Source: Halorubrum sp. 48-1-W (GTDB lineage Archaea; Halobacteriota; Halobacteria; Halobacteriales; Haloferacaceae). From it: a DNA stretch of 54,767 bases. The translations under genes and the position numbers were made by a program. The notes under the pieces are model-generated. The model was not told the origin of the DNA, made no database searches, and was given only the letters and a program-made list of their open reading frames with translations. Within the stretch, counting starts at the first letter, position 1, and the number at the start of each line of letters is the position of its first letter. Below, in pieces: positions 1-54,767 of the stretch. Location: NCBI RefSeq assembly GCF_003287355.1, contig NZ_QMIM01000032.1, positions 1 to 54,767 on the forward strand, read 5' to 3'.

Positions 1-97
1 TCTCGATCTTGTGCTGGAGCGACGGGTAATCGCTCGGGTCCTCACCCTCGCCGTCGGTGTAATCGACCGTTACCGAGTCCGGGAAGTCTGCTGGCAT
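1..97 (-). CDS. 5' end of a gene cut by the window edge; probably PAPS reductase family
   Basis: Only the first 32 codons are present, from an ATG at 97 down to the window edge, so the gene is partial. The visible N-terminus is acidic and contains the run DYTDGEGEDPSDYPSLQHK. From memory this resembles the start of haloarchaeal phosphoadenosine-phosphosulfate reductase-like proteins, which have an ATP-pyrophosphatase fold further downstream; the catalytic region is outside the window. A T-rich element on the minus strand around 125-135 (AACTTTCC) lies about 28-35 nt upstream and fits a leaderless promoter. The family assignment rests on the N-terminus alone. Confidence 0.5.
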   Translation of the reverse strand, partial: MPADFPDSVTVDYTDGEGEDPSDYPSLQHKIE

Positions 98-176
98 ACG
101 TCTCCGTGACTCTCGACGGCAAGGAAAGTTAGTCCCTCGTTATCGGATCCGAGCGCGCGCCCCGCCGATTCTCATC

Positions 177-241
177 GTGCGCCATCCCCGACGCCCATGG
201 TGCGCCGTCCCCGACGCCCATGGTGCGCCGTCCCCGACGCC
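177..241. repeat. 23-bp direct tandem repeat, about 2.8 copies
   Basis: Units begin at 177, 200 and 223. Each reads GTGCGCC(A/G)TCCCCGACGCC followed by CATG in the first two copies, and the third copy is partial. The array sits in the 313-nt gap between the divergent-side start of the first gene and the purD stop at 411. I see no gene in the rest of the gap. Confidence 0.9.
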
Positions 242-410
242 GGCGACGAGGGTTTAAACCCGATGGCGGGACCAGAGCCCCCACGACACGTCGACGGCTC
301 ACGGCAGGCCTGGGCGGGTGTGCGGTCGACCGCCGTGAGGAGACGATGACCGCCTGTTCGCCACGCGGCTTTCGCTCCAGTCTCGACTCCTCCCGTTCGG
401 TCGCTCCGAG

Positions 411-1694
411 CTACTCCCGAAGCTCGGCCATGTGTTCGACGCGCTCCTCGAGCAGTTCCGGCGTTCCGATGTCGTGGCGGACCCGGACGCGGTCGCCGGC
501 CGCCGACAGCGCTGTGTCCGCCTCGGCCTCGGCGGTTGCAATGGAGTCGCCGAGGCCGACCACCGCGAACGACCGCGACGTGGTGGTGTAGAGACCGTCC
601 TCGCGCTCGTCGACGCTCGCGTAGTAGAGCAACGCGTCGCCGACGCTCTCCTCGTCGACCGCGATCTTCGCTCCGCTGTCCGGGTCGACCGGGTAGCCGT
701 CGGGCACGGCGTACTTACACACCGTCGCCTCCCCCGAGAACTCGAGCGCCGGCAACGGCTCGTCGTCGCGAGCGGCGGTCAACACGTCGATGAAGGGCGT
801 CTCGAGCACCGGTAGCGTGTTCATCGCCTCGGGATCGCCGAAGCGCGCGTTGAACTCGACGACCTTCGGCCCCTCGGCGGTCAACATGAACTGTCCGTAG
901 AGGACGCCCTTGTAGTCGGGGAGGGCGCCGACGACGGCGTCGAGCACGTCGAGGGCGGCCTCGTAGTCACCCGGTTGCATGAACGGGAGCGAGGACCCGG
1001 TGTCCGAGTACGAGCCCATCCCGCCCGTGTTCGGCCCCTCGTCGCCTTCGTAGGCCCGTTTGTGGTCCTGGACGGCGGGCGTCGCCCGGAACTCGCCGTC
1101 GGCGACGAACGCCTGAATCGTGAACTCCTCGCCGACGAGCCGCTCCTCGAGGACGACCCGGTCGTAGTCGGCGTCGCGGAGGTACGCCTTCGCCTCCCCG
1201 GCGGTGACCTGGTCGCCGATCACCTTCACACCCTTGCCGCCGGTGAGGCCGGCGGGCTTCACCGCGAGGTCGCCGTCGTACTCGTCGATGTACGCGCAGG
1301 CGGCCCCCATGTCGTCGAACACCTCGAAGTCCGGACAGCCGGGCACGTCCGCCTCGCGCATAAACCGCCGCTGGTACGCCTTGTCCGTCTCCAGGCGGGC
1401 CTCCGACTCCCGGGGGCCGAACGCGTACACGCCGGCGTCGTCCAGGGCGTCCGCGACGCCGGCTTCGAGCGCCGACTCGGGGCCGATGACCGCGAGGTCC
1501 GCACCGATCTCGACCGCGAACGCGGTGATCGCGTCGGCGTCGGTCTCCTCGACCGTCTCGAAGCCGTCGGCGAGCCGGCGGATACCGGGGTTTCGGTTGC
1601 TCGCACAGGCGTACAGCGAACAGTCGTCGGCGAGCGCGCGGGCGATAGCGTGCTCACGGCCGCCGCCGCCGACGAGGAGTACGGTCTCCGTCAT
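411..1694 (-). CDS. purD: Phosphoribosylamine-glycine ligase (GAR synthetase)
   Basis: The cytosolic enzyme of step two of purine synthesis: it joins glycine to 5-phosphoribosylamine with ATP. The 427-residue length is normal for PurD. Visible motifs in order are the N-terminal GGGGREHAIARAL, the ATP-grasp loop KPAGLTGGKGVKV near residue 146, GPNTGGMGSYSDTG near 222 and the metal/ATP-binding EFNARFGDPEA near 285. The C-terminal GARS-C domain is complete. The ATG start at 1694 gives the canonical MTETVLLVGGGG beginning. It is transcribed alone, divergently from the DUF255 gene at 1847. No other purine genes are nearby, which is common in haloarchaea. Confidence 0.97.
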   Translation of the reverse strand: MTETVLLVGGGGREHAIARALADDCSLYACASNRNPGIRRLADGFETVEETDADAITAFAVEIGADLAVIGPESALEAGVADALDDAGVYAFGPRESEARLETDKAYQRRFMREADVPGCPDFEVFDDMGAACAYIDEYDGDLAVKPAGLTGGKGVKVIGDQVTAGEAKAYLRDADYDRVVLEERLVGEEFTIQAFVADGEFRATPAVQDHKRAYEGDEGPNTGGMGSYSDTGSSLPFMQPGDYEAALDVLDAVVGALPDYKGVLYGQFMLTAEGPKVVEFNARFGDPEAMNTLPVLETPFIDVLTAARDDEPLPALEFSGEATVCKYAVPDGYPVDPDSGAKIAVDEESVGDALLYYASVDEREDGLYTTTSRSFAVVGLGDSIATAEAEADTALSAAGDRVRVRHDIGTPELLEERVEHMAELRE

Positions 1695-1846
1695 GCGCGA
1701 CGGATATCCGCATAGGAGTGTAAGCCTTCCCCTCTCTGTTCGCCGTTCGATCCATCTCTATGGATCTGCTCGGTACGGCCCCGGTGTCGACTCGAGCAAC
1801 GGTTCCGTACAGCGGGGTTTTTCCGGGACGCGATCCAACCCGGTCC

Positions 1847-4042
1847 ATGTCACAGCCGACCGAACGGAACCGGCTCGCCGACGAGGCGAGCCCGTACCTC
1901 CAACAGCACGCCGACAACCCGGTGAACTGGCAGCCGTGGGACGACGAGGCGTTCGAGCGCGCCCACGAACACGACGTGCCGGTGTTCGTCTCCATCGGCT
2001 ACTCCGCGTGTCACTGGTGTCACGTCATGGAGGAGGAGAGCTTCGCCGACGAGGAGACGGCGGCGCTACTCAACGAGTCGTTCGTCCCGGTCAAGGTCGA
2101 CCGCGAGGAGCGTCCCGACGTCGACAGCACGTTCATGACGGTCTCACAGCTCGTCACGGGCGGCGGCGGCTGGCCGCTCTCGGCGTGGTGTACGCCGGAC
2201 GGCAAACCGTTCTACGTCGGAACGTACTTCCCGCCGGAGCCGCGGGGGAATCACCCCTCGTTCCCCGGGTTGTGTCGCCGGATCGCCGACTCCTGGAGCG
2301 ACCCCGAACAGCGCGCGGAGATGGAACGTCGCGCCGAGCAGTGGTCCGCGAGCGCGCGCGACGAGCTCGAGTCCGTCCCGAAGCCCGACGAGACGGTCGG
2401 GGATCGCGGCCCGCCCGGTTCGGAACTCCTCGAGGAGGCGGCCGCGACCGCGATTCGGAGCGTCGACGAGGAACACGGCGGGTTCGGCACGAGCGGACCG
2501 AAGTTCCCGATGCCGGGGCGGGTCGACCTCCTGTTGCGGGCGGCTGTGCGGGGTGGCCGCGAGGAACCCTTGCGGGCGGCCACGCGAACCCTCGACGGGA
2601 TGGCAGGGGGCGGGATGTACGACCAGATAGGCGGTGGGTTCCACCGCTACGCCGTCGACCGCACTTGGACGATCCCTCACTTCGAGAAGATGCTGTACGA
2701 CAACGCCGAGCTCCCGATGGTGTACCTCGACGCACATCGGTTCACCGACGACGCGGGGTACGCCCGCGTAGCCGCCGAGTCGCTGGCGTTCGTCGAACGC
2801 GAGCTTCGTCACCCCGAGGGTGGGTTCTTCAGTACCCTCGACGCCCGGAGCCCGCCACCCGCGAGCCGGGGCGGGGACGGTCCCGACGGTTCCACAGAGC
2901 GGATCGAGGGCGCGTTCTACGCGTGGACGCCCGAGGAGGTCGACGCCGTCTTGGACGAGCCGGCAGCATCCATCGCGCGATCCCGGTACGGGATCGAACC
3001 GGGTGGGAACTTCGAGCACGGAACGACGGTCCCGACGCTATCGGCCTCGATCGAGGATCTGGCGGCGGAACACGACCGTTCGCCCGCCGAGGTCCGGGAG
3101 GTCCTCGGGACCGCGCGGACGGCGCTGTTCGAGGCTCGCGAGGAGCGTCCCCGGCCCGCCCGAGACGAGAAGGTGCTGGCGTCGTGGAACGGCCGGGCGA
3201 TATCGGCGTTCGCGGCCGCGGGAGCCGTGCTGGACGAGTCGTACGCCGATCTGGCTGTGGAGGCGCTCGAGTTCTGTCGCGATCGGTTGTACGACACCGA
3301 GGAGGGGCTACTCGACCGACGCTGGCTCGATGGCGACGTGGCCGGACCCGGATATCTCGACGACTACGCGTTCCTCGCGCGCGGCGCGTTCGACGTGTAT
3401 TCCGCCACGGGTGACGTCGAGGCGCTCGCGTTCTCGCTGGAGCTGGCTGAGGCGCTCCTCGACGACTTCTACGACGCGGACGCGGGGACGATCTACTTCA
3501 CCCGGGCGCCCGACACGGACGCCGACGGGACGGCGGGAGACGGGATGCTCTTCGCTCGGCCACAGGAATTCGCGGACCGCTCGCTCCCGTCGAGTCTGGG
3601 GGGCGCCGTCGAGATCCTCGCGATCCTCGACGGATTTCGGACGGACGACCGGTTCCGGTCGGTCGCCGAGACGGTCGTGGAGACCCATACAGATCGGATC
3701 CGCGCAAGCCCGCTCGAACACGTGTCCCTGGTCCGCGCGGCCGAACGCGTCGAGGGCGGCGGGATCGAGGTGACGATCGCGGCCGACGAAGTCCCGCCGC
3801 CGTGGCGGGAGGCCCTCGCGGGCCGGTACCTCCCGGGAGCGATCGTCACGAGGCGGCCGCCGACGTCCAACGGGCTCGACGGGTGGCTCGACCGTCTGGA
3901 CCTCGCGGACGCGCCGCCGGTCTGGAAGGAACGCGACGCCGACGGCGACGAACCGACCGTCTACGTCTGTGAGGGGTTCGTCTGTTCGCCGCCCGCGACG
4001 GACATCGACGGCGCGCTCTCGTGGCTCGACGAACGGATGTGA
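1847..4042 (+). CDS. Thioredoxin-fold / six-hairpin glycosidase-like protein, DUF255 (YyaL/SPATA20 family)
   Basis: 731 residues. The N-terminal third is the DUF255 thioredoxin-like domain, recognisable from NRLADEASPYLQQHADNPVNW and the CxxC motif CHWC at residues 55-58. The remainder resembles an alpha/alpha-toroid glycosidase fold and ends with the family's C-terminal signature VYVCEGFVCSPP. The biochemical role of the family is not established; a redox or chaperone-like function is usually supposed. I chose the ATG at 1847 because homologues start just before the NRL motif and because TTTTTC at 1819-1824 sits about 25 nt upstream. The frame is open further upstream to 1760, but that part looks non-coding. 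Confidence 0.9.
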   Translation: MSQPTERNRLADEASPYLQQHADNPVNWQPWDDEAFERAHEHDVPVFVSIGYSACHWCHVMEEESFADEETAALLNESFVPVKVDREERPDVDSTFMTVSQLVTGGGGWPLSAWCTPDGKPFYVGTYFPPEPRGNHPSFPGLCRRIADSWSDPEQRAEMERRAEQWSASARDELESVPKPDETVGDRGPPGSELLEEAAATAIRSVDEEHGGFGTSGPKFPMPGRVDLLLRAAVRGGREEPLRAATRTLDGMAGGGMYDQIGGGFHRYAVDRTWTIPHFEKMLYDNAELPMVYLDAHRFTDDAGYARVAAESLAFVERELRHPEGGFFSTLDARSPPPASRGGDGPDGSTERIEGAFYAWTPEEVDAVLDEPAASIARSRYGIEPGGNFEHGTTVPTLSASIEDLAAEHDRSPAEVREVLGTARTALFEAREERPRPARDEKVLASWNGRAISAFAAAGAVLDESYADLAVEALEFCRDRLYDTEEGLLDRRWLDGDVAGPGYLDDYAFLARGAFDVYSATGDVEALAFSLELAEALLDDFYDADAGTIYFTRAPDTDADGTAGDGMLFARPQEFADRSLPSSLGGAVEILAILDGFRTDDRFRSVAETVVETHTDRIRASPLEHVSLVRAAERVEGGGIEVTIAADEVPPPWREALAGRYLPGAIVTRRPPTSNGLDGWLDRLDLADAPPVWKERDADGDEPTVYVCEGFVCSPPATDIDGALSWLDERM

Positions 4043-4119
4043 GCCGGAGAGCGGAACGACCGAGCGTGTCGGGGACACGTCACGTCGGGCGGGGCGTCCG
4101 ACGGGTTAGGGATCCGTTG

Positions 4120-4127
4120 TTTATATA
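4120..4127 (+). promoter_or_regulatory. TATA element for the gene at 4149
   Basis: TTTATATA at 4120-4127 is centred about 25 nt upstream of the ATG at 4149, the spacing expected for a leaderless archaeal transcript. No Shine-Dalgarno sequence is seen. Confidence 0.7.
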
Positions 4128-4148
4128 CCAGGACCGCCAACGCCGGGT

Positions 4149-5231
4149 ATGTACGACTTCGTCGTCGTCGGTGCGGGCCCGCCGGGGTCGCGGTTCGCCC
4201 GCCGGGTTGCGGAGGAGGGATACGACGTGGTCGCGTTCGAGAAGGGGACGGTCGGCGAGCCGCTGGCCTGCTCCGGGCACGTCTCGACCGACCTCTGGGA
4301 GTACGTCCCCGAGGACGCGCGGGACGAGCTGTTCCAGAACGAGATATTCGGCGCGCGGTTTCACGTCGACGGGCCGGGGTCACAGCCGTACCGGTTCTAT
4401 AAGCGCGAGGCGGTCTCGAACGCCATCGATCGGGTCGGGCTCGACCGCACGCTCGCCGAGTGTGCACGCGAGGCTGGCGCGGACGTCCGCGAGGGGCACA
4501 CCGTCACCGGGATCGACGAGCGGGCGGACCGCGTCGTCGTCGAGGTCAGCGTCGCCGGCGGCGGGACCGAGACGGTCGAGGCGCGCATGGTCGCGGGGTG
4601 TGACGGGCCGACCTCGCGTGTGCGCCGCGACGTTGGGATCGACGAGCCAAACGAGCTCCTCCACGGCGTCCTGGCGTTCGACCCCGAGCCGGACGACCGC
4701 GACTACGTCGACGTCCACCTCACCGCGCCGCGCTTCTTCGCCTGGCGTATCCCGCGCGGCGACGCCGGCGTCGAGTATGGGCTGGCCGCGCCGCCCGGCG
4801 ACGACGTGTCGGCTCGCTTCGATCGGCTGACCGACGCCTACGGGGCGGAGACCGAGGACTTCTGTTCGGGGGCCATCCCGATCGGCCCGCCCGACTCGGT
4901 GACGACCGACCGGGTCCTCCTTATCGGCGACGCCGCGGCCCAGACGAAGCCGTTCACCGGCGGCGGGATCCTCTACGGGATGACCGCCGCGGACGTCGCC
5001 GTCCGGACGGTCGACCCGACCGATCCGTCGACGCTCGCCGACTACGAGGCGGGGTGGCGCGAGGAGTTGGCGACCGAGATCCGCCTCGGGAAACTGATCC
5101 GGGCGTGTTACTCCCTGCCCGAGCCGGTCCAGCACCTCGGGTTGCGGGCGCTCTCGGGGGAGATCGGGGTCCACATGGACCGCCCGTCCTCGTTCCTCTC
5201 GCGGGAACACCTCCGGCGGTTGTTCTCCTAG
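4149..5231 (+). CDS. Geranylgeranyl reductase family FAD-dependent oxidoreductase
   Basis: 360-residue flavoprotein. The N-terminal Rossmann motif VVGAGPPGS binds the FAD ADP moiety. A second FAD motif, LLIGDAAAQTKPFTGGGI, lies near residue 257. The segment FFAWRIPRGDAGVEYG corresponds to the substrate-side motif of geranylgeranyl reductases. Family members hydrogenate polyprenyl chains of archaeal membrane lipids or of menaquinone-type side chains; others act on different polyprenyl substrates, so the precise substrate is open. It is somewhat shorter than the main lipid GGR of haloarchaea, which suggests a paralogue. It is monocistronic with its own TATA element at 4120. Confidence 0.85.
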   Translation: MYDFVVVGAGPPGSRFARRVAEEGYDVVAFEKGTVGEPLACSGHVSTDLWEYVPEDARDELFQNEIFGARFHVDGPGSQPYRFYKREAVSNAIDRVGLDRTLAECAREAGADVREGHTVTGIDERADRVVVEVSVAGGGTETVEARMVAGCDGPTSRVRRDVGIDEPNELLHGVLAFDPEPDDRDYVDVHLTAPRFFAWRIPRGDAGVEYGLAAPPGDDVSARFDRLTDAYGAETEDFCSGAIPIGPPDSVTTDRVLLIGDAAAQTKPFTGGGILYGMTAADVAVRTVDPTDPSTLADYEAGWREELATEIRLGKLIRACYSLPEPVQHLGLRALSGEIGVHMDRPSSFLSREHLRRLFS

Positions 5232-5308
5232 CCCGTTCCGGGGGGGTCCCGGCGTGGCGAGCCGGCTGCCGCCGGAACCATTACTACGGACGGGGTGCTG
5301 GGCGACGT

Positions 5309-6322
5309 ATGCCCGTATACGAACCCGTCGAATCCCCCGACGAGACGACAGTCTTCCCGTATCACGACCTGACAGCGCCGACGACGGCGGACGTCTACCG
5401 CGCCCGGAAGCGCATCGAAGCGTCCCTCCCGCGGACGCCGCTCGTGCGAAGCGAGCCGTTCTCGGCGGCGTTCGACGCCGACGTCTACCTGAAACGGGAG
5501 GACACGCTCCCGACGGGTGCGTTCAAGGTTCGGGGCGGGATGAACCTCGTCTCGGGGATCGACGAGTCGTTCGCCGATCCCGGCCTGATCGCGGCGAGCA
5601 CCGGTAACCACGGCCAGTCGGTGGCGTACGCGGGCAGGGAGTTCGGGGTGCCGACGACGATCGTCGTCCCCGAGGACGCGAACCCGTCGAAGGTGACGGC
5701 GATGGAGCGGCTCGGCGCGGACGTCCGCCAGCACGGGGACGAGTTCGACGAGGCCCGGAAGCTCGCGGAGTCGCTGGCGATCGAGGAGGGGTACCGGTAC
5801 GTCCACTCGGCGAACGAGCCGGACCTCATCGCGGGCGTCGCGACGGCGGGTCTCGAGGTGGTCGAGGACCTCCCCGAGATCGACTACCTGTTCTGTCCGG
5901 TCGGCGGCGGCTCGAGCGCGTCGGGCTACTCGCTTACCGTCGGGCGACTCACGGACGCGACGGTGGTCGGTGCGCAGTCGGAGGCCGCGCCGGCGATGTA
6001 CCGAGCGTGGGAGGAGGGAAGCCTCGAGCCGCACGATCGGATGGAGACGTTCGCCGAGGGCATCTCGACGCGCGCCCCCTTCGCGTTGACGACCGAGATC
6101 CTCCGCGAGCACCTCGACGAGTTCAGGCTCGTGAGCGACGCGGCCCTCCGGGAGGGGATCCGCGACTTCTTCGCCGAAGAGACGATCGTCGCGGAGGGCG
6201 CCTCCGCCGCGAGCCTCGCGGCCATGCGGGGGATGGCGGACGAACTGACGGGACGGACGGTCGTCCTCCCGATATCGGGGCGGAACATGGACCCCGAACG
6301 GCTGTTGTCGATCCTGAAGTGA
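5309..6322 (+). CDS. Threonine/serine dehydratase (fold-type II PLP enzyme)
   Basis: 337 residues. The PLP-binding lysine is K73 in the motif TGAFKVRGG, the substrate-binding loop is ASTGNHGQS, the phosphate-binding glycine loop is VGGGSSASG, and the C-terminal cofactor contact is ISGRNMD. The normal reaction is deamination of threonine to 2-oxobutanoate or of serine to pyruvate. The absence of a C-terminal ACT domain points to a catabolic or broad-specificity enzyme rather than feedback-regulated IlvA. A serine or hydroxyaspartate racemase/dehydratase cannot be excluded. Start ATG 5309 is supported by ATTACTA at 5279-5285, about 27 nt upstream. The frame stays open upstream into the preceding gene, but that part is a shadow. 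Confidence 0.88.
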   Translation: MPVYEPVESPDETTVFPYHDLTAPTTADVYRARKRIEASLPRTPLVRSEPFSAAFDADVYLKREDTLPTGAFKVRGGMNLVSGIDESFADPGLIAASTGNHGQSVAYAGREFGVPTTIVVPEDANPSKVTAMERLGADVRQHGDEFDEARKLAESLAIEEGYRYVHSANEPDLIAGVATAGLEVVEDLPEIDYLFCPVGGGSSASGYSLTVGRLTDATVVGAQSEAAPAMYRAWEEGSLEPHDRMETFAEGISTRAPFALTTEILREHLDEFRLVSDAALREGIRDFFAEETIVAEGASAASLAAMRGMADELTGRTVVLPISGRNMDPERLLSILK

Positions 6323-6375
6323 CCGACGGCTGACGGAGGATAAACACTTACTATGATCCGAATTAAATCCCTAGT

Positions 6376-7614
6376 ATGAGCCTAAATTACGAGTCGCTTC
6401 ACGACCCGAACGCGGAGTACACGATGCGGGAGCTCTCCGCCGAGACGATGGACGTAACCCGGTCACGCGGCGGTGACCGTGACCTCGAGATCACGGACGT
6501 CCAGACCACGATGGTCGACGGGAACTTCCCGTGGACCCTCGTGCGCGTCTACACCGACGCGGGCGTGGTCGGCACCGGCGAGGCGTACTGGGGCGCGGGC
6601 GTGCCGGAGCTGATAGCGCGGATGAAGCCGTTCGTGATCGGCGAGAACCCGCTCGACATCGACCGCCTCTACGAGCACCTGATCCAGAAGATGTCGGGCG
6701 AGGGCTCCGTCGAGGGGGTCACCGTCACGGCCATCTCGGGGATCGAGGTGGCGCTTCACGACCTCGCGGGGAAGGTCCTCGAGGTTCCCGCCTACCAGCT
6801 ACTCGGCGGGAAGTACCGCGACCGGATGCGCGTCTACTGTGACTGTCACACCGAGGAGGAGGCCGACCCCGAGGCGTGTGCCGACGAGGCCGAACGCGTC
6901 GTCGAGGAGCTCGGGTACGACGCGCTCAAGTTCGACCTCGACGTGCCGTCCGGGTTCGAGAAGGACCGCGCCAACCGGCACCTCCGACCGGGCGAGATCC
7001 GCCACAAGGCGGAGATCGTCGAGACGGTCACCGAACGTGTGAAAGACGAGGCCGACGTCTCCTTCGACTGTCACTGGACCTTCTCGGGCGGCTCCGCGAA
7101 GCGGCTCGCCGAGGCCATCGAGGAGTACGACGTCTGGTGGCTCGAGGACCCCGTGCCGCCGGAGAACCTGGAGGTTCAAGAGGAGGTCACGAAGTCGACG
7201 ACGACTCCCATCGCGGTCGGCGAGAACCGCTACCGCGTCACCGAACTTCGACGGCTCATCGAGAACCAGGCGGTCGACATCGTCGCGCCCGACCTGCCGA
7301 AGGTCGGCGGGATGCGCGAAACGCGCAAGATAGCGGACGTGGCGAACCAGTACTACGTGCCGGTCGCGATGCACAACGTCGCCTCCCCGGTCGCGACGAT
7401 GGCGGCCGCCCACGTCGGGGCGGCGATCCCGAACTCGCTTGCCGTCGAGTACCACTCCTACGAGCTCGGCTGGTGGGGCGACCTCGTCGAGGAGGAGGTC
7501 ATCGAGGACGGGTACATCGAAGTCCCCGACCAGCCCGGACTCGGCGTCACCCTCGACATGGACGCCGTCGAGGAGCACATGGTCGACGGCGAGGAGTTGT
7601 TTGACGAAGCGTAG
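6376..7614 (+). CDS. Sugar-acid dehydratase of the mandelate racemase/enolase superfamily (gluconate/xylonate dehydratase-like)
   Basis: 412 residues with the enolase-superfamily layout: an alpha+beta cap followed by a TIM-like barrel. Likely catalytic and metal residues are K185 (LKFDLDV), D231 and H233 (FDCHWTFS), E257 (WLEDPVPPEN), E283 (VGENRYR) and H333 (AMHNVASP). It looks like the haloarchaeal dehydratases of the semi-phosphorylative Entner-Doudoroff or pentose oxidation pathways (GnaD/XacD type). They turn an aldonate into a 2-keto-3-deoxy sugar acid. Which aldonate is used cannot be read from sequence, and no kinase or aldolase partner is adjacent. TTACTATG at 6349-6356 is a plausible TATA region. 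Confidence 0.85.
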   Translation: MSLNYESLHDPNAEYTMRELSAETMDVTRSRGGDRDLEITDVQTTMVDGNFPWTLVRVYTDAGVVGTGEAYWGAGVPELIARMKPFVIGENPLDIDRLYEHLIQKMSGEGSVEGVTVTAISGIEVALHDLAGKVLEVPAYQLLGGKYRDRMRVYCDCHTEEEADPEACADEAERVVEELGYDALKFDLDVPSGFEKDRANRHLRPGEIRHKAEIVETVTERVKDEADVSFDCHWTFSGGSAKRLAEAIEEYDVWWLEDPVPPENLEVQEEVTKSTTTPIAVGENRYRVTELRRLIENQAVDIVAPDLPKVGGMRETRKIADVANQYYVPVAMHNVASPVATMAAAHVGAAIPNSLAVEYHSYELGWWGDLVEEEVIEDGYIEVPDQPGLGVTLDMDAVEEHMVDGEELFDEA

Positions 7615-7669
7615 CGTCGTCAAGCTCGGAATTCTCCGATTTCCGGCGTCCGACTGAGCGGTAGCGAAG

Positions 7670-8464
7670 TCAGTCGCCCCGCGTCCCCGCGGTCGTGGCT
7701 TCGATCGCGACCGGGTCGAGCCCGCGCTCGGCGAGTTCCTCACGGATCCCGACCGCCCGCGGCTCGATCGAATCCGGCTCGTGGCTGTCTGTCCCGACCG
7801 TCACGCTCACGCCGCGGTCGACGAGCGCGTCGAGGAACGCCGGCGCGGGGTGGAACTCGCCGTAGTCGTCGAGGAGCCGGCCCGCGTTGACCTCCGGGAC
7901 CGTCCGCGATCGCTCGAACGCCGCCGCGACCCGTTCGTAGTGGTCCGCCGTCGCGAACCCGCGAAGGTGCGGGTTCCGCTCGACCAGGTCGGGGTGTGCC
8001 GCGACCTCGAACAGCTCGGAGTCGACCAGCGCGACCAGCTTCTCGAAGTAGCGGTCGACGAGGTCGCGACGCTCCACCTCCGACCGGTCGGCGAAGTACG
8101 ACCGGGCGTGGACGTTGACGCCCTCGAGGTCGTGGACGCTACCGATCGCGTAGTCGAAGCCGGCCTCCGCGAGGAAGCCCCCGATCGCCGCCTCGTGGTC
8201 GGGATGGTAGTCCATCTCGACGGCGTCGAAGACGGGGACGTCGACGCGTTCGCGGGCGACCGCGATCGCCTCTCGGCGTCGCCCGTAGGTCGCATCGAGG
8301 TTGAACCCGAGCAGTCGCTTCCGTCGTTCGGCGGTCCCGTCGGGGATCACGGAACAGTGGTCGGCGATCCCGACCCCGTCGAGACCGGCAGCCTCCGCCG
8401 CTGTGACCATCCGCTCCAGGAACGACCCGTCGGAGTAGGTGGAGTGGACGTGGTAATCGTACAC
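7670..8464 (-). CDS. PHP-domain phosphoesterase (histidinol-phosphatase-like)
   Basis: 264 residues beginning at a GTG. PHP metal-site motifs are visible: DYHVHSTYSDGS at the N-terminus (two histidines), GIADHCS near residue 33, EMDYHPDH in the middle and VGTDSHEPDS at the C-terminal end. This pattern fits a metal-dependent phosphatase of the HisJ/HisK type, which would remove phosphate from histidinol phosphate; no other his genes are present, so a general PHP phosphoesterase is equally likely. It converges on the dehydratase gene at 6376, leaving only 55 nt between the two stops. Confidence 0.85.
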   Translation of the reverse strand: MYDYHVHSTYSDGSFLERMVTAAEAAGLDGVGIADHCSVIPDGTAERRKRLLGFNLDATYGRRREAIAVARERVDVPVFDAVEMDYHPDHEAAIGGFLAEAGFDYAIGSVHDLEGVNVHARSYFADRSEVERRDLVDRYFEKLVALVDSELFEVAAHPDLVERNPHLRGFATADHYERVAAAFERSRTVPEVNAGRLLDDYGEFHPAPAFLDALVDRGVSVTVGTDSHEPDSIEPRAVGIREELAERGLDPVAIEATTAGTRGD

Positions 8465-8550
8465 ACCGTGGGTCGGTCCGCGGGATTCACGTAGTTTGCG
8501 GTGGTCGAAGGCGGGCGGTCGTTCGACGTGATGGCGTCAGCGGATCGGGG

Positions 8551-8640
8551 GTCGGTGGCGAGTCGCTCGGTGAGGACGAGGGTGGTGGCGAGTCGCTCGG
8601 TGAGGACGAGGGCGGTGGCGAGGTGCTCGGCGAGGACGGG
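8551..8640. repeat. 30-bp direct tandem repeat, 3 copies
   Basis: Three exact-length units occupy 8551-8580, 8581-8610 and 8611-8640. The first two are almost identical, sharing the core GGTGGCGAGTCGCTCGGTGA, and the third has diverged. On the minus strand the array stays open and would encode Ser/Pro-rich decapeptide repeats, but I see no convincing start or homology there, so I treat it as intergenic. Confidence 0.9.
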
Positions 8641-8668
8641 AGACGGGTATGGTCACGGGAGGGTGTCG

Positions 8669-8872
8669 TCACGGGGAGTGAACCGCCTCGGGGTCAAGCC
8701 CCGAGGCACTCGCCTTGCTTTCTCTGTAGAACGCCGGGATCACTTCTCTACGCAGGTCGGCGTCGGGGTCATCGGCGAACTCCGCGTCGACCCGGACGCG
8801 GGCGTCGTCGACGGCGGCCGCGACGTGCGGCGGGAGTTCGTACTCGTCGGTCACGGAGAGGTACGCGCGCAT
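8669..8872 (-). CDS. Small hypothetical protein, possibly truncated by a mobile-element remnant
   Basis: A 67-residue frame with ATG at 8872 and acidic, haloarchaeal-type composition (FADDPDADLRREVIP). It is in the same frame as, and follows, the thioredoxin gene. The codons between the thioredoxin stop (8912) and this ATG also read smoothly (ETARFPDRLADAF), suggesting a longer ancestral domain. The last residues, ASGLDPEAVHSP, are encoded by the hairpin at 8685-8707, so the present C-terminus may not be native. No function is recognised. Real expression is plausible but not certain. Confidence 0.45.
   Translation of the reverse strand: MRAYLSVTDEYELPPHVAAAVDDARVRVDAEFADDPDADLRREVIPAFYRESKASASGLDPEAVHSP
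8685..8707. other. Perfect 9-bp hairpin, possible insertion-sequence end
   Basis: GCCTCGGGG, loop TCAAG, CCCCGAGGC: a perfect 9-bp stem with a 5-nt loop. From memory, similar GC-rich hairpins mark the ends of haloarchaeal IS200/IS605-type (TnpB) elements. No transposase is present here, so this would be a solo remnant. A transcription terminator is the alternative, but no T-run follows on either strand. Confidence 0.5.
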
Positions 8873-8911
8873 GAACGCGTCCGCGAGGCGGTCGGGGAAC
8901 CGTGCCGTCTC

Positions 8912-9256
8912 CTACGCCAACGCCGCCCGTATCTCGTCCGCACCCGTGACGCCGACGAACCGCTCGACCTCCTCGCCGTCGCGGTATATCGCCACGGTGG
9001 GGATCGATCGGACGCTCGCCTCGGCTGCGAGTCCGGCGTGTTCGTCGGTGTCGACGCCGAGCACCGGGGCGTCGACGGTGCCCGCGAGCTCTTCGAGGAT
9101 GGGCGTCTGCTGTTTACACGGCCCGCACCAGTCCGCGAAGTAGTCGACGACGACCCGCTCGTTCGCTGTGACGATCTCGCGGAACGACTCCGCGCTCTCC
9201 ACGTCGACGATGCCGTTCGTGTCCGCACCGCCGCCGGAAACCGAGTCGGATGACAT
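8912..9256 (-). CDS. Thioredoxin
   Basis: 114 residues with the classical active site ADWCGPCKQQTP (WCGPC at residues 43-47), cis-proline context SIPTVAIY and terminal helix. A non-conserved acidic head of about 15 residues precedes the fold. It should act as a cytosolic dithiol-disulfide oxidoreductase reduced by a thioredoxin reductase encoded elsewhere. The ATG at 9256 is kept because the acidic head is usual in haloarchaeal thioredoxins. Long antisense reading frames over this gene are shadows of its GC-skewed codons. Confidence 0.93.
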   Translation of the reverse strand: MSSDSVSGGGADTNGIVDVESAESFREIVTANERVVVDYFADWCGPCKQQTPILEELAGTVDAPVLGVDTDEHAGLAAEASVRSIPTVAIYRDGEEVERFVGVTGADEIRAALA

Positions 9257-9369
9257 GGAGCTTCCTAGGCTCCGTGGAGGGATGTCCCTTCGCGAACCGC
9301 GAGGTAAGCGGGTTACCGTCCGGTCACCGCCGGGCAGTGCGCACGGGAGCGTCCCCCACGGGTTCCCCG

Positions 9370-9429
9370 GGCGGGTGGTGCCCCTGCGAGTGGTGTTCAG
9401 GCGGGAGGTGCCCCCGCGAGTGGTGCCGA
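9370..9429. repeat. 30-bp direct repeat, 2 imperfect copies
   Basis: Units 9370-9399 and 9400-9429 share GGCGGG(T/A)GGTGCCCC and GCGAGTGGTG. They lie in the 222-nt gap between the divergent thioredoxin and glucoamylase genes, just upstream of the latter's TATA-like TTATCA at 9451-9456. Confidence 0.85.
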
Positions 9430-9478
9430 GCGTACACGCCCGCCCCGGACTTATCAGCGTGGTAATCGTTTACTGCCC

Positions 9479-11533
9479 ATGCCAGTCGAGTCGAACGCAC
9501 CGTCGGTACCGAGCGACAAGGACGCGATCCTCAGCGCGCCGCGCGACGACGGTGCGAACGTCCTGTTGACGGCGAACAGCTACGACGACCCCGAACGCGG
9601 CCGTCACGGGGCGATCATCGAGGAGACGTCGGCGTTCCGGTCCGACATCGAGCTGTTCTACGACCTCCACACACTCGCGTGGAACGCCGACGAGGGACAC
9701 ACGCTGGACGCCCGCGACGACGCCGTCGCCGGTGACGTCTCGTACGCGTCGAGCCGTGTCCCCGAGATAACCCTCGAGAACCGCTTCGACGAGCCGGGGT
9801 CGACCGGGACCCTCACGCAACGGGTCGTCGCCAGCGTCGACACCTGCGGCCTCCTGATCCGCACCGACGCCGAGTTCGAGACGGTCGCGGAGCGGACCTT
9901 CTACACCGTCGCCGACCTCGGGATCCACGGTCACGACCACGAGGACCCCAACGCGGTCCAGGAGGCGTTCGTCACGGAGCGGGACGGCGCGGAGCTGGTG
10001 GTCGCGACGGACGGCGACCGGTGGCTGGCGATCGCACAGGACCGCCACGGAAAGCGCGGGTTCGACGGTCGCCGGATCGGTCACACCGGAGTCTCGACCG
10101 GCCCGGAACGGAGCGCGTGGGCCGACGTCTACGAGGGCAACGACGGCTTCGTCGCCGACGCCGAGCGGGCCGAGGGGAACCTCGACGTGGGCGTCGGGCT
10201 GTACGTCGGCGAGACCGACACGGCGTCGTGGCTCACGGGCGTCGGGTTCGGCTACGGCGAGGACGTGGCGGTCGAACACGCCCTGCGCCTCCTCGACCGG
10301 GGGTACGCAGCCGAACGGGAGTCGTTCGCGACGGCGTGGGAGGAGTGGCACGAGACGGTCTCGGACGGGCCGACCGACGACCCCGTAGCCGACGACCTCT
10401 ACGAGCGGTCGTTGACGGCGATGAAGTGCGCACAGGACGGCTGTTGCGGCGTCATCGCCGGCGCGTTCAAGCCGAGCGATATGACGTACAAGTTCATCTG
10501 GCCGCGCGATCAGGTGATCATCACGCAGGCGCTGATCGCGGCCGGGGCCGAGCATGAGGCACGGCTCGCGCTCCGGTGGTTCGACGAGAACCAGATCACC
10601 GGCGACGTCGTCGACGACCGTGGGATCGACCGACACGGGACGTGGTGGCAGAACTACTACGTCACCGGCGAGCCCCACTGGCGGGCGCTCCAGCTCGATC
10701 AGGTGGGCGGCCCGATATACGCTCACTGGCTCGTCTGGCGGGAGACCGGCGACGACGACCTGCTCGAGACCCATTACGACATGTCGAAGCGAGCGGCGGA
10801 GTTCCTGCTCTCGTACGACAACGGCTACGGCTTCCCGGAGAAACACCAGGACCCGTGGGAGGAGATATGGGGTCACAGCACCGAGGGGACGGCCGCGGCG
10901 ATCGCCGGCCTCCGTGCGATGGGCGAGCTCGCCGACGCGCGCGACGAGGATTCCTTCGCCGAGGAGTGTCGCGAGCGGGCCGCGGTGTGGGCGGACAACG
11001 TCGAGACGTACTGTTTCAAGCCGACGCCGTACGGCGACGCGCTCGTCACGGCGGACAGCCCGGAGACGCCGTCCGACCCGCCGGCCGACGCCCGACCGGA
11101 CGCCGCGTCGTTCATGGCGGTCTGGCCGTGGAATGTCGTCGAACCCGAGGGCGACGCTGTCACCGCGACGCTCGCCGCCACCGACGACGAGGCGTGGGTC
11201 GCGGGCGACACGCCCTGCCTCGGTCGGTACCCCGGCGACCGCTACACGCCCACGGGGACCGTCGAGGACGGCGGCTGGCCGCTCTGTGAGGCGTACGCCG
11301 ACGTCGCCCGCTGGCTCGGCGGAACCGACCCGGACGCCGTCGCGGACCACGTCTTCGAGGACGCCCACGAGTGGACGACGACCGCCGGCCTCCTCCCCGA
11401 GCGCGTCGACGGGAGCGGCGACGTCCGGTGGAACTCGAACCTCCAGTGGAGCCAGGCGACGTACCTGCTGCTCGTCGAGAACCACGTCCGCGACGAGGCG
11501 TTCGGGCTCGCGCCCGGCGGCCGCGCCGACTGA
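9479..11533 (+). CDS. Glycoside hydrolase family 15 protein (glucoamylase/glucodextranase-like)
   Basis: 684 residues. The first ~290 form the GH15 N-terminal beta-sandwich. The rest is the (alpha/alpha)6 barrel, entered at KFIWPRDQVII, where W-P-R-D lines the -1 subsite. The general acid glutamate is in PWEEIWGHSTEGT and the second catalytic glutamate is probably in LLPERVDG. The enzyme should release glucose from the non-reducing ends of alpha-glucans. There is no signal peptide, so it probably acts on intracellular glycogen-like or imported oligosaccharides. It ends 73 nt before the DUF4112 gene. ATG 9479 follows TTATCA at 9451-9456 with leaderless spacing. Confidence 0.92.
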   Translation: MPVESNAPSVPSDKDAILSAPRDDGANVLLTANSYDDPERGRHGAIIEETSAFRSDIELFYDLHTLAWNADEGHTLDARDDAVAGDVSYASSRVPEITLENRFDEPGSTGTLTQRVVASVDTCGLLIRTDAEFETVAERTFYTVADLGIHGHDHEDPNAVQEAFVTERDGAELVVATDGDRWLAIAQDRHGKRGFDGRRIGHTGVSTGPERSAWADVYEGNDGFVADAERAEGNLDVGVGLYVGETDTASWLTGVGFGYGEDVAVEHALRLLDRGYAAERESFATAWEEWHETVSDGPTDDPVADDLYERSLTAMKCAQDGCCGVIAGAFKPSDMTYKFIWPRDQVIITQALIAAGAEHEARLALRWFDENQITGDVVDDRGIDRHGTWWQNYYVTGEPHWRALQLDQVGGPIYAHWLVWRETGDDDLLETHYDMSKRAAEFLLSYDNGYGFPEKHQDPWEEIWGHSTEGTAAAIAGLRAMGELADARDEDSFAEECRERAAVWADNVETYCFKPTPYGDALVTADSPETPSDPPADARPDAASFMAVWPWNVVEPEGDAVTATLAATDDEAWVAGDTPCLGRYPGDRYTPTGTVEDGGWPLCEAYADVARWLGGTDPDAVADHVFEDAHEWTTTAGLLPERVDGSGDVRWNSNLQWSQATYLLLVENHVRDEAFGLAPGGRAD

Positions 11534-11606
11534 GACGTACCGACGCGCGTCGTCGCGTGCGACGCGTCGACACCACGGTTATCGGGCGGGGGCCCGTACG
11601 GAACCT

Positions 11607-12023
11607 ATGACGGGTGAACGGGAGAGCGCCCTGCTGACCGAGTTCGACGAGCGGATAGAGCGCCTGCCGAGGTCGGTCGACCGGGCGGCGGTCGAGCGGA
11701 TGCGGTTCGTGGCGTACGTCCTCGACGAGGGGATCCGCGTTCCGGGAGCGGACTACCGCATCGGTATCGATCCGTTGCTCGGCGTCCTCCCGGGCGCGGG
11801 CGACGTACTCAGCGGCGCGTTCTCACTGTACATCGTGCTCGAGGCGGCCCGCCTCGGCGTGTCCTACGCGACGCTGCTCAGAATGATCGCGAACGTCTCC
11901 GTGGACGTGATCGCGGGGACGGTCCCGGTCGCGGGCGACCTCTTCGACGCCGTCTGGAAGGCGAACAAGCGCAACTTCGAACTGGCGTTGGACGACCTCG
12001 CGACCGGAACACCCCGGAAGTAG
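11607..12023 (+). CDS. DUF4112 domain membrane-associated protein
   Basis: 138 residues. The DUF4112 signature is clear: RIGIDPLLGVLPGAGDVLSG, then a hydrophobic stretch, then a second GDLFD repeat near VPVAGDLFDAVWKANKRN. Two short hydrophobic segments, about residues 65-85 and 90-110, suggest a small membrane protein. The function of the family is unknown. The ATG at 11607 lies after a gap from the glucoamylase; the frame is open further upstream only as a shadow of that gene. Confidence 0.88.
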   Translation: MTGERESALLTEFDERIERLPRSVDRAAVERMRFVAYVLDEGIRVPGADYRIGIDPLLGVLPGAGDVLSGAFSLYIVLEAARLGVSYATLLRMIANVSVDVIAGTVPVAGDLFDAVWKANKRNFELALDDLATGTPRK

Positions 12024-12108
12024 CCGTCGGTGACGGGCTGTAGTCGAGGGCGAGCGGAGCCTTCCCGAGATTTCCCGGGCGCCGGCGCCGAGCCGAGCGG
12101 GAGGGTCC

Positions 12109-12525
12109 CTACTCCGACGCGGCCACGTCGAGCGCCGTCGACCGCCATCGGTCGACCGCCCGGGCGACGACGTCCTCGGTCGTGTGGTCCGAGACGACGG
12201 AGTACTGGTACACGTGCCCTCCGGAGTCGAGCAGTCGGCGCACTCGCGTCACGAGTCCGGCCTCCCGCAGCCGGTTCAACGACCGGTTCACGTTGCTACG
12301 GTCCCGGTCGAGGTGGTCGGCTAGTTCCCGGGTCGTCGAGCTCGGAACCTCGTCCACCGCGTCGTAGGTCCGGACGTCGGCGGCACCGAGCCCGAACACG
12401 GTCCGGAAGACGTCGTCCCGGGACGGCTCGGACACGGAGGGTTCCGTGCCACTGCCGCGCTCACCACGGAGCGTGAAGCCCCGGTCGATCGACCCCTCAC
12501 GGGGCGGATCGGTGCGACTACTCAT
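12109..12525 (-). CDS. Helix-turn-helix transcriptional regulator (TrmB/MarR-like)
   Basis: 138 residues. A winged-helix DNA-binding domain occupies roughly residues 55-125: VPSSTTRELADHLDRDRSN for the helix-turn-helix, then LNRLREAGLVTRVRR and the wing. About 45 acidic/charged residues precede it. The segment LDSGGHVYQYSVVSD resembles the wing-to-effector transition of archaeal TrmB-type regulators, but no sugar-binding domain follows, so it is a DNA-binding-only protein. Its start overlaps the stop of the HxlR-type gene by 8 nt, so the two are co-transcribed. The target is unknown. Confidence 0.8.
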   Translation of the reverse strand: MSSRTDPPREGSIDRGFTLRGERGSGTEPSVSEPSRDDVFRTVFGLGAADVRTYDAVDEVPSSTTRELADHLDRDRSNVNRSLNRLREAGLVTRVRRLLDSGGHVYQYSVVSDHTTEDVVARAVDRWRSTALDVAASE

Positions 12526-12946
12526 CGGCGACCTCCCCGCCGATCGCGCCCGAACGACGCAACGACGTTCGGGCGTCCGACCGAGCGATCGCCTCGCCGG
12601 CGAGGTGTTCGCGGCCCCAGCGAAGCATCGGGTCGAGGACCGCCTCGAGGTCGTGCCCGCGTTCGGTCAGGGTGTACCGGACCCGGACCGGCTTCTCGCT
12701 CACGACCTCGCGGTCGACGAGCCCCGCGTCCTGGAGCGTCGAGAGGCTGTCGGAGAGCATCTTGTTCGACACGTCGTCGATCGCTGAGCCGAGTTCGCTG
12801 AATGTGTGCGGTTCCCCGTTCAGCAACTGTGCGAGGATGACCGGGTGCCACTTGTGACCCAGGACGTCGGCGACCTCGATGAGGAGCCGTTGTGTCCGCT
12901 TGTGCGTGCCGTCGAGTCGGGATATCGGGATCGGTTCCGTGCTCAT
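12518..12946 (-). CDS. HxlR family winged-helix transcriptional regulator
   Basis: 142 residues. HxlR features are visible in order: ADVLGHKWHPVILAQL (first helix), TFSELGSAIDDVSNKMLSDS (recognition helix region), LQDAGLVDREV and the wing ending VRYTLTERGHDLEAVL. HxlR proteins are small dimeric regulators, often responding to redox or reactive electrophiles. The ATG at 12946 (MSTEPIPISRL) is preferred; CATACC near 12970 could be the TATA element, and a 13-bp inverted repeat lies at 12985-13020 just upstream. The frame extends further upstream only as a shadow of the next gene. Confidence 0.87.
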   Translation of the reverse strand: MSTEPIPISRLDGTHKRTQRLLIEVADVLGHKWHPVILAQLLNGEPHTFSELGSAIDDVSNKMLSDSLSTLQDAGLVDREVVSEKPVRVRYTLTERGHDLEAVLDPMLRWGREHLAGEAIARSDARTSLRRSGAIGGEVADE

Positions 12947-12984
12947 GGATACGTACTCGTGGGGCCTCGGTATGGTCACCCACG

Positions 12985-13020
12985 CTACGTGTCTCGGCCG
13001 GAGGGTACCGAGACACGTAG
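12985..13020. promoter_or_regulatory. Perfect 13-bp inverted repeat upstream of the HxlR-type gene
   Basis: CTACGTGTCTCGG at 12985-12997 and its exact complement CCGAGACACGTAG at 13008-13020 are separated by 10 nt. It lies 39 nt upstream of the HxlR-type start, next to a probable promoter, and 18 nt past the stop of the PAS-GAF regulator. It could be an operator, possibly autoregulatory, or a terminator hairpin for the upstream gene; no T-run supports the latter. Confidence 0.7.
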
Positions 13021-13037
13021 GTTCGCTCTCGATTCCG

Positions 13038-15551
13038 TCACGTCGACCCGTCGTCCACGAACGAAGAGACGAGGGCGCGTTCCGCCACGCGGAGGTGTTG
13101 GTGGAGCGTCGCGGAGGCGATATCGAGGCTCTCGGCGACCTCCTCGGCCGTGTGCTCCCGTGGCCAGTCGTAGTAGCCCTCCTCGTAGGCCGTCTCCAGC
13201 ACCGACCGTTGTCGCTCGGTGAGGTCGACCGCGCCGTCGGCCGGGAACACGAGGTCCGCTCTGGGGGTCCGGGTCTGTCGCTTGGCGACCAACCCGACGT
13301 CGTCCCAGTGTTCGGCGAGCGCGTCGAGGACACGCGTGACGTCCTCGTCGCCCGGAACCCGGGCGATCAGCCTCGTTTCGCCGTCCACAGCGTACAGCGA
13401 CACGAGACTGAAACCGACCTCGGCCAACAGCCGCGGCGGGGCACCGTCGACCGTTATCTCGACGAGACACGACCCGTCGCGACGCCCGACGAGCCGACAT
13501 CCGCGAACCTCGGGATAGTCGTCGAGGAACGTTCGGATCGCCTCGAAGTCGTCGTGCGTGATCCGTACCTCGTAGGCGTATTCTCCCTCGCTGTCGCCGG
13601 CGCTCCCGAGGTGTTCACACCGGCAGTCGAACGCCGTAGAGAGGTCCGCGAGCGGGCTCGCAAAAGCGAACTCCAGTTCGACCGCGTCGCTCTCGCTCAG
13701 CGTGTTCCGCCGACGGTCCGCGACCATCGCGAAGCCGAGCGTCTCGCCGAGCAGTTCGAGGCCGCCCTGCGTCGTTTCGGCGAAGCCGCTCTCGTCGGTC
13801 CCCGCCACGGCGAGCACGCCGAACCGCTGTCGACCGCAGGCGACCGGGACCGCGGCGGCGATCGTCTCCACGTCGGCGTCCGGTCCGGCGTCCGGGTCGG
13901 AGCGCTCGGGGGCTTCGGGCTCCTCGTCGGAGCCGGAGGTCCCGCCGTCGACGTTCCCTGACTCGAACCGTCGGCGCTCGACGACGGCGGCGTCGGCCTC
14001 GTGGCTCTTCCGGACCAGCCGCTCTGCGAACGGGGACGTGACGAACGACTCCTCGTCGATTTCGACGAACGCGTCCGTCGCGACGGAACTGGAATCGATC
14101 GTCACGGCCTCGGCGTCCGCCTCGCCGTCCACGCTCGCGATCCACGCGGCACGGTACAGCGACGACCCGGCGAGGTCCTCACAGACTCCTCGCTTGACCT
14201 CAGGGACGCTCGTCGCTCGCAACACCGAGCGGATCACCTCCGTGACGAGCGTGTTGAACCGGTCCGTCGCCGCAAGCTCACCGCGGCGACGCTCCAGTTC
14301 GGTCCGCCGGGAGCGGAGCCGTTCCTCGCGCTCCGCGCGCGTGAACGCGGAACGGACGACGCCGGCGAACAGCTCGACCAGCTGGACGTCGAACGACGTC
14401 AGCGACTCCTCGCGTTCGAAGACGCTCAGGACGCCGAACTCGCCGAGCGGTACGTGAGCCTCGGCCCGACACGGGTCGGCGGCGTACGGGTCCGCCGCCG
14501 TCGACTCGTTTCGGACCGTCTCGCCGTTCCGGTACGCCGCGCCGGCGTTCGACGACTTGAGGTCGTAGGCGACCTCGGACCGGACGAGCTCCGCGGCCGC
14601 GTCGGTCGTGGCGGTCCGTACGAGCTCGTTGGCGTCGGCGTCGTACAGGCGGACACAACAGAGCTCGTGACCGAGGACGTCCGCGACCGTCCGGACCGCG
14701 ATCCGGCCCACGTCGTCGCGGTCGACCGCTGTGAGGAGCTCACGGCTCGACTCCGTCACCCCCCTGAGGCGACGTTCCCGCCGACGCTCCTCGCTCACGT
14801 CGCGGGCGACGCAGACGAACTCGTCGTCCTCGAGCCCCGTCACGGAGGCTCGAACGGGCACGTCCTCGCCGTCGTCCCGCGGGACCGTGAGTTCCCCGCG
14901 CCACTCGCCCGATTCGACGACCGTGGGACGGCAGTCGAGTTCGAAGCGGTCGCTGCTCGCACACAGGTCGTCCCACGCCGCGCCGACGAGCGCGTCCGGG
15001 TCGTCGTACCCGAACAGGGAGGCGTACGCCGCGTTCGCGTGGACGACCGCGCCGGCGGCGTCGAGCACGGCGATGCCGTCGTGGGCCGCCGCCATCGCCG
15101 CCGACCGCCGACGAAGCTCCCGCTGTCGTTCCGTGCGCGCGGAGACGTCGCGCACGATGGCGAGGATCCCGTCGCGGTCGTCGAACCGGACGGTGGTCGC
15201 AGTGACGTCGACGGGGACGACGTCGCCGTCCCGCGTGTGACACGACAGCTCCGTCGTGACCCCGCCACCTCGGTCGCGAACCCGCTCGACGAACGCCTCG
15301 AACACGTCGTAATCCTGCGGGTGGATGTCCGGAGGGCCGAGCGACAGGAGCCGATCGCGGTCGTATCCTAAGAGCTCGCAGGCCCGGTCGTTACAGCGGA
15401 CGATCCGGTTCGCCTCGGGGTCGACGACGAGGACCGCGTCGGGCGTGTGCTCGAACAGTCGGTCGATGACGGCCGGCGTGACCCGATCCGGTCCCGGATC
15501 GGCCCCCGCACTGCGGTCCGACGCCGCTCCTGGGTCGGGGGGATCGGTCAT
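13038..15551 (-). CDS. PAS-PAS-GAF-GAF-HTH_10 regulator (bacterio-opsin activator/Bat type)
   Basis: 837 residues, no kinase domain. PAS 1 spans about residues 24-145 (DRLFEHTPDAVLVVDPEANR), PAS 2 about 150-262, a first GAF about 270-430 and a second GAF-like domain about 440-640. The Bat-associated domain then covers about 650-770 and a C-terminal HTH_10 about 775-830 (LTERQRSVLETAYEEGYYDWP). This is a one-component sensor-regulator: PAS/GAF domains sense redox, light or small ligands and the HTH binds DNA. The opsin activator Bat is the prototype, but no opsin gene is present, so the regulon is unknown. Two small HTH genes follow on the same strand. A 14-codon frame is coupled to its start. 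Confidence 0.92.
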   Translation of the reverse strand: MTDPPDPGAASDRSAGADPGPDRVTPAVIDRLFEHTPDAVLVVDPEANRIVRCNDRACELLGYDRDRLLSLGPPDIHPQDYDVFEAFVERVRDRGGGVTTELSCHTRDGDVVPVDVTATTVRFDDRDGILAIVRDVSARTERQRELRRRSAAMAAAHDGIAVLDAAGAVVHANAAYASLFGYDDPDALVGAAWDDLCASSDRFELDCRPTVVESGEWRGELTVPRDDGEDVPVRASVTGLEDDEFVCVARDVSEERRRERRLRGVTESSRELLTAVDRDDVGRIAVRTVADVLGHELCCVRLYDADANELVRTATTDAAAELVRSEVAYDLKSSNAGAAYRNGETVRNESTAADPYAADPCRAEAHVPLGEFGVLSVFEREESLTSFDVQLVELFAGVVRSAFTRAEREERLRSRRTELERRRGELAATDRFNTLVTEVIRSVLRATSVPEVKRGVCEDLAGSSLYRAAWIASVDGEADAEAVTIDSSSVATDAFVEIDEESFVTSPFAERLVRKSHEADAAVVERRRFESGNVDGGTSGSDEEPEAPERSDPDAGPDADVETIAAAVPVACGRQRFGVLAVAGTDESGFAETTQGGLELLGETLGFAMVADRRRNTLSESDAVELEFAFASPLADLSTAFDCRCEHLGSAGDSEGEYAYEVRITHDDFEAIRTFLDDYPEVRGCRLVGRRDGSCLVEITVDGAPPRLLAEVGFSLVSLYAVDGETRLIARVPGDEDVTRVLDALAEHWDDVGLVAKRQTRTPRADLVFPADGAVDLTERQRSVLETAYEEGYYDWPREHTAEEVAESLDIASATLHQHLRVAERALVSSFVDDGST

Positions 15552-15592
15552 GTCGGGGCGTCAGGAAGGGACGGGAGGTGGTGGTCGGTCAT
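15548..15592 (-). CDS. Possible 14-residue leader peptide coupled to the PAS-GAF-HTH_10 gene
   Basis: ATG at 15590-15592 opens a 14-codon frame (MTDHHLPSLPDAPT). Its TGA overlaps the ATG of the downstream regulator in an ATGA arrangement at 15548-15551. A/T-rich candidates on the minus strand (GAATACAG at 15612-15619 and TTCTTAA at 15631-15637) could drive a short-leader transcript starting near this ATG. The coupling geometry is exact, but a 14-codon frame can arise by chance. Confidence 0.3.
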   Translation of the reverse strand: MTDHHLPSLPDAPT

Positions 15593-15727
15593 TCGGGGGC
15601 GCGTTCTGGGGCTGTATTCGACGCGCAGGCTTAAGAATCCAACCGCGCACACGGGTCGTTTGCTCGATGACGGTCGCCGCGCCGAATCGAAGAACGGAAC
15701 GCCACAGCCGGTGACGTACCGACCCGA

Positions 15728-16093
15728 TCAGGACACCGTGAGCAGTTCGTACCCGTTCTCGACGAGCGCCGCGACGTCGGGACCGTGCTCCTCGCCGGCG
15801 GCGCCGAGCAGGGGGATCGCCTCCGAGCGGCAGCCGGCAACCGCGTCGAAGGCGGCCGCACAGTACGCGCAGGCGGCGATCTCGGCGTCGCCGTCCATCG
15901 CCCGGTCGAGCCCCTCACGGAGCGGGTGGTCGACCCGCGTCCGCAACTCGCCGGGCCATCGGGTCGCCGACCCGTCGAGGTACAGCCGCACGTCGTGGCC
16001 CGCGTCGGCGAGCCGGAGCGCGTACTCCACCCCGTTGAGCGCGCTCCCGGCTCGCTCCGGACCGGCAGTCATCAACACCGCGAACCGTCCCAT
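15728..16093 (-). CDS. DsrE family protein
   Basis: 121 residues with the DsrE/F fold pattern: a first strand FAVLMTAGPERAGSALNG, an amphipathic helix, a second strand VRLYLDGSAT and the cysteine pair ACAYC near residues 68-71. The C-terminal strand GYELLTVS closes the fold. Family members carry persulfide sulfur in relay systems or act in redox processes; no Tus or Dsr partners are adjacent. TTTATC on the minus strand at 16115-16120 places the transcription start at the ATG, so the mRNA is probably leaderless. Confidence 0.82.
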   Translation of the reverse strand: MGRFAVLMTAGPERAGSALNGVEYALRLADAGHDVRLYLDGSATRWPGELRTRVDHPLREGLDRAMDGDAEIAACAYCAAAFDAVAGCRSEAIPLLGAAGEEHGPDVAALVENGYELLTVS

Positions 16094-16305
16094 ACCGATC
16101 GACCGACGTGGATCAGATAAACGCTATCGGGGGCTGCGGTTACCTCGTTACGGTTCGGTTACCGTCAACGTCCCGGACCCACCGGACGCCATCGAAACGC
16201 AGTGGGGGAGTCGTCCGCTTGGCCAGCCCGTCGACGACGTGATCGCGGTGGCCGAACTAGACCGGCGAGAGCGTCGCCACCTTCGTCCCGGACGCCGGAG
16301 GCCTC

Positions 16306-17712
16306 CTATCGGTCCGAGAGTGCCGCCGTCGCCTCCCGGAACAGTCCGTCGAGTATCTCCGGCGTGGTCGGGTGGTACGCCCGGTCGGGGACCTCGCGGA
16401 CGTCCAGTTCCATCTCGACGACGACCTGCATCGTCTTCGCCATCACGTCGGCGTGGTAGTGGAGGCCCTGATAGCCGAGGACCGTTCCGTCGGTGCCGAC
16501 GACGAGGCGAGCCAACCCCTCGGGGACGTTCTTGGTCTTGAACACGCCGTCGTCGGCCGCCTCACGGGTGACGACGAGGTGGTCGACGCCCACAGCCTCG
16601 GCCGACACTGCCGAGTGACCGACGCGGGCGAACGGGAGGACCCCCAGCCCCGAGAAGACCACGTGGTGGTGAACGTTCGTGTACTCGACGAGCGGGTCGC
16701 CGTCGCGATGTCGTCGAACGTTCTCCGCGGCCGTCACCCCCTGTTCCTTGGCGACGTGGAGGATCGGCTCCTTTCCGTTGGCGTCGCCGACGACGAAGAC
16801 GCGGTCGTCGTCCCGCGCCTGCATCGTGTCCTCGACCCAGCCCGGACCCGGGACGAGCGACGTCTCCGCGAGCCCCAGCCGGTCGAGCGTCGGGCGACGG
16901 CCGGTGAACGCGAACAGCTGGTCTGCTTCGACGACCCGCTCCTCGCCGTCCTCGACGACGTGGAGTTCGACGCCGTCCCCGTCGGCCGACGTGACGCGCT
17001 GCTCCTCGGTACGCGTGAGCACGTCGACGTCGAAGGCGTCCCGATAGTACTCGAGGAGGGCGTCCCCGAACGGGTCGTCGGCCTCGTCGAGCGGCCGGGC
17101 GTCGTGTTCGATGACGGTGAGGTCCATGCCCGCCGCCTCGCTGAGGTACGGCACGAGCTCCATGCCGACGTACCCGAACCCCATGACGACACCGGAGTCG
17201 CCGAACGACGTCGCGTCGAGCACGTCGTCGCTCGTCAGCACCTCCACGTCGTCGATGCCCGGGAGCGCCGGGACGTTCGCCGTCGACCCGGTCGCGATCA
17301 CCACGTAGTCGGGCTCGAGCGTCCGACTGCCGACCGCGAGCTCCCCGTCGTCGACGAACGCCGCGGTGTCGTGAACGAACCGGACCCCGTCCCGCTCGGT
17401 GAGTCGGTCGATCGCTTTGCGGCGATGGGCAGCGAAGTTCGACGTGTGCTCGTTCTTCCGGTCGACGACCGCCTCGAGGTCGACGTCCGGCAACGGCCCC
17501 GAGAGCCGGTCGTCGTGACGCGCCGAAAATCGGTGTTCGGCGGCCGAGAGCACCTCCTTCGAGGGCATACACCCGCGGAGGATACACAGCCCGCCTCCCG
17601 GGTCGCCGTCGTCGATGAGCGTCAGCTCGATCTCCGGGTCCTCCGCGAGTCGATCGGCGACGGCGGCGCCGGCGCTCCCGTACGCGCCGACGATAGCGAC
17701 GTGTGTAGACAT
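16306..17712 (-). CDS. Class I pyridine nucleotide-disulfide oxidoreductase (dihydrolipoyl dehydrogenase/mercuric reductase-like)
   Basis: 468 residues. The FAD motif is an unusual GAYGSAG near residue 9, the redox-active disulfide is CILRGC in GGGLCILRGCMPSKEVL, and an NAD(P)-binding glycine motif occurs at VMGFGYVGMEL. The second FAD motif is VFVVGDANGKEPI, and the catalytic C-terminal His-Glu dyad is YHPTTPEIL. All catalytic elements are present, so it should be an active flavin disulfide reductase. Without E2 or mer genes nearby the physiological partner (lipoamide, mycothiol-like thiol, metal ion) is open. TTTATA on the minus strand (17736-17741) lies 24-29 nt upstream of the ATG. Confidence 0.9.
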   Translation of the reverse strand: MSTHVAIVGAYGSAGAAVADRLAEDPEIELTLIDDGDPGGGLCILRGCMPSKEVLSAAEHRFSARHDDRLSGPLPDVDLEAVVDRKNEHTSNFAAHRRKAIDRLTERDGVRFVHDTAAFVDDGELAVGSRTLEPDYVVIATGSTANVPALPGIDDVEVLTSDDVLDATSFGDSGVVMGFGYVGMELVPYLSEAAGMDLTVIEHDARPLDEADDPFGDALLEYYRDAFDVDVLTRTEEQRVTSADGDGVELHVVEDGEERVVEADQLFAFTGRRPTLDRLGLAETSLVPGPGWVEDTMQARDDDRVFVVGDANGKEPILHVAKEQGVTAAENVRRHRDGDPLVEYTNVHHHVVFSGLGVLPFARVGHSAVSAEAVGVDHLVVTREAADDGVFKTKNVPEGLARLVVGTDGTVLGYQGLHYHADVMAKTMQVVVEMELDVREVPDRAYHPTTPEILDGLFREATAALSDR

Positions 17713-17811
17713 GGGTAGTGGTTTCGGGTTCCGGGTATAAATCGACCCATTCCGTGCCCGAAGAAGCCAGTCGAGCCGGGCCTACAGCGGCGGTCCGATC
17801 CGTCCCGCGGG

Positions 17812-17930
17812 TCACGCCTTCGCGACGAGGGAGACGTAGCTCACCCGCCCTGCTTCGACGGCCTTCTCGAGCTCCTCGATCGCGTCCAGGGCGCGCCGAC
17901 CGCGTTCGCCGTCGACGACGATGGCTACTG
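17812..17930 (-). pseudogene. C-terminal-looking gene fragment without a start codon
   Basis: The minus strand from about 17930 to the TGA at 17812-17814 encodes a well-formed acidic helical segment (VDGERGRRALDAIEELEK, then AVEAGRVSYVSLVAKA). No ATG, GTG or TTG start occurs in frame near its beginning, and the upstream codons lose coding character. I read it as the remnant of a gene whose 5' part is gone. The remainder of the 315-nt gap between 17712 and 18028 holds two divergent promoters: TTTATA at 17736-17741 on the minus strand and TTTTAA at 17995-18000 on the plus strand. Confidence 0.35.
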
Positions 17931-18027
17931 GATATACAGTCGGACGTAGGACTGCGAGACCGACTGTACCTAACGGCCGACGCCGGCCGACCGATTTTAA
18001 GTCGGTCGGCGACCACTTCAGTATCGT

Positions 18028-19032
18028 ATGCCACACGAGGACGGTTCCGACGACGCGAGCGGCACGGCCGACCGACGCGAGTACACCATCGATCACCACC
18101 TCTCCGACGCCGAACGGAACGTCCACCGTGCCTGGGACAACTCGCTCGATCCGGTCCTCACCGTCGCCGACGGCGACGTGGTGCGGTTCGAGTGCCGCGA
18201 CGCGGTCGACCGCCAGCTCGACACGGAGTCGACCGCGGAGGACTTCGCCAACGTGAGCTTCGACCCGGTCCACCCCCTCACGGGCCCCGTCGCCGTCGAG
18301 GGCGCGGAGCCGGGCGACGTGATCCAGGTCGACCTCCTGGACTTCCAGCACAAGGGCTGGGGGTACACCGGGTTCATGCCGGGCGAGATGGGGCTCGGCC
18401 TGCTCCCGGAGGACTTCCCCGACGCCGACGTTCACATCTGGGACCTCCAGGGCGACGTCGGCCACTTCGTGAACGGGATCGAGGTACCGCTCGACCCCTT
18501 CCCGGGCGTGATCGGGCTCGCGCCGGGCGAGGACGGCGAACACGACACGCTCCCGCCGCGGTCCGTCGGCGGGAACATGGACGTGAAACACATGACCGCC
18601 GGGTCGACGGTGTACCTGCCGGTCGAGGTCGACGGCGGGCTCTTCTCGACGGCGGACTGCCACGCCGCACAGGGAGACGGCGAGGTGTGTGTCACCGGGA
18701 TCGAGGCCCCGATGTTCGTCACCGCCCGGCTCTCGGTCCGGTCGGACATGTCGATCGAACAGCCACAGTTCGAGACGACCGGGCCGTTCACGCCCACCGG
18801 CCGCGACGAGCCGATGTACGGCACGACCGGGATCAGCGACGACCTGATGGAGGCGACGAGGAAGGCGACCCGCCACATGATCGACCACCTCGCGGAGAAC
18901 CGCGGGCTCACCCGCGGAGAGGCGTACATCCTCTGTTCGGCAGCGATGGACCTGAAGGTGAGCGAGGTCGTCGACACGCCCAACTGGACCGTCACGGCGT
19001 ACATCCCCGAGAGCATCTTCCCGGAGGCGTAG
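18028..19032 (+). CDS. Acetamidase/formamidase family protein (FmdA/AmdA)
   Basis: 334 residues, the usual length for this family. Recognisable segments are VHRAWDNSLDPVLTV, the strand pattern EPGDVIQVDLLDF, and the metal/active-site regions PPRSVGGNMDVKHM and LFSTADCHAAQGDGEVC, with IEAPMFVT following. The predicted reaction is hydrolysis of a short-chain amide such as formamide or acetamide to ammonia and the acid, in the cytosol. No urea or amide transporter is adjacent. TTTTAA at 17995-18000 is about 30 nt upstream of the ATG. The stop is followed after 27 nt by an 11-bp repeat array. Confidence 0.93.
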   Translation: MPHEDGSDDASGTADRREYTIDHHLSDAERNVHRAWDNSLDPVLTVADGDVVRFECRDAVDRQLDTESTAEDFANVSFDPVHPLTGPVAVEGAEPGDVIQVDLLDFQHKGWGYTGFMPGEMGLGLLPEDFPDADVHIWDLQGDVGHFVNGIEVPLDPFPGVIGLAPGEDGEHDTLPPRSVGGNMDVKHMTAGSTVYLPVEVDGGLFSTADCHAAQGDGEVCVTGIEAPMFVTARLSVRSDMSIEQPQFETTGPFTPTGRDEPMYGTTGISDDLMEATRKATRHMIDHLAENRGLTRGEAYILCSAAMDLKVSEVVDTPNWTVTAYIPESIFPEA

Positions 19033-19059
19033 TCGGGACGCCGCGGACGAGCGGGACTT

Positions 19060-19229
19060 CAGTAGCCGATCAGTAGCCAGTCAGTAGCCGATCAGTAGCC
19101 AGTCAGTAGCCGATCAGTAGCCAGTCAGTAGCCAAGCCAGTCAGTAGCCGATCAGTAGCCAGTCAGTAGCCAGTCAGTAGCCAGTCAGTAGCCAGTCAGT
19201 AGCCAGTCAGTAGCCGGTCAGTAACCGGT
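19060..19229. repeat. 11-bp tandem array, 15 units, continuous with the 3' end of the MFS gene
   Basis: Units CAGTAGCC(GAT/AGT/GGT) run from 19060 to 19229; one unit at 19126-19141 is 16 nt long. GAT and AGT types alternate in the left half and AGT dominates on the right. The last units (19208-19218 CAGTAGCCGGT, 19219-19229 CAGTAACCGGT) contain the stop and final codons of the minus-strand MFS gene. Read on that strand each unit is AC(C/T)GGCTACTG-like, i.e. a copy of the gene's terminal Thr-Gly-Tyr-stop region. Confidence 0.95.
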
Positions 19230-20417
19230 CCCGAGCGCCGCGTTGCCCGCGATCACGAGGAACGCGACGCCGAAGAGGCCGGCGAGGACGGCGAAGGAGA
19301 CGCCCCACCCGAAGAGGTCGGCAGTGAGACCGGCCCCGACCGACCCGGCCGAGCCGATCACAGTGTAGACGGTTCGGACGAGCCCGAAGCCGGCGCCGCG
19401 CTCCGTGTCGCTCATCGCCTCCATGAACCGCGGGTCGATCGCCGAGAAGAAGCTGGATCCGACGCCGGCGAGGAGGACCGCGAGCGCGAGCCCGACGAGG
19501 TCGGGGACTACGACGACGCCGGGGAGGGCGACGACGCCGACGAGCCCGAGCGCGCCCGAGAGCATCGCTCCCCCGATCGCCGCGTCACGACCGAGTCGGT
19601 CCGAGAGCCGGCCGAGGCCGACCTGCGCGCCCGCGCGGACGACGAAGAACGCTGAGAAGACGCCGCCCGCGAACGAGGGGGAGTAGCCCCGGAAGTCGAC
19701 GAGGAACGTGGGGAGAAACGAGATGATGCCCTGGGTGACGTAGGTCCCGATCGTCGCGACCACGAGCGGGAGGAGGACGCTCGGTCGCGAGAGGAGCTCG
19801 ACGAGCGGCCCGAGCCGTAGCCGGTCCCGCATCGGCTGGTCGGGGCGACGCGGCTCGGTCGGACGGATCCGCCAGGCGAACAGGACGAAGATCGGGACTC
19901 CAACGAGCGCGGCGAGCGCCACACCGGGCCGCCAGCCGTACCGGACGCCGACCCACGCGGCGGCGACCGGCGCGACGAGCCCCGCCAGCGGGCCGCCGAT
20001 CGAGTGGAGTCCGACGGCGGTGCCGAGGTCGTCGAACGTCCGCGAGAGCAACGTCGTCGCCACCGCGTAGTGGAGCCCGGCGACGAGCCCGAGGAGGAAC
20101 GCGATCAGGACGAACGCGGGGAACACCGGGGCGAGCGCGAGCAGGAGGCTCGCAGCGGTCGTACCGCCGACCGCGACGAGGATCACCCGCCGCTCGCCGT
20201 ATCGGTCCGCCAGGATCCCGCTCGGGAACTGTGAGACGCCGTACGCGAGCCACATCCCCGAGAGCGCCACCCCGACCGCGGTGTTCGAGACCGCGAAGTC
20301 GGCGGTGATGAACGGGACCACCGGGCTGATCGCCAGCCGGGCGAAGTACGTCACGAAGAAGGCGAGCATACACAGCGTCAGGACCGTGTGGCGGTACCGC
20401 CAGTTCACGCCGAGCAC
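19218..20417 (-). CDS. Major facilitator superfamily transporter
   Basis: 399 residues with about 12 hydrophobic segments. MFS landmarks include the loop 2-3 motif ADRYGERR and its second-half counterpart LSDRLGRDA. It resembles haloarchaeal nitrate/oxalate-formate-like or sugar MFS paralogues, but the substrate cannot be assigned. The start is GTG at 20415-20417 (VLGVNWRYRHTVL). The frame remains open upstream through a 36-bp repeat with no ATG, GTG or TTG in frame, so a ~110-nt leader from the TATA-like TTTATTA near 20554-20560 is the simplest model. The 3' end merges into the 11-bp array. Confidence 0.88.
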   Translation of the reverse strand: MLGVNWRYRHTVLTLCMLAFFVTYFARLAISPVVPFITADFAVSNTAVGVALSGMWLAYGVSQFPSGILADRYGERRVILVAVGGTTAASLLLALAPVFPAFVLIAFLLGLVAGLHYAVATTLLSRTFDDLGTAVGLHSIGGPLAGLVAPVAAAWVGVRYGWRPGVALAALVGVPIFVLFAWRIRPTEPRRPDQPMRDRLRLGPLVELLSRPSVLLPLVVATIGTYVTQGIISFLPTFLVDFRGYSPSFAGGVFSAFFVVRAGAQVGLGRLSDRLGRDAAIGGAMLSGALGLVGVVALPGVVVVPDLVGLALAVLLAGVGSSFFSAIDPRFMEAMSDTERGAGFGLVRTVYTVIGSAGSVGAGLTADLFGWGVSFAVLAGLFGVAFLVIAGNAALGTGY

Positions 20418-20425
20418 CGCCTCCC

Positions 20426-20497
20426 GTCCGGTCCGTGTCGTCGATCCGGTCGGTTCCGTCGGTCCGGTCCGTGTCGTCGATCCGGTCGGTTCCGTCG
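20426..20497. repeat. 36-bp perfect direct repeat, 2 copies, in the leader of the MFS gene
   Basis: Copies at 20426-20461 and 20462-20497 are identical over 36 nt, beginning GTCCGGTCCGTGTCG. The period is a multiple of three, and on the minus strand it is in frame with the MFS start, where it would read as twelve-residue repeats TEPTGSTTRTGP. No start codon precedes it in frame, so translation is unlikely. Confidence 0.9.
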
Positions 20498-20609
20498 GTC
20501 CGACGGTTCGAGTGTACGGTTCACGCTCTACGTTGGTCGTACCGAGACGCAGTAATAAACCGTCGTCTACCGGCCGAACCGACCGTCGACCGCTCGACTC
20601 CGGGGGTGT

Positions 20610-21257
20610 TCACCGGACCGTGTCGGGGTCGACCCGGCTCCCGACCCACAGCAACGTGACGAACAGGCTCGCCACCGCCAGCGGGAGGAACCACTGGAGG
20701 ACAGCGAGCACCCCGGCCGACGCCTGGATCCCGATCACGAGCAGTATCGTCGGCCCGCAACAGACGAACCCCGAGAGGAGACCCGGGAGCCCGGCGGCCG
20801 CACCCGCGCCGGCGCCGATCCGACACGCCGAGGGCCCGCGCCAGGCGACGACCGAAACCGCGAGGGTCACGCCGACGAGTCCTGCGAGCCCGAGACCGAG
20901 CACTGCGTTGACCGGGGCGAAGAGGTACTCGATCGGTCCGACCGTCAGCAACGCGACCGGTTCGTACTGGAACGGCGCGACCCGCCGGGTCGCGGTCAGG
21001 AGCGGGTCGCTCACGACGAACAGATCGAGGACGGGGGCCGAACCGCCCGTCCCGCCCCGGACGGCCGCACCACCGGCCCGTCCGAGGTGGCCCAGGCCGA
21101 CGCTGTAGAGCACGAAGTAGGCCACCGCGACGAGTCCGAGCGTCGCCCTGCCGTCCCGACGCGAGAGCGAGACGCGGACCGCGAACGCGGTCCGGCGGAC
21201 GAGCCCGGAGAGCCACGCCACCGGGCTCGCGGTCGGCGAGGCGGTCTCAGCGGCCAT
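20610..21257 (-). CDS. Hypothetical polytopic membrane protein with a CCGP motif
   Basis: 215 residues, about five or six predicted transmembrane segments: residues ~35-58, 85-110 (partly), 110-140, 150-175 and 185-210. A conspicuous motif FVCCGPTILLVIGIQASAG lies near residue 165; paired cysteines at the start of a membrane helix suggest metal or thiol chemistry. The start (ATG 21257) overlaps the stop of the DUF3179 lipoprotein gene by 11 nt, so the two are translationally coupled and probably function together at the membrane. I do not recognise a characterised family. Confidence 0.75.
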   Translation of the reverse strand: MAAETASPTASPVAWLSGLVRRTAFAVRVSLSRRDGRATLGLVAVAYFVLYSVGLGHLGRAGGAAVRGGTGGSAPVLDLFVVSDPLLTATRRVAPFQYEPVALLTVGPIEYLFAPVNAVLGLGLAGLVGVTLAVSVVAWRGPSACRIGAGAGAAAGLPGLLSGFVCCGPTILLVIGIQASAGVLAVLQWFLPLAVASLFVTLLWVGSRVDPDTVR

Positions 21258-22455
21258 ACCCGGCCTCAGTGTGTTCGCCGGCGAAGCCGGTGTCGGGGTA
21301 GAACCCGGCCCACGCGAACCACATCGCGTCGAACGCGAGCACCCGGTCGAGCGGCAGGTCGTCGGCGTCGAACCCGCCCCCGGAACCGGCCTCTCCTCCT
21401 TCCACTCGGTACCCGTTCCCGTCCGGTTCCACGGTCGCGTCCCCGGGCGTCCGGTAGACGTATCCGGTCGAGAGCGCCGGGTCCGCGACGGCCACCACGT
21501 CGTCGTCGGCCGGCTCGAGGCGCCCCTCGAGGACTCGTTCCGCGAGCAACGTCTCCTTGTCGAACGCGACCGCGCCGTCGGCGCTTCGCGCCCCGATCAC
21601 GACCGACTTCGCGTGGCCCGCTTCGGGGGTCGAGAGCGCTGGGAACATCGTCTCGTCGGCCGCGTAGTACCCGCCGATGGGCGCGTAGACCCCGTACGGG
21701 TCGTTCCCGTATCGGCGCGCGTAGCCCGTGTCGTCGGTCAGGATCGCCGAGTCCGGACGTTCGGAGCGCCACTCGCCCAGGGTCGTCCAGACGACGGGGA
21801 ACTCCCGGAGCGTCTCGCTGTACATCGACCCGTCGATCCCCGTCGCGAGCATCTGCGGCCACCGGCTCTCCGTCTCCCGGTCGTACATGATCAGGTTCGA
21901 GTTGACCAGCTGGCCGGAGACGCCGAACGTCGTCGCGCCGCGCTCGAACCCCTGTGTCGTACCGGTAAGCGGACAGTACGTCACCGCGACGGGGTCGCCG
22001 CCGAGCGTGTCGTTGACGATCTCGTGATGGACGAGCACGTGTTGGGGGTACGCCTTCGCCTCGCCGTCGCGAACGACCCCGAACACCGGTGCGTCGTCGA
22101 CGAGGTTCGACTCGTCGATGGGGGCGAAGTTCGGGTCGTCGATCGAGGGGATCCCGTCGACGCCGACGCCGCCGCTCAGCGACTCCTCGCGGAGGTGATC
22201 GAGTTCGTACGCCAGATATCGGGAGCCGTCCGCGGTCGGCGGGACGGTCCCGTCCGACGAGCCGTCGTTCCCGTCCGCCGACCCCCCGGTCTCGCCCGTC
22301 GTCCCGGATCCTGCGCCCTCCCCTGCCTCACCACCCTCCCCTGCCTCACCACCCTCTCGGATGGAGCCGACGATCCCGCCGTCGAGACAGCCGGCGAGTC
22401 CCGCGATCCCGAGGGCCGTGAGGGAGCCGACGGTCGATCGACGCGTGCGTTTCAT
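21247..22455 (-). CDS. DUF3179 domain lipoprotein (Tat-exported)
   Basis: 402 residues. The N-terminus MKRTRRSTVGSLTALG with the lipobox LAGC at about residues 19-22 is a twin-arginine lipoprotein signal. An acidic Gly/Glu/Ser-rich linker with EGGEAGEG repeats follows (about residues 35-75), then the DUF3179 domain: VFGVVRDGEAKAYP, VTYCPLTGTTQGFERG, VSGQLVNSNLIMYDRETES and PDSAILTDDTGYARRYG. The function of DUF3179 is unknown; the invariant cysteine in YCPLTG suggests redox or metal chemistry on the cell surface. I take the ATG at 22455; TTTACT on the minus strand at 22479-22484 has leaderless spacing. First gene of a two-gene operon with the CCGP membrane protein. Confidence 0.9.
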   Translation of the reverse strand: MKRTRRSTVGSLTALGIAGLAGCLDGGIVGSIREGGEAGEGGEAGEGAGSGTTGETGGSADGNDGSSDGTVPPTADGSRYLAYELDHLREESLSGGVGVDGIPSIDDPNFAPIDESNLVDDAPVFGVVRDGEAKAYPQHVLVHHEIVNDTLGGDPVAVTYCPLTGTTQGFERGATTFGVSGQLVNSNLIMYDRETESRWPQMLATGIDGSMYSETLREFPVVWTTLGEWRSERPDSAILTDDTGYARRYGNDPYGVYAPIGGYYAADETMFPALSTPEAGHAKSVVIGARSADGAVAFDKETLLAERVLEGRLEPADDDVVAVADPALSTGYVYRTPGDATVEPDGNGYRVEGGEAGSGGGFDADDLPLDRVLAFDAMWFAWAGFYPDTGFAGEHTEAGYGR

Positions 22456-22508
22456 ACCCCCTCTAGGGGTCCCGACCGAGTAAAGGGGCAAGCGCCGATG
22501 CGGCGAAT

Positions 22509-23063
22509 TCACACACCCGGATCGTCGGAGCCGTCCCGCAACCGCTCGGCGATCGCTTCCCCCGCCCGTCCCGGGTCCGGCCGCTCGATCGCGACCGGGT
22601 CGCCGACGGCGATCGCTCCCGGTTCGACGACGTCACAGCAGAGTCCGCCGCGGTTCCGCAGGGAGGTCGCGAGCCCGGGCTCGCCGGCGACCGCCTCGAC
22701 GTGCGCACACGGCGGCCGCCGCCGGGTCGGCCGGAGCAGGGCGTCGCCGACGCGGACCGTCGCGTCGAGCAGGTCGTCCATCCCCGTCCCGAACCCGCGG
22801 ACGACGACGTTCCGCCGGTGGCGGCCGTCAGAGACGTCGATACCGGTCTCCTCGCGGACCGCGTCGACCGCCTCGCCAGCGACGAGCGTGACCGCACAGG
22901 CGTCGAGCTGGAAGTGACCCGACCCCCGCCGGTAGCGGTCGCCCTCGATCCCGCCGTCGACGACCTCGACCGTCTCCCGATCGATCGACTGCGCGCCGCT
23001 CTCGGGTGCGGTGAAGAGGGCTTCGACGCGCCCGGTTCCGTCGGTCGCCGCTCGTCCGTCCAT
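22509..23063 (-). CDS. MOSC domain protein
   Basis: 184 residues. MOSC signatures: GIEGDRYRRGSGHF, ACAVTLVAGEAVDAVREETG, RRNVVVRGFGTGMDDLL, VRVGDALL and the conserved-cysteine region CAHVEAVAGEPGL with RGGLCCDVVEPG. MOSC proteins bind molybdopterin-type cofactors and handle sulfur transfer or N-hydroxy reduction. It is a stand-alone domain without the N-terminal barrel of MOSC reductases. ATG 23063 is favoured over the longer frame because TTTATGCT on the minus strand at 23087-23094 sits about 27 nt upstream. The upstream cysteine synthase gene ends 116 nt away. Confidence 0.88.
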   Translation of the reverse strand: MDGRAATDGTGRVEALFTAPESGAQSIDRETVEVVDGGIEGDRYRRGSGHFQLDACAVTLVAGEAVDAVREETGIDVSDGRHRRNVVVRGFGTGMDDLLDATVRVGDALLRPTRRRPPCAHVEAVAGEPGLATSLRNRGGLCCDVVEPGAIAVGDPVAIERPDPGRAGEAIAERLRDGSDDPGV

Positions 23064-23178
23064 ACCACCGGGTCGTTCGGGAGGAGCATAAAGCGAACCC
23101 GGTCGTTCCCGATACGAAGCCCCAAGGAGGGCCCGTCGGCTTCGACCGCGTCGACACCGAGGGAGCCGACCCCCCCGC

Positions 23179-24093
23179 TCAGTCGAACGTCCCGGCCGTG
23201 AGGTACCGCTCGCCGCTGTCCCAGAACACGGTGACGACAAGCGGTTCCTCGCCGACGTACTCGCCGGAGTCGCGGAGTTCGGCGGCGACGTCCTTCGCTG
23301 CGAGGTTCGAGCCGCCGGAGGACTGCCCGACGAGGATCCCCTCCTCGCGCGCCAGCCGGCGACACTCCGCCTCGGCCGCCTCGAGGTCGACGACGTGGAC
23401 GTCGTCGATCAGCTCGCGGTCGAGGTTCTCCGCGACGAAGCCGGGACCCATCCCCTGGAAGTCGTCGCCGGTGACCGCCTCGCCCGAGAGGACGGCGCTA
23501 CCGGCGGGCTCGACGGCGTCGATCCGCACGTCGGGGAACGCCTCCCGGAGCCGGCGGCCGGTTCCGGAGAGCGTCCCGCCGGTGCCGACGCCGGCGACGA
23601 GCGCGTCGACGGTCCGGTCGCCCACCTGCTCGAGCACCTCCGGACCGGTCGTCTCGTAGTGCGCTCGCGGGTTCTCGGGGTTCTCGAACTGACGGAGCTG
23701 GACCATCCCCTCCTCGCGTTCGAGCTCGTCCGCGCGTGCCCTCGCGTCGGAGATGTCGCCGTCGACGAGCTCGACGGTCGCGCCGTACGCCCGCGCGAGC
23801 CGGCGACGCTCGACCGACTTCCCCTCGGGGATCACGAGCGTCACGTCGTACCCTTTCGCCGCGCCGACCATCGCCATGCCGATGCCCGTGTTGCCGGAGG
23901 TGGGTTCGACGAGGCCGTCGCCGGGCTCCAAGTCGCCCTCCCGCTCCGCAGCCTCGATCATGTACAGCGCCGGGCGGTCCTTCGCGGAGCCGCCCGGATT
24001 GCGCGACTCGACCTTCCCAGCGACCGTCGTCCCCGGAGGCGAGTCGACCCGGACCAGCGGCGACCCGAGCCCTTCCAGGATGTCGTCGTCCAT
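23179..24093 (-). CDS. Cysteine synthase family PLP enzyme (CysK/CysM-like)
   Basis: 304 residues. The PLP lysine is in ESRNPGGSAKDRPAL, the substrate loop is EPTSGNTGIGMAMV, the phosphate-binding loop is GVGTGGTLSGTGRRL, and the C-terminal VGQSSGGSNLAAKDV is the cofactor-contact serine region. It should form cysteine from O-acetyl- or O-phosphoserine and sulfide, or act in a related beta-replacement. The start chosen is ATG 24093 (MDDDILEGLGSPLVRV); a GTG at 24117 adds eight residues. CATTTGAG near 24117-24124 is at promoter distance from 24093. With the neighbouring thioredoxin-like and MOSC genes it hints at a sulfur-metabolism neighbourhood. Confidence 0.92.
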   Translation of the reverse strand: MDDDILEGLGSPLVRVDSPPGTTVAGKVESRNPGGSAKDRPALYMIEAAEREGDLEPGDGLVEPTSGNTGIGMAMVGAAKGYDVTLVIPEGKSVERRRLARAYGATVELVDGDISDARARADELEREEGMVQLRQFENPENPRAHYETTGPEVLEQVGDRTVDALVAGVGTGGTLSGTGRRLREAFPDVRIDAVEPAGSAVLSGEAVTGDDFQGMGPGFVAENLDRELIDDVHVVDLEAAEAECRRLAREEGILVGQSSGGSNLAAKDVAAELRDSGEYVGEEPLVVTVFWDSGERYLTAGTFD

Positions 24094-24201
24094 CGGTTCC
24101 GAAGAAGCGCCGCCCACTCAAATGTCCGACGGACTCCGGCAAGGATCGCTGGTCGTCGTGGTCGGCCGTCCTCGCCGCCGCCGCGCGGTTGTTGACATCC
24201 T

Positions 24202-24221
24202 CCCCGCCCTGGAGGGCGGGG
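24202..24221. other. Perfect 8-bp GC hairpin, possible IS605/TnpB-type element end
   Basis: CCCCGCCC, loop TGGA, GGGCGGGG, preceded by GACATCCT and followed by TTTGAGTC. From memory this whole context is very like the hairpin bordering haloarchaeal IS200/IS605-family (TnpB-only) elements. No transposase is present, so it would be a solo end or minimal remnant. It lies in the promoter-proximal gap of the thioredoxin-like gene at 24268. As a terminator it could serve neither converging neighbour, because the flanking genes diverge. Confidence 0.55.
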
Positions 24222-24267
24222 TTTGAGTCTTGTAACGTTCATAAGGACGGGCGCCCAAGTCGTGGGC

Positions 24268-24651
24268 ATGACGCTCGAAACGCTCTCGCCCGACCCGTCG
24301 TTCGACCCCGATACCCTCGACCCGGCCGTCCTCGACGCGCTCGCGGGCGACTACCGGTACAAGGTGTGGGGCGGCGACTGGTGTGTCGACTGCAAACGAC
24401 AGCTCCCGACGTTCGGGGCCGTGCTCGTAGCCGCGGGCGTTCCCGACGACCGGATCGAGGCGTTCCCCGTGACGAAGGGAGCCGATGGTAAGGAGGGCCC
24501 CGGCGTCGAGGAGTACGGGGTCGAACTGATCCCGACGGTCGTCGTCGAGGACGCCGACGGCACCGAACTCGCGCGGTTCGTCGAGGACGCGGACGTCTCC
24601 GTCGCCGAGGCGCTCGCACGTCAGCTGGCGGACGTCGAGGCGACGGCGTAG
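24268..24651 (+). CDS. Thioredoxin family protein
   Basis: 127 residues with a thioredoxin-like core: active-site GGDWCVDCKRQLPTFGAVL (CxxC = CVDC, about residues 43-46) and a cis-Pro strand LIPTVVVEDADGTELARF. The divergent CVDC site and the inserted helix (PVTKGADGKEGPG) differ from the classical thioredoxin at 8912, so a specialised reductant role is likely. ATG 24268 is chosen because TTCATAAG at 24238-24245 is 25-30 nt upstream; a longer in-frame start at 24223 lies inside the hairpin region. Confidence 0.88.
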   Translation: MTLETLSPDPSFDPDTLDPAVLDALAGDYRYKVWGGDWCVDCKRQLPTFGAVLVAAGVPDDRIEAFPVTKGADGKEGPGVEEYGVELIPTVVVEDADGTELARFVEDADVSVAEALARQLADVEATA

Positions 24652-24685
24652 GGGAAACAGAGGGCGTAGGGGAGAAAGCAGGGGC

Positions 24686-25384
24686 TCAGCCGTCCGCAAG
24701 CCGGACCGAGACGTCGCGTACCGTGTCGGGGTCGTTGGTCCAGAAGCCCCGGTACCCGTCGGATCGTTCCCGTGCGACGAGCGCGCAGTTCTGTTCACCG
24801 TCGTCGCCGTCCTCGAACGCGAGCACCCAGTACCGGTCGTCCGTCAGCGGATGGGACGTGACTCCCTCGATAGCCTGCTCGATACGGGTTCCGACGCCGT
24901 AGAGGTGGATATCGAGGTCCGTTTCGCCAGCCAGCCGTCGGTAGACGTCCGCTTGCGGGTCGAACGTCGCCGGGGTCTGGAACGCCACCCGGAGGGTCCC
25001 CCTCCCGACGCGGTACGCCCGGTCCTCTATCTCCCGGCTGACCGCGAGGAGGTGACGGCGGTCCATCGAGGCGAAGACCGTGTCGTCGAGCGTCTCGAGG
25101 AGCACGCGATGTCCCGGGGAGACGTCCTCCCGCCCCGTCCGCGGAACCGCCGAGGGGTCGGTGAGTTCCTCGACGACGTCCAGTCCGAGCACGCCGACGA
25201 ACTTCTCGTCCTCCCGGATCTCGACGAACGGCTCGGGTCCTCCGACCGGGATCGTCCGGCGGTCGACGGCGACGTTGCGGGTCACAAACAGTCCATCCGA
25301 GCCGTCCCCGTCCTCGGTTCGATACACTATCAGCCGGCGTCCACGATCCACGGTCTCGGCGAACAGGTCGTCGAACACGGTCAC
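24686..25384 (-). CDS. DICT domain sensory protein
   Basis: 232 residues starting at a GTG (25382-25384). The DICT domain covers most of the protein: VFDDLFAETVDRGRRLIVY near the start, HRVLLETLDDTVFASMDRR in the middle, and AGETDLDIHLYGVGT then YWVLAFEDGDDGEQNCALVA at the C-terminal end. DICT domains are sensory modules often linked to light or nucleotide signalling in cyanobacteria and haloarchaea. It lies 22 nt downstream of a small HTH gene on the same strand, so the pair probably forms a sensor-regulator operon. Confidence 0.87.
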   Translation of the reverse strand: MTVFDDLFAETVDRGRRLIVYRTEDGDGSDGLFVTRNVAVDRRTIPVGGPEPFVEIREDEKFVGVLGLDVVEELTDPSAVPRTGREDVSPGHRVLLETLDDTVFASMDRRHLLAVSREIEDRAYRVGRGTLRVAFQTPATFDPQADVYRRLAGETDLDIHLYGVGTRIEQAIEGVTSHPLTDDRYWVLAFEDGDDGEQNCALVARERSDGYRGFWTNDPDTVRDVSVRLADG

Positions 25385-25406
25385 GGTGGTGCGCCGGCAG
25401 CGGTCA

Positions 25407-25796
25407 CTACAGCGTCGACGGATCGGATCCGACGGTCTGCCGGATCAACGCTTCGACCGGCGGGTCGAGGGGTTCGAGTTCGACGAAGCCACCCTTCCGG
25501 TCGTACGAGACGATCCCCGCTTCCTCAAGGAGCGGGAGGTGGACGTGGACGAGTTCGATGACGAGTCGGCGGCGGTCCTCCGGGGTCTTCATCCCGCCGG
25601 CCGAGGATACGTCCCACCCGAGGAGGACGCTCACGGCCTCCTCGACCGGGTACCGTCCCTCCTCGAGCAGGAGCCACAACAGCCGTCGCCGCCGCGTCGA
25701 GGCGAGCGCGCGGTAGAGACGGTCGTCGGACAGCCGAACCGCTCCGGGCTCGGAACCGACATCGGCCTCCCTCGGCAGGTCCTTCCCGTCGTTCAT
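25407..25796 (-). CDS. DUF7344-like/ArsR-like HTH protein, partner of the DICT protein
   Basis: 129 residues. A winged-helix pattern starts with LYRALASTRRRRLLWLLLEEG, typical of haloarchaeal DUF7344-type regulators, and continues LVIELVHVHLPLLEEAGIV with the wing YDRKGGFVELEP. There is no transmembrane tail, unlike the trio at 38241-40458. TTTAATA on the minus strand at 25823-25829 is 27-33 nt upstream of the ATG. It is the first gene of the operon with the DICT protein; a regulatory pair is inferred from spacing and domain content. Confidence 0.83.
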   Translation of the reverse strand: MNDGKDLPREADVGSEPGAVRLSDDRLYRALASTRRRRLLWLLLEEGRYPVEEAVSVLLGWDVSSAGGMKTPEDRRRLVIELVHVHLPLLEEAGIVSYDRKGGFVELEPLDPPVEALIRQTVGSDPSTL

Positions 25797-25910
25797 TCGA
25801 GTTAGCTATCGTAGGTGTTGGATATTAAATCATGTTGACGACGATCTGTTCGTTCCCGCGTCCGGAACAGTATCCGATATCGATACGTTCGACGTTCACG
25901 GCGGGGTCGC

Positions 25911-26438
25911 TCATCCGTCCAACTCGGCCACGATCCGCTCACGGATCGGCCCGGCGTCGACGGGGGCCCACGCCTCGATGTCGTAAGTCACGTCCGCGAG
26001 GACCTCCAGCCGTTCCGCGTCGCCCCCGGTGATGGCGGCGACGGCGTCGGCGGAGAGCCGCTCCAGGGCGGCCTCCGAGAGCGCCTCCCGATCGACGTCG
26101 CGGTCCGGGACGTCGAGGATGTGCGGGAGGTCCTCGGCGCCCTCCGGGAGCGAGGGGAACGCCGCCGGGCCGACCGCGAGGGGGTCGGCGCCCTCCCCGA
26201 GTCCGTCGGTAGCCCCCTCGGTCGCGACCGCATCCGACGGGGCCGGGACCAGCGCGTACTCCGCGACCGCGACGTCGATGGCGTCGTCTATCGCGGCTGT
26301 ATCCGCCTCGGCCCGGCGCTTGAAGGCGAGTTCGGAGACCGCCCGCGAGAGCTCCTCGCGGGTGAGCCAGTCGAAGAGGTCGACCACGCCGGCGAGGTCG
26401 TCACGGGCGGCGACGCTCGGGCCGGCTCCCTCGCTCAT
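25911..26438 (-). CDS. Hypothetical haloarchaeal protein coupled to the glycosyltransferase
   Basis: 175 residues, strongly acidic, mostly helical. The N-terminal part (LAGVVDLFDWLTREELSRAV, then SELAFKRRAEAD) is a conserved-looking block, a variable Gly/Asp linker follows, and the C-terminus has ERLEVLADVTYDIEAWAPVD. The ATG overlaps the stop of the upstream glycosyltransferase as ATGA at 26435-26438, so the two are co-translated. It matches, from memory, a DUF7109-type family found next to this transferase in haloarchaea; its role, perhaps as a partner of the transferase, is inferred only. Confidence 0.75.
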   Translation of the reverse strand: MSEGAGPSVAARDDLAGVVDLFDWLTREELSRAVSELAFKRRAEADTAAIDDAIDVAVAEYALVPAPSDAVATEGATDGLGEGADPLAVGPAAFPSLPEGAEDLPHILDVPDRDVDREALSEAALERLSADAVAAITGGDAERLEVLADVTYDIEAWAPVDAGPIRERIVAELDG

Positions 26439-27637
26439 CGGTCGCCACCCCAGGTGGGCGAGCCGTCGCGTCGCGGAGGGACCGCACCGGACGTCGCGTC
26501 GGGACTCGGGTCCACGGACTGCTCGGCGTTCGTGGCTCCCTCGGCGTCGACGGCAGCCTCGAGGTCCGCCCGCGCCGCCGCCGCGACCGTCGCGGGTGAG
26601 AGGGTGGTATCCTCCCACGCCGGGAGACGGTCGTCCGGCCCGGGCTTCGCGACCGCCTCGGCGTACGTCGCCACCTGCTCGCGCTCGTCGGTGCGGTCGT
26701 ACTCGAGCCCGTTGAACGCGGCGTCGGTCGCGTACCGGCCGACGAGTTCTCCCGCAGCCTCGCGGTAGCGGTCGGCAAGGGTGTCGTACTCGACGGCGAC
26801 CCCCGCGTCGGCGGCGACGCGGAGGGTCGCCGCGCCGACCGCCCGGCTCATGTCGGCGAGGCCGGTCGGACCGTCGACGGACCGGTGGTCGTGTTCGTAG
26901 CGACCGAGGTCGACCTGTGCGCTCCCCGCAAAGCCCGCGTGGACGAACGCCTCGCCGAGCGTCCCGATCTCGAGACCCCAGCCCCGCTGGACGCGGAGCT
27001 TCGAGACGAGGTCCGACGTGGCCGCGAACTCGCCGGCGAGCGCGTAGCGGAACGCCTCGAGGTACTCGAGTACGTCCGCGTCGTGGACGCTCGCGAGCGC
27101 GCGGACGAGCGGCCGGAAGAAGAGCCTGAACAGTCGGCCGTACAGCGCGCCGTCCTCGACGCGGGCGTAGTACCCCTTCGAGAACTCGTGGCCGTGGGCG
27201 ATCGGGAACAGAAGCCGGTTCACGAACGCGGGCGAGTACGTCGCCGTGTCGGCGTCGTGGACGACGACGAACTCCTCGTCGAGCGCCCGGCCGAGCGCGA
27301 GCCACACGTCCCGACCCTTGCCGCGGTCGCCGTCGAGGTCGTGGTCTGCGAGGCGGTCGGCGAGCCGTGGGCCGTCACACCACAGCGTCTCCACGTCGAG
27401 GTCGAACCCGTCGAGCCAGGACGCGAACGGTCCAGCCAGCTCCGGCGTGGCGCGCAGGGGGACGATAACCCTCGCGGGATCGACCTGCTCGAGCGAGGTG
27501 AGGACCCGTTCGGCCGCGAGCGTTCCGTACTCGCGTTCCGTCATCGGCACCACGACGGCCGCGCGCCCGGTCGGCGCGTCGGGGCGGTGGTCCGTCAGCG
27601 CGTGGAGCGTGGTCACGCGCTCTTGTACGTACTCCAT
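26435..27637 (-). CDS. GT-A glycosyltransferase, glucosyl-3-phosphoglycerate synthase-like
   Basis: 400 residues. An N-terminal Rossmann-like half (AAVVVPMTEREYGTL, then VIVPLRATPEL) leads to the nucleotide-sugar metal motif DAD at residues 128-130 (FVVVHDADTATYS). YYARVEDGALYGRLFRLFFRPLV and QRGWGLEIGTLGE follow, as in the GT81/GT2-like family that makes glucosyl-3-phosphoglycerate or related compatible solutes. The C-terminal 40 residues are low-complexity acidic. No phosphatase (GpgP/MpgP) is adjacent, so the acceptor is uncertain. Cytosolic, first gene of a two-gene operon. Confidence 0.82.
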   Translation of the reverse strand: MEYVQERVTTLHALTDHRPDAPTGRAAVVVPMTEREYGTLAAERVLTSLEQVDPARVIVPLRATPELAGPFASWLDGFDLDVETLWCDGPRLADRLADHDLDGDRGKGRDVWLALGRALDEEFVVVHDADTATYSPAFVNRLLFPIAHGHEFSKGYYARVEDGALYGRLFRLFFRPLVRALASVHDADVLEYLEAFRYALAGEFAATSDLVSKLRVQRGWGLEIGTLGEAFVHAGFAGSAQVDLGRYEHDHRSVDGPTGLADMSRAVGAATLRVAADAGVAVEYDTLADRYREAAGELVGRYATDAAFNGLEYDRTDEREQVATYAEAVAKPGPDDRLPAWEDTTLSPATVAAAARADLEAAVDAEGATNAEQSVDPSPDATSGAVPPRRDGSPTWGGDR

Positions 27638-27761
27638 TACCCGATCACACGGGAACGAGCCCCAAAATACGCACGATACCCGGGATCCGTGGGACCCGGG
27701 ATCCGCGGGGCGGAATCTCGGGGGTACCGGCGGGCGAACCGGACCTCGACGAACGGGCGAT

Positions 27762-28934
27762 TCAGTCGTGAGCGGCCCCGCCGGGGATCCGTCCGGCGGC
27801 GTTCAAGACGGCGTAGACGGCCACGAGAACGGCGAGTCCGCCCGCAGCGCCGAGGAAGACGGCGTCGTAGCTCACGCCGGCCTCGACCGTCTCGCCGACG
27901 ACCCACGACCCCCCCGCCTGTGTCGTCATCATGCCGGCGGAGTAGACGGCGTACGCGGACGCCCGCGATCCGTCCGGCAACGAGCCGAGCAGGTATGTGT
28001 CGCCGGCCGGAAACAGCATGTGAATGGAGAACCCCACGAGCACGCTGGCGAGGACGACCGGGAGGGTTTCCGACGCGAGGACCACGAGAACGACGCTGAC
28101 GAGGAAGGCCGTCACGATCCCGAGGAGGTACGGAACGCTCGGGAGCCGGTCCGCGATCTCGCCGGAGACGAGGAAGGCGGGAACGCCGGCCGCGAAGATC
28201 ACGGTGAGCAGGTTGCGGGCGGTCGTCGGCTCGAGCCCCTTGTCGATCATGTACAGCTCGTAGAAGTTGAACAGCCCCTGCCAGACCAAGCCCGTCAGAC
28301 CCATGAGCACGACGCCGGCGAGGACGAGCTTCCACTCCGAGCGCGCGCCGCCGAAGAAGTCCGTGTCGCTGCGGCCGGCTTCCGGAAGGTCGGTCCGGCG
28401 GGCCAAGACGACGACCAGCACGGTGGTGAGCGCGGCTGAGAGCGCGAGGCCGTAGAACGCGTACCGCCAGTCGTACCACAGCGTGACGGTGACCACTGGC
28501 GCGGCGATGACCGCCGAGAGCTGGCTCGCCATCCCGTGGACCCCCAGCACGCGGCCGACGCGGTCGGGGAACAGCTCCGAGACGAAGGGGTTCGCGGCGA
28601 CGAAGTAGACGCCCGAGGCGCTCCCGACGACGAACGCGGCGACCATCAGCGTCGGGACGCCGGGCGCGAGCGCGACCCCGAGCGCGCCGACCGTGAGTAT
28701 CGCTCCCGAGACGAGCACGACGGCGACACGGGAGGTCCGGGTGAGCACCCAGCCGGTCGGGATCCGTGGCGAGGCCGACCCGAGCCACGCGAGCGTGACG
28801 ACGAGGCCGGCGGTCCCCTCGCGGATCGTGAACTCGTCGATGAACTCGCCGACGAGCGGCGCGAACACCACCCGCGCGAAGTTCACGAGGAACACCATCG
28901 CACACAGCGATCCGAACAGCCGGTTGCGGGACAC
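27762..28934 (-). CDS. Major facilitator superfamily transporter
   Basis: 390 residues with about 12 membrane spans; RIPTGWVLTRTSR after span 2 and GEIADRLPS in the second half are the MFS loop motifs. The family resembles NarK/oxalate-formate-like haloarchaeal MFS proteins; the substrate is unknown. I chose the GTG at 28934 (VSRNRLFGSLCAMVFLVNF) because homologues begin just before the first span and because GTTTGTGC near 28963 has promoter spacing; the frame is open further upstream but Arg/Pro-rich and non-coding in character. It is not closely related to the MFS protein at 19218. Confidence 0.88.
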   Translation of the reverse strand: MSRNRLFGSLCAMVFLVNFARVVFAPLVGEFIDEFTIREGTAGLVVTLAWLGSASPRIPTGWVLTRTSRVAVVLVSGAILTVGALGVALAPGVPTLMVAAFVVGSASGVYFVAANPFVSELFPDRVGRVLGVHGMASQLSAVIAAPVVTVTLWYDWRYAFYGLALSAALTTVLVVVLARRTDLPEAGRSDTDFFGGARSEWKLVLAGVVLMGLTGLVWQGLFNFYELYMIDKGLEPTTARNLLTVIFAAGVPAFLVSGEIADRLPSVPYLLGIVTAFLVSVVLVVLASETLPVVLASVLVGFSIHMLFPAGDTYLLGSLPDGSRASAYAVYSAGMMTTQAGGSWVVGETVEAGVSYDAVFLGAAGGLAVLVAVYAVLNAAGRIPGGAAHD

Positions 28935-29102
28935 GGTCGCCGTTTCCGGGGGGCGAGCACAAACGTTGCGGAACCGGCCGCACGCTCGCGGTCCGGTCGT
29001 CGTTCGAAGCCGTTTCCCGCCCGGACCACGCTTCCAGTCCCCGCCACGTCCGCCGTCCGAGGGGCCCACGTGGCGTCCGACGCTCGTCAGCGGCGTGCGG
29101 GG

Positions 29103-29110
29103 TTTTTATA
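29103..29110 (+). promoter_or_regulatory. TATA element for the zinc-ribbon microprotein
   Basis: TTTTTATA at 29103-29110 is centred about 28 nt upstream of the ATG at 29135, which fits a leaderless transcript. Confidence 0.75.
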
Positions 29111-29134
29111 CCCACCGGCGACGAACGACGGGAT

Positions 29135-29305
29135 ATGAAATCCACGCGCAAGGCGCTACGTGACGGTGACCTATTCAAGGACACCTACGAGCGGCTCAAC
29201 TGCGCGACCTGTGAGAAGGTACTCAAAAAGAAGAACGATCCGGACGAAGTGTTCTCGGTCCGGACGTGTCCCGAGTGTGGCGTCGAGTTCAAGGAGCTTC
29301 GGTAG
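29135..29305 (+). CDS. HVO_0758-type zinc-ribbon microprotein
   Basis: 56 residues: MKSTRKALRDGDLFKDTYER, a first CxxC (CATC), the basic stretch KVLKKKNDPDEVFSVR, a second CxxC (CPEC), and the ending GVEFKELR. Two CxxC/CPxCG-like pairs about 25 residues apart form one zinc-ribbon. The sequence is very close to what I remember of Haloferax HVO_0758, a zinc-finger microprotein implicated in swarming and biofilm behaviour. It is basic for a haloarchaeal protein, consistent with nucleic-acid contact. Monocistronic, with a strong TATA element at 29103. Confidence 0.88.
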   Translation: MKSTRKALRDGDLFKDTYERLNCATCEKVLKKKNDPDEVFSVRTCPECGVEFKELR

Positions 29306-29357
29306 GCGTCGACGGGCGTCCCGTCGTCGCTCGCTCAGGAGTTCCGCTCGGGCCCGT

Positions 29358-30464
29358 TCACTCGAAGACGGCGTCGAACGCCGACGCGCCGAGCGGGTCG
29401 AACGTCCCCCCAGCGACGTTCTCCCGCAGGTGGGCCGGGTCCGTCGTCCCGACGAGCGAACAGGTCACGCCCGGCGCGCTCCGTGAGAAGTTGAGCGCCC
29501 GTTGTGCGGGGGTGTCGCCCGCGAGTCGCGCGTCGACACCCGCCGGGATCGACTCGCCCGCCGTCAGTTCGCCCTGTCCGATGCTCGCGCTCGTGACCAC
29601 CGAGAGGCCCGCCTCGTGGGCGAACCGCAGTGTCGAGATCGGCTCGCCGTCCGGGTCGTCGGGGGGTCGCTGGTTCGCCCGCGTGAACGCGTCGGCCATG
29701 TGGACGTTGAACGGGAGCTGTATCGCCGCGAAGCCGTGGTCGTCGTCGGGGCCGACCGCCTCGCCGGCCGCCACTGCGCGGGCGAGGACCTCGCGAAGCG
29801 AGAGGAACCGGTCCGCCCCCTCGGCGACGCGGAACCCGTCCCACGTCGCGACCCCGTACGCCCCGATGTCGCCCGCGGTCCGCCGACGTTCGAGCGTCTC
29901 GAATGCGACTTCTAGGGCGTCGTAGACCGCCTCCCGCGACCGCTCCGCGAGCTGTGTCTCCGGGTTGTGGACGTAGTAGCAGTCGACCGACCCGACGCCG
30001 AGCCGGTCGAGCGAGCGGTCGAGCGACCACTCCAGGTAGTCGGGCGCGAGGCTGTGTGCGCCGACGAGGTCGGCCGGGTCGACGATCCCGGAGTCGACGA
30101 ACCGTTCCCGGAGGTAGGCTGTCGGGTCGTCGGGGCGTTCGTCGTCGAACGGGAGGAACCCGCCCTTCGTCGCCACCACGACCGCCTCGCGGTCGACGCT
30201 CGCGTCCCGGATCGCCTCGCCGACGACCCGCTCCGACCGCCCGCATCGGTAGTTGACGGCGGTGTCGACGTGGTTCACCCCGGACTCGATCGCGAGCCGG
30301 ACGACCCCCCGGAGGGCGTCGTCGACGGCGTCGGTGGGGTCACCGAGGTACGTCCCCAGCCCGACGCTGGAGGCGACCCCCGGTCCGAACCGCCTGAAGT
30401 AGGTCCGTCCGAAGGCGTCGCCGAACGCGTCGCGGTAGCCCCAGAGGGCGTCTCGGGTGGCCAT
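29358..30464 (-). CDS. Aldo/keto reductase family oxidoreductase
   Basis: 368 residues. AKR tetrad candidates are Asp and Tyr in NHVDTAVNYRCGRSE, Lys in VVVATKGGF and His in DCYYVHNPE. The NADP-binding C-terminal half has SIGQGELT and SLVGTTDPAHLRENV. This looks like the haloarchaeal L-galactose dehydrogenase-like/AKR11-type branch; the substrate is unknown. ATG 30464 (MATRDALWGYRDAFG) is preferred to a GTG at 30491 because TTTTAA on the minus strand at about 30491-30497 is then at promoter distance. Convergent with the zinc-ribbon gene. Confidence 0.9.
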   Translation of the reverse strand: MATRDALWGYRDAFGDAFGRTYFRRFGPGVASSVGLGTYLGDPTDAVDDALRGVVRLAIESGVNHVDTAVNYRCGRSERVVGEAIRDASVDREAVVVATKGGFLPFDDERPDDPTAYLRERFVDSGIVDPADLVGAHSLAPDYLEWSLDRSLDRLGVGSVDCYYVHNPETQLAERSREAVYDALEVAFETLERRRTAGDIGAYGVATWDGFRVAEGADRFLSLREVLARAVAAGEAVGPDDDHGFAAIQLPFNVHMADAFTRANQRPPDDPDGEPISTLRFAHEAGLSVVTSASIGQGELTAGESIPAGVDARLAGDTPAQRALNFSRSAPGVTCSLVGTTDPAHLRENVAGGTFDPLGASAFDAVFE

Positions 30465-30532
30465 GATCGTTCGGACCGACGCCCGTGACACTTAAAACGT
30501 GTCCGACCGCCGCTCGACCGCGTCGACGGTAG

Positions 30533-30608
30533 GGGGACCTGCGAGACGATCGGAGACCTGCGAGACGATCGGAGACCTGCGAGACGATCGGGGACCTGCG
30601 AGACGATC
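30533..30608. repeat. 19-bp direct tandem repeat, 4 copies
   Basis: Units 30533-30551, 30552-30570, 30571-30589 and 30590-30608 read GG(G/A)GACCTGCGAGACGATC. They lie upstream of the aldo/keto reductase promoter, in the 341-nt gap before dacZ. The only other features in that gap are the 22-bp repeat at 30653 and the dacZ TATA element; no gene is seen. Confidence 0.95.
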
Positions 30609-30652
30609 GGGAGCCACCCGCACCCGCGGGCGTGAGCGGTGGATACGAAACT

Positions 30653-30696
30653 GGCGACGAGTCAGTACTGAACCGGCGACGAGTCAGTACCGAACC
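30653..30696. repeat. 22-bp direct repeat, 2 copies
   Basis: GGCGACGAGTCAGTACTGAA plus CC at 30653-30674, and the same with one change at 30675-30696, with a degenerate third beginning GGAGACGAC. It lies between the 19-bp array and the dacZ promoter. Confidence 0.85.
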
Positions 30697-30774
30697 GGAG
30701 ACGACCGTCCTCCGAACGTGACACGATAGTCGATCCCTCACGTGTCCGACGTCCGTACGACGTCGTCACAACGG

Positions 30775-30780
30775 TTTTAC
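30775..30780 (+). promoter_or_regulatory. TATA element for the dacZ-mscS operon
   Basis: TTTTAC at 30775-30780 is 26-31 nt upstream of the dacZ ATG at 30806; no Shine-Dalgarno sequence intervenes. Confidence 0.65.
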
Positions 30781-30805
30781 GTTCTCCCGGAGTCGTGACA
30801 GGACG

Positions 30806-31639
30806 ATGGCGTCACTCACCGACCACCTGGCCGAACTCGTCGAGGACGCCGACGCGGTACTCCTGTTCTCGCCGACCGCCTCCTTTCACGATCGTCTCAC
30901 CACCGCCGAGACGGACGATCGGAGGGGCGACCGGGCCGAGATCGTCGTCGTCGCGCCCGACAACGACGTCGACGCGGACCCGTTCGTCGAGCTACCGATC
31001 CCCTTCCGCGACGTACGCGACCGGATCCGGTTCGGGATCGAGGGCTCGATGGAGGCCGACCTCGTGACCGAGGGCGACGAGGTCGTCTGCGTCGTCTCCG
31101 TCTTCGAGGGCGAGTCCGACGCGGTGATCCGCGTCACGGTCGACGAGACCGCCCACACCGGCATCTACGACCTCTTCGTCGAGTCACGCGCCGACCCGGG
31201 CGTCATCCGCGACGTGCTCGACGTCGCCATCGAGCTCGGCAAGAAGGGCCAGAAGGGGAAACCCGTGGGCGCGCTGTTCGTCGTCGGCGACGCGGGCAAG
31301 GTGATGAACAAGTCCCGCTCGCTGTCGTACAACCCCTTCGAGAAGTCCCACGTCCACGTCGGCGACCCCATCGTGAACGTGATGCTCAAGGAGTTCTCCC
31401 GACTCGACGGCGCGTTCGTGATCTCCGATTCGGGGAAGATCGTCTCCGCGTACCGGTACCTCGAACCCGCCGCCGAGGGCGTCGACATCCCGAAGGGGCT
31501 CGGGGCCCGCCACATGGCCGGCGGCGCGATCACCCAGGACACCAACGCGACCGCGATCGTCCTCTCGGAGTCCGACGGCCTCGTTCGGGCGTTCAAGGGC
31601 GGCAAGCTCGTCTTAGAGGTCGACCCGGAGGAGTACTGA
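30806..31639 (+). CDS. dacZ: Diadenylate cyclase DacZ (c-di-AMP synthase)
   Basis: 277 residues. The catalytic DisA_N domain occupies the C-terminal half: SLSYNPFEKSHVHVGDP, the DGA motif in LDGAFVISDSGKIVSAYRYL, and the arginine-histidine motif GLGARHMAGGAI, followed by ATAIVLSESDGLVRAFKGG. The N-terminal ~125 residues are the archaeal DacZ-specific domain. It condenses two ATP to cyclic di-AMP, which is essential in Haloferax and linked to osmotic balance. It overlaps the downstream mechanosensitive-channel gene by one nucleotide (TGATG at 31637-31641), so c-di-AMP synthesis and the channel are co-expressed. Confidence 0.95.
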   Translation: MASLTDHLAELVEDADAVLLFSPTASFHDRLTTAETDDRRGDRAEIVVVAPDNDVDADPFVELPIPFRDVRDRIRFGIEGSMEADLVTEGDEVVCVVSVFEGESDAVIRVTVDETAHTGIYDLFVESRADPGVIRDVLDVAIELGKKGQKGKPVGALFVVGDAGKVMNKSRSLSYNPFEKSHVHVGDPIVNVMLKEFSRLDGAFVISDSGKIVSAYRYLEPAAEGVDIPKGLGARHMAGGAITQDTNATAIVLSESDGLVRAFKGGKLVLEVDPEEY

Positions 31640-32481
31640 TGCCGTCGGCTTCGACCCCCTCGATCGCGATATCGGCGGGTTCGACGCCCGTCGCGACGGC
31701 CACCACAGGGCGCGCCGGCGAGCTGTTGAACGCGGTCCCCGACCGCGTCTGGCTCGCGTTGTTCGTGCTCGCGATCGGGCTCGTCCTGGCCGTCCTCGTC
31801 GGTGTCGTCAACCGCCGACTGCTGGTCCGGGCGGGCGTCCCGGAGGCGATAGAGGGGACGACCTTCGAGCGCACCGCCCGCGAGTTCGACACTTCGACCG
31901 TCCGGATCGTCGCGAAGCTGTCGACGTACTTCATCGTCGCGGTCACCGTCCTCGTCGCGCTCACGGTCGCCGAGGTTCGGTACGTCGACCTCTTCTGGGC
32001 GGACGTGGCGGCGTTCGTCCCCCGCCTGTTCGTCGCAGTCCTCGTGGTCATCGTCGGCGTCGTCGTCGGCGACAAGGCCGAGCTACTCGTCGCCGAACGG
32101 CTCCGCGGGATCAAACTCCCCGAGGTGGGCGTGCTCCCGACGCTCGTGAAGTATAGCGTCGTCTACGTCGCCGCGCTCGTCGCGCTCGGACAGGTGGGCG
32201 TCCAGACGCTCGCGCTCGTCGTGTTGCTCGCAGCGTACTCCTTCGCGGTCGTCCTCCTGACCGCGCTGGCGACGAAGGACCTCCTCACGGCGGGCGCGGC
32301 CGGGGTCTTCCTCCTTCTGCGCCAGCCGTACGGGATCGGCGACGAGGTACGCGTGGCCGGCCAACGCGGGATCGTCCAGGAGGTCGACCTGTTCGTGACC
32401 CACGTCGAGACCGACGACGGCGAACACGTCCTCCCGAACCACGCCGTGTTCCGCGACGGGATCGTGTTGATCCGGGAGTAG
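31639..32481 (+). CDS. Mechanosensitive ion channel (MscS family) in operon with dacZ
   Basis: 280 residues. Hydrophobic spans at about residues 38-58, 85-108, 120-145, 160-180 and 185-225 lead into the pore/beta-domain segment RQPYGIGDEVRVAGQRGIVQE and LPNHAVFRDGIVLIRE. The protein stops directly after the beta domain and lacks the large cytoplasmic C-terminal vestibule of classical MscS, which is usual for short archaeal forms. It should release solutes on hypo-osmotic shock. The TGATG coupling with dacZ implies a shared osmotic response. Confidence 0.9.
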   Translation: MPSASTPSIAISAGSTPVATATTGRAGELLNAVPDRVWLALFVLAIGLVLAVLVGVVNRRLLVRAGVPEAIEGTTFERTAREFDTSTVRIVAKLSTYFIVAVTVLVALTVAEVRYVDLFWADVAAFVPRLFVAVLVVIVGVVVGDKAELLVAERLRGIKLPEVGVLPTLVKYSVVYVAALVALGQVGVQTLALVVLLAAYSFAVVLLTALATKDLLTAGAAGVFLLLRQPYGIGDEVRVAGQRGIVQEVDLFVTHVETDDGEHVLPNHAVFRDGIVLIRE

Positions 32482-32598
32482 CGTTACCCGTGTCTCGACT
32501 TCCCCGCTCCCCGACGTTCCCACGGCGTCGAAGTCGTTGGCGGTTCCTACCGACCGACCACAACCGTTAGGCTCGACCGCCCCCACGAGTCCGTAGAC

Positions 32599-35082
32599 GT
32601 GGACGACGCCGTCGAGTGGCTCCGGAACCGGCCCTACTACGAGGGACAGATCGCCGAACACCGCCGGCTACCGGCCCGCGAGCCCGAGTATCGCGATATC
32701 GACCTCGAGCCCCGGCTCGCCGACGCGCTCGCGAAGGAGGGGATCGACCGGCTCTACCGCCACCAGGCGGAGGCGATCGGGGCGGTCCGCGACGGCGACG
32801 ACGTCGTCCTGGCGACGGAGACCGCGAGCGGGAAGTCGCTCGCGTACACCGTCCCGGCATTCGAGGCAGGGATGGAGCGCGGCGGCCGGACCCTCTACGT
32901 CGGCCCGCAGAACGCGCTGATCGCCGACCAGGAGGAGTCGCTCTCGGCGCTCGCACGCGGGCTCGGCTTCGGCAGTCGGGTGTCCGTCGAGTCGTACACG
33001 GGGCGGCTCTCGCGGGCGGAGAAACGGGACGTTCGGGACGCCCGCCCGACGGTGGTGCTCTCGAACCCGGACATGCTCCACTACGCGCTGTTGCCGTACG
33101 CCGGACGGCTCTGGGAGTGGTTCTTCTCCTCGCTGGAGTACGTCGTTATCGACGAGGTCCACGGCTACCGGGGCGTGTTCGGCTCCGGGGTCGCGCTCGC
33201 GATGCGCCGGCTCGCGCGGACCTGCGAGCGGTTCGGGTCGGACCCACAGTTCGTCTGCTGCTCGGCGACGATCGGGAACCCGGTCGAACACGCCGCCGCG
33301 GTCACGGGACGCGACCCGTCGGGGATCGCCCTCGTCGACGAGGACGCCTCCGGGCGCGGCCCCCGCGACTGGGTGTTGTGGAACCCGCCGGAGTACGACG
33401 ACGACTGGGCGGAACGCGGGGACAGCCGCCGAAAGTCGAGCCACACCGAGAGCAAACGGCTGTTCGTCGACCTCGTCGCGAACGGCCGCCAGACGCTGGC
33501 GTTCACGCGGGCGCGACAGACGGCCGAGCAGTACGCCACGGACAGCGCGAGCGACCTCCGCGAACGGGGCGAGCGCGACCTCGCTGGGAGGGTCGGCGCG
33601 TACCAGGCCGCCCTGAAGGACGACCGACGCCGAGAGATCGAAGCCGACCTCCACGCGGGCGACCTCCGCGGCGTCTGGTCGACGAACGCGCTCGAACTCG
33701 GCGTGGACGTGGGCGGGCTCGACGCCGTGGTCCTGGACGGCTACCCCGGCACGCGGATGTCGGCCCACCAGCGGGCCGGGCGCGCGGGGCGAGGGTCGGA
33801 CCCCGCGCTCGTCGTGATGGTCGGCTGTGAGGACCAGCTGGACCAGTACCTGATGAACCACCCCGCGGACTTCTTCGAGGCACAGCCGGAGGACGCGGTC
33901 TGTGACCCCGAGAACGACCACCTCCTCCCGCGACACGTCGCCTGCGCAGCGGACGAGTCCTGGCTGTCCACCGACGACGAGCGCTTCTTCGGGGAGTCGT
34001 TCCCCGGCGTCGTCGGCGACCTGACGGAGGCGGGGACCCTCTCGCGTCGTGAGACCGCCACGGGGACCCGCTGGACGTACGCGGGCTCCGAGAGCCCGCA
34101 GCACGCGATGAACCTCCGGACGGCCGAAGAACGCGAGGTCGAGTTGATCGACGGCTCGAACGGGAACTCGATCGCCTCGCTCGGGTTCGCCGACGCGCTC
34201 CGGGACGCCCACCCGGGCGCGATCTACCACCAGCAGGGGCGTACCTACGAGGTCGCGGAGCTCGACCTCGACCGGAACGTCGCCGAGCTACGGTCGTCGT
34301 GGGCGGACTACTACACCCAACCGCTCACCGAGAAGTCGATCGTCGTCGAGGAGGACCTCGTGGAGCGGACGCTGTCCGCGCGCCCGGACGTCCCGGTCCG
34401 GTTCGCCGACGTGACCGTCACCGAGCGCGTCACCGGGTTCCGCAGACGGGACGCGGCGACCGGCGACTCGCTCGGCGAGTCCACGCTCGACCTCCCGGAG
34501 ACGACGCTCGGAACCCGCGCGCTGTACGTTCCGGTCCCCGGGGACGTGGAGGCGGAGATGCGGACGATCGGGGCGGTCGACGGGGGCGACAGTGGGGGCG
34601 ATGACGGTGACTCCGGCGACGACCCGGATGCGCTCGACGACGACGAGACGATTCCCGACGACGAGACGATTCCCGACGACGAGACGATTCCCGACGGCGA
34701 GACGATTCCCGACGGCGAGTACGCGTTCAACGGCGGGATCCACGCGGCCGAACACGGGATCATCTCGCTTTTCCCGTTCCACTTACTGTGCGACCGCGGC
34801 GACGTCGGTGGGATCTCGACACCGTACCATCCACACACCGAGGGTCCGGCAGTGTTCGTCTACGACGGCTATCCGGGCGGGGTCGGACTCACCCGTCGGG
34901 GCCACGCCCGGATCGAGGAGCTGATGGGCAGGACCGCACTGCTCATCGACGGCTGTGACTGTGCGGACGGCTGTCCGTCCTGCGTCCAGTCGCCACACTG
35001 TGGCAACGCCAACGAGCCGCTCGCGAAGGCGCCCGCCGTTCGCCTACTCGACGCGCTGACGGAGGGATCCGAATTCGAGTGA
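32599..35082 (+). CDS. DEAD/DEAH-box helicase with C-terminal cysteine cluster (YprA/MrfA-like)
   Basis: 827 residues from a GTG start. Superfamily 2 motifs: Q-like YRHQAEAIGAV, Walker A ETASGKS at 74-80, DEVH in VVIDEVHGYRG, SAT in CCSATIGNP, and motif VI HQRAGRAGRG. The C-terminal MrfA-type region (DUF1998-like) ends with four clustered cysteines in CDCADGCPSCVQSPHCG. YprA/MrfA helicases act in repair of DNA crosslinks and bulky adducts. An acidic linker encoded at about 34590-34720 contains six-residue repeats. The family is widespread in archaea; exact substrates here are inferred. Confidence 0.93.
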   Translation: MDDAVEWLRNRPYYEGQIAEHRRLPAREPEYRDIDLEPRLADALAKEGIDRLYRHQAEAIGAVRDGDDVVLATETASGKSLAYTVPAFEAGMERGGRTLYVGPQNALIADQEESLSALARGLGFGSRVSVESYTGRLSRAEKRDVRDARPTVVLSNPDMLHYALLPYAGRLWEWFFSSLEYVVIDEVHGYRGVFGSGVALAMRRLARTCERFGSDPQFVCCSATIGNPVEHAAAVTGRDPSGIALVDEDASGRGPRDWVLWNPPEYDDDWAERGDSRRKSSHTESKRLFVDLVANGRQTLAFTRARQTAEQYATDSASDLRERGERDLAGRVGAYQAALKDDRRREIEADLHAGDLRGVWSTNALELGVDVGGLDAVVLDGYPGTRMSAHQRAGRAGRGSDPALVVMVGCEDQLDQYLMNHPADFFEAQPEDAVCDPENDHLLPRHVACAADESWLSTDDERFFGESFPGVVGDLTEAGTLSRRETATGTRWTYAGSESPQHAMNLRTAEEREVELIDGSNGNSIASLGFADALRDAHPGAIYHQQGRTYEVAELDLDRNVAELRSSWADYYTQPLTEKSIVVEEDLVERTLSARPDVPVRFADVTVTERVTGFRRRDAATGDSLGESTLDLPETTLGTRALYVPVPGDVEAEMRTIGAVDGGDSGGDDGDSGDDPDALDDDETIPDDETIPDDETIPDGETIPDGEYAFNGGIHAAEHGIISLFPFHLLCDRGDVGGISTPYHPHTEGPAVFVYDGYPGGVGLTRRGHARIEELMGRTALLIDGCDCADGCPSCVQSPHCGNANEPLAKAPAVRLLDALTEGSEFE
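34639..34710 (+). repeat. 18-bp in-frame tandem repeat inside the helicase gene, 4 units
   Basis: Units 34639-34656, 34657-34674, 34675-34692 and 34693-34710 encode D(D/G)ETIP four times, followed by a fifth partial DGE. The last unit has GGC instead of GAC. The repeat forms a flexible acidic linker between the helicase core and the cysteine-cluster domain. Confidence 0.95.
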
Positions 35083-35137
35083 TCCGTCCCGATCCGACCC
35101 CAAAGCCACTTGTCGGTCCAACCCGAACGACGCAGTC

Positions 35138-35584
35138 ATGGGGGTTTCCATCGACGACGCCGCCGATCCGGCTGCGAGGTCGATGGAATGGCTGGTTTTG
35201 GGGGCAGCGTACTTCCTGTTGCTCCTGTTTCTCATCGGGGTGTTCGACCTGTTCTTCTCGCTCTATCGGTTGCTGGTCGCGGGGAACTTTACCGATCCTG
35301 TCGAGGTGGTCGCACTCCTCGACAGCGTCCTCCTGCTTCTCATCATCGTCGAGGTCCACCGGACCCTCGTGGCGTACGCTCGCGGTCAGGCCGTCCTCCG
35401 GATCGTCGTGAGCGCCGCGATCATCGCCGTCTCGCGGCGGGTGATCAGCTTCCGCCTGGAGGACTACGGCGGCGGGAACGAGGCGCTACTGGCCGCGTCA
35501 GCACTCGGAGTGTTGGTGCTCGCGCTCACGATCGGTTACTTCCTGCTCGACCGCGTAAGCGTTCCGGGACGAGTCGAACTCTGA
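35138..35584 (+). CDS. PsiE-like (phosphate-starvation-inducible) membrane protein
   Basis: 148 residues with four hydrophobic helices: about 17-40, 58-78 (SVLLLLIIVEVHRTLVAY), 85-100 and 115-138. The pattern EVHRTLVAYARG after helix 2 followed by ALRIVV/VLRIVV-type and ISFRLEDYGG segments is the PsiE family arrangement. PsiE is a small inner-membrane protein induced on phosphate starvation in bacteria; its role in archaea is unknown. It starts 55 nt after the helicase stop and may share its transcript. Confidence 0.85.
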   Translation: MGVSIDDAADPAARSMEWLVLGAAYFLLLLFLIGVFDLFFSLYRLLVAGNFTDPVEVVALLDSVLLLLIIVEVHRTLVAYARGQAVLRIVVSAAIIAVSRRVISFRLEDYGGGNEALLAASALGVLVLALTIGYFLLDRVSVPGRVEL

Positions 35585-35821
35585 TCTCTCGGCGCGTCAC
35601 GAGTTCCGACGATCGCACCGTGGTCTCGACCACGTGGGGCCCATGGAGCCGTTCCGGCAGCCACGTGGCTCGCTGACCGACGACGTCGACCTCGCCGGGA
35701 TCCACGAAACCGGGCGTGAGGGTGGAAACGACCCTCGAGGAGCGAGACACGGAACACCCGTCGCCCGTTTCGGTCCGGCGCTGTGACGCACGCTTTTGTG
35801 CTCCCGGCGGGAAGCGTGGAC

Positions 35822-36613
35822 ATGGACCTGAAACTCGAGGGCAACGCGGCGCTGGTGACGGCATCGAGCAGCGGCCTGGGAAAGGCCTCGGCGAAGGCGC
35901 TCGCCCGCGAGGGGGCGGACGTGCTCGTCAACGGCCGCGACCCGGAGCGGCTGGAGGAGGCCGTAGACGAGATCGGGTCCGTCGCGAGCGGCGCGGTCGT
36001 CGGCCACACGGCGGACATCACCGAGAAAGCCGAGGTCGAAGGCCTCGTCACGCGGACCGTCGAGGAGTTCGGCCGACTCGATCACCTCGTCACGAGCGCG
36101 GGCGGTCCGGCGCCGTTTCGGCCCCTGGAGGCCGACGACGAGGAGTGGTACGCCACGTACGACCTGCTGGTGATGAGCGTGGTCCGGGCGGTCCGGGCGG
36201 CAGCCCCGCACCTCCGGGCCGACGGCGGCGGCACGATCGTCACCATCACGTCCAGAACCGTCAAGGAGGCCTCGCCGGGCAACGTCCTCTCGAGCTCCGT
36301 CCGCATGGGCGTCATCGGCCTCGAGAAGACGCTCTCGAAGGAGCTGGCACCGGCGGTGCGGGCGAACGCCGTCCTCCCCGGGTCACACGAGACGCCGCGG
36401 ATCGAACAGCTGATCGAGTACGCCGTCGAGCGCGGCGAGATCGAGAGCTACGAGGCCGGTCTCGAGGACCGAACCGAGGACGTTCCGGTCGGGCGTCTGG
36501 GCGATCCGATGGAGCTCGGCGATCTGGTGGCGTACCTCTCTTCACCACGGTCGGGCTACGTCAACGGACAGGCCGTGACGATCGACGGCGGCGCGGGTTC
36601 CTCGACGCTCTGA
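35822..36613 (+). CDS. SDR family protein with altered YxxxK motif
   Basis: 263 residues. The Rossmann motif TASSSGLGKA (residues 13-22), NGRDPERL, and TSAGG in place of NAGG identify a short-chain dehydrogenase fold; S144 is the conserved serine. At the catalytic YxxxK position, aligned on the following GVIGL, the sequence is SSSVR: S157 replaces Tyr and R161 replaces Lys. A similar Ser/Arg version recurs, from memory, in a subgroup annotated as 3-oxoacyl-ACP reductase-like, so this may be a coherent non-classical branch rather than decay. Start ATG 35822 (MDLKLEGNAALV); CTTTTGTG at about 35790-35797 is at promoter distance. Confidence 0.88.
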   Translation: MDLKLEGNAALVTASSSGLGKASAKALAREGADVLVNGRDPERLEEAVDEIGSVASGAVVGHTADITEKAEVEGLVTRTVEEFGRLDHLVTSAGGPAPFRPLEADDEEWYATYDLLVMSVVRAVRAAAPHLRADGGGTIVTITSRTVKEASPGNVLSSSVRMGVIGLEKTLSKELAPAVRANAVLPGSHETPRIEQLIEYAVERGEIESYEAGLEDRTEDVPVGRLGDPMELGDLVAYLSSPRSGYVNGQAVTIDGGAGSSTL

Positions 36614-36696
36614 GTAGGCAGGATCGCCGACGAGGATCGGGAGGTGCGCGCCGAAAACGGCGACCACTCGAACGGCCGTGATTCGCGTTTGAACGG

Positions 36697-37596
36697 CTAC
36701 GCCTCGACAGCGGCGCGTTCGAGCGCCTCGGGGTCGACGTCGGCCTCGAAGAGTCGCGCGTCGCAGGCGTCACACGTCGCCGCGAGCACGTCGTACGTCC
36801 GGCAACACGACTCGACGACGGTCGTATCGAGCGTCACGCTCCCGTCACAGGTCGGACACGTCTCCAAGAACAGCCGGAGGCTACCGAGTAGCTCGCTCTG
36901 TTGTGCCGTCGAGAGGCCGTTCCACCCGGCCCAGCGGTCGTCGAGCACGTCTACGCCAGCGAGGTCGGCGAGGAACGCCTGTCTCGATTCCCACCGACCG
37001 GCCGGGTCGCCTTCGAGGTACGCGGAGTAGGCGTGGCCGCGGTCCGCCAACTCGACGGCGTCGGGACGGACGGAGAGGAACCGCGCCAGCGCCTCCTCGT
37101 CCTCGCTCGCGTCCGCCAGAGTCCGCGCCTCGCGTCGCCACGCGTCGCGGAAGCGCTCCTCGAGGACGAAGTCGTCGATCGTCGGATCCTCGAGGAGGAC
37201 GCCGGCCTCGACGAGGGCGGTCGCGGGCTCGAACGGGAATTCACCCTCCACTCCCCCGTCGTCGGCCGATCCCCCGTCGAGGACCGTGTCGCCCACGGCG
37301 GTCGCTCCACTCGAGACGCTCCCACGGTCCGGCCCCTTGTCGAACCAGGCGAGCACCCGATCCGGGAGGTATCGCTTCGTCAGCGTCGGGGTTCCGGGAA
37401 CGAGGTAGCCGCGAACGCCGATCGTCGCCACGGCGACGGCGAACGTCGCGAGCGCCCAGCCGACCGAGACCGTCGCGACGGCGAGCGCGAGCGCGGCGGC
37501 GATGGCGAGGTTGACGATCGTGCACGGAAGACAGCGGTTCGGTCCGGTGTACCGCGGGTTTCTGAGCCAGACGGGAAGTCGCGATAACGCGTCCAT
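36697..37596 (-). CDS. Haloarchaeal membrane protein with C-terminal zinc-ribbon-like cysteines
   Basis: 299 residues. Two hydrophobic helices at about residues 27-48 and 50-68 follow a CxxC (NRCLPC) at about 22-25. A soluble acidic helical domain spans about 110-235, and a C-terminal cysteine cluster (ETCPTCDGSV, ESCCRTYD, ATCDACDARL) can hold one or two zinc ions. This suggests a membrane-anchored protein whose cytoplasmic zinc domain contacts a partner. I do not recognise a characterised family. The ATG at 37596 is preceded by CATACC at about 37622-37627. Its start faces the small-ORF region at 37795-38186. Confidence 0.8.
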   Translation of the reverse strand: MDALSRLPVWLRNPRYTGPNRCLPCTIVNLAIAAALALAVATVSVGWALATFAVAVATIGVRGYLVPGTPTLTKRYLPDRVLAWFDKGPDRGSVSSGATAVGDTVLDGGSADDGGVEGEFPFEPATALVEAGVLLEDPTIDDFVLEERFRDAWRREARTLADASEDEEALARFLSVRPDAVELADRGHAYSAYLEGDPAGRWESRQAFLADLAGVDVLDDRWAGWNGLSTAQQSELLGSLRLFLETCPTCDGSVTLDTTVVESCCRTYDVLAATCDACDARLFEADVDPEALERAAVEA

Positions 37597-37794
37597 GCTT
37601 CAGAGGAGGCGACGAAGAGACATAGGTATGACACTCCTACCGGGTCGGACCGATCCGCGAACGGGTCGACGATCTCATTTCGAGGATCTCGACGCCGTCA
37701 CCGAAAATCGTCGGTCGACTCGCGTTCAATCGGTGAGTAGTTTCGGGTTGATCGACGTCGAGACGCGTACGAGCGGAGCGGCCGACCCGACTCA

Positions 37795-38010
37795 TCCGAA
37801 CAGCGCGTTGAGGTACACCCACCGGTCCCTCGGACCGGTTCGAGCGCGGAGACGACGGGGACGCCGATCAGGGCGGCGAGGACGACGAGCAACGAATCGA
37901 GCGTCGATCGGGTCTCGGCCCGGATTCGCTCGGAGTCGGCGGGCCAGCCGAGCAGTGACGAGGGCGCGTCGTCCCCCGTCTGGAGGGCCCCACGGGATAG
38001 CCTCCCGGGT
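37795..38010 (-). pseudogene. Broken small membrane-protein gene (frameshifted)
   Basis: On the minus strand one frame encodes LLGWPADSERIRAETRSTLD and then the transmembrane-like LLVVLAALIGVPVVSALEP. After about 37835 that frame loses sense, while the neighbouring frame continues naturally as RDRWVYLNALFG and a TGA at 37795-37797. No ATG precedes the first part. The pattern fits a short membrane-protein gene damaged by one frameshift and loss of its start; a sequencing error at the GC-rich junction is the alternative. Confidence 0.45.
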
Positions 38011-38018
38011 GAACGCCG

Positions 38019-38186
38019 ATGACGCCGGACGAACCCTCCGACACTCCACACGATACTGGGATCGGTCGAGCACGGGTCGACGGTGGACGGATCGGTCGAC
38101 AGTTGGTGACGAAACGGAACGTGCTCCGTCTGTTGTTCCTGCTTTTGCTCCTCGTCCCCGTCGTCGATTACCTGACGAGCCTGTGA
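38019..38186 (+). CDS. Candidate small single-pass membrane protein
   Basis: 55 residues from ATG 38019 to TGA 38184-38186: a polar N-terminal half (MTPDEPSDTPHDTGIGRAR), then a basic stretch TKRNVLR followed by one strong hydrophobic helix (LLFLLLLLVPVVDYL, about residues 39-52). Positive residues before the helix fit the positive-inside rule. A GTG at 38106-38108 would give a 26-residue version. It has no homologue I recognise and sits beside the DUF7344-like trio, converging on its last gene. It lies within the 644-nt stretch from 37597 to 38240, which otherwise holds only the broken frame at 37795. Confidence 0.45.
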   Translation: MTPDEPSDTPHDTGIGRARVDGGRIGRQLVTKRNVLRLLFLLLLLVPVVDYLTSL

Positions 38187-38240
38187 GTTCGACGACCCGC
38201 CCGTCGGCGCGTGCGAGTTCGAGCGAGCGACCGCGTTCCG

Positions 38241-38813
38241 TCACTCCTCGTCGAGGTCGGCACCCAACCGGTTCCGGTTCGTCTCCCGGAGGTAGACAGC
38301 CGACGATAGCAGGAACGCGGAGACGATGAATCCCAGGAGGACGGCCACCGGGATCGAGTCGAACGGCGGGAGCGCGAGTGCCTCCATCACGAGGACAGCG
38401 GCACAGCCGAGCGAGAGCCCGAGGAAGTAGTAACTCCAGGGGATCCGGCTCTCGGGGACGGGCTCGAGGTAGAACTCCACCTGCCGGGCCCGTTCGGTGA
38501 GTTCGACCCGGCCGGACTCGTCGTCGTAGCGGATCACGTCGCGATCCTCGAGCATGGGGAGGTGCGTCTGTGTCAGGCCGGCGTACACCCGTTTGCGTTG
38601 CGTCGCGACGAGTTCCTCGGCCGGCACGTCGTTCTCGCGTATCGCCACGTACTCCAGGAGGTCCTCGAACGCGACCGGACCGCCGTCGTGTGCCTTCAGG
38701 TAGCTGAGGACGTGCCGTCGCCGTTCGTTACGGAGGATCTCGAAGACCGTTTCGCGGGACAGCGTCTCCTCGGTAGCCGCGGATCGGTCCAGACGACGGC
38801 GGAGCGGACGCAT
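38241..38813 (-). CDS. DUF7344-like HTH regulator with C-terminal membrane helices (paralogue 1)
   Basis: 190 residues. A winged-helix half begins ETVFEILRNERRRHVLSYL and includes VATQRKRVYAGLTQTHLPML, EDRDVIRYDD and the wing. The C-terminal part carries two transmembrane helices, about 125-147 and 155-175, separated by a short loop, and a charged tail. Membrane tethering of a DNA-binding domain is unusual and suggests a signal-dependent membrane regulator. It follows paralogue 2 by six nucleotides on the same strand, so the two are an operon. Confidence 0.87.
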   Translation of the reverse strand: MRPLRRRLDRSAATEETLSRETVFEILRNERRRHVLSYLKAHDGGPVAFEDLLEYVAIRENDVPAEELVATQRKRVYAGLTQTHLPMLEDRDVIRYDDESGRVELTERARQVEFYLEPVPESRIPWSYYFLGLSLGCAAVLVMEALALPPFDSIPVAVLLGFIVSAFLLSSAVYLRETNRNRLGADLDEE

Positions 38814-38819
38814 CCTCGA

Positions 38820-39416
38820 TCACGCCGGTCGGGGTGTTCGGTGAACGTCGTTTCGGCGGGTTCGGTACGTGTGGACGCCCGAGGAGACGAGAAACGCCAT
38901 GACGACGACCGCCGCGGCGGACAAACAGACGGCACCGCCGGTCGTGTCGACGAGCACCGCTGCGAAAGAGAGCACCGCCGCGAGCAGTGAGAGCCCGAGA
39001 TAGTACTGTGCCCAGGGGATCTCGTGTTCGGGGACGTAATCGAGGTAGAGCTGGACGTCCTCCAGCCGTTCGGTCGGCTGTAACTCGCCGCGCCGACGGT
39101 CGTACTCGATCACCCCGGACTCGTCGAGTTTCGGGAGGTGTGTCTGTCGAAGCGCCGTATACACACGCTTTCGGTCCGCGTAGTCGGTCTCGACGATCTC
39201 CTTGTCGTTCTCCCAGGCGGCGATCGTCTCGACCATCTCGCCGAGATGGAGCGACTCCTCCGGCGACTCCCGAATGTACTCGAGCACGTATCGCCGCCGC
39301 TCGTTACAGAGGACGTCGAAGATCTCCTCGCGTGTCGGCCCCTCCGACCCGCTCTGACCGTCGTCTGTGGGGTCCATCGGCTCATCGGTTGCGCCGAGTT
39401 CGGTGGAGCCCCCCAC
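38820..39416 (-). CDS. DUF7344-like HTH regulator with C-terminal membrane helices (paralogue 2)
   Basis: 198 residues with the same layout as its neighbour: REEIFDVLCNERRRYVLEYI, DRKRVYTALRQTHLPKLDES, GVIEYDRRRGELQPTERL, then two membrane helices near 130-175 and an Arg-rich tail. The start is ambiguous: GTG 39416 is about 30 nt downstream of the T-rich TTTTTTGTAAG at 39440-39450, a leaderless arrangement; TTG 39419 and ATG 39377 are alternatives that change only the acidic head. First gene of the two-gene operon with paralogue 1. Confidence 0.85.
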   Translation of the reverse strand: MGGSTELGATDEPMDPTDDGQSGSEGPTREEIFDVLCNERRRYVLEYIRESPEESLHLGEMVETIAAWENDKEIVETDYADRKRVYTALRQTHLPKLDESGVIEYDRRRGELQPTERLEDVQLYLDYVPEHEIPWAQYYLGLSLLAAVLSFAAVLVDTTGGAVCLSAAAVVVMAFLVSSGVHTYRTRRNDVHRTPRPA

Positions 39417-39439
39417 CAACCCGGGGAGTACAGAAGACG

Positions 39440-39470
39440 CTTACAAAAAACTAATTAATTTCACATTAGT
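39440..39470. promoter_or_regulatory. T-rich promoter and ACTAAT/ATTAGT inverted repeat upstream of paralogue 2
   Basis: On the minus strand TTTTTTGTAAG (39440-39450) is the probable TATA region. Immediately upstream, ACTAAT (39450-39455) and ATTAGT (39465-39470) form a 6-bp inverted repeat around a 9-nt A/T-rich spacer, so a dimeric regulator bound here would cover the promoter's upstream side. The rest of 39471-39673 is A/T-rich with no gene; a second T/A-rich element (TTAATA, 39644-39649) faces the other way. Confidence 0.5.
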
Positions 39471-39673
39471 CAGACAATGAATCGTGTTAAGCAGCGCCGA
39501 TCGGTGACGTGTCGAACACGCGAGCGGTCACGAGACCGTCTCGAATGCTACCGAGGAGCCGTCGATAGACGATTCGAAGTAGACGGATCGAACAGGGGTA
39601 TACAAATCAATTATCCGAGAATAAATCTGATGGATGGAAAACGTTAATATGTGACGTGTTCTCTTCAGGCGTG

Positions 39674-39886
39674 ATGGCACCGAGGTCGATTCCACGGATA
39701 GTGGGTGTTCGCGGGTCCGCTGTAGGGTCATACGGGAACGGAGACGCACCCGTCGATTCGACTTCCCGTAACGAGCGCTTAACTGTACGGCCGAAACGGC
39801 CTTTCCGCCTACCGGACGAGACCGATCCGACGTGGTCGGACCGATCGGACCCGACGGGCGAAAGGGAGACGAGTACCCCAAAATGA
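39674..39886 (+). CDS. Candidate 70-residue ORF coupled to DUF7344-like paralogue 3
   Basis: ATG 39674 lies 25-30 nt after TTAATA (39644-39649), the right spacing for a leaderless start. The 70-codon frame ends with TGA 39884-39886, overlapping the ATG of paralogue 3 as ATGA. The peptide is basic and low in complexity (Arg/Ser/Pro-rich, e.g. TVRPKRPFRLPDETDP), unlike typical haloarchaeal proteins, and I recognise no homologue. It may be a real coupling peptide or a translated leader; chance is possible. Confidence 0.4.
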   Translation: MAPRSIPRIVGVRGSAVGSYGNGDAPVDSTSRNERLTVRPKRPFRLPDETDPTWSDRSDPTGERETSTPK

Positions 39887-40458
39887 ACCAGATATCAGCG
39901 GAAATAGAGAACCTCCGGGACGGCGACCGCGACGGATCGGCGGACGGTGATCCGAACCAGATCTCGACCGACGAGGTGTTCGCGCTCTTGAGCAACGAAC
40001 GACGTAGACATGTCCTTCGGTTCCTCTCGGAGAACGGCGGCGAGATCAAGCTCCGCGAACTGGCGGCGGCCATCGCCGCCGAGGAGAACGGCGTCGATCC
40101 GGCGGAGGTGACCTACACACAGCGGAAGCGGCTCTACACCTCGCTGTACCAGTCACACCTCCCGCGGATGGAACGGAGCGGCGTGGTCGAGTACGACCGG
40201 AACAGCGGACTGGTGACGCTGTCGGCGTCGGCGGACAGCTTCGACGCGTACCTCGAGGTGGTCGACGAAAACGGGTTCACCTGGTCGGAGTTCTACCTCG
40301 GGTTGACGGCGCTCTTCGCCGCGATCACCCTAGCGTACGCCACCGGAACGCCCCCGTTCGACGTGTTCGACCCGGCCGTCGTGATGGCTGTGATGACCTT
40401 CCTCCTGCTCGTCTCAGCGGTCGCTCACGTGCGGTACACGCGCGATCGGCGACTGTAG
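39883..40458 (+). CDS. DUF7344-like HTH regulator with C-terminal membrane helices (paralogue 3)
   Basis: 191 residues. Acidic head, then TDEVFALLSNERRRHVLRFL, YTQRKRLYTSLYQSHLPRME, SGVVEYDRNSGLVTL and FTWSEFYLGLTALFAAITLA, with two membrane helices (about 140-160 and 165-182) and a short Arg-rich tail. It is divergent from the other two paralogues across the A/T-rich region, so all three face one shared control region. ATG 39883 is used; no TATA element stands directly upstream, consistent with transcription from the 39644 element through the 70-residue ORF. Confidence 0.87.
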   Translation: MNQISAEIENLRDGDRDGSADGDPNQISTDEVFALLSNERRRHVLRFLSENGGEIKLRELAAAIAAEENGVDPAEVTYTQRKRLYTSLYQSHLPRMERSGVVEYDRNSGLVTLSASADSFDAYLEVVDENGFTWSEFYLGLTALFAAITLAYATGTPPFDVFDPAVVMAVMTFLLLVSAVAHVRYTRDRRL

Positions 40459-40509
40459 GCGCGCGGGACACGACGGTAATTTCACGGTTCCGGCCGCCGT
40501 TGGATCCCC

Positions 40510-42000
40510 ATGGAACTGTTCTGGCATCGACGGGACCTCCGGGTCGCCGACAACGTCGGGCTCGCTGTCGCGGCCGACCGTGACACGGTCGCGCCGATCT
40601 TCGTCTTCGACCCCGACGTGCTCGCACACGCGAGCGACGTTCGCGTGCGACGCCTCCTCGACGGGCTGACTGCGCTCCGAGACGCCTACCGCGACCGCGG
40701 GAGCGACCTCCTCGTCGCCCACGGCGAGCCGGCGAGCGTCCTCCCGGCCGTCGCAGCCGGCCTCGACGCCGAACGCGTGGTCTGGAACCGGGACTACTCG
40801 GGGCTGGCTCGCGAGCGCGACGCGGCGGTGCGACGCGTGCTCGACGAGGTTGGGATAGCCCGCGAGGCCCACCAAGACAGGGTATTGCACACGCCCGACG
40901 CGATCCGGACGAACGCGGGCGACCCCTACTCCGTGTACTCCTACTACTGGAAGAAGTGGCGGGACCGCGGGAAGGACGCGCCGGTCCGGACGCCCGAGGC
41001 AGTGGACCTGGTCGACGCCTCGGTCCTCGTCGACTCCACAGCCCGCCTCGAATCGACGGGGTCCGACGAGACGGCGGGTCACGTCGAGGTCGACGTCGGC
41101 GATCTCCCGACGCCCGACTCCCTCGGGTTCGCCGAGCCGGACGCCGCGGTCGGTCCCGCCGGAACGGAGGCGGCGAGAGAGCGGCTCGACGCGTTTCTCG
41201 AAGACGACGTCTTCCGCTACGGGGACGATCGCGACTACCCCGCCAGGCGGGTGACCTCACGGCTCTCGACGTTCCTGAAGTACGGCGAGATCGGGATCCG
41301 GGAGGTGTACGCCGCCACGGAGGAGGCGATGACTGCCGCAGCGGACCGACCCGACGAGGACGCCGAGGGAAGCGTCGAGGAGTTCCAGGCACAGCTCGCG
41401 TGGGGGGAGTTCTACACGCAGGTGCTGTTTCACAACCCCGAGGTCGTCACCGAGAACTACAAGACGTACGAGGCGGGGATCGACTGGCGCGACGATCCCG
41501 AGGAGATCACGGCCTGGAAGCGCGGCGAGACGGGGTATCCGATCGTCGACGCCGGGATGCGCCAGCTCCGCGAGGAGGCGTACGTCCACAACCGCGTCCG
41601 AATGATCGTCGCCTCCTTCCTCACGAAGGACCTGCTCGCGGACTGGCGGCACGGCTACGACCACTTCCGTGAGACGCTGGCCGACCACGAGACCGGAAAC
41701 GACAACGGCGGGTGGCAGTGGGCGGCCTCGACCGGGACCGACGCACAGCCGTACTTCCGGATCTTCAACCCGATGACACAGGGCGAGCGCTACGACCCGG
41801 ACGCCGAGTACATCGCCGAGTACGTTCCCGAACTGCGCGGCGTCGACCCGGCGGTCGTCCACGGGTGGCACGAGTGCTCGCCGACCCAGCGGGCGAACGC
41901 GGCACCCGACTACCCCGACCCGATCGTCGACCACGCTGTCCGCCGTGAGGAGGCACTGACGATGTACAAGCGCGCCCGCGGCGAGGACCCCGACGAGTAG
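40510..42000 (+). CDS. phr: Deoxyribodipyrimidine photolyase (class I CPD photolyase)
   Basis: 496 residues. The N-terminal photolyase domain starts ELFWHRRDLRVADNVGLAVA and binds the antenna cofactor. The C-terminal FAD domain contains RRVTSRLSTFLKYGEIGIRE, QLAWGEFYTQVL, GYPIVDAGMRQLREEAYVHNR, VASFLTKDLLADWRHG and the flavin/DNA signature NDNGGWQWAASTGTDAQPY. The enzyme splits UV-induced cyclobutane pyrimidine dimers with blue light, as expected in sun-exposed brines. TAATTTC at 40478-40484 is about 28 nt upstream of the ATG. Monocistronic. Confidence 0.96.
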   Translation: MELFWHRRDLRVADNVGLAVAADRDTVAPIFVFDPDVLAHASDVRVRRLLDGLTALRDAYRDRGSDLLVAHGEPASVLPAVAAGLDAERVVWNRDYSGLARERDAAVRRVLDEVGIAREAHQDRVLHTPDAIRTNAGDPYSVYSYYWKKWRDRGKDAPVRTPEAVDLVDASVLVDSTARLESTGSDETAGHVEVDVGDLPTPDSLGFAEPDAAVGPAGTEAARERLDAFLEDDVFRYGDDRDYPARRVTSRLSTFLKYGEIGIREVYAATEEAMTAAADRPDEDAEGSVEEFQAQLAWGEFYTQVLFHNPEVVTENYKTYEAGIDWRDDPEEITAWKRGETGYPIVDAGMRQLREEAYVHNRVRMIVASFLTKDLLADWRHGYDHFRETLADHETGNDNGGWQWAASTGTDAQPYFRIFNPMTQGERYDPDAEYIAEYVPELRGVDPAVVHGWHECSPTQRANAAPDYPDPIVDHAVRREEALTMYKRARGEDPDE

Positions 42001-42091
42001 GACTGGGCGCAAACGCCGACCGGAGAACCGAACGGATTCGAGGCCCCCGTGGGTCGCCGGAGTTTATCACACCGGGGCGACACTCGTAGCC

Positions 42092-43282
42092 ATGACCGAC
42101 GAGCGACGACCCGGACCGGCGGGAGACGGGCGGTTCGAGACGAGGGAGGTCCACGCGAGCGCGAGAACCGACAAGTACGGCGCGCTCGCGACGCCGATTT
42201 ACGCCAACTCGACCTACGAGTACGACACGATGGACGGGCCGCGCGGGGGCCACCGGTACTCGCGGATCTCGGGGCCGACGAGGGACGAACTGGAGCGGGC
42301 GTTCGCCGACTTGGAGGGCGCCGACCACGCGAGCGCGTTCGCCAGCGGCATGGCCGCCATCGACGCGGTGTGTTCGCTGTTATCCGGCGATGACCACGTC
42401 GTCGTGGGCGAGAGCGTCTACGCCGAAACCCACGAACTGCTGACCAGGATCTACGCCGACTACGGGATCGAGACGACGGTGGTCGACTCGACCGACCCGG
42501 ACGCGGTCGCCGACGCCTTACGGCCGGAGACCGCGATGGTCTACGCCGAGACGCCGACGAACCCGACGCTCCGGATCGTGGACATCGAGGCGACCGCAAC
42601 CGTCGTCGACGGCCACCCCGGCGACCCCCTCCTCGTCGTCGACAACACCTTCGCGTCGCCGTACCTCCAGCGGCCGCTCGAGCACGGCGCGGACCTCGTC
42701 GTCGAGTCGCTCACCAAGTACGTCGGCGGCCACTCCGACGTGGTCGCCGGCGCGGTCGCGACCCGCGACGACGACCTCGCCGAGGAGATCGCCTACTACG
42801 GATACGCCCGCGGGGGGACGCCGGGGCCCTTCGCGTGCTTCCTGGCGCTTCGCGGGATCAAGACGCTCTCGGCACGGATGGAGCGTCACTGCCGGAACGC
42901 GACGGCGGTGGCGGCGCTTTGCGACGGCCACGACGCGGTCGAGCGGGTGTACTATCCGGGCTTGGCCTCGCACCCGAACCACGGAGTCGCCCGCGCGCAG
43001 ATGGCCGACTTCGGCGGGATGGTGAGCGTCGACCTCGCCGGCGGACGGGAGGCGGCCGCCGCCTTCGCCGCCGACCTCGACGTGTTCGTCCTCGCGGAGA
43101 GCCTCGGCGGGGTCGAGAGCCTGGCCGAACACCCGGCGACGATGACTCACCAGGACTTCTCGCGGGAGCAGTTGGAACGGGCGGGGATCCCGCCGGGACT
43201 CGTCCGGCTCAGCGTCGGTACCGAACACCGCGACGACCTGCTCCGTGACGTCGAGGGTTCACTCGACGCGCTCGACGCGTGA
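42092..43282 (+). CDS. Trans-sulfuration enzyme family PLP protein (cystathionine gamma-synthase/lyase or O-acetylhomoserine type)
   Basis: 396 residues. The PLP-binding lysine is in [16 protein letters not shown]; other landmarks are [10 protein letters not shown] and [14 protein letters not shown] near the N-terminus, [28 protein letters not shown] before the lysine, and the C-terminal [19 protein letters not shown] and [11 protein letters not shown]. Members exchange or eliminate the gamma-substituent of homoserine derivatives in methionine/cysteine metabolism; sequence alone does not separate the activities. TTTATC at 42063-42068 is the probable TATA element. Its 3' end is duplicated downstream as a 23-bp repeat. 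Confidence 0.9.
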
Positions 43283-43323
43283 AACTCGACGCGCTCGACG
43301 CGTGAAACTCGACGCGCTCGAAA
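43261..43323. repeat. 23-bp tandem repeat copying the 3' end of the PLP-enzyme gene, about 2.7 units
   Basis: ACTCGACGCGCTCGACGCGT plus GAA at 43261-43283 contains the last codons and TGA of the trans-sulfuration gene. It is repeated exactly at 43284-43306 and partly at 43307-43323. The second copy contains the same stop in the same phase relation to its own unit. Confidence 0.95.
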
Positions 43324-43336
43324 CCCGAACGGGTCG

Positions 43337-43918
43337 TCACAATCCCTCGAGCGTCCCCCGATCGACCGCCTCGGCGTCCAACGGCTCCCCGCCGTACTCG
43401 TCGACGAACGCCTCGACGTCGGCCGCTTCGCTGAACGGGATCAGCTCCGGGCCCATCGAACCGACGACGTCGCTGTCGGCGATCACCGTGAGCTCGGTCG
43501 ACCGCGAGAACGCCGACGACTCGACGTGCGAGGAGAACATGACGTCGGAGCCCTCCTCGAAGACCTCCTGGTCGACGAGCGAGTAGTCCGTGAGGAAGGT
43601 CACGAGCGGGTCGCGGCCGGCGTCTTCGGCGTCGAACCGGTAGGTGTACGTACAGACGCTGCTACAGAAGTGCGCCGGCCTGCCGCCCTCTGGTTCGTCG
43701 TCCGCGAAGTGGACCTGCCCGACCGGACCGGGGTGGTCCCGGACGATCATCCCGCACTCGTCACAGGCTCGCTCCCCGTCGAGCGAGATCGGCTCGATCG
43801 AGTCCCGGTCGCCGTCCCCGCCGGCGCCCAGACAGCCCGCGAGCACGAACGGAACGCCGCCCGCGATCCCACCCAGAACCCGTCGCCGAGACGCCGTCGA
43901 TGAGGTACGTTCCTTCAT
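43337..43918 (-). CDS. nosL: NosL-type copper lipoprotein
   Basis: 193 residues. The N-terminus ASRRRVLGGIAGGVPF with lipobox LAGC (Cys29) is a Tat lipoprotein signal. The Cu(I)-binding motif is CDECGMIVRDHPGPVGQVHF (C52, C55, M57), and HFCSSVCTYTY and MGPELIPFSEAADVEAF are further NosL hallmarks. NosL delivers copper for assembly of the copper centres of nitrous oxide reductase on the outside of the cell. It is transcribed divergently from nosD, from the shared region 43919-44024. A complete, apparently functional copy. Confidence 0.93.
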   Translation of the reverse strand: MKERTSSTASRRRVLGGIAGGVPFVLAGCLGAGGDGDRDSIEPISLDGERACDECGMIVRDHPGPVGQVHFADDEPEGGRPAHFCSSVCTYTYRFDAEDAGRDPLVTFLTDYSLVDQEVFEEGSDVMFSSHVESSAFSRSTELTVIADSDVVGSMGPELIPFSEAADVEAFVDEYGGEPLDAEAVDRGTLEGL

Positions 43919-43995
43919 CGGTTAGACGTTCGTATTCGGCCGTCTTAGCCCCTCGGAACGGATCCGCTCCCCCGTTCGAGGAACGAACCAGATCG

Positions 43996-44003
43996 GCTAT
44001 AAC
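43996..44003 (+). promoter_or_regulatory. TATA element for nosDFY
   Basis: GCTATAAC at 43996-44003 is about 25 nt upstream of the nosD GTG at 44025, giving a leaderless nosDFY transcript. Confidence 0.7.
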
Positions 44004-44024
44004 TCGGGGAATCGAACCGACAAC

Positions 44025-46145
44025 GTGGCGCTCATCGACCCCTATGGCGACCGGTTCCGACGGCTTCTGGTCGCGGTCGCGGTCCTCGCGATCCTCGGTG
44101 GGATCGCGACGGCCGGCGCGTACGCGGCGGACCCCTCGACGGCGACCCCCGATCCCGTCGCCTACGACGACACCGTCGAACTCGGGCTCTCCTCGGAGAC
44201 GGACGAGCTGATGGCGGGGTCGGCACGGGTCCCCCGCCTCCAGGTGTTCTACTCGCAGCTCCAGTACGTGGTCGGCTACAACGGGGTCGAGTCCTTCGTG
44301 GCGACTATCGACGACGGGCGGACGGAACGCCAGTTCGGCTACCCGCTCGTCGTCTACGTCGAGACGTTCGACGGGGGGAACCCGGGAGTGACGGACGACG
44401 GCCGCTTCGAGGCCGAGCGATCGACCGACTGGATCCCCGCGAACGAGGCGTCCTACGTCGTCGATAGCACGGCTCGAAGCCCCGCCGGCGAGACTGTCGT
44501 GCCGTTCGCGGAGCGGACGAACGCCGAGGCGTTCACGGCCGAACACGGCGGACACGTCCTCGATTGGGCGGCCGTTCGGGAACGGTCGTTCGACGTCGAT
44601 TCCCCGGCGACCGTGCGCTCGATGGCGCCGGAACGCTGGGCTGAGGCCGACCGTCGGATCGCCGACGCGGAGACGTCGGCGACCGGCCAGTCCAGCAACG
44701 AGGTCGTCGTCGGCCGGGACGCGCCGACGATCGGTACAGCGATCGAGGCGGCGCCGCCGAACGCGACCGTCGTCGTCCCCGCGGGGACCTACGAGGAGAC
44801 GGTCGTGGTGAACGAGTCGGTCACGATCGTTGGCGACGGGGCGCGCATCCGCGGCGACGGGAACGGCTCGGTCCTCACGGTCCGCGCGTCGAACGTGACG
44901 CTCTCCGGCCTAACCGTCGACGGCGTCGGCAACGAGACCCGCGACCCCGAAGCCGCACGCGAGTCGGCGGGCGGGGACGACGACGAGGGGTGGGACACGA
45001 ACATCCAGCTCGGGTACGGCCACGGCGACGCGGGGATCCGCGCGATCGACGCGCCGGGCCTCCTCGTCGACGACGTTACCGTGGAGACGAACGCGAGCGG
45101 CGTGCTTCTCCGGGACGGCTCGGACGCGGTGATCCGCGACCTGCGCGTCGACGGCAGCGACGACTGGCGCGACGGGTTCATGGGCGTGGTCGGGATCGAG
45201 TCGCGCGTGACCGTCACCGACAGCCGGTTCGAGGGGGGACGCGACGGGGTCTACCTCCACCGCGCCGACGGGTCGGTGGTCCGGAACTCGACGTTCGTCG
45301 GCAATCGGTACGGGACCCATCTCATGTACACCGGGGACGCCCTGATCGCGGACAACCGCTTCCGGAACGCCGAGTTCGGCGGGATCACCGTGATGACCCG
45401 GCCGTCCGGGAACGCTATCGTCGGCAACGACGTGCGCGACTCCGGCGCGGGGATCCAGGCGTCCGGCACGCGGGCGTACGTCGGCTACAACACCCTCGCG
45501 AACGGCCGGCTCGGGTTCTCGACCAGCTCCCGCGGATCGCTGTACGAACACAACGTAGCCGTCGACAACGAGGTGGGCGCACACGCGACCACGGTGGTCC
45601 CCTCGAGCCGGGTGGTCGCGAACGACTTCGTCGGCAACGACCGTCACGCGAAGGCCGGCGCCGGCGCACTACGGGTCTGGGCCGATGACGGCCGCGGGAA
45701 CCACTGGGAGGGGGCGAACGTCGGGCTCCACGAGCCCGGCGAACGTGCCTACCGCCCGACCGAACCGGTCGACGCCGTCCTTCACCACGAGACCGCGGCG
45801 GCGGCGGTTCGGGAGTCGCCGGGTGCCGTCCTCCTCGACCGACTCCACGGAACCGTTCCCGGCGCTCGATCCGGGAGCGTCGTCGACCCGTCGCCGGCGC
45901 CGGAGCCATACGCCCCCGAACGGATCGCCGCAGCGAGGGACCCGGACTCCGCGGTCCACCCGGACTGGCGGCGTGAACTCGGATCGACGAGCCCTCGACG
46001 GGGAGCCCTCGACGGGGGTTCGACGACAGGAGCTACCGACACGATGAACCCACACTATCGGCACACGACGGAGGCGACGGACGTGACCGAAGACCGGCGA
46101 TCGACGATCCGGCTTCGAACCACCGACGCGGAGGGGATCCGATGA
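44025..46145 (+). CDS. nosD: NosD-like periplasmic copper-processing protein with N-terminal NosL-like domain
   Basis: 706 residues from GTG 44025. A hydrophobic helix (about 14-34) is the signal anchor. Residues ~60-200 match a NosL-like fold (QVFYSQLQYVVGYNG, ASYVVDSTARSPAGE, VPFAERTNAEAFTAEHGG) but without the CxxC copper motif. From ~225 onward comes the NosD beta-helix: right-handed parallel repeats such as DAPTIGTAIEAAPPNATVVV, SGVLLRDGSDAVIRDL and GRDGVYLHRADGSVVRNST. NosD works with the NosFY ABC module in maturation of copper centres. The last ~60 residues are low-complexity. Stop overlaps nosF as ATGA. Confidence 0.9.
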   Translation: MALIDPYGDRFRRLLVAVAVLAILGGIATAGAYAADPSTATPDPVAYDDTVELGLSSETDELMAGSARVPRLQVFYSQLQYVVGYNGVESFVATIDDGRTERQFGYPLVVYVETFDGGNPGVTDDGRFEAERSTDWIPANEASYVVDSTARSPAGETVVPFAERTNAEAFTAEHGGHVLDWAAVRERSFDVDSPATVRSMAPERWAEADRRIADAETSATGQSSNEVVVGRDAPTIGTAIEAAPPNATVVVPAGTYEETVVVNESVTIVGDGARIRGDGNGSVLTVRASNVTLSGLTVDGVGNETRDPEAARESAGGDDDEGWDTNIQLGYGHGDAGIRAIDAPGLLVDDVTVETNASGVLLRDGSDAVIRDLRVDGSDDWRDGFMGVVGIESRVTVTDSRFEGGRDGVYLHRADGSVVRNSTFVGNRYGTHLMYTGDALIADNRFRNAEFGGITVMTRPSGNAIVGNDVRDSGAGIQASGTRAYVGYNTLANGRLGFSTSSRGSLYEHNVAVDNEVGAHATTVVPSSRVVANDFVGNDRHAKAGAGALRVWADDGRGNHWEGANVGLHEPGERAYRPTEPVDAVLHHETAAAAVRESPGAVLLDRLHGTVPGARSGSVVDPSPAPEPYAPERIAAARDPDSAVHPDWRRELGSTSPRRGALDGGSTTGATDTMNPHYRHTTEATDVTEDRRSTIRLRTTDAEGIR

Positions 46146-46945
46146 CCGACGCTGTGGTCGCGGAGCTGACGGACGTCTCGCGGACCTACGGCGGGATCGC
46201 GGTCCTCGAGGGGGTCTCGCTCGCCGTTCGTCCCGGCGTGACGGCCGTGATCGGCCCGAACGGGTCGGGGAAGTCGACCCTGCTCGGTATCCTGTCCGGG
46301 GCGGTCGAGCCGACCGACGGTCGGATGCGGTACGTCGGGCCCGAGGCCCCTAGGCCGATCGGCTATCTCCCACAACGGGTCCCGTTCCGTGAGGAGTTCA
46401 CCGCTCGCGAAACGCTCACGTTCTACACCCGGCTCGTCGCCTTCGACGCCGACGGCCCCGAAGATCGCATCGGCGCGCGAGGGGACGCGCCCGACCCGGA
46501 GGAAGCCCTCGAGCGGGTCGGCCTCTCGGACGCGGGTGGCAAACGGGTCGGGGCGCTCTCCGGCGGGATGCGTCGCCTGCTCGGGATCGCACAGGCCACC
46601 GTCGGCGACCCGCCGCTCGTCGTGCTCGACGAGCCGGCGAGCGGCCTCGATCCGGGCATGCGCGAGCGGGCGTTCCGGACCACAGCCGATGCGTCCGGCA
46701 ACGGGACCGCCGTCGTCGTGAGCTCACACGACCTGGAACTCGTAGACGAGTACGCGGACCGCGTCGTGGTCCTCGACCGCGGCCGGGTCCGCGCGGCGGG
46801 TCCCCGCGAGCGACTGTGTTCGAAACACGGCGTCGAGGACGTTTCCGGCCTCTATCGGGCGGTCGTCGCCGGCGACGCGACCGAAACGGCGGACGGGGAC
46901 GAGGAGGAGCCGACCGCGGTTCACGTAACGGGGGTTTCGGAATGA
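46142..46945 (+). CDS. nosF: NosF-like ABC transporter ATP-binding protein
   Basis: 267 residues. Walker A GPNGSGKST at about 38-46, Q-loop IGYLPQRVPF, ABC signature LSGGMRRLLG, Walker B LVVLDEPASGLDPG and the switch His in VVVSSHDLELVDEYADRVVV. A C-terminal extension of about 40 residues is acidic. It powers the NosY permease in the NosDFY complex, which handles sulfur or another species needed for the copper-sulfide centre of NosZ. Its start overlaps nosD and its end overlaps nosY, both as ATGA. Confidence 0.93.
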   Translation: MTDAVVAELTDVSRTYGGIAVLEGVSLAVRPGVTAVIGPNGSGKSTLLGILSGAVEPTDGRMRYVGPEAPRPIGYLPQRVPFREEFTARETLTFYTRLVAFDADGPEDRIGARGDAPDPEEALERVGLSDAGGKRVGALSGGMRRLLGIAQATVGDPPLVVLDEPASGLDPGMRERAFRTTADASGNGTAVVVSSHDLELVDEYADRVVVLDRGRVRAAGPRERLCSKHGVEDVSGLYRAVVAGDATETADGDEEEPTAVHVTGVSE

Positions 46946-47844
46946 CGGGCACTCCCGGTGAAACGGGTGGCATCGAACGCCTTCGAGGTCACTTCCTCGT
47001 CGTCGCCGCGGTGTTCCGTCGCGAGCTCGCCACGGTGCTCCGAACGCCGGGCTACGGCGTGCTTCCCGTCGGACTCCTCGCTCTCCTCGGTGGCGTGATC
47101 GCCGTCGGGGGAGGTGCCGCGACCGGGTTCGTTCCCGCGGTCGTCGACCTGCTCCTCGTGACGGAGGTCGTGGTCCCGCTCGTCGCGTTCGTGCTGGGAT
47201 ATCGTGCGTTGCTGGTCGACGCCGAGACCGGCGAACTCGCCGTGATCCGGACGTATCCCGTCGCCGTCGCTGGCTACGTCGCCGGGGTGGTCCTCGCGCG
47301 TGTCCTCGCGTTCCTGGCGGTCGTCGTCGTGCCGTACGCGGCCATCGGTGGCGTCGTCTGGGCTACCGCCGCCCCCGACACGACGATCTTTGCGACCCAC
47401 TCCGGGATCGACTCGCCGCTTCTGTACGTCAGGTTCCTCGGACTGCTCGTCCCGTTCGGCATGGCGTACCTCTCGCTCGCGACCGCGGTGTCGGCCGTCG
47501 TCTCGAGCAGACGTGCTGCGGTCGCCGTCGGCGTCCTCGCGTTCGTCGTCGCCGTGCTCGGCAGTGACCTCGCGATCCTGCGGGCGCTTGCGACCGGCAC
47601 CGCCCCCTCGGCGATCCCCGGACTGCTCGCGCTCACCCCGAACGGCGCGTTCCGCGGCCTCGTCTTCGAAGGAGTGATCGGCGTGGCGTTCGCGCCGGAC
47701 GGCGGATTCGTCGACGTCGGCCGGGCGGTCGGGTCGCTTCTCGTCTGGACCGTCAGCGGCGTCGCCGTCTCGACCGCGACGCTGGCGTACGGCGATCGGC
47801 TCGAAGTCGTCATCGAGGCCGTCCGGACGCGGATCGTCGACTGA
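46942..47844 (+). CDS. nosY: NosY-like ABC transporter permease
   Basis: 300 residues with six predicted membrane helices: about 40-65, 72-100, 118-148, 165-195 (partly), 200-225 and 262-285. The pattern FRRELATVLRTPGYGVLPVG before helix 1 and LVDAETGELAVIRTYPVA between helices 2 and 3 is the NosY/ABC-2 permease arrangement. It forms the membrane channel of the NosDFY module. ATG 46942 is chosen for its ATGA overlap with nosF; the frame is open upstream only as a shadow. Confidence 0.9.
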   Translation: MTGTPGETGGIERLRGHFLVVAAVFRRELATVLRTPGYGVLPVGLLALLGGVIAVGGGAATGFVPAVVDLLLVTEVVVPLVAFVLGYRALLVDAETGELAVIRTYPVAVAGYVAGVVLARVLAFLAVVVVPYAAIGGVVWATAAPDTTIFATHSGIDSPLLYVRFLGLLVPFGMAYLSLATAVSAVVSSRRAAVAVGVLAFVVAVLGSDLAILRALATGTAPSAIPGLLALTPNGAFRGLVFEGVIGVAFAPDGGFVDVGRAVGSLLVWTVSGVAVSTATLAYGDRLEVVIEAVRTRIVD

Positions 47845-47849
47845 CCCGA

Positions 47850-48191
47850 TCAATCCGGTGCGTTCGAGAGCGACCCTGGCGCGTACGCGTACACCGCATA
47901 GAGGACGGTCGCGGCGATCAGGAAGTCGAGACTGTGTGCGAGGAAGTGATGGATCGGCATCGGTACGTAGCCGAGGACGGTCCCCGCGCCGATGACCGAC
48001 CGCACCAGGAGCGCCCCCACGGCGACGCTTATCAGCAGGTGTCTGCCGGTCCGGCGGCGGCCGTACGCGACCGCGCTCACCAGAAAGAGGACGCCCGTTC
48101 CGATCCCCGCCACGACGACGACGGCCAGTATCGGGAGCGAGCCCTCGACGCCCCATCCGGTCGCGGCCAGTAGCGCGGTCGGCGATACCAT
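47850..48191 (-). CDS. Small polytopic membrane protein beside the nos genes
   Basis: 113 residues with about three or four membrane helices: ~13-40, 50-70 and 85-105, with the His-rich motif VPMPIHHFLAHSLDFL between the last two. Histidines inside a membrane segment suggest haem, metal or quinone contact. A strong TATA element, TTTATAAT on the minus strand at 48215-48222, lies 24-31 nt upstream of the ATG. Its stop is 5 nt from the nosY stop, so they converge. From memory it resembles a DUF7471-type haloarchaeal family; a link to copper or respiration is inferred from location. Confidence 0.8.
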   Translation of the reverse strand: MVSPTALLAATGWGVEGSLPILAVVVVAGIGTGVLFLVSAVAYGRRRTGRHLLISVAVGALLVRSVIGAGTVLGYVPMPIHHFLAHSLDFLIAATVLYAVYAYAPGSLSNAPD

Positions 48192-48270
48192 GCCTTCGAG
48201 TTGGACCCGATAGATTATAAAAAGCGAGGCGGAGGCGAGCCGGCGGGGGCCACAGCGTCGGTCGGTCCGC

Positions 48271-49065
48271 TCAGAGTTCGACGGTGTCGCCACGCTCCGC
48301 GACACGAAACCCTGCCGACTCCAGCTCCGCACGCGCGTCCGACGCCGGATCACAGAGCGGGTTCGTGTGGTTCAGGTGGGTGAACCGGACCTCGGTGTCG
48401 ACGTCGGCGAGGGCGTTCATCGAGGACCGGACCGTCGGATGGGGGACGTCCTCGACGCGGTCGATCTCGTCCCCGCTCCAGAAGGTCCCGTCGAGCAGCG
48501 CGACGTCGACGTCGCGAACGAGGGATTCGGCGCGCGGCGTCAGCGAATCGACGTCGGTCATGTACAGGAGCGACCGATTCGGACCGTCGACTCGATACGC
48601 CAGCGTTCCCGTCGAGAGCGATTCGCGGTGGTCGACGCGGATCGGCGTGACCGACGTGGACTCGAGGTGGACGGCGGAGCCGTCGGTGATCGACCGGAGG
48701 TCGACGTGCCGGTCCGACACGAGCGAACGGAGCGGGTCGTTGTCCCGGATCACGTCACCGAGTCCGGGCGTCGCGTACACCGGGAGTCCGTCCGTGTCGG
48801 CCGACTCACTGCCGAAGTAGGGGAGCCCGGCCAGATGCCCGAGATGGGCGTGCGTCAGGAACACCCCGTCGGGGACGTCCGGTATCTGAAACCGGACGTC
48901 GGGCGTCGCGTCGAACAGGTACCGGCCGGCGTCCTCGAGCAGGACGGCGCTGGCGTAGCGCGTCGGTCGGGTCCCTTCGCGCGCGGACTCACAGGTGTCA
49001 CACCGACACCCGAGGTGGGGAACGCCGGCGTCCTGGGCGGTGCCGAGTATCTCGACGGTGCTCAC
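48271..49065 (-). CDS. PqqB-like metallo-beta-lactamase-fold hydrolase
   Basis: 264 residues from a GTG. The N-terminus VEILGTAQDAGVPHLGCRCDTC is the PqqB-type start with cysteines that can bind zinc. The metal motif FLTHAHLGHLAGLPYFG has H-x-H-x-G-H in place of the canonical HxHxDH, which I remember as a feature of this branch. YMTDVDSLTPRAESLV, DVALLDGTFWSGDEI and FTHLNHTNPLCDP follow. PqqB is linked to hydroxylation in PQQ biosynthesis; no other pqq genes are nearby, so a general MBL hydrolase role is possible. Confidence 0.87.
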   Translation of the reverse strand: MSTVEILGTAQDAGVPHLGCRCDTCESAREGTRPTRYASAVLLEDAGRYLFDATPDVRFQIPDVPDGVFLTHAHLGHLAGLPYFGSESADTDGLPVYATPGLGDVIRDNDPLRSLVSDRHVDLRSITDGSAVHLESTSVTPIRVDHRESLSTGTLAYRVDGPNRSLLYMTDVDSLTPRAESLVRDVDVALLDGTFWSGDEIDRVEDVPHPTVRSSMNALADVDTEVRFTHLNHTNPLCDPASDARAELESAGFRVAERGDTVEL

Positions 49066-49122
49066 GGTACCCGTATGTACAGCGGCAGTGTATCAATGTG
49101 CTGGCGTGACGAAGGGACGGAA

Positions 49123-49554
49123 CTACTCGATCGTTTGCCGACCGACGACGGTCTCCATCCGTAGTTCGTACAGGGAGAACTCGATCTCCTGGACCGTTTC
49201 GTCGAACAGCCGAAACGGCGGAAACCACTCGTTGAGCGTCGTCTCGTCGACGTCGCCTTCCCACTCGCTAACCGATCCACGAATATGAATACTCCACGAC
49301 TCGTCCGTCGATGCGTCATAACACACGAACGTGGCCGTCTCGGTCGTCCGTAGGAACCGTCCCTTCTCGCTGTCGTCGTCGTGTTCGCTCACCCGGAGGA
49401 GAAACCGATCGCCGTCGTAGTGGTAGCTCAGCGGGACCGCGTACGCGTCGTTCTCGTCCGCCAACCCGAGAACGCCGTGTTCGCCCGCTCGCAACCGGTC
49501 GTCGACGTCGGATTCGTTCATACCGCCGGTGTACACGTATTCGACGTGGTCCAT
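49123..49554 (-). CDS. Pyridoxamine 5'-phosphate oxidase-like (PNPOx family) flavoprotein
   Basis: 143 residues. The split-barrel pattern LRAGEHGVLGLADENDAYAV, PLSYHYDGDRFLLRV, KGRFLRTTETATFVCYD and SIHIRGSVSEWEGD is that of haloarchaeal PNPOx-like proteins, which bind flavin or F420. The substrate is not predictable. ATG 49554 (MDHVEYVYTGGMNES) is preferred to longer in-frame starts because TATTTCAC on the minus strand at 49576-49583 has promoter spacing. A paralogue is at 53323. Confidence 0.86.
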   Translation of the reverse strand: MDHVEYVYTGGMNESDVDDRLRAGEHGVLGLADENDAYAVPLSYHYDGDRFLLRVSEHDDDSEKGRFLRTTETATFVCYDASTDESWSIHIRGSVSEWEGDVDETTLNEWFPPFRLFDETVQEIEFSLYELRMETVVGRQTIE

Positions 49555-49736
49555 GTCCAAGGGCACGCGACGAACCGTGAAATAGGCTCGCTGGCGTCGG
49601 ACCGGGTTGACGCGGCGCTCAGAAACGACGCCATGCCGATCCGAACCCCCGACCGCTCCGGGCGGGGACTCCCTCCCAGCGAGAGGGAACACACGAGCGG
49701 TTTTTACCCGCCGCTCTGGTAGCGCCGATACCGACC

Positions 49737-50240
49737 ATGTCGGACACCAGAACCAGGGTACTGAGCCACGTCCGGGAAACCCCGGGCGTCCACTTCAACC
49801 GGGTGAGTCGAGAGCTCGACATCGCCACGGGGCAGGCGCAGTACCACCTCCGGCGGCTCGTCCGCGACGACGAGATCGCCGTCGAACGCGTCGCCGGGCG
49901 CGCCCACTACTTCGATCCGTCGTTCGACCCCTGGGAACGGCGGGCGATCGCGTTCCTCCGCCGGGAGACCGCGAGGGGGATCCTCCTCCGGCTTCACGCG
50001 GAGGGACCGACACGACCGGCAACGCTCACAGCCGACCTCGAGCTCGCGCGGAGCACGATCTCTTGGCACGTCTCGAACCTCGTCGACGCCGGGATCGTCG
50101 AGAAGTCCGTGGACCGGCCGATGACGGTCGCGTTGGCACGCCCCGAACGGACCGCGGAACTGCTTGACGTCGTCTCGCCGTCGCTTCCCGACCGGATCGT
50201 CGACCGGTTCGTCCGGACCGTCGACAGCCTCTTCGAGTGA
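49737..50240 (+). CDS. Tandem winged-helix transcriptional regulator
   Basis: 167 residues with two winged-helix domains: residues ~5-65 (VLSHVRETPGVHFNRVSREL, then GQAQYHLRRLVRDDEI) and ~75-140 (TARGILLRLHAEGPTRPATL, TADLELARSTISWHVSNLVD). This is the haloarchaeal ArsR-like/DUF7343-type double-wHTH regulator. It sits upstream of the SafE-like exporter and SCO genes on the same strand, so regulation of the copper/respiratory cluster is a reasonable inference. TTTTTACC at 49701-49708 is a plausible TATA element. Confidence 0.85.
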   Translation: MSDTRTRVLSHVRETPGVHFNRVSRELDIATGQAQYHLRRLVRDDEIAVERVAGRAHYFDPSFDPWERRAIAFLRRETARGILLRLHAEGPTRPATLTADLELARSTISWHVSNLVDAGIVEKSVDRPMTVALARPERTAELLDVVSPSLPDRIVDRFVRTVDSLFE

Positions 50241-50330
50241 TCCGTCCGATCCTCCCGGTTTCCGTCGGGTGGCTCACCCGTTCGTCGATCACACCAGATC
50301 GGTTAGGGACGACCGTCCGGAACGTCGAGC

Positions 50331-51194
50331 ATGCGCGCGCTCCCGGTCGCGTTCGGTTCCGGACCGGCCCGAACGTGGCTCGACACCGTTCCGACGACCG
50401 CCACGACGACGTGTGAACCGGCCGGGTCCCTCCACTCGACCGAGCCGTTGAGCCTCGCCGTGTTCCTCCTCATCGGACTGCTCGGCGGGGCGCACTGTCT
50501 CGGCATGTGCGGGCCGCTCGTCACCACGTACGCCGACCGGATGCGGGAGGAAGGGCGCCGCAGCGACGACCTCACCGTTCGACAGGTCCGGCAGCACGCG
50601 CTGTTCAACCTCGGTCGAACGGCGAGCTACGCGGCGATCGGGGGGCTGTTCGGGACTGCTGGCAGCATCGCGTTCGTCAGCGGTCGAACCGTTACGACGC
50701 TCGCTACCGAGGTCCACGCGCTCACGGGGATCCTCGTCGGCGGGGTCATCGTCGCGCTCGGTGTTCGGTACGCGCTCCGGTTGGAACTCCACTCGCTACC
50801 GGTTCCCGGTGTCGATCGCCTCTCCGGGGTCGTCACTGGACGGATCGTCCCGCGCGTCGACGCGTGGGTCGGCGACTGGCGGATACTCGGACTCGGTTCT
50901 GCTCACGGCCTGCTCCCGTGTCCCCTGTTGTACCCGGCGTTCCTCTACGCGTTCGTCCAGGGAAGCACGGCCGGCGGCGTCGTCGCGCTCGGGACGCTCG
51001 GCGTCGGAACCGTTCCGGCGATGTTCCTCTTCGGGACGGTGTTTCAATCCGTGAGCACCGAGGCCCGGATCCGGCTTCACCGGGTCCTCGGCGTGGCGTT
51101 CGTCGTCCTCGGCTACGTGCCGCTCCAACACGGGCTGGCGACGCTCGGCGTGCCGCTCCCTCACCCGCCGATCCCGTACTACACGCCGTTTTGA
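50331..51194 (+). CDS. Sulfite exporter TauE/SafE-like membrane protein with CxxxC copper motif
   Basis: 287 residues. After a ~40-residue head, helix 1 contains GGAHCLGMCGPLV, the hallmark of the CcoS/SafE-type subfamily implicated in copper delivery to cytochrome oxidases and other cuproenzymes. Further helices include RTASYAAIGGLFGTAGSIA, LTGILVGGVIVALGV, SAHGLLPCPLLYPAFLYAF and LGVAFVVLGYVPL (about six in total). It would move copper or sulfur species across the membrane. TTAGG at 50302-50306 is a weak TATA candidate. Followed by a SCO gene on the same strand. Confidence 0.87.
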   Translation: MRALPVAFGSGPARTWLDTVPTTATTTCEPAGSLHSTEPLSLAVFLLIGLLGGAHCLGMCGPLVTTYADRMREEGRRSDDLTVRQVRQHALFNLGRTASYAAIGGLFGTAGSIAFVSGRTVTTLATEVHALTGILVGGVIVALGVRYALRLELHSLPVPGVDRLSGVVTGRIVPRVDAWVGDWRILGLGSAHGLLPCPLLYPAFLYAFVQGSTAGGVVALGTLGVGTVPAMFLFGTVFQSVSTEARIRLHRVLGVAFVVLGYVPLQHGLATLGVPLPHPPIPYYTPF

Positions 51195-51239
51195 CCGGAC
51201 GACTGTCGGCTGTGGACCATGTACGTTCGCCTCGGCCCG

Positions 51240-51282
51240 GTCGAACCCGGTTCGTTCTGGCACTGTCGAACCCGGTTCGTTC
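51240..51282. promoter_or_regulatory. Two copies of an 18-bp element carrying CGAACCCGGTTCG palindromes, upstream of the SCO gene
   Basis: GTCGAACCCGGTTCGTTC occurs at 51240-51257 and again at 51265-51282. Each holds the 13-bp palindrome CGAACCCGGTTCG (51242-51254 and 51267-51279), 25 bp apart. They lie just upstream of the probable promoter (TTATGG at 51302-51307), so they look like a pair of operator sites for a dimeric regulator. Confidence 0.6.
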
Positions 51283-51330
51283 GAGTATCGCACCAGACCG
51301 GTTATGGCCAGGCCGTCCGTCGGATCCGAC

Positions 51331-52029
51331 ATGAGACGCCGAGCGTTGCTCGGGGGGTTCGCGGCGACCGCGATGGGGTCCGTCGCCGGCTGTACGACGG
51401 CACTGTTGAACGACGAGCCCGACGGAGTCGTCCTCGAACCCCAGGAGGACCAACTCGCCGACTCCGAGGACCTCGCGTATCCCGCCTACGGCCAGCCGCT
51501 CCCCGAGTTCGAACTCCGAGCGCCGCTCTCCGACGAGACGATCGACAGCGCGTCGCTCGACCGGACCGCGGTCGTCACGGCGGTGTTCACATCGTGTCCC
51601 GCGGAGTGCGGGATACTGCTTCGTCGCCTCGTCGGGGTTCAACGGCGCGTCGCCGAGTCGGGGCTGACCGATTCGACCGTCTTCCTCCCGATCACGTTCG
51701 ATCCCGAGCGCGACGACGAGCGGGCGCTCCGCGAGAACGCCGAGTCGCTCGGCGTCGATCTGGAGGCAGGAAACTGGCACTACCTGCGGCCGTCGTCGCC
51801 CGATCGAGCCAAGGACGTCGTCGAGGACCGCCTCGGGATCGGCTTCGAGCGGACGACGGAGAGTGACCGTCTCGAGGGATACGACTTCAATCACGCCGTG
51901 GTAACGTTGCTCGCCAACCCGGACGGGATCGTCGAGCGAGCCTACCGCGGCGAGCGCGTCGATCGGGAGCGGGTCGTCGACGACATCGCCGCGGTCGCCG
52001 AGGCGTTCTCGACCGACCAGGGAGACTGA
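51331..52029 (+). CDS. SCO family copper chaperone lipoprotein
   Basis: 232 residues. Tat lipoprotein signal MRRRALLGGFAATAMGSVAG followed by the lipobox cysteine. The SCO motif is CPAEC in VFTSCPAECGILLRRL, and the conserved histidine is in YDFNHAVVTLLA; both copper ligand sets are present. SCO proteins insert copper into the CuA site of terminal oxidases, and CuA is also present in NosZ. ATG 51331 is chosen for a normal Tat n-region and promoter spacing from TTATGG at 51302; ATG 51304 adds nine residues. Together with nosL and the SafE-like gene it points to copper-centre assembly. Confidence 0.9.
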   Translation: MRRRALLGGFAATAMGSVAGCTTALLNDEPDGVVLEPQEDQLADSEDLAYPAYGQPLPEFELRAPLSDETIDSASLDRTAVVTAVFTSCPAECGILLRRLVGVQRRVAESGLTDSTVFLPITFDPERDDERALRENAESLGVDLEAGNWHYLRPSSPDRAKDVVEDRLGIGFERTTESDRLEGYDFNHAVVTLLANPDGIVERAYRGERVDRERVVDDIAAVAEAFSTDQGD

Positions 52030-52055
52030 GCGAACGAGCCGTCGACCGGCTTCGC

Positions 52056-53189
52056 TCAGTCGAGGCCGGCGAGCAGTTTCGCGTAGAACGCGTCCTGCTC
52101 GCTCTGTGCGGTGGTCCCGTCGTCCTCATCGTAGTCCAGCCACCGGAGCACGACGACGACGTCGTGTTCGGGGTCGACCCAGACGGTGTTCTGTCCGTGC
52201 CCGAGCGCGGCGTACGCCGATTCTGGTGCGCTCGGCCACAGCGCCCGGTTCGTGTTGAGCCACCACAGGTATCCGTAGTTCTCGTTCAGGTCACACGGCT
52301 CGGTCGACGCGTCGACCCACGCTTCCGAGACCGCCCGTGTCCCGTCCCACACCCCGCCGTTGAGATACAACAACCCGACCCGGGCGAGGTCGCGGGCGGA
52401 GATCCACAGTCCGCCACCCCAGTGTCCCCCGCCGGAGACGCTCCGCATGGCCATCCCGTCGACGCTGACCATCGAGTTGTGGTAGCCGTGCCACTCCCAC
52501 GTGTCGGTCGCGCCGACGGGTTCCATGACGTTCTCCGCGAGGACCCGGGGGAGCGGACGGCCGAGTGTCCGGAGCAGCGACAGCGCGAGGCGGTTGATCC
52601 GCACGTCGTTGTACTCCCAGAACGTTCCCGGCTCTCGGAGCGCTCGCGTCTCCGATTTATCCAGCGCTGCGGCGTCCTTTCCGACCGCTCGGTTCCGATC
52701 GACGGCGTCGGGCTTACCGAAGAGCGTCCCCTCCCACTCGCTGGTCTGTTGAAGCAGGTGTCGCCATCGAATCTCCCGGTTCCGCTCGCTCTCGAAGCCG
52801 CCGTCGTCGACGTACTCGCGGAGGTGGTCGTCGACGTCATCGATCCGGCCACGGTCCCACGCGACGCCCGCCACCACGGAGAGGAAACTCTTCGCGACGC
52901 TGAAGGCCTGATCGACGCGGCGGGTATCACCCCACTCCGCGACGAGGTATCCGTCCTTGAGAACCATCCCGGCGGGACCACCGCGACGTGCGGGGTGCGG
53001 CCCGATCCGTCGCCCGTCGGCTCCCTCAGCCTCGTCCCACGTCTCGTAGTTCGCGAAGTCGTAGTTGATCCGCTCGTGTGGCGTCCCGTGGCGTTGGTGA
53101 TAGCTCACTGCGCTCTCGACCGCCTCCGGGTCGAGCCCGACCGTTTCGGGGTCACGCCGTTCCCACTCCGTTCGGTCCGGAACGTACAT
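52056..53189 (-). CDS. Serine hydrolase (class C beta-lactamase family)
   Basis: 377 residues. The nucleophile motif SxxK is FSVAKSF (SVAK), the YxN-type motif is YNDVRINRLAL, and the third KTG-like element is probably HGQNTVWVD near the C-terminus. WEGTLFGKPDA and GGGHWGGGLWISARDLARVG are further family segments. Such enzymes hydrolyse esters, amides or D-peptides; a true beta-lactamase role is unlikely in an archaeon without murein. No signal peptide is evident, so it is predicted cytosolic. It converges on the SCO gene with 26 nt between stops. Confidence 0.9.
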   Translation of the reverse strand: MYVPDRTEWERRDPETVGLDPEAVESAVSYHQRHGTPHERINYDFANYETWDEAEGADGRRIGPHPARRGGPAGMVLKDGYLVAEWGDTRRVDQAFSVAKSFLSVVAGVAWDRGRIDDVDDHLREYVDDGGFESERNREIRWRHLLQQTSEWEGTLFGKPDAVDRNRAVGKDAAALDKSETRALREPGTFWEYNDVRINRLALSLLRTLGRPLPRVLAENVMEPVGATDTWEWHGYHNSMVSVDGMAMRSVSGGGHWGGGLWISARDLARVGLLYLNGGVWDGTRAVSEAWVDASTEPCDLNENYGYLWWLNTNRALWPSAPESAYAALGHGQNTVWVDPEHDVVVVLRWLDYDEDDGTTAQSEQDAFYAKLLAGLD

Positions 53190-53322
53190 GCCGCGTGTTC
53201 GGTCCCGGCCTCGCTTAGTCGTTCGTGTGGGGTGAGGATCGGACGGTATACGGTCCGACCACGTCGTCAGACGGTCCGGGTCCGACTCGTAATTTAATGT
53301 TCTCGAGGGACAACCGTGTGCT

Positions 53323-53781
53323 ATGTCAACAGAGGAGTTACTCGAGTCGAGCGCGACGACGATGGGCGACGACCGGATCCGGGAGTTCCTGACCGAGCAG
53401 GGCGTCGGGACGCTCGCGCTCCCCGACGAGGTCGCCCCCTACCTCGTGCCGCTGTCGTTCGGGTACGACGGGGAGTCGGCGCTCTACTTCACGTTCCTGT
53501 TGTTCGGCGCCGAGAGCCGAAAGGAGACATTGAGCGACCGTGCCTCCGGCGCACGGTTCCTCGTGTACGACGCCCGATCGCCGCACGAGTGGCGGAGCGT
53601 GAGCCTCCGTGGACGGATCGAGCCGGTCGAGGAGGGCGACTGGGCCGACCTCCGAGAGGCGATGGAGAACGCCTGGCATCCGGACCTGTTCAGTTCCGCC
53701 GAGCCGATGCGGGGCGTTCGGGGCTACCGGTTCCGGATCGACGAGTGGACGGGGATCCGACAGGGCGGACCCTCGGAGTGA
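53323..53781 (+). CDS. Pyridoxamine 5'-phosphate oxidase-like (PNPOx family) flavoprotein
   Basis: 152 residues. Split-barrel segments: IREFLTEQGVGTLALPDEV, PYLVPLSFGYDGESALYFTF, LSDRASGARFLVYDARSPH and WRSVSLRGRIEPV. It is a second member of the family seen at 49123 but clearly divergent in the C-terminal half. Flavin or F420 chemistry is likely, the substrate unknown. TTTAATG at 53293-53299 is centred about 27 nt upstream of the ATG. Confidence 0.88.
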   Translation: MSTEELLESSATTMGDDRIREFLTEQGVGTLALPDEVAPYLVPLSFGYDGESALYFTFLLFGAESRKETLSDRASGARFLVYDARSPHEWRSVSLRGRIEPVEEGDWADLREAMENAWHPDLFSSAEPMRGVRGYRFRIDEWTGIRQGGPSE

Positions 53782-53881
53782 GCCCACCCGACGCGTCCGG
53801 GGACTCGCCTCCTCCGCCAGCGCGGCCGAAGGGACCTGCCGGAGGGGGAACACACATGCCTCGCGGTGCCCTCCTGCCCGT

Positions 53882-54517
53882 ATGGACGTCGACGTGCTGC
53901 TGTACGACGGCTTCGACGAGCTCGACGGGGTCGGCCCGTACGAGGTGTTCGATTACGCGCTCGAGTACGCTGAGGAGGGGGAAGGGGACCGGGCCGGCAG
54001 GGTCCGCTACGTCACCCTCGAGGAGCGCGAGACGGTGACCGCGAGCCACGGGACCCGCGTCGGCATCGACGGCGTCCTCCCCGAGCCGGGCGACGGCAAC
54101 GTTCCGGACCTCCTCGTCGTCCCGGGCGGCGGGTGGAACGCGCGCGACGAGACCGCGAGCGCGTGGGCGGAGGCGAACCGGGGGGCGATCCCGGCTGTGC
54201 TCGCCGACCACCACGAGGCCGGGACGCGGATCGCGAGCGTCTGTACCGGGTCGATGCTGCTCGCCGAGTCGGGCGTCACCGACGGCCGAAGAGCGGTCAC
54301 CCACGCGGGTGCGGTCGACGAGCTCCGGGAGTCGGGCGCGAACGTGATCGACGCCCGCGTCGTCGACGACGGCGACCTCCTGACCGCGGGCGGGGTCACC
54401 TCGGGGCTCGACCTGGCGCTGTACGTCGTGGAACAGGAGTTCGGCGAGGAGATAGCCGAGCGCGTCGCGACCGTGATCGAGTACGAGCGTCGCTACGAGG
54501 TGGCGGGTCGCGACTGA
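53882..54517 (+). CDS. DJ-1/PfpI family protein
   Basis: 211 residues. The class I glutamine-amidotransferase-like fold shows VDVLLYDGFDELDGVGPYEV at the start, LLVVPGGGWNARD near residue 85, and the nucleophile elbow ASVCTGSMLLAESG with the reactive cysteine at about 120; VTHAGAVDEL and ITAGGVTSGLDLAL-like segments follow. Homologues include isonitrile hydratase-like and stress proteins of the PfpI/ThiJ group. The protease or glyoxalase activity often cited is not established for this branch. ATG 53882 is 100 nt after the PNPOx stop; co-transcription is possible. Confidence 0.9.
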   Translation: MDVDVLLYDGFDELDGVGPYEVFDYALEYAEEGEGDRAGRVRYVTLEERETVTASHGTRVGIDGVLPEPGDGNVPDLLVVPGGGWNARDETASAWAEANRGAIPAVLADHHEAGTRIASVCTGSMLLAESGVTDGRRAVTHAGAVDELRESGANVIDARVVDDGDLLTAGGVTSGLDLALYVVEQEFGEEIAERVATVIEYERRYEVAGRD

Positions 54518-54767
54518 CGGTCCACCGGTTTCATGATCCACCGAATCCCCTGGATTCTGGTACCATCACCAACGGCGCAAAGCGCCTTTCGGACGACGTC
54601 GCTCGCGGACGCTCACTACAGATGAGTACGCTATCGATCCGCGGTGGCGTCGCCGGCGCTTCGCGCCGGCTTCAAGCGAGAGCTTCGCTCTCGCCCTGCG
54701 CCTCCGAGTGCCCCGATAGTGATGGTCGAAAATTTTGTAATATTTGAGCAAGAGTATGAGGTATGCC
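54518..54767. other. Terminal non-coding stretch: twin CTTCG-loop hairpins and an A/T-rich edge
   Basis: Two adjacent perfect hairpins share the same architecture. GCCGGCG-CTTCG-CGCCGGC is at 54652-54670 and GCGAGAG-CTTCG-CTCTCGC at 54676-54694, five nucleotides apart. From about 54726 the sequence turns strongly A/T-rich (GAAAATTTTGTAATATTTGA), unlike anything else at this end, and runs off the window. No gene is seen between 54518 and 54767. The A/T edge may be a promoter for a gene beyond the window or the border of an acquired segment. Confidence 0.7.

Follow-up and report, generated by a model that had tools for sequence, protein, structure and literature searches.

Three DUF7344 genes in Halorubrum sp. 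48-1-W, probably orphaned accessory regulators of a deleted TasA-type fibre locus

Introduction

Why should three related genes for membrane-tethered, predicted DNA-binding proteins be gathered around one control region? The question is raised by positions 38241-40458 of a 54,767-nucleotide stretch of DNA from Halorubrum sp. 48-1-W (contig NZ_QMIM01000032.1), which was analysed at its full length and is called the window in the following. A preliminary description of the window postulated that the three genes form a cross-regulating circuit which senses an envelope or turgor signal, and added that no function had been described for such a trio. The latter statement agrees with our reading of the literature, in which we found no paper naming DUF7344, the domain of unknown function shared by the three proteins, or giving it a function. 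Membrane-bound transcription regulators (TTRs, the ToxR/CadC-like class) are widespread (PMC10269533); Halo- and Euryarchaeal taxa are not mentioned in that paper. The analysis of the trio turned out to lead to the question of how haloarchaea decide to build an extracellular matrix.

The three genes and their products

Gene A (38241-38813, minus strand, 190 aa), gene B (38820-39416, minus strand, about 198 aa) and gene C (39883-40458, plus strand, 191 aa counted from the ATG at 39883) are all present and full-length in the window, and each codes for a DUF7344 winged helix followed by C-terminal membrane helices. In a Pfam profile search the matches to DUF7344 (PF24035) had E-values of 5e-25, 3e-29 and 3.5e-29 and bit scores of 88.1, 101.6 and 101.4 for A, B and C, respectively, all well over the gathering score of 27.8 bits; the claim of three DUF7344 paralogues, two running left and one running right, is thereby confirmed. 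Since B and A are both read leftward and are spaced by 6 nt, they likely share one transcript. The most likely start of B, as judged from alignment, is the GTG at 39416, which aligns with an ATG in the relatives, in a frame that can open at 39419; the most likely start of C is ATG 39883, the conserved MDQIS/MNQIS start, in a frame that can open at GTG 39832.

An N-terminal winged helix and two C-terminal membrane helices had been proposed for all three proteins. The winged helix is supported by the DUF7344 matches and, for B, by an AlphaFold2 model made from 42 window and locus sequences, in which it has a pLDDT of about 86-97 across residues 31-120 and is followed by two C-terminal helices (136-156 and 162-190). 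The helix pair is clear in the hydropathy analysis of A and B, but in C the second helix alone exceeds the threshold of 1.6 and the first one is weaker. According to alignment position and model, only a short linker separates the winged helix from the membrane helices in DUF7344 proteins, and in those encoded at the loci studied here one helix begins with a basic RRR which is strongly conserved, and a wing is present. The proteins have the layout of a transmembrane transcription regulator, i.e., a predicted DNA-binding domain and membrane segment(s) within one polypeptide. Soluble members of the family also exist, as membrane helices are lacking in a further DUF7344 protein (129 aa) encoded in the window at 25407-25796 (minus strand).

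A Foldseek search with the model of B gave no significant match, the best E-value being 0.03 for MukE/MukF protein-interaction domains; MukE, MarR and ArsR winged-helix proteins were among the matches listed. Sequence search found no relative of DUF7344 with a solved structure, and the NCBIfam search gave no real match. There was no match in the PHROGs search either, so a viral origin is not indicated. In the tree each of A, B and C forms an orthologue group of its own on a long stem, and a recent tandem triplication is therefore rejected.

The control region between B and C

The A/T-rich control region noted earlier is real: GC content is 48% at 39400-39499 and 42% at 39550-39699, compared to about 65% in the surroundings. 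An alignment of the B-C intergenic region shows exactly two well-conserved blocks, both kept in all seven genomes which have gene B. The block on the B side (39427-39467, minus strand) contains TGTGAAA/TTAATTAA and carries the BRE/TATA-like sequence TGTGAAATTAATTAA, and it is likely to be the BRE/TATA region of a B promoter. The block on the C side (39636-39658, plus strand), GGAAA(C)GTTAATATGTGACG, lies about 210 nt upstream of the ATG of C and is a putative C promoter element.

An inverted repeat had been reported at the left promoter. It exists, in the form of the AT palindrome AAACTAATTAATTT at 39448-39461 with one mismatch, but as a repeat it is unremarkable; it sits within the B block on the likely BRE/TATA box of B, and its interpretation as a specific operator, rather than as an AT palindrome of the TATA region, is not supported. 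The conserved blocks of B and C have no convincing common operator beyond the TATA-like sequence. A TGTGA common to the conserved blocks of B, C and the first TasA-like gene (TasA1) of the fibre operon described below was discounted as too short. Neither the comparison of conserved blocks nor the over-representation of 6- and 7-mers revealed an operator shared between the B/C promoters and the fibre promoters; across the fibre promoters the latter analysis gave composition-like words alone. CGGTAGG repeats are confined to one subclade of fibre promoters (L048-L050), where the intergenic region of L048, and likewise those of L049 and L050, contains several copies of the motif at distances of about 20-45 nt.

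It should be mentioned that an open frame at 39674-39886 (plus strand) begins near the block upstream of C and ends with a TGA overlapping the ATG of C (ATGA). Conservation was not seen in the one relative inspected, and the frame is probably due to chance.

The fibre operon in the relatives and its deletion in the window

Close orthologues of B (68-77% identity) were found in six other genomes, all of the same genus as the window, and in none of the others among the 170 genomes searched in the family. In 7/7 genomes holding B the gene order is A and B leftward, C rightward and then a DNA photolyase gene (40510-42000, plus strand, in the window), a conserved right flank outside the locus proper. 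The trio is thus one conserved divergent block, as was proposed; the search for the same triplet in relatives, which had been suggested as a check, found it syntenic in 7 of the 170 genomes and not scattered.

The six relatives have an extra 6-9.5 kb between a gene Z and gene A. This segment contains a fourth DUF7344 gene, D, which also has membrane helices by hydropathy, and, divergent from D, genes for three large TasA-like secreted proteins. The latter match the SipW-dependent signal TIGR04088 and camelysin (PF12389), and some have a von Willebrand A domain. In two of the relatives, G005 and G012 (loci L039 and L040), there follow genes for two accessory secreted proteins, a SipW-like signal peptidase and a Ser/Thr-rich secreted protein. 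The peptidase of G005 matches TIGR02228 (9.5e-36) and NF046067 (1.2e-29), i.e., it is of the SipW/archaeal type, and it has a homologue in G012; a SipW-like peptidase is present in L039, L040 and most clusters elsewhere and absent from the operons of L041-L044. An AlphaFold2 model of one TasA-like protein is of low confidence (mean pLDDT 53), and its two best PDB matches among 350,542 chains are both Bacillus subtilis TasA (8aur and 5of2, E 1e-4). The counterparts of the deleted operon in the relatives are thus probably TasA-SipW operons, as judged by the SipW-type signal, by PF12389 and by a TasA fold on a low-confidence model.

Inserted von Willebrand A domains are found in TasA-like proteins encoded at L039:4260-5912, L043:8010-9695 and other places. 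Some of these proteins have a MIDAS-like DRSGSMSGS motif, and within one leader they combine a Tat-like RR with the SipW-type signal.

Relative to L039 and L040 the window lacks about 9.0 kb; the missing part begins within D and ends within the last gene of the operon. What is left of D (37792-37900, minus strand) is the C-terminal part of about 35 codons only, with 83-93% nucleotide identity to D of L039-L044; it has suffered a further internal deletion of 56-66 bp and a frameshift, and ends in ...RWVYLNALFG followed by a stop. From about 37888 the window aligns inside the last operon gene (L039:10896, L040:7047), whose 3' end was located by base-level alignment at 37890-38012 (plus strand). 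The junction lies at about 37888-37905, and there is a short sequence similarity between the two ends of the deletion. An assembly artefact is an unlikely source of the deletion, which is located in the middle of the contig, in a window without any N, and is flanked by decaying remnants of both ends.

Two further genes of the locus survive. The small ORF S (38019-38186, plus strand), coding for 55 aa with one membrane helix (MTPDEPSDTPHDTGIGRARVDGGRIGRQLVTKRNVLRLLFLLLLLVPVVDYLTSL), stands at the 3' end of the operon in 7/7 genomes and had gone unmentioned in the preliminary description. Gene Z (36697-37596, minus strand) codes for 299 aa, with a membrane pair near the N-terminus and a zinc-ribbon-like part (CPTC...CDAC) near the C-terminus; it is found at 29 of the 42 TasA clusters described below, where it usually has the head-to-head gene on one side and another DUF7344 gene on the other. 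Because the scar aligns to D on one side and to the last operon gene on the other, we read Z and the trio as what remains of the left and right ends, respectively, of a fibre locus.

DUF7344 and TasA clusters in haloarchaea

Is the neighbourhood of DUF7344 genes and a fibre operon particular to this site? Multi-gene TasA clusters were collected from 15 well-assembled genomes of the genus together with the trio loci and the cluster on contig C9 of the window's genome (22 clusters), and from 20 other genera, one cluster for each, picked by TasA score alone. All 42 have a DUF7344 gene head-to-head with the cluster at its 5' end; only a TasA gene standing alone (L064) deviates from this rule. Given that a 3.2-Mb genome has about ten DUF7344 genes, such a head-to-head arrangement is expected by chance with a probability of about 0.2% per cluster. 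The head-to-head regulators form one clade, supported by 100/100 in the genus tree (22 rows) and by an SH-aLRT of 97 in the class-wide tree (41 rows); the AU test, run on a set that also contained one bad ORF and second genes under a wrong label, gave a p of 0.07. Judged by gene order, the association of DUF7344 with TasA-type fibre loci is strict across 21 genera, and it suggests a function in the control of surface fibres.

The clade includes D of the relatives and the gene at the C9 cluster, while A, B and C are outside it, each in its own orthologue group. Furthermore, in one genome (G035) the same position between Z and the photolyase gene is taken by a D-type fibre operon while A, B and C are missing, so the fibre operon does not need the trio. 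These two observations weaken the link of the trio to the fibre operon; they lead to the conclusion, based on phylogeny and gene order, that the trio was added to the locus in a single lineage and that D is the predicted cognate regulator.

The family has other roles besides the control of fibres, since many DUF7344 genes are away from any TasA cluster and two genomes (G042 and G045) have 13 and 9 DUF7344 genes and no TasA-like gene. The genome of the window has a second, apparently intact TasA-SipW cluster (L048, G000 C9:40000-58000) with its own head-to-head DUF7344 gene.

Models for the role of the trio

The best explanation of the trio, and one we regard as probable, is that A, B and C are orphaned accessory regulators of a deleted TasA-type fibre locus. 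The model proposes that they are membrane-anchored one-component regulators with a cytoplasmic winged helix and two C-terminal membrane helices. In the intact locus D, head-to-head with the fibre operon, would be the cognate regulator, and A, B and C would close the 3' side as accessory regulators. From the membrane the DUF7344 proteins would bind the fibre-operon promoters and their own promoters, while the state of the envelope or surface would be sensed, or passed on, by their membrane helices, and the TasA-like proteins would form surface fibres of the biofilm type. One deletion of about 9 kb in the genome of the window would have taken D and the fibre operon and left A, B, C, Z and S. Where D's operon is present the trio would modulate it; in the present genome the three proteins would now be relics, or they may act in trans on the C9 TasA-SipW cluster.

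A more far-reaching version of the model states that DUF7344 proteins are class-wide haloarchaeal membrane-tethered switches for TasA-type fibres, often with several paralogues per locus which work as a small network, and that the trio has been kept to control the second cluster in trans. We put this forward as a tentative possibility, which we would not expect to hold in full.

The trio could also be a functionless relic which drifts without a target after the loss of the operon and its cognate regulator. D and the operon are indeed gone and their scars are decaying, but the ORFs of A, B and C are intact, the promoter blocks are kept, and the second TasA-SipW cluster may still offer them a target; we consider this alternative unlikely. 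The dN/dS values of the window against its two nearest relatives, G005 and G012 (about 0.32 for A, 0.40-0.45 for B and 0.25 for C, compared to 0.17-0.30 over the trio genes between G005 and G012), are compatible with constraint and do not separate retained function from early decay. B has the highest value among the window comparisons, and its slightly faster evolution in the window (0.30 between G005 and G012) fits a slow decay too.

The circuit proposed at the outset, self-contained and sensing envelope or turgor with the fibre operon as an unrelated neighbour, draws on the divergent layout with its two conserved promoter blocks around 39427-39658 in seven genomes, and on three ORFs which stayed intact when the adjoining operon was lost. 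We think that it is improbable, as the family is tied to fibre operons in 42/42 clusters class-wide, the fibre operon is present at six of the seven trio loci, the two blocks have only TATA-like sequence convincingly in common, and A, B and C are long-diverged groups and not recent duplicates. This part of the preliminary description is unsupported: the trio flanks a larger locus, which in this genome has lost both its structural operon and D, the fourth DUF7344 gene and predicted cognate regulator. That DUF7344 proteins instead take part in fibre secretion or assembly, with a winged-helix fold that binds protein, is very improbable in view of the divergent arrangement, in which gene and operon face away from each other across one intergenic region, of the conserved basic RRR helix start and the wing, and of the many DUF7344 genes which are not near a secretion operon, even though membrane anchoring is general in the linked DUF7344 genes, winged helices can bind protein, and MukE/MukF are the best fold matches of B.

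Comparison with known systems

The orphaned regulators resemble ArnR and ArnR1 of Sulfolobus acidocaldarius, membrane-bound HTH proteins which bind promoters and control archaellum and pili (PMC6396743). Common to both are the N-terminal HTH, the two C-terminal membrane helices, the occurrence of paralogues (a pair in the case of ArnR) and, as proposed here, the control of surface filaments. However, the HTH of the ArnR family is separated from the membrane helices by a HAMP and a sensor domain, and the DUF7344 proteins (180-210 aa), including the trio, have neither; the likeness meant here is one of layout, and the ArnR targets are type-IV-pilus-like systems in contrast to TasA-type fibres. 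TTRs share with the trio the design of a one-component DNA-binding protein anchored in the membrane (PMC10269533), where DNA binding is predicted in the case of DUF7344.

In Bacillus subtilis TasA and SipW make biofilm fibres under dedicated control, and the haloarchaeal loci are similar to tapA-sipW-tasA in having TasA-like secreted proteins with SipW-type signals under what appears to be dedicated control (PMC9674648). Two or more of the six trio loci, and most of the clusters in other places, also code for a SipW-like signal peptidase. The haloarchaeal loci differ in that the linked regulator is a membrane-anchored winged helix protein encoded head-to-head with the operon, and in having several fibre paralogues, some with von Willebrand A domains. 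SinR, the regulator of tapA-sipW-tasA, is not known to have a membrane anchor. Archaeal TasA-related fibres of another phylum are the bundling pili of Pyrobaculum, TasA-like extracellular fibres as cited in PMC9674648. We found no paper linking SipW with haloarchaea.

The wider and more valuable result is the strict link between DUF7344 and the haloarchaeal TasA-type fibre locus, since the head-to-head association provides DUF7344, so far without a function, with a concrete candidate role that is cheap to test. Natural variants are at hand: the site occurs with and without the trio, and a deletion has parted the regulators from the operon.

Other arrangements of DUF7344 genes

Convergent DUF7344 pairs without TasA nearby, conserved between two genomes, are found at L045:7730-8984 (contig C69 of the window's genome) and L086:7025-8346. 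In G022, G029, G042 and G045 (L065-L067, L074, L078) two tandem DUF7344 genes are accompanied by a third one about 35-37 kb off, a set which recurs in genomes with and without TasA clusters. Finally, at L095 (G170) seven TasA-like genes are flanked by three DUF7344 genes and gene Z, and the 20 kb examined there do not code for a SipW-like peptidase.
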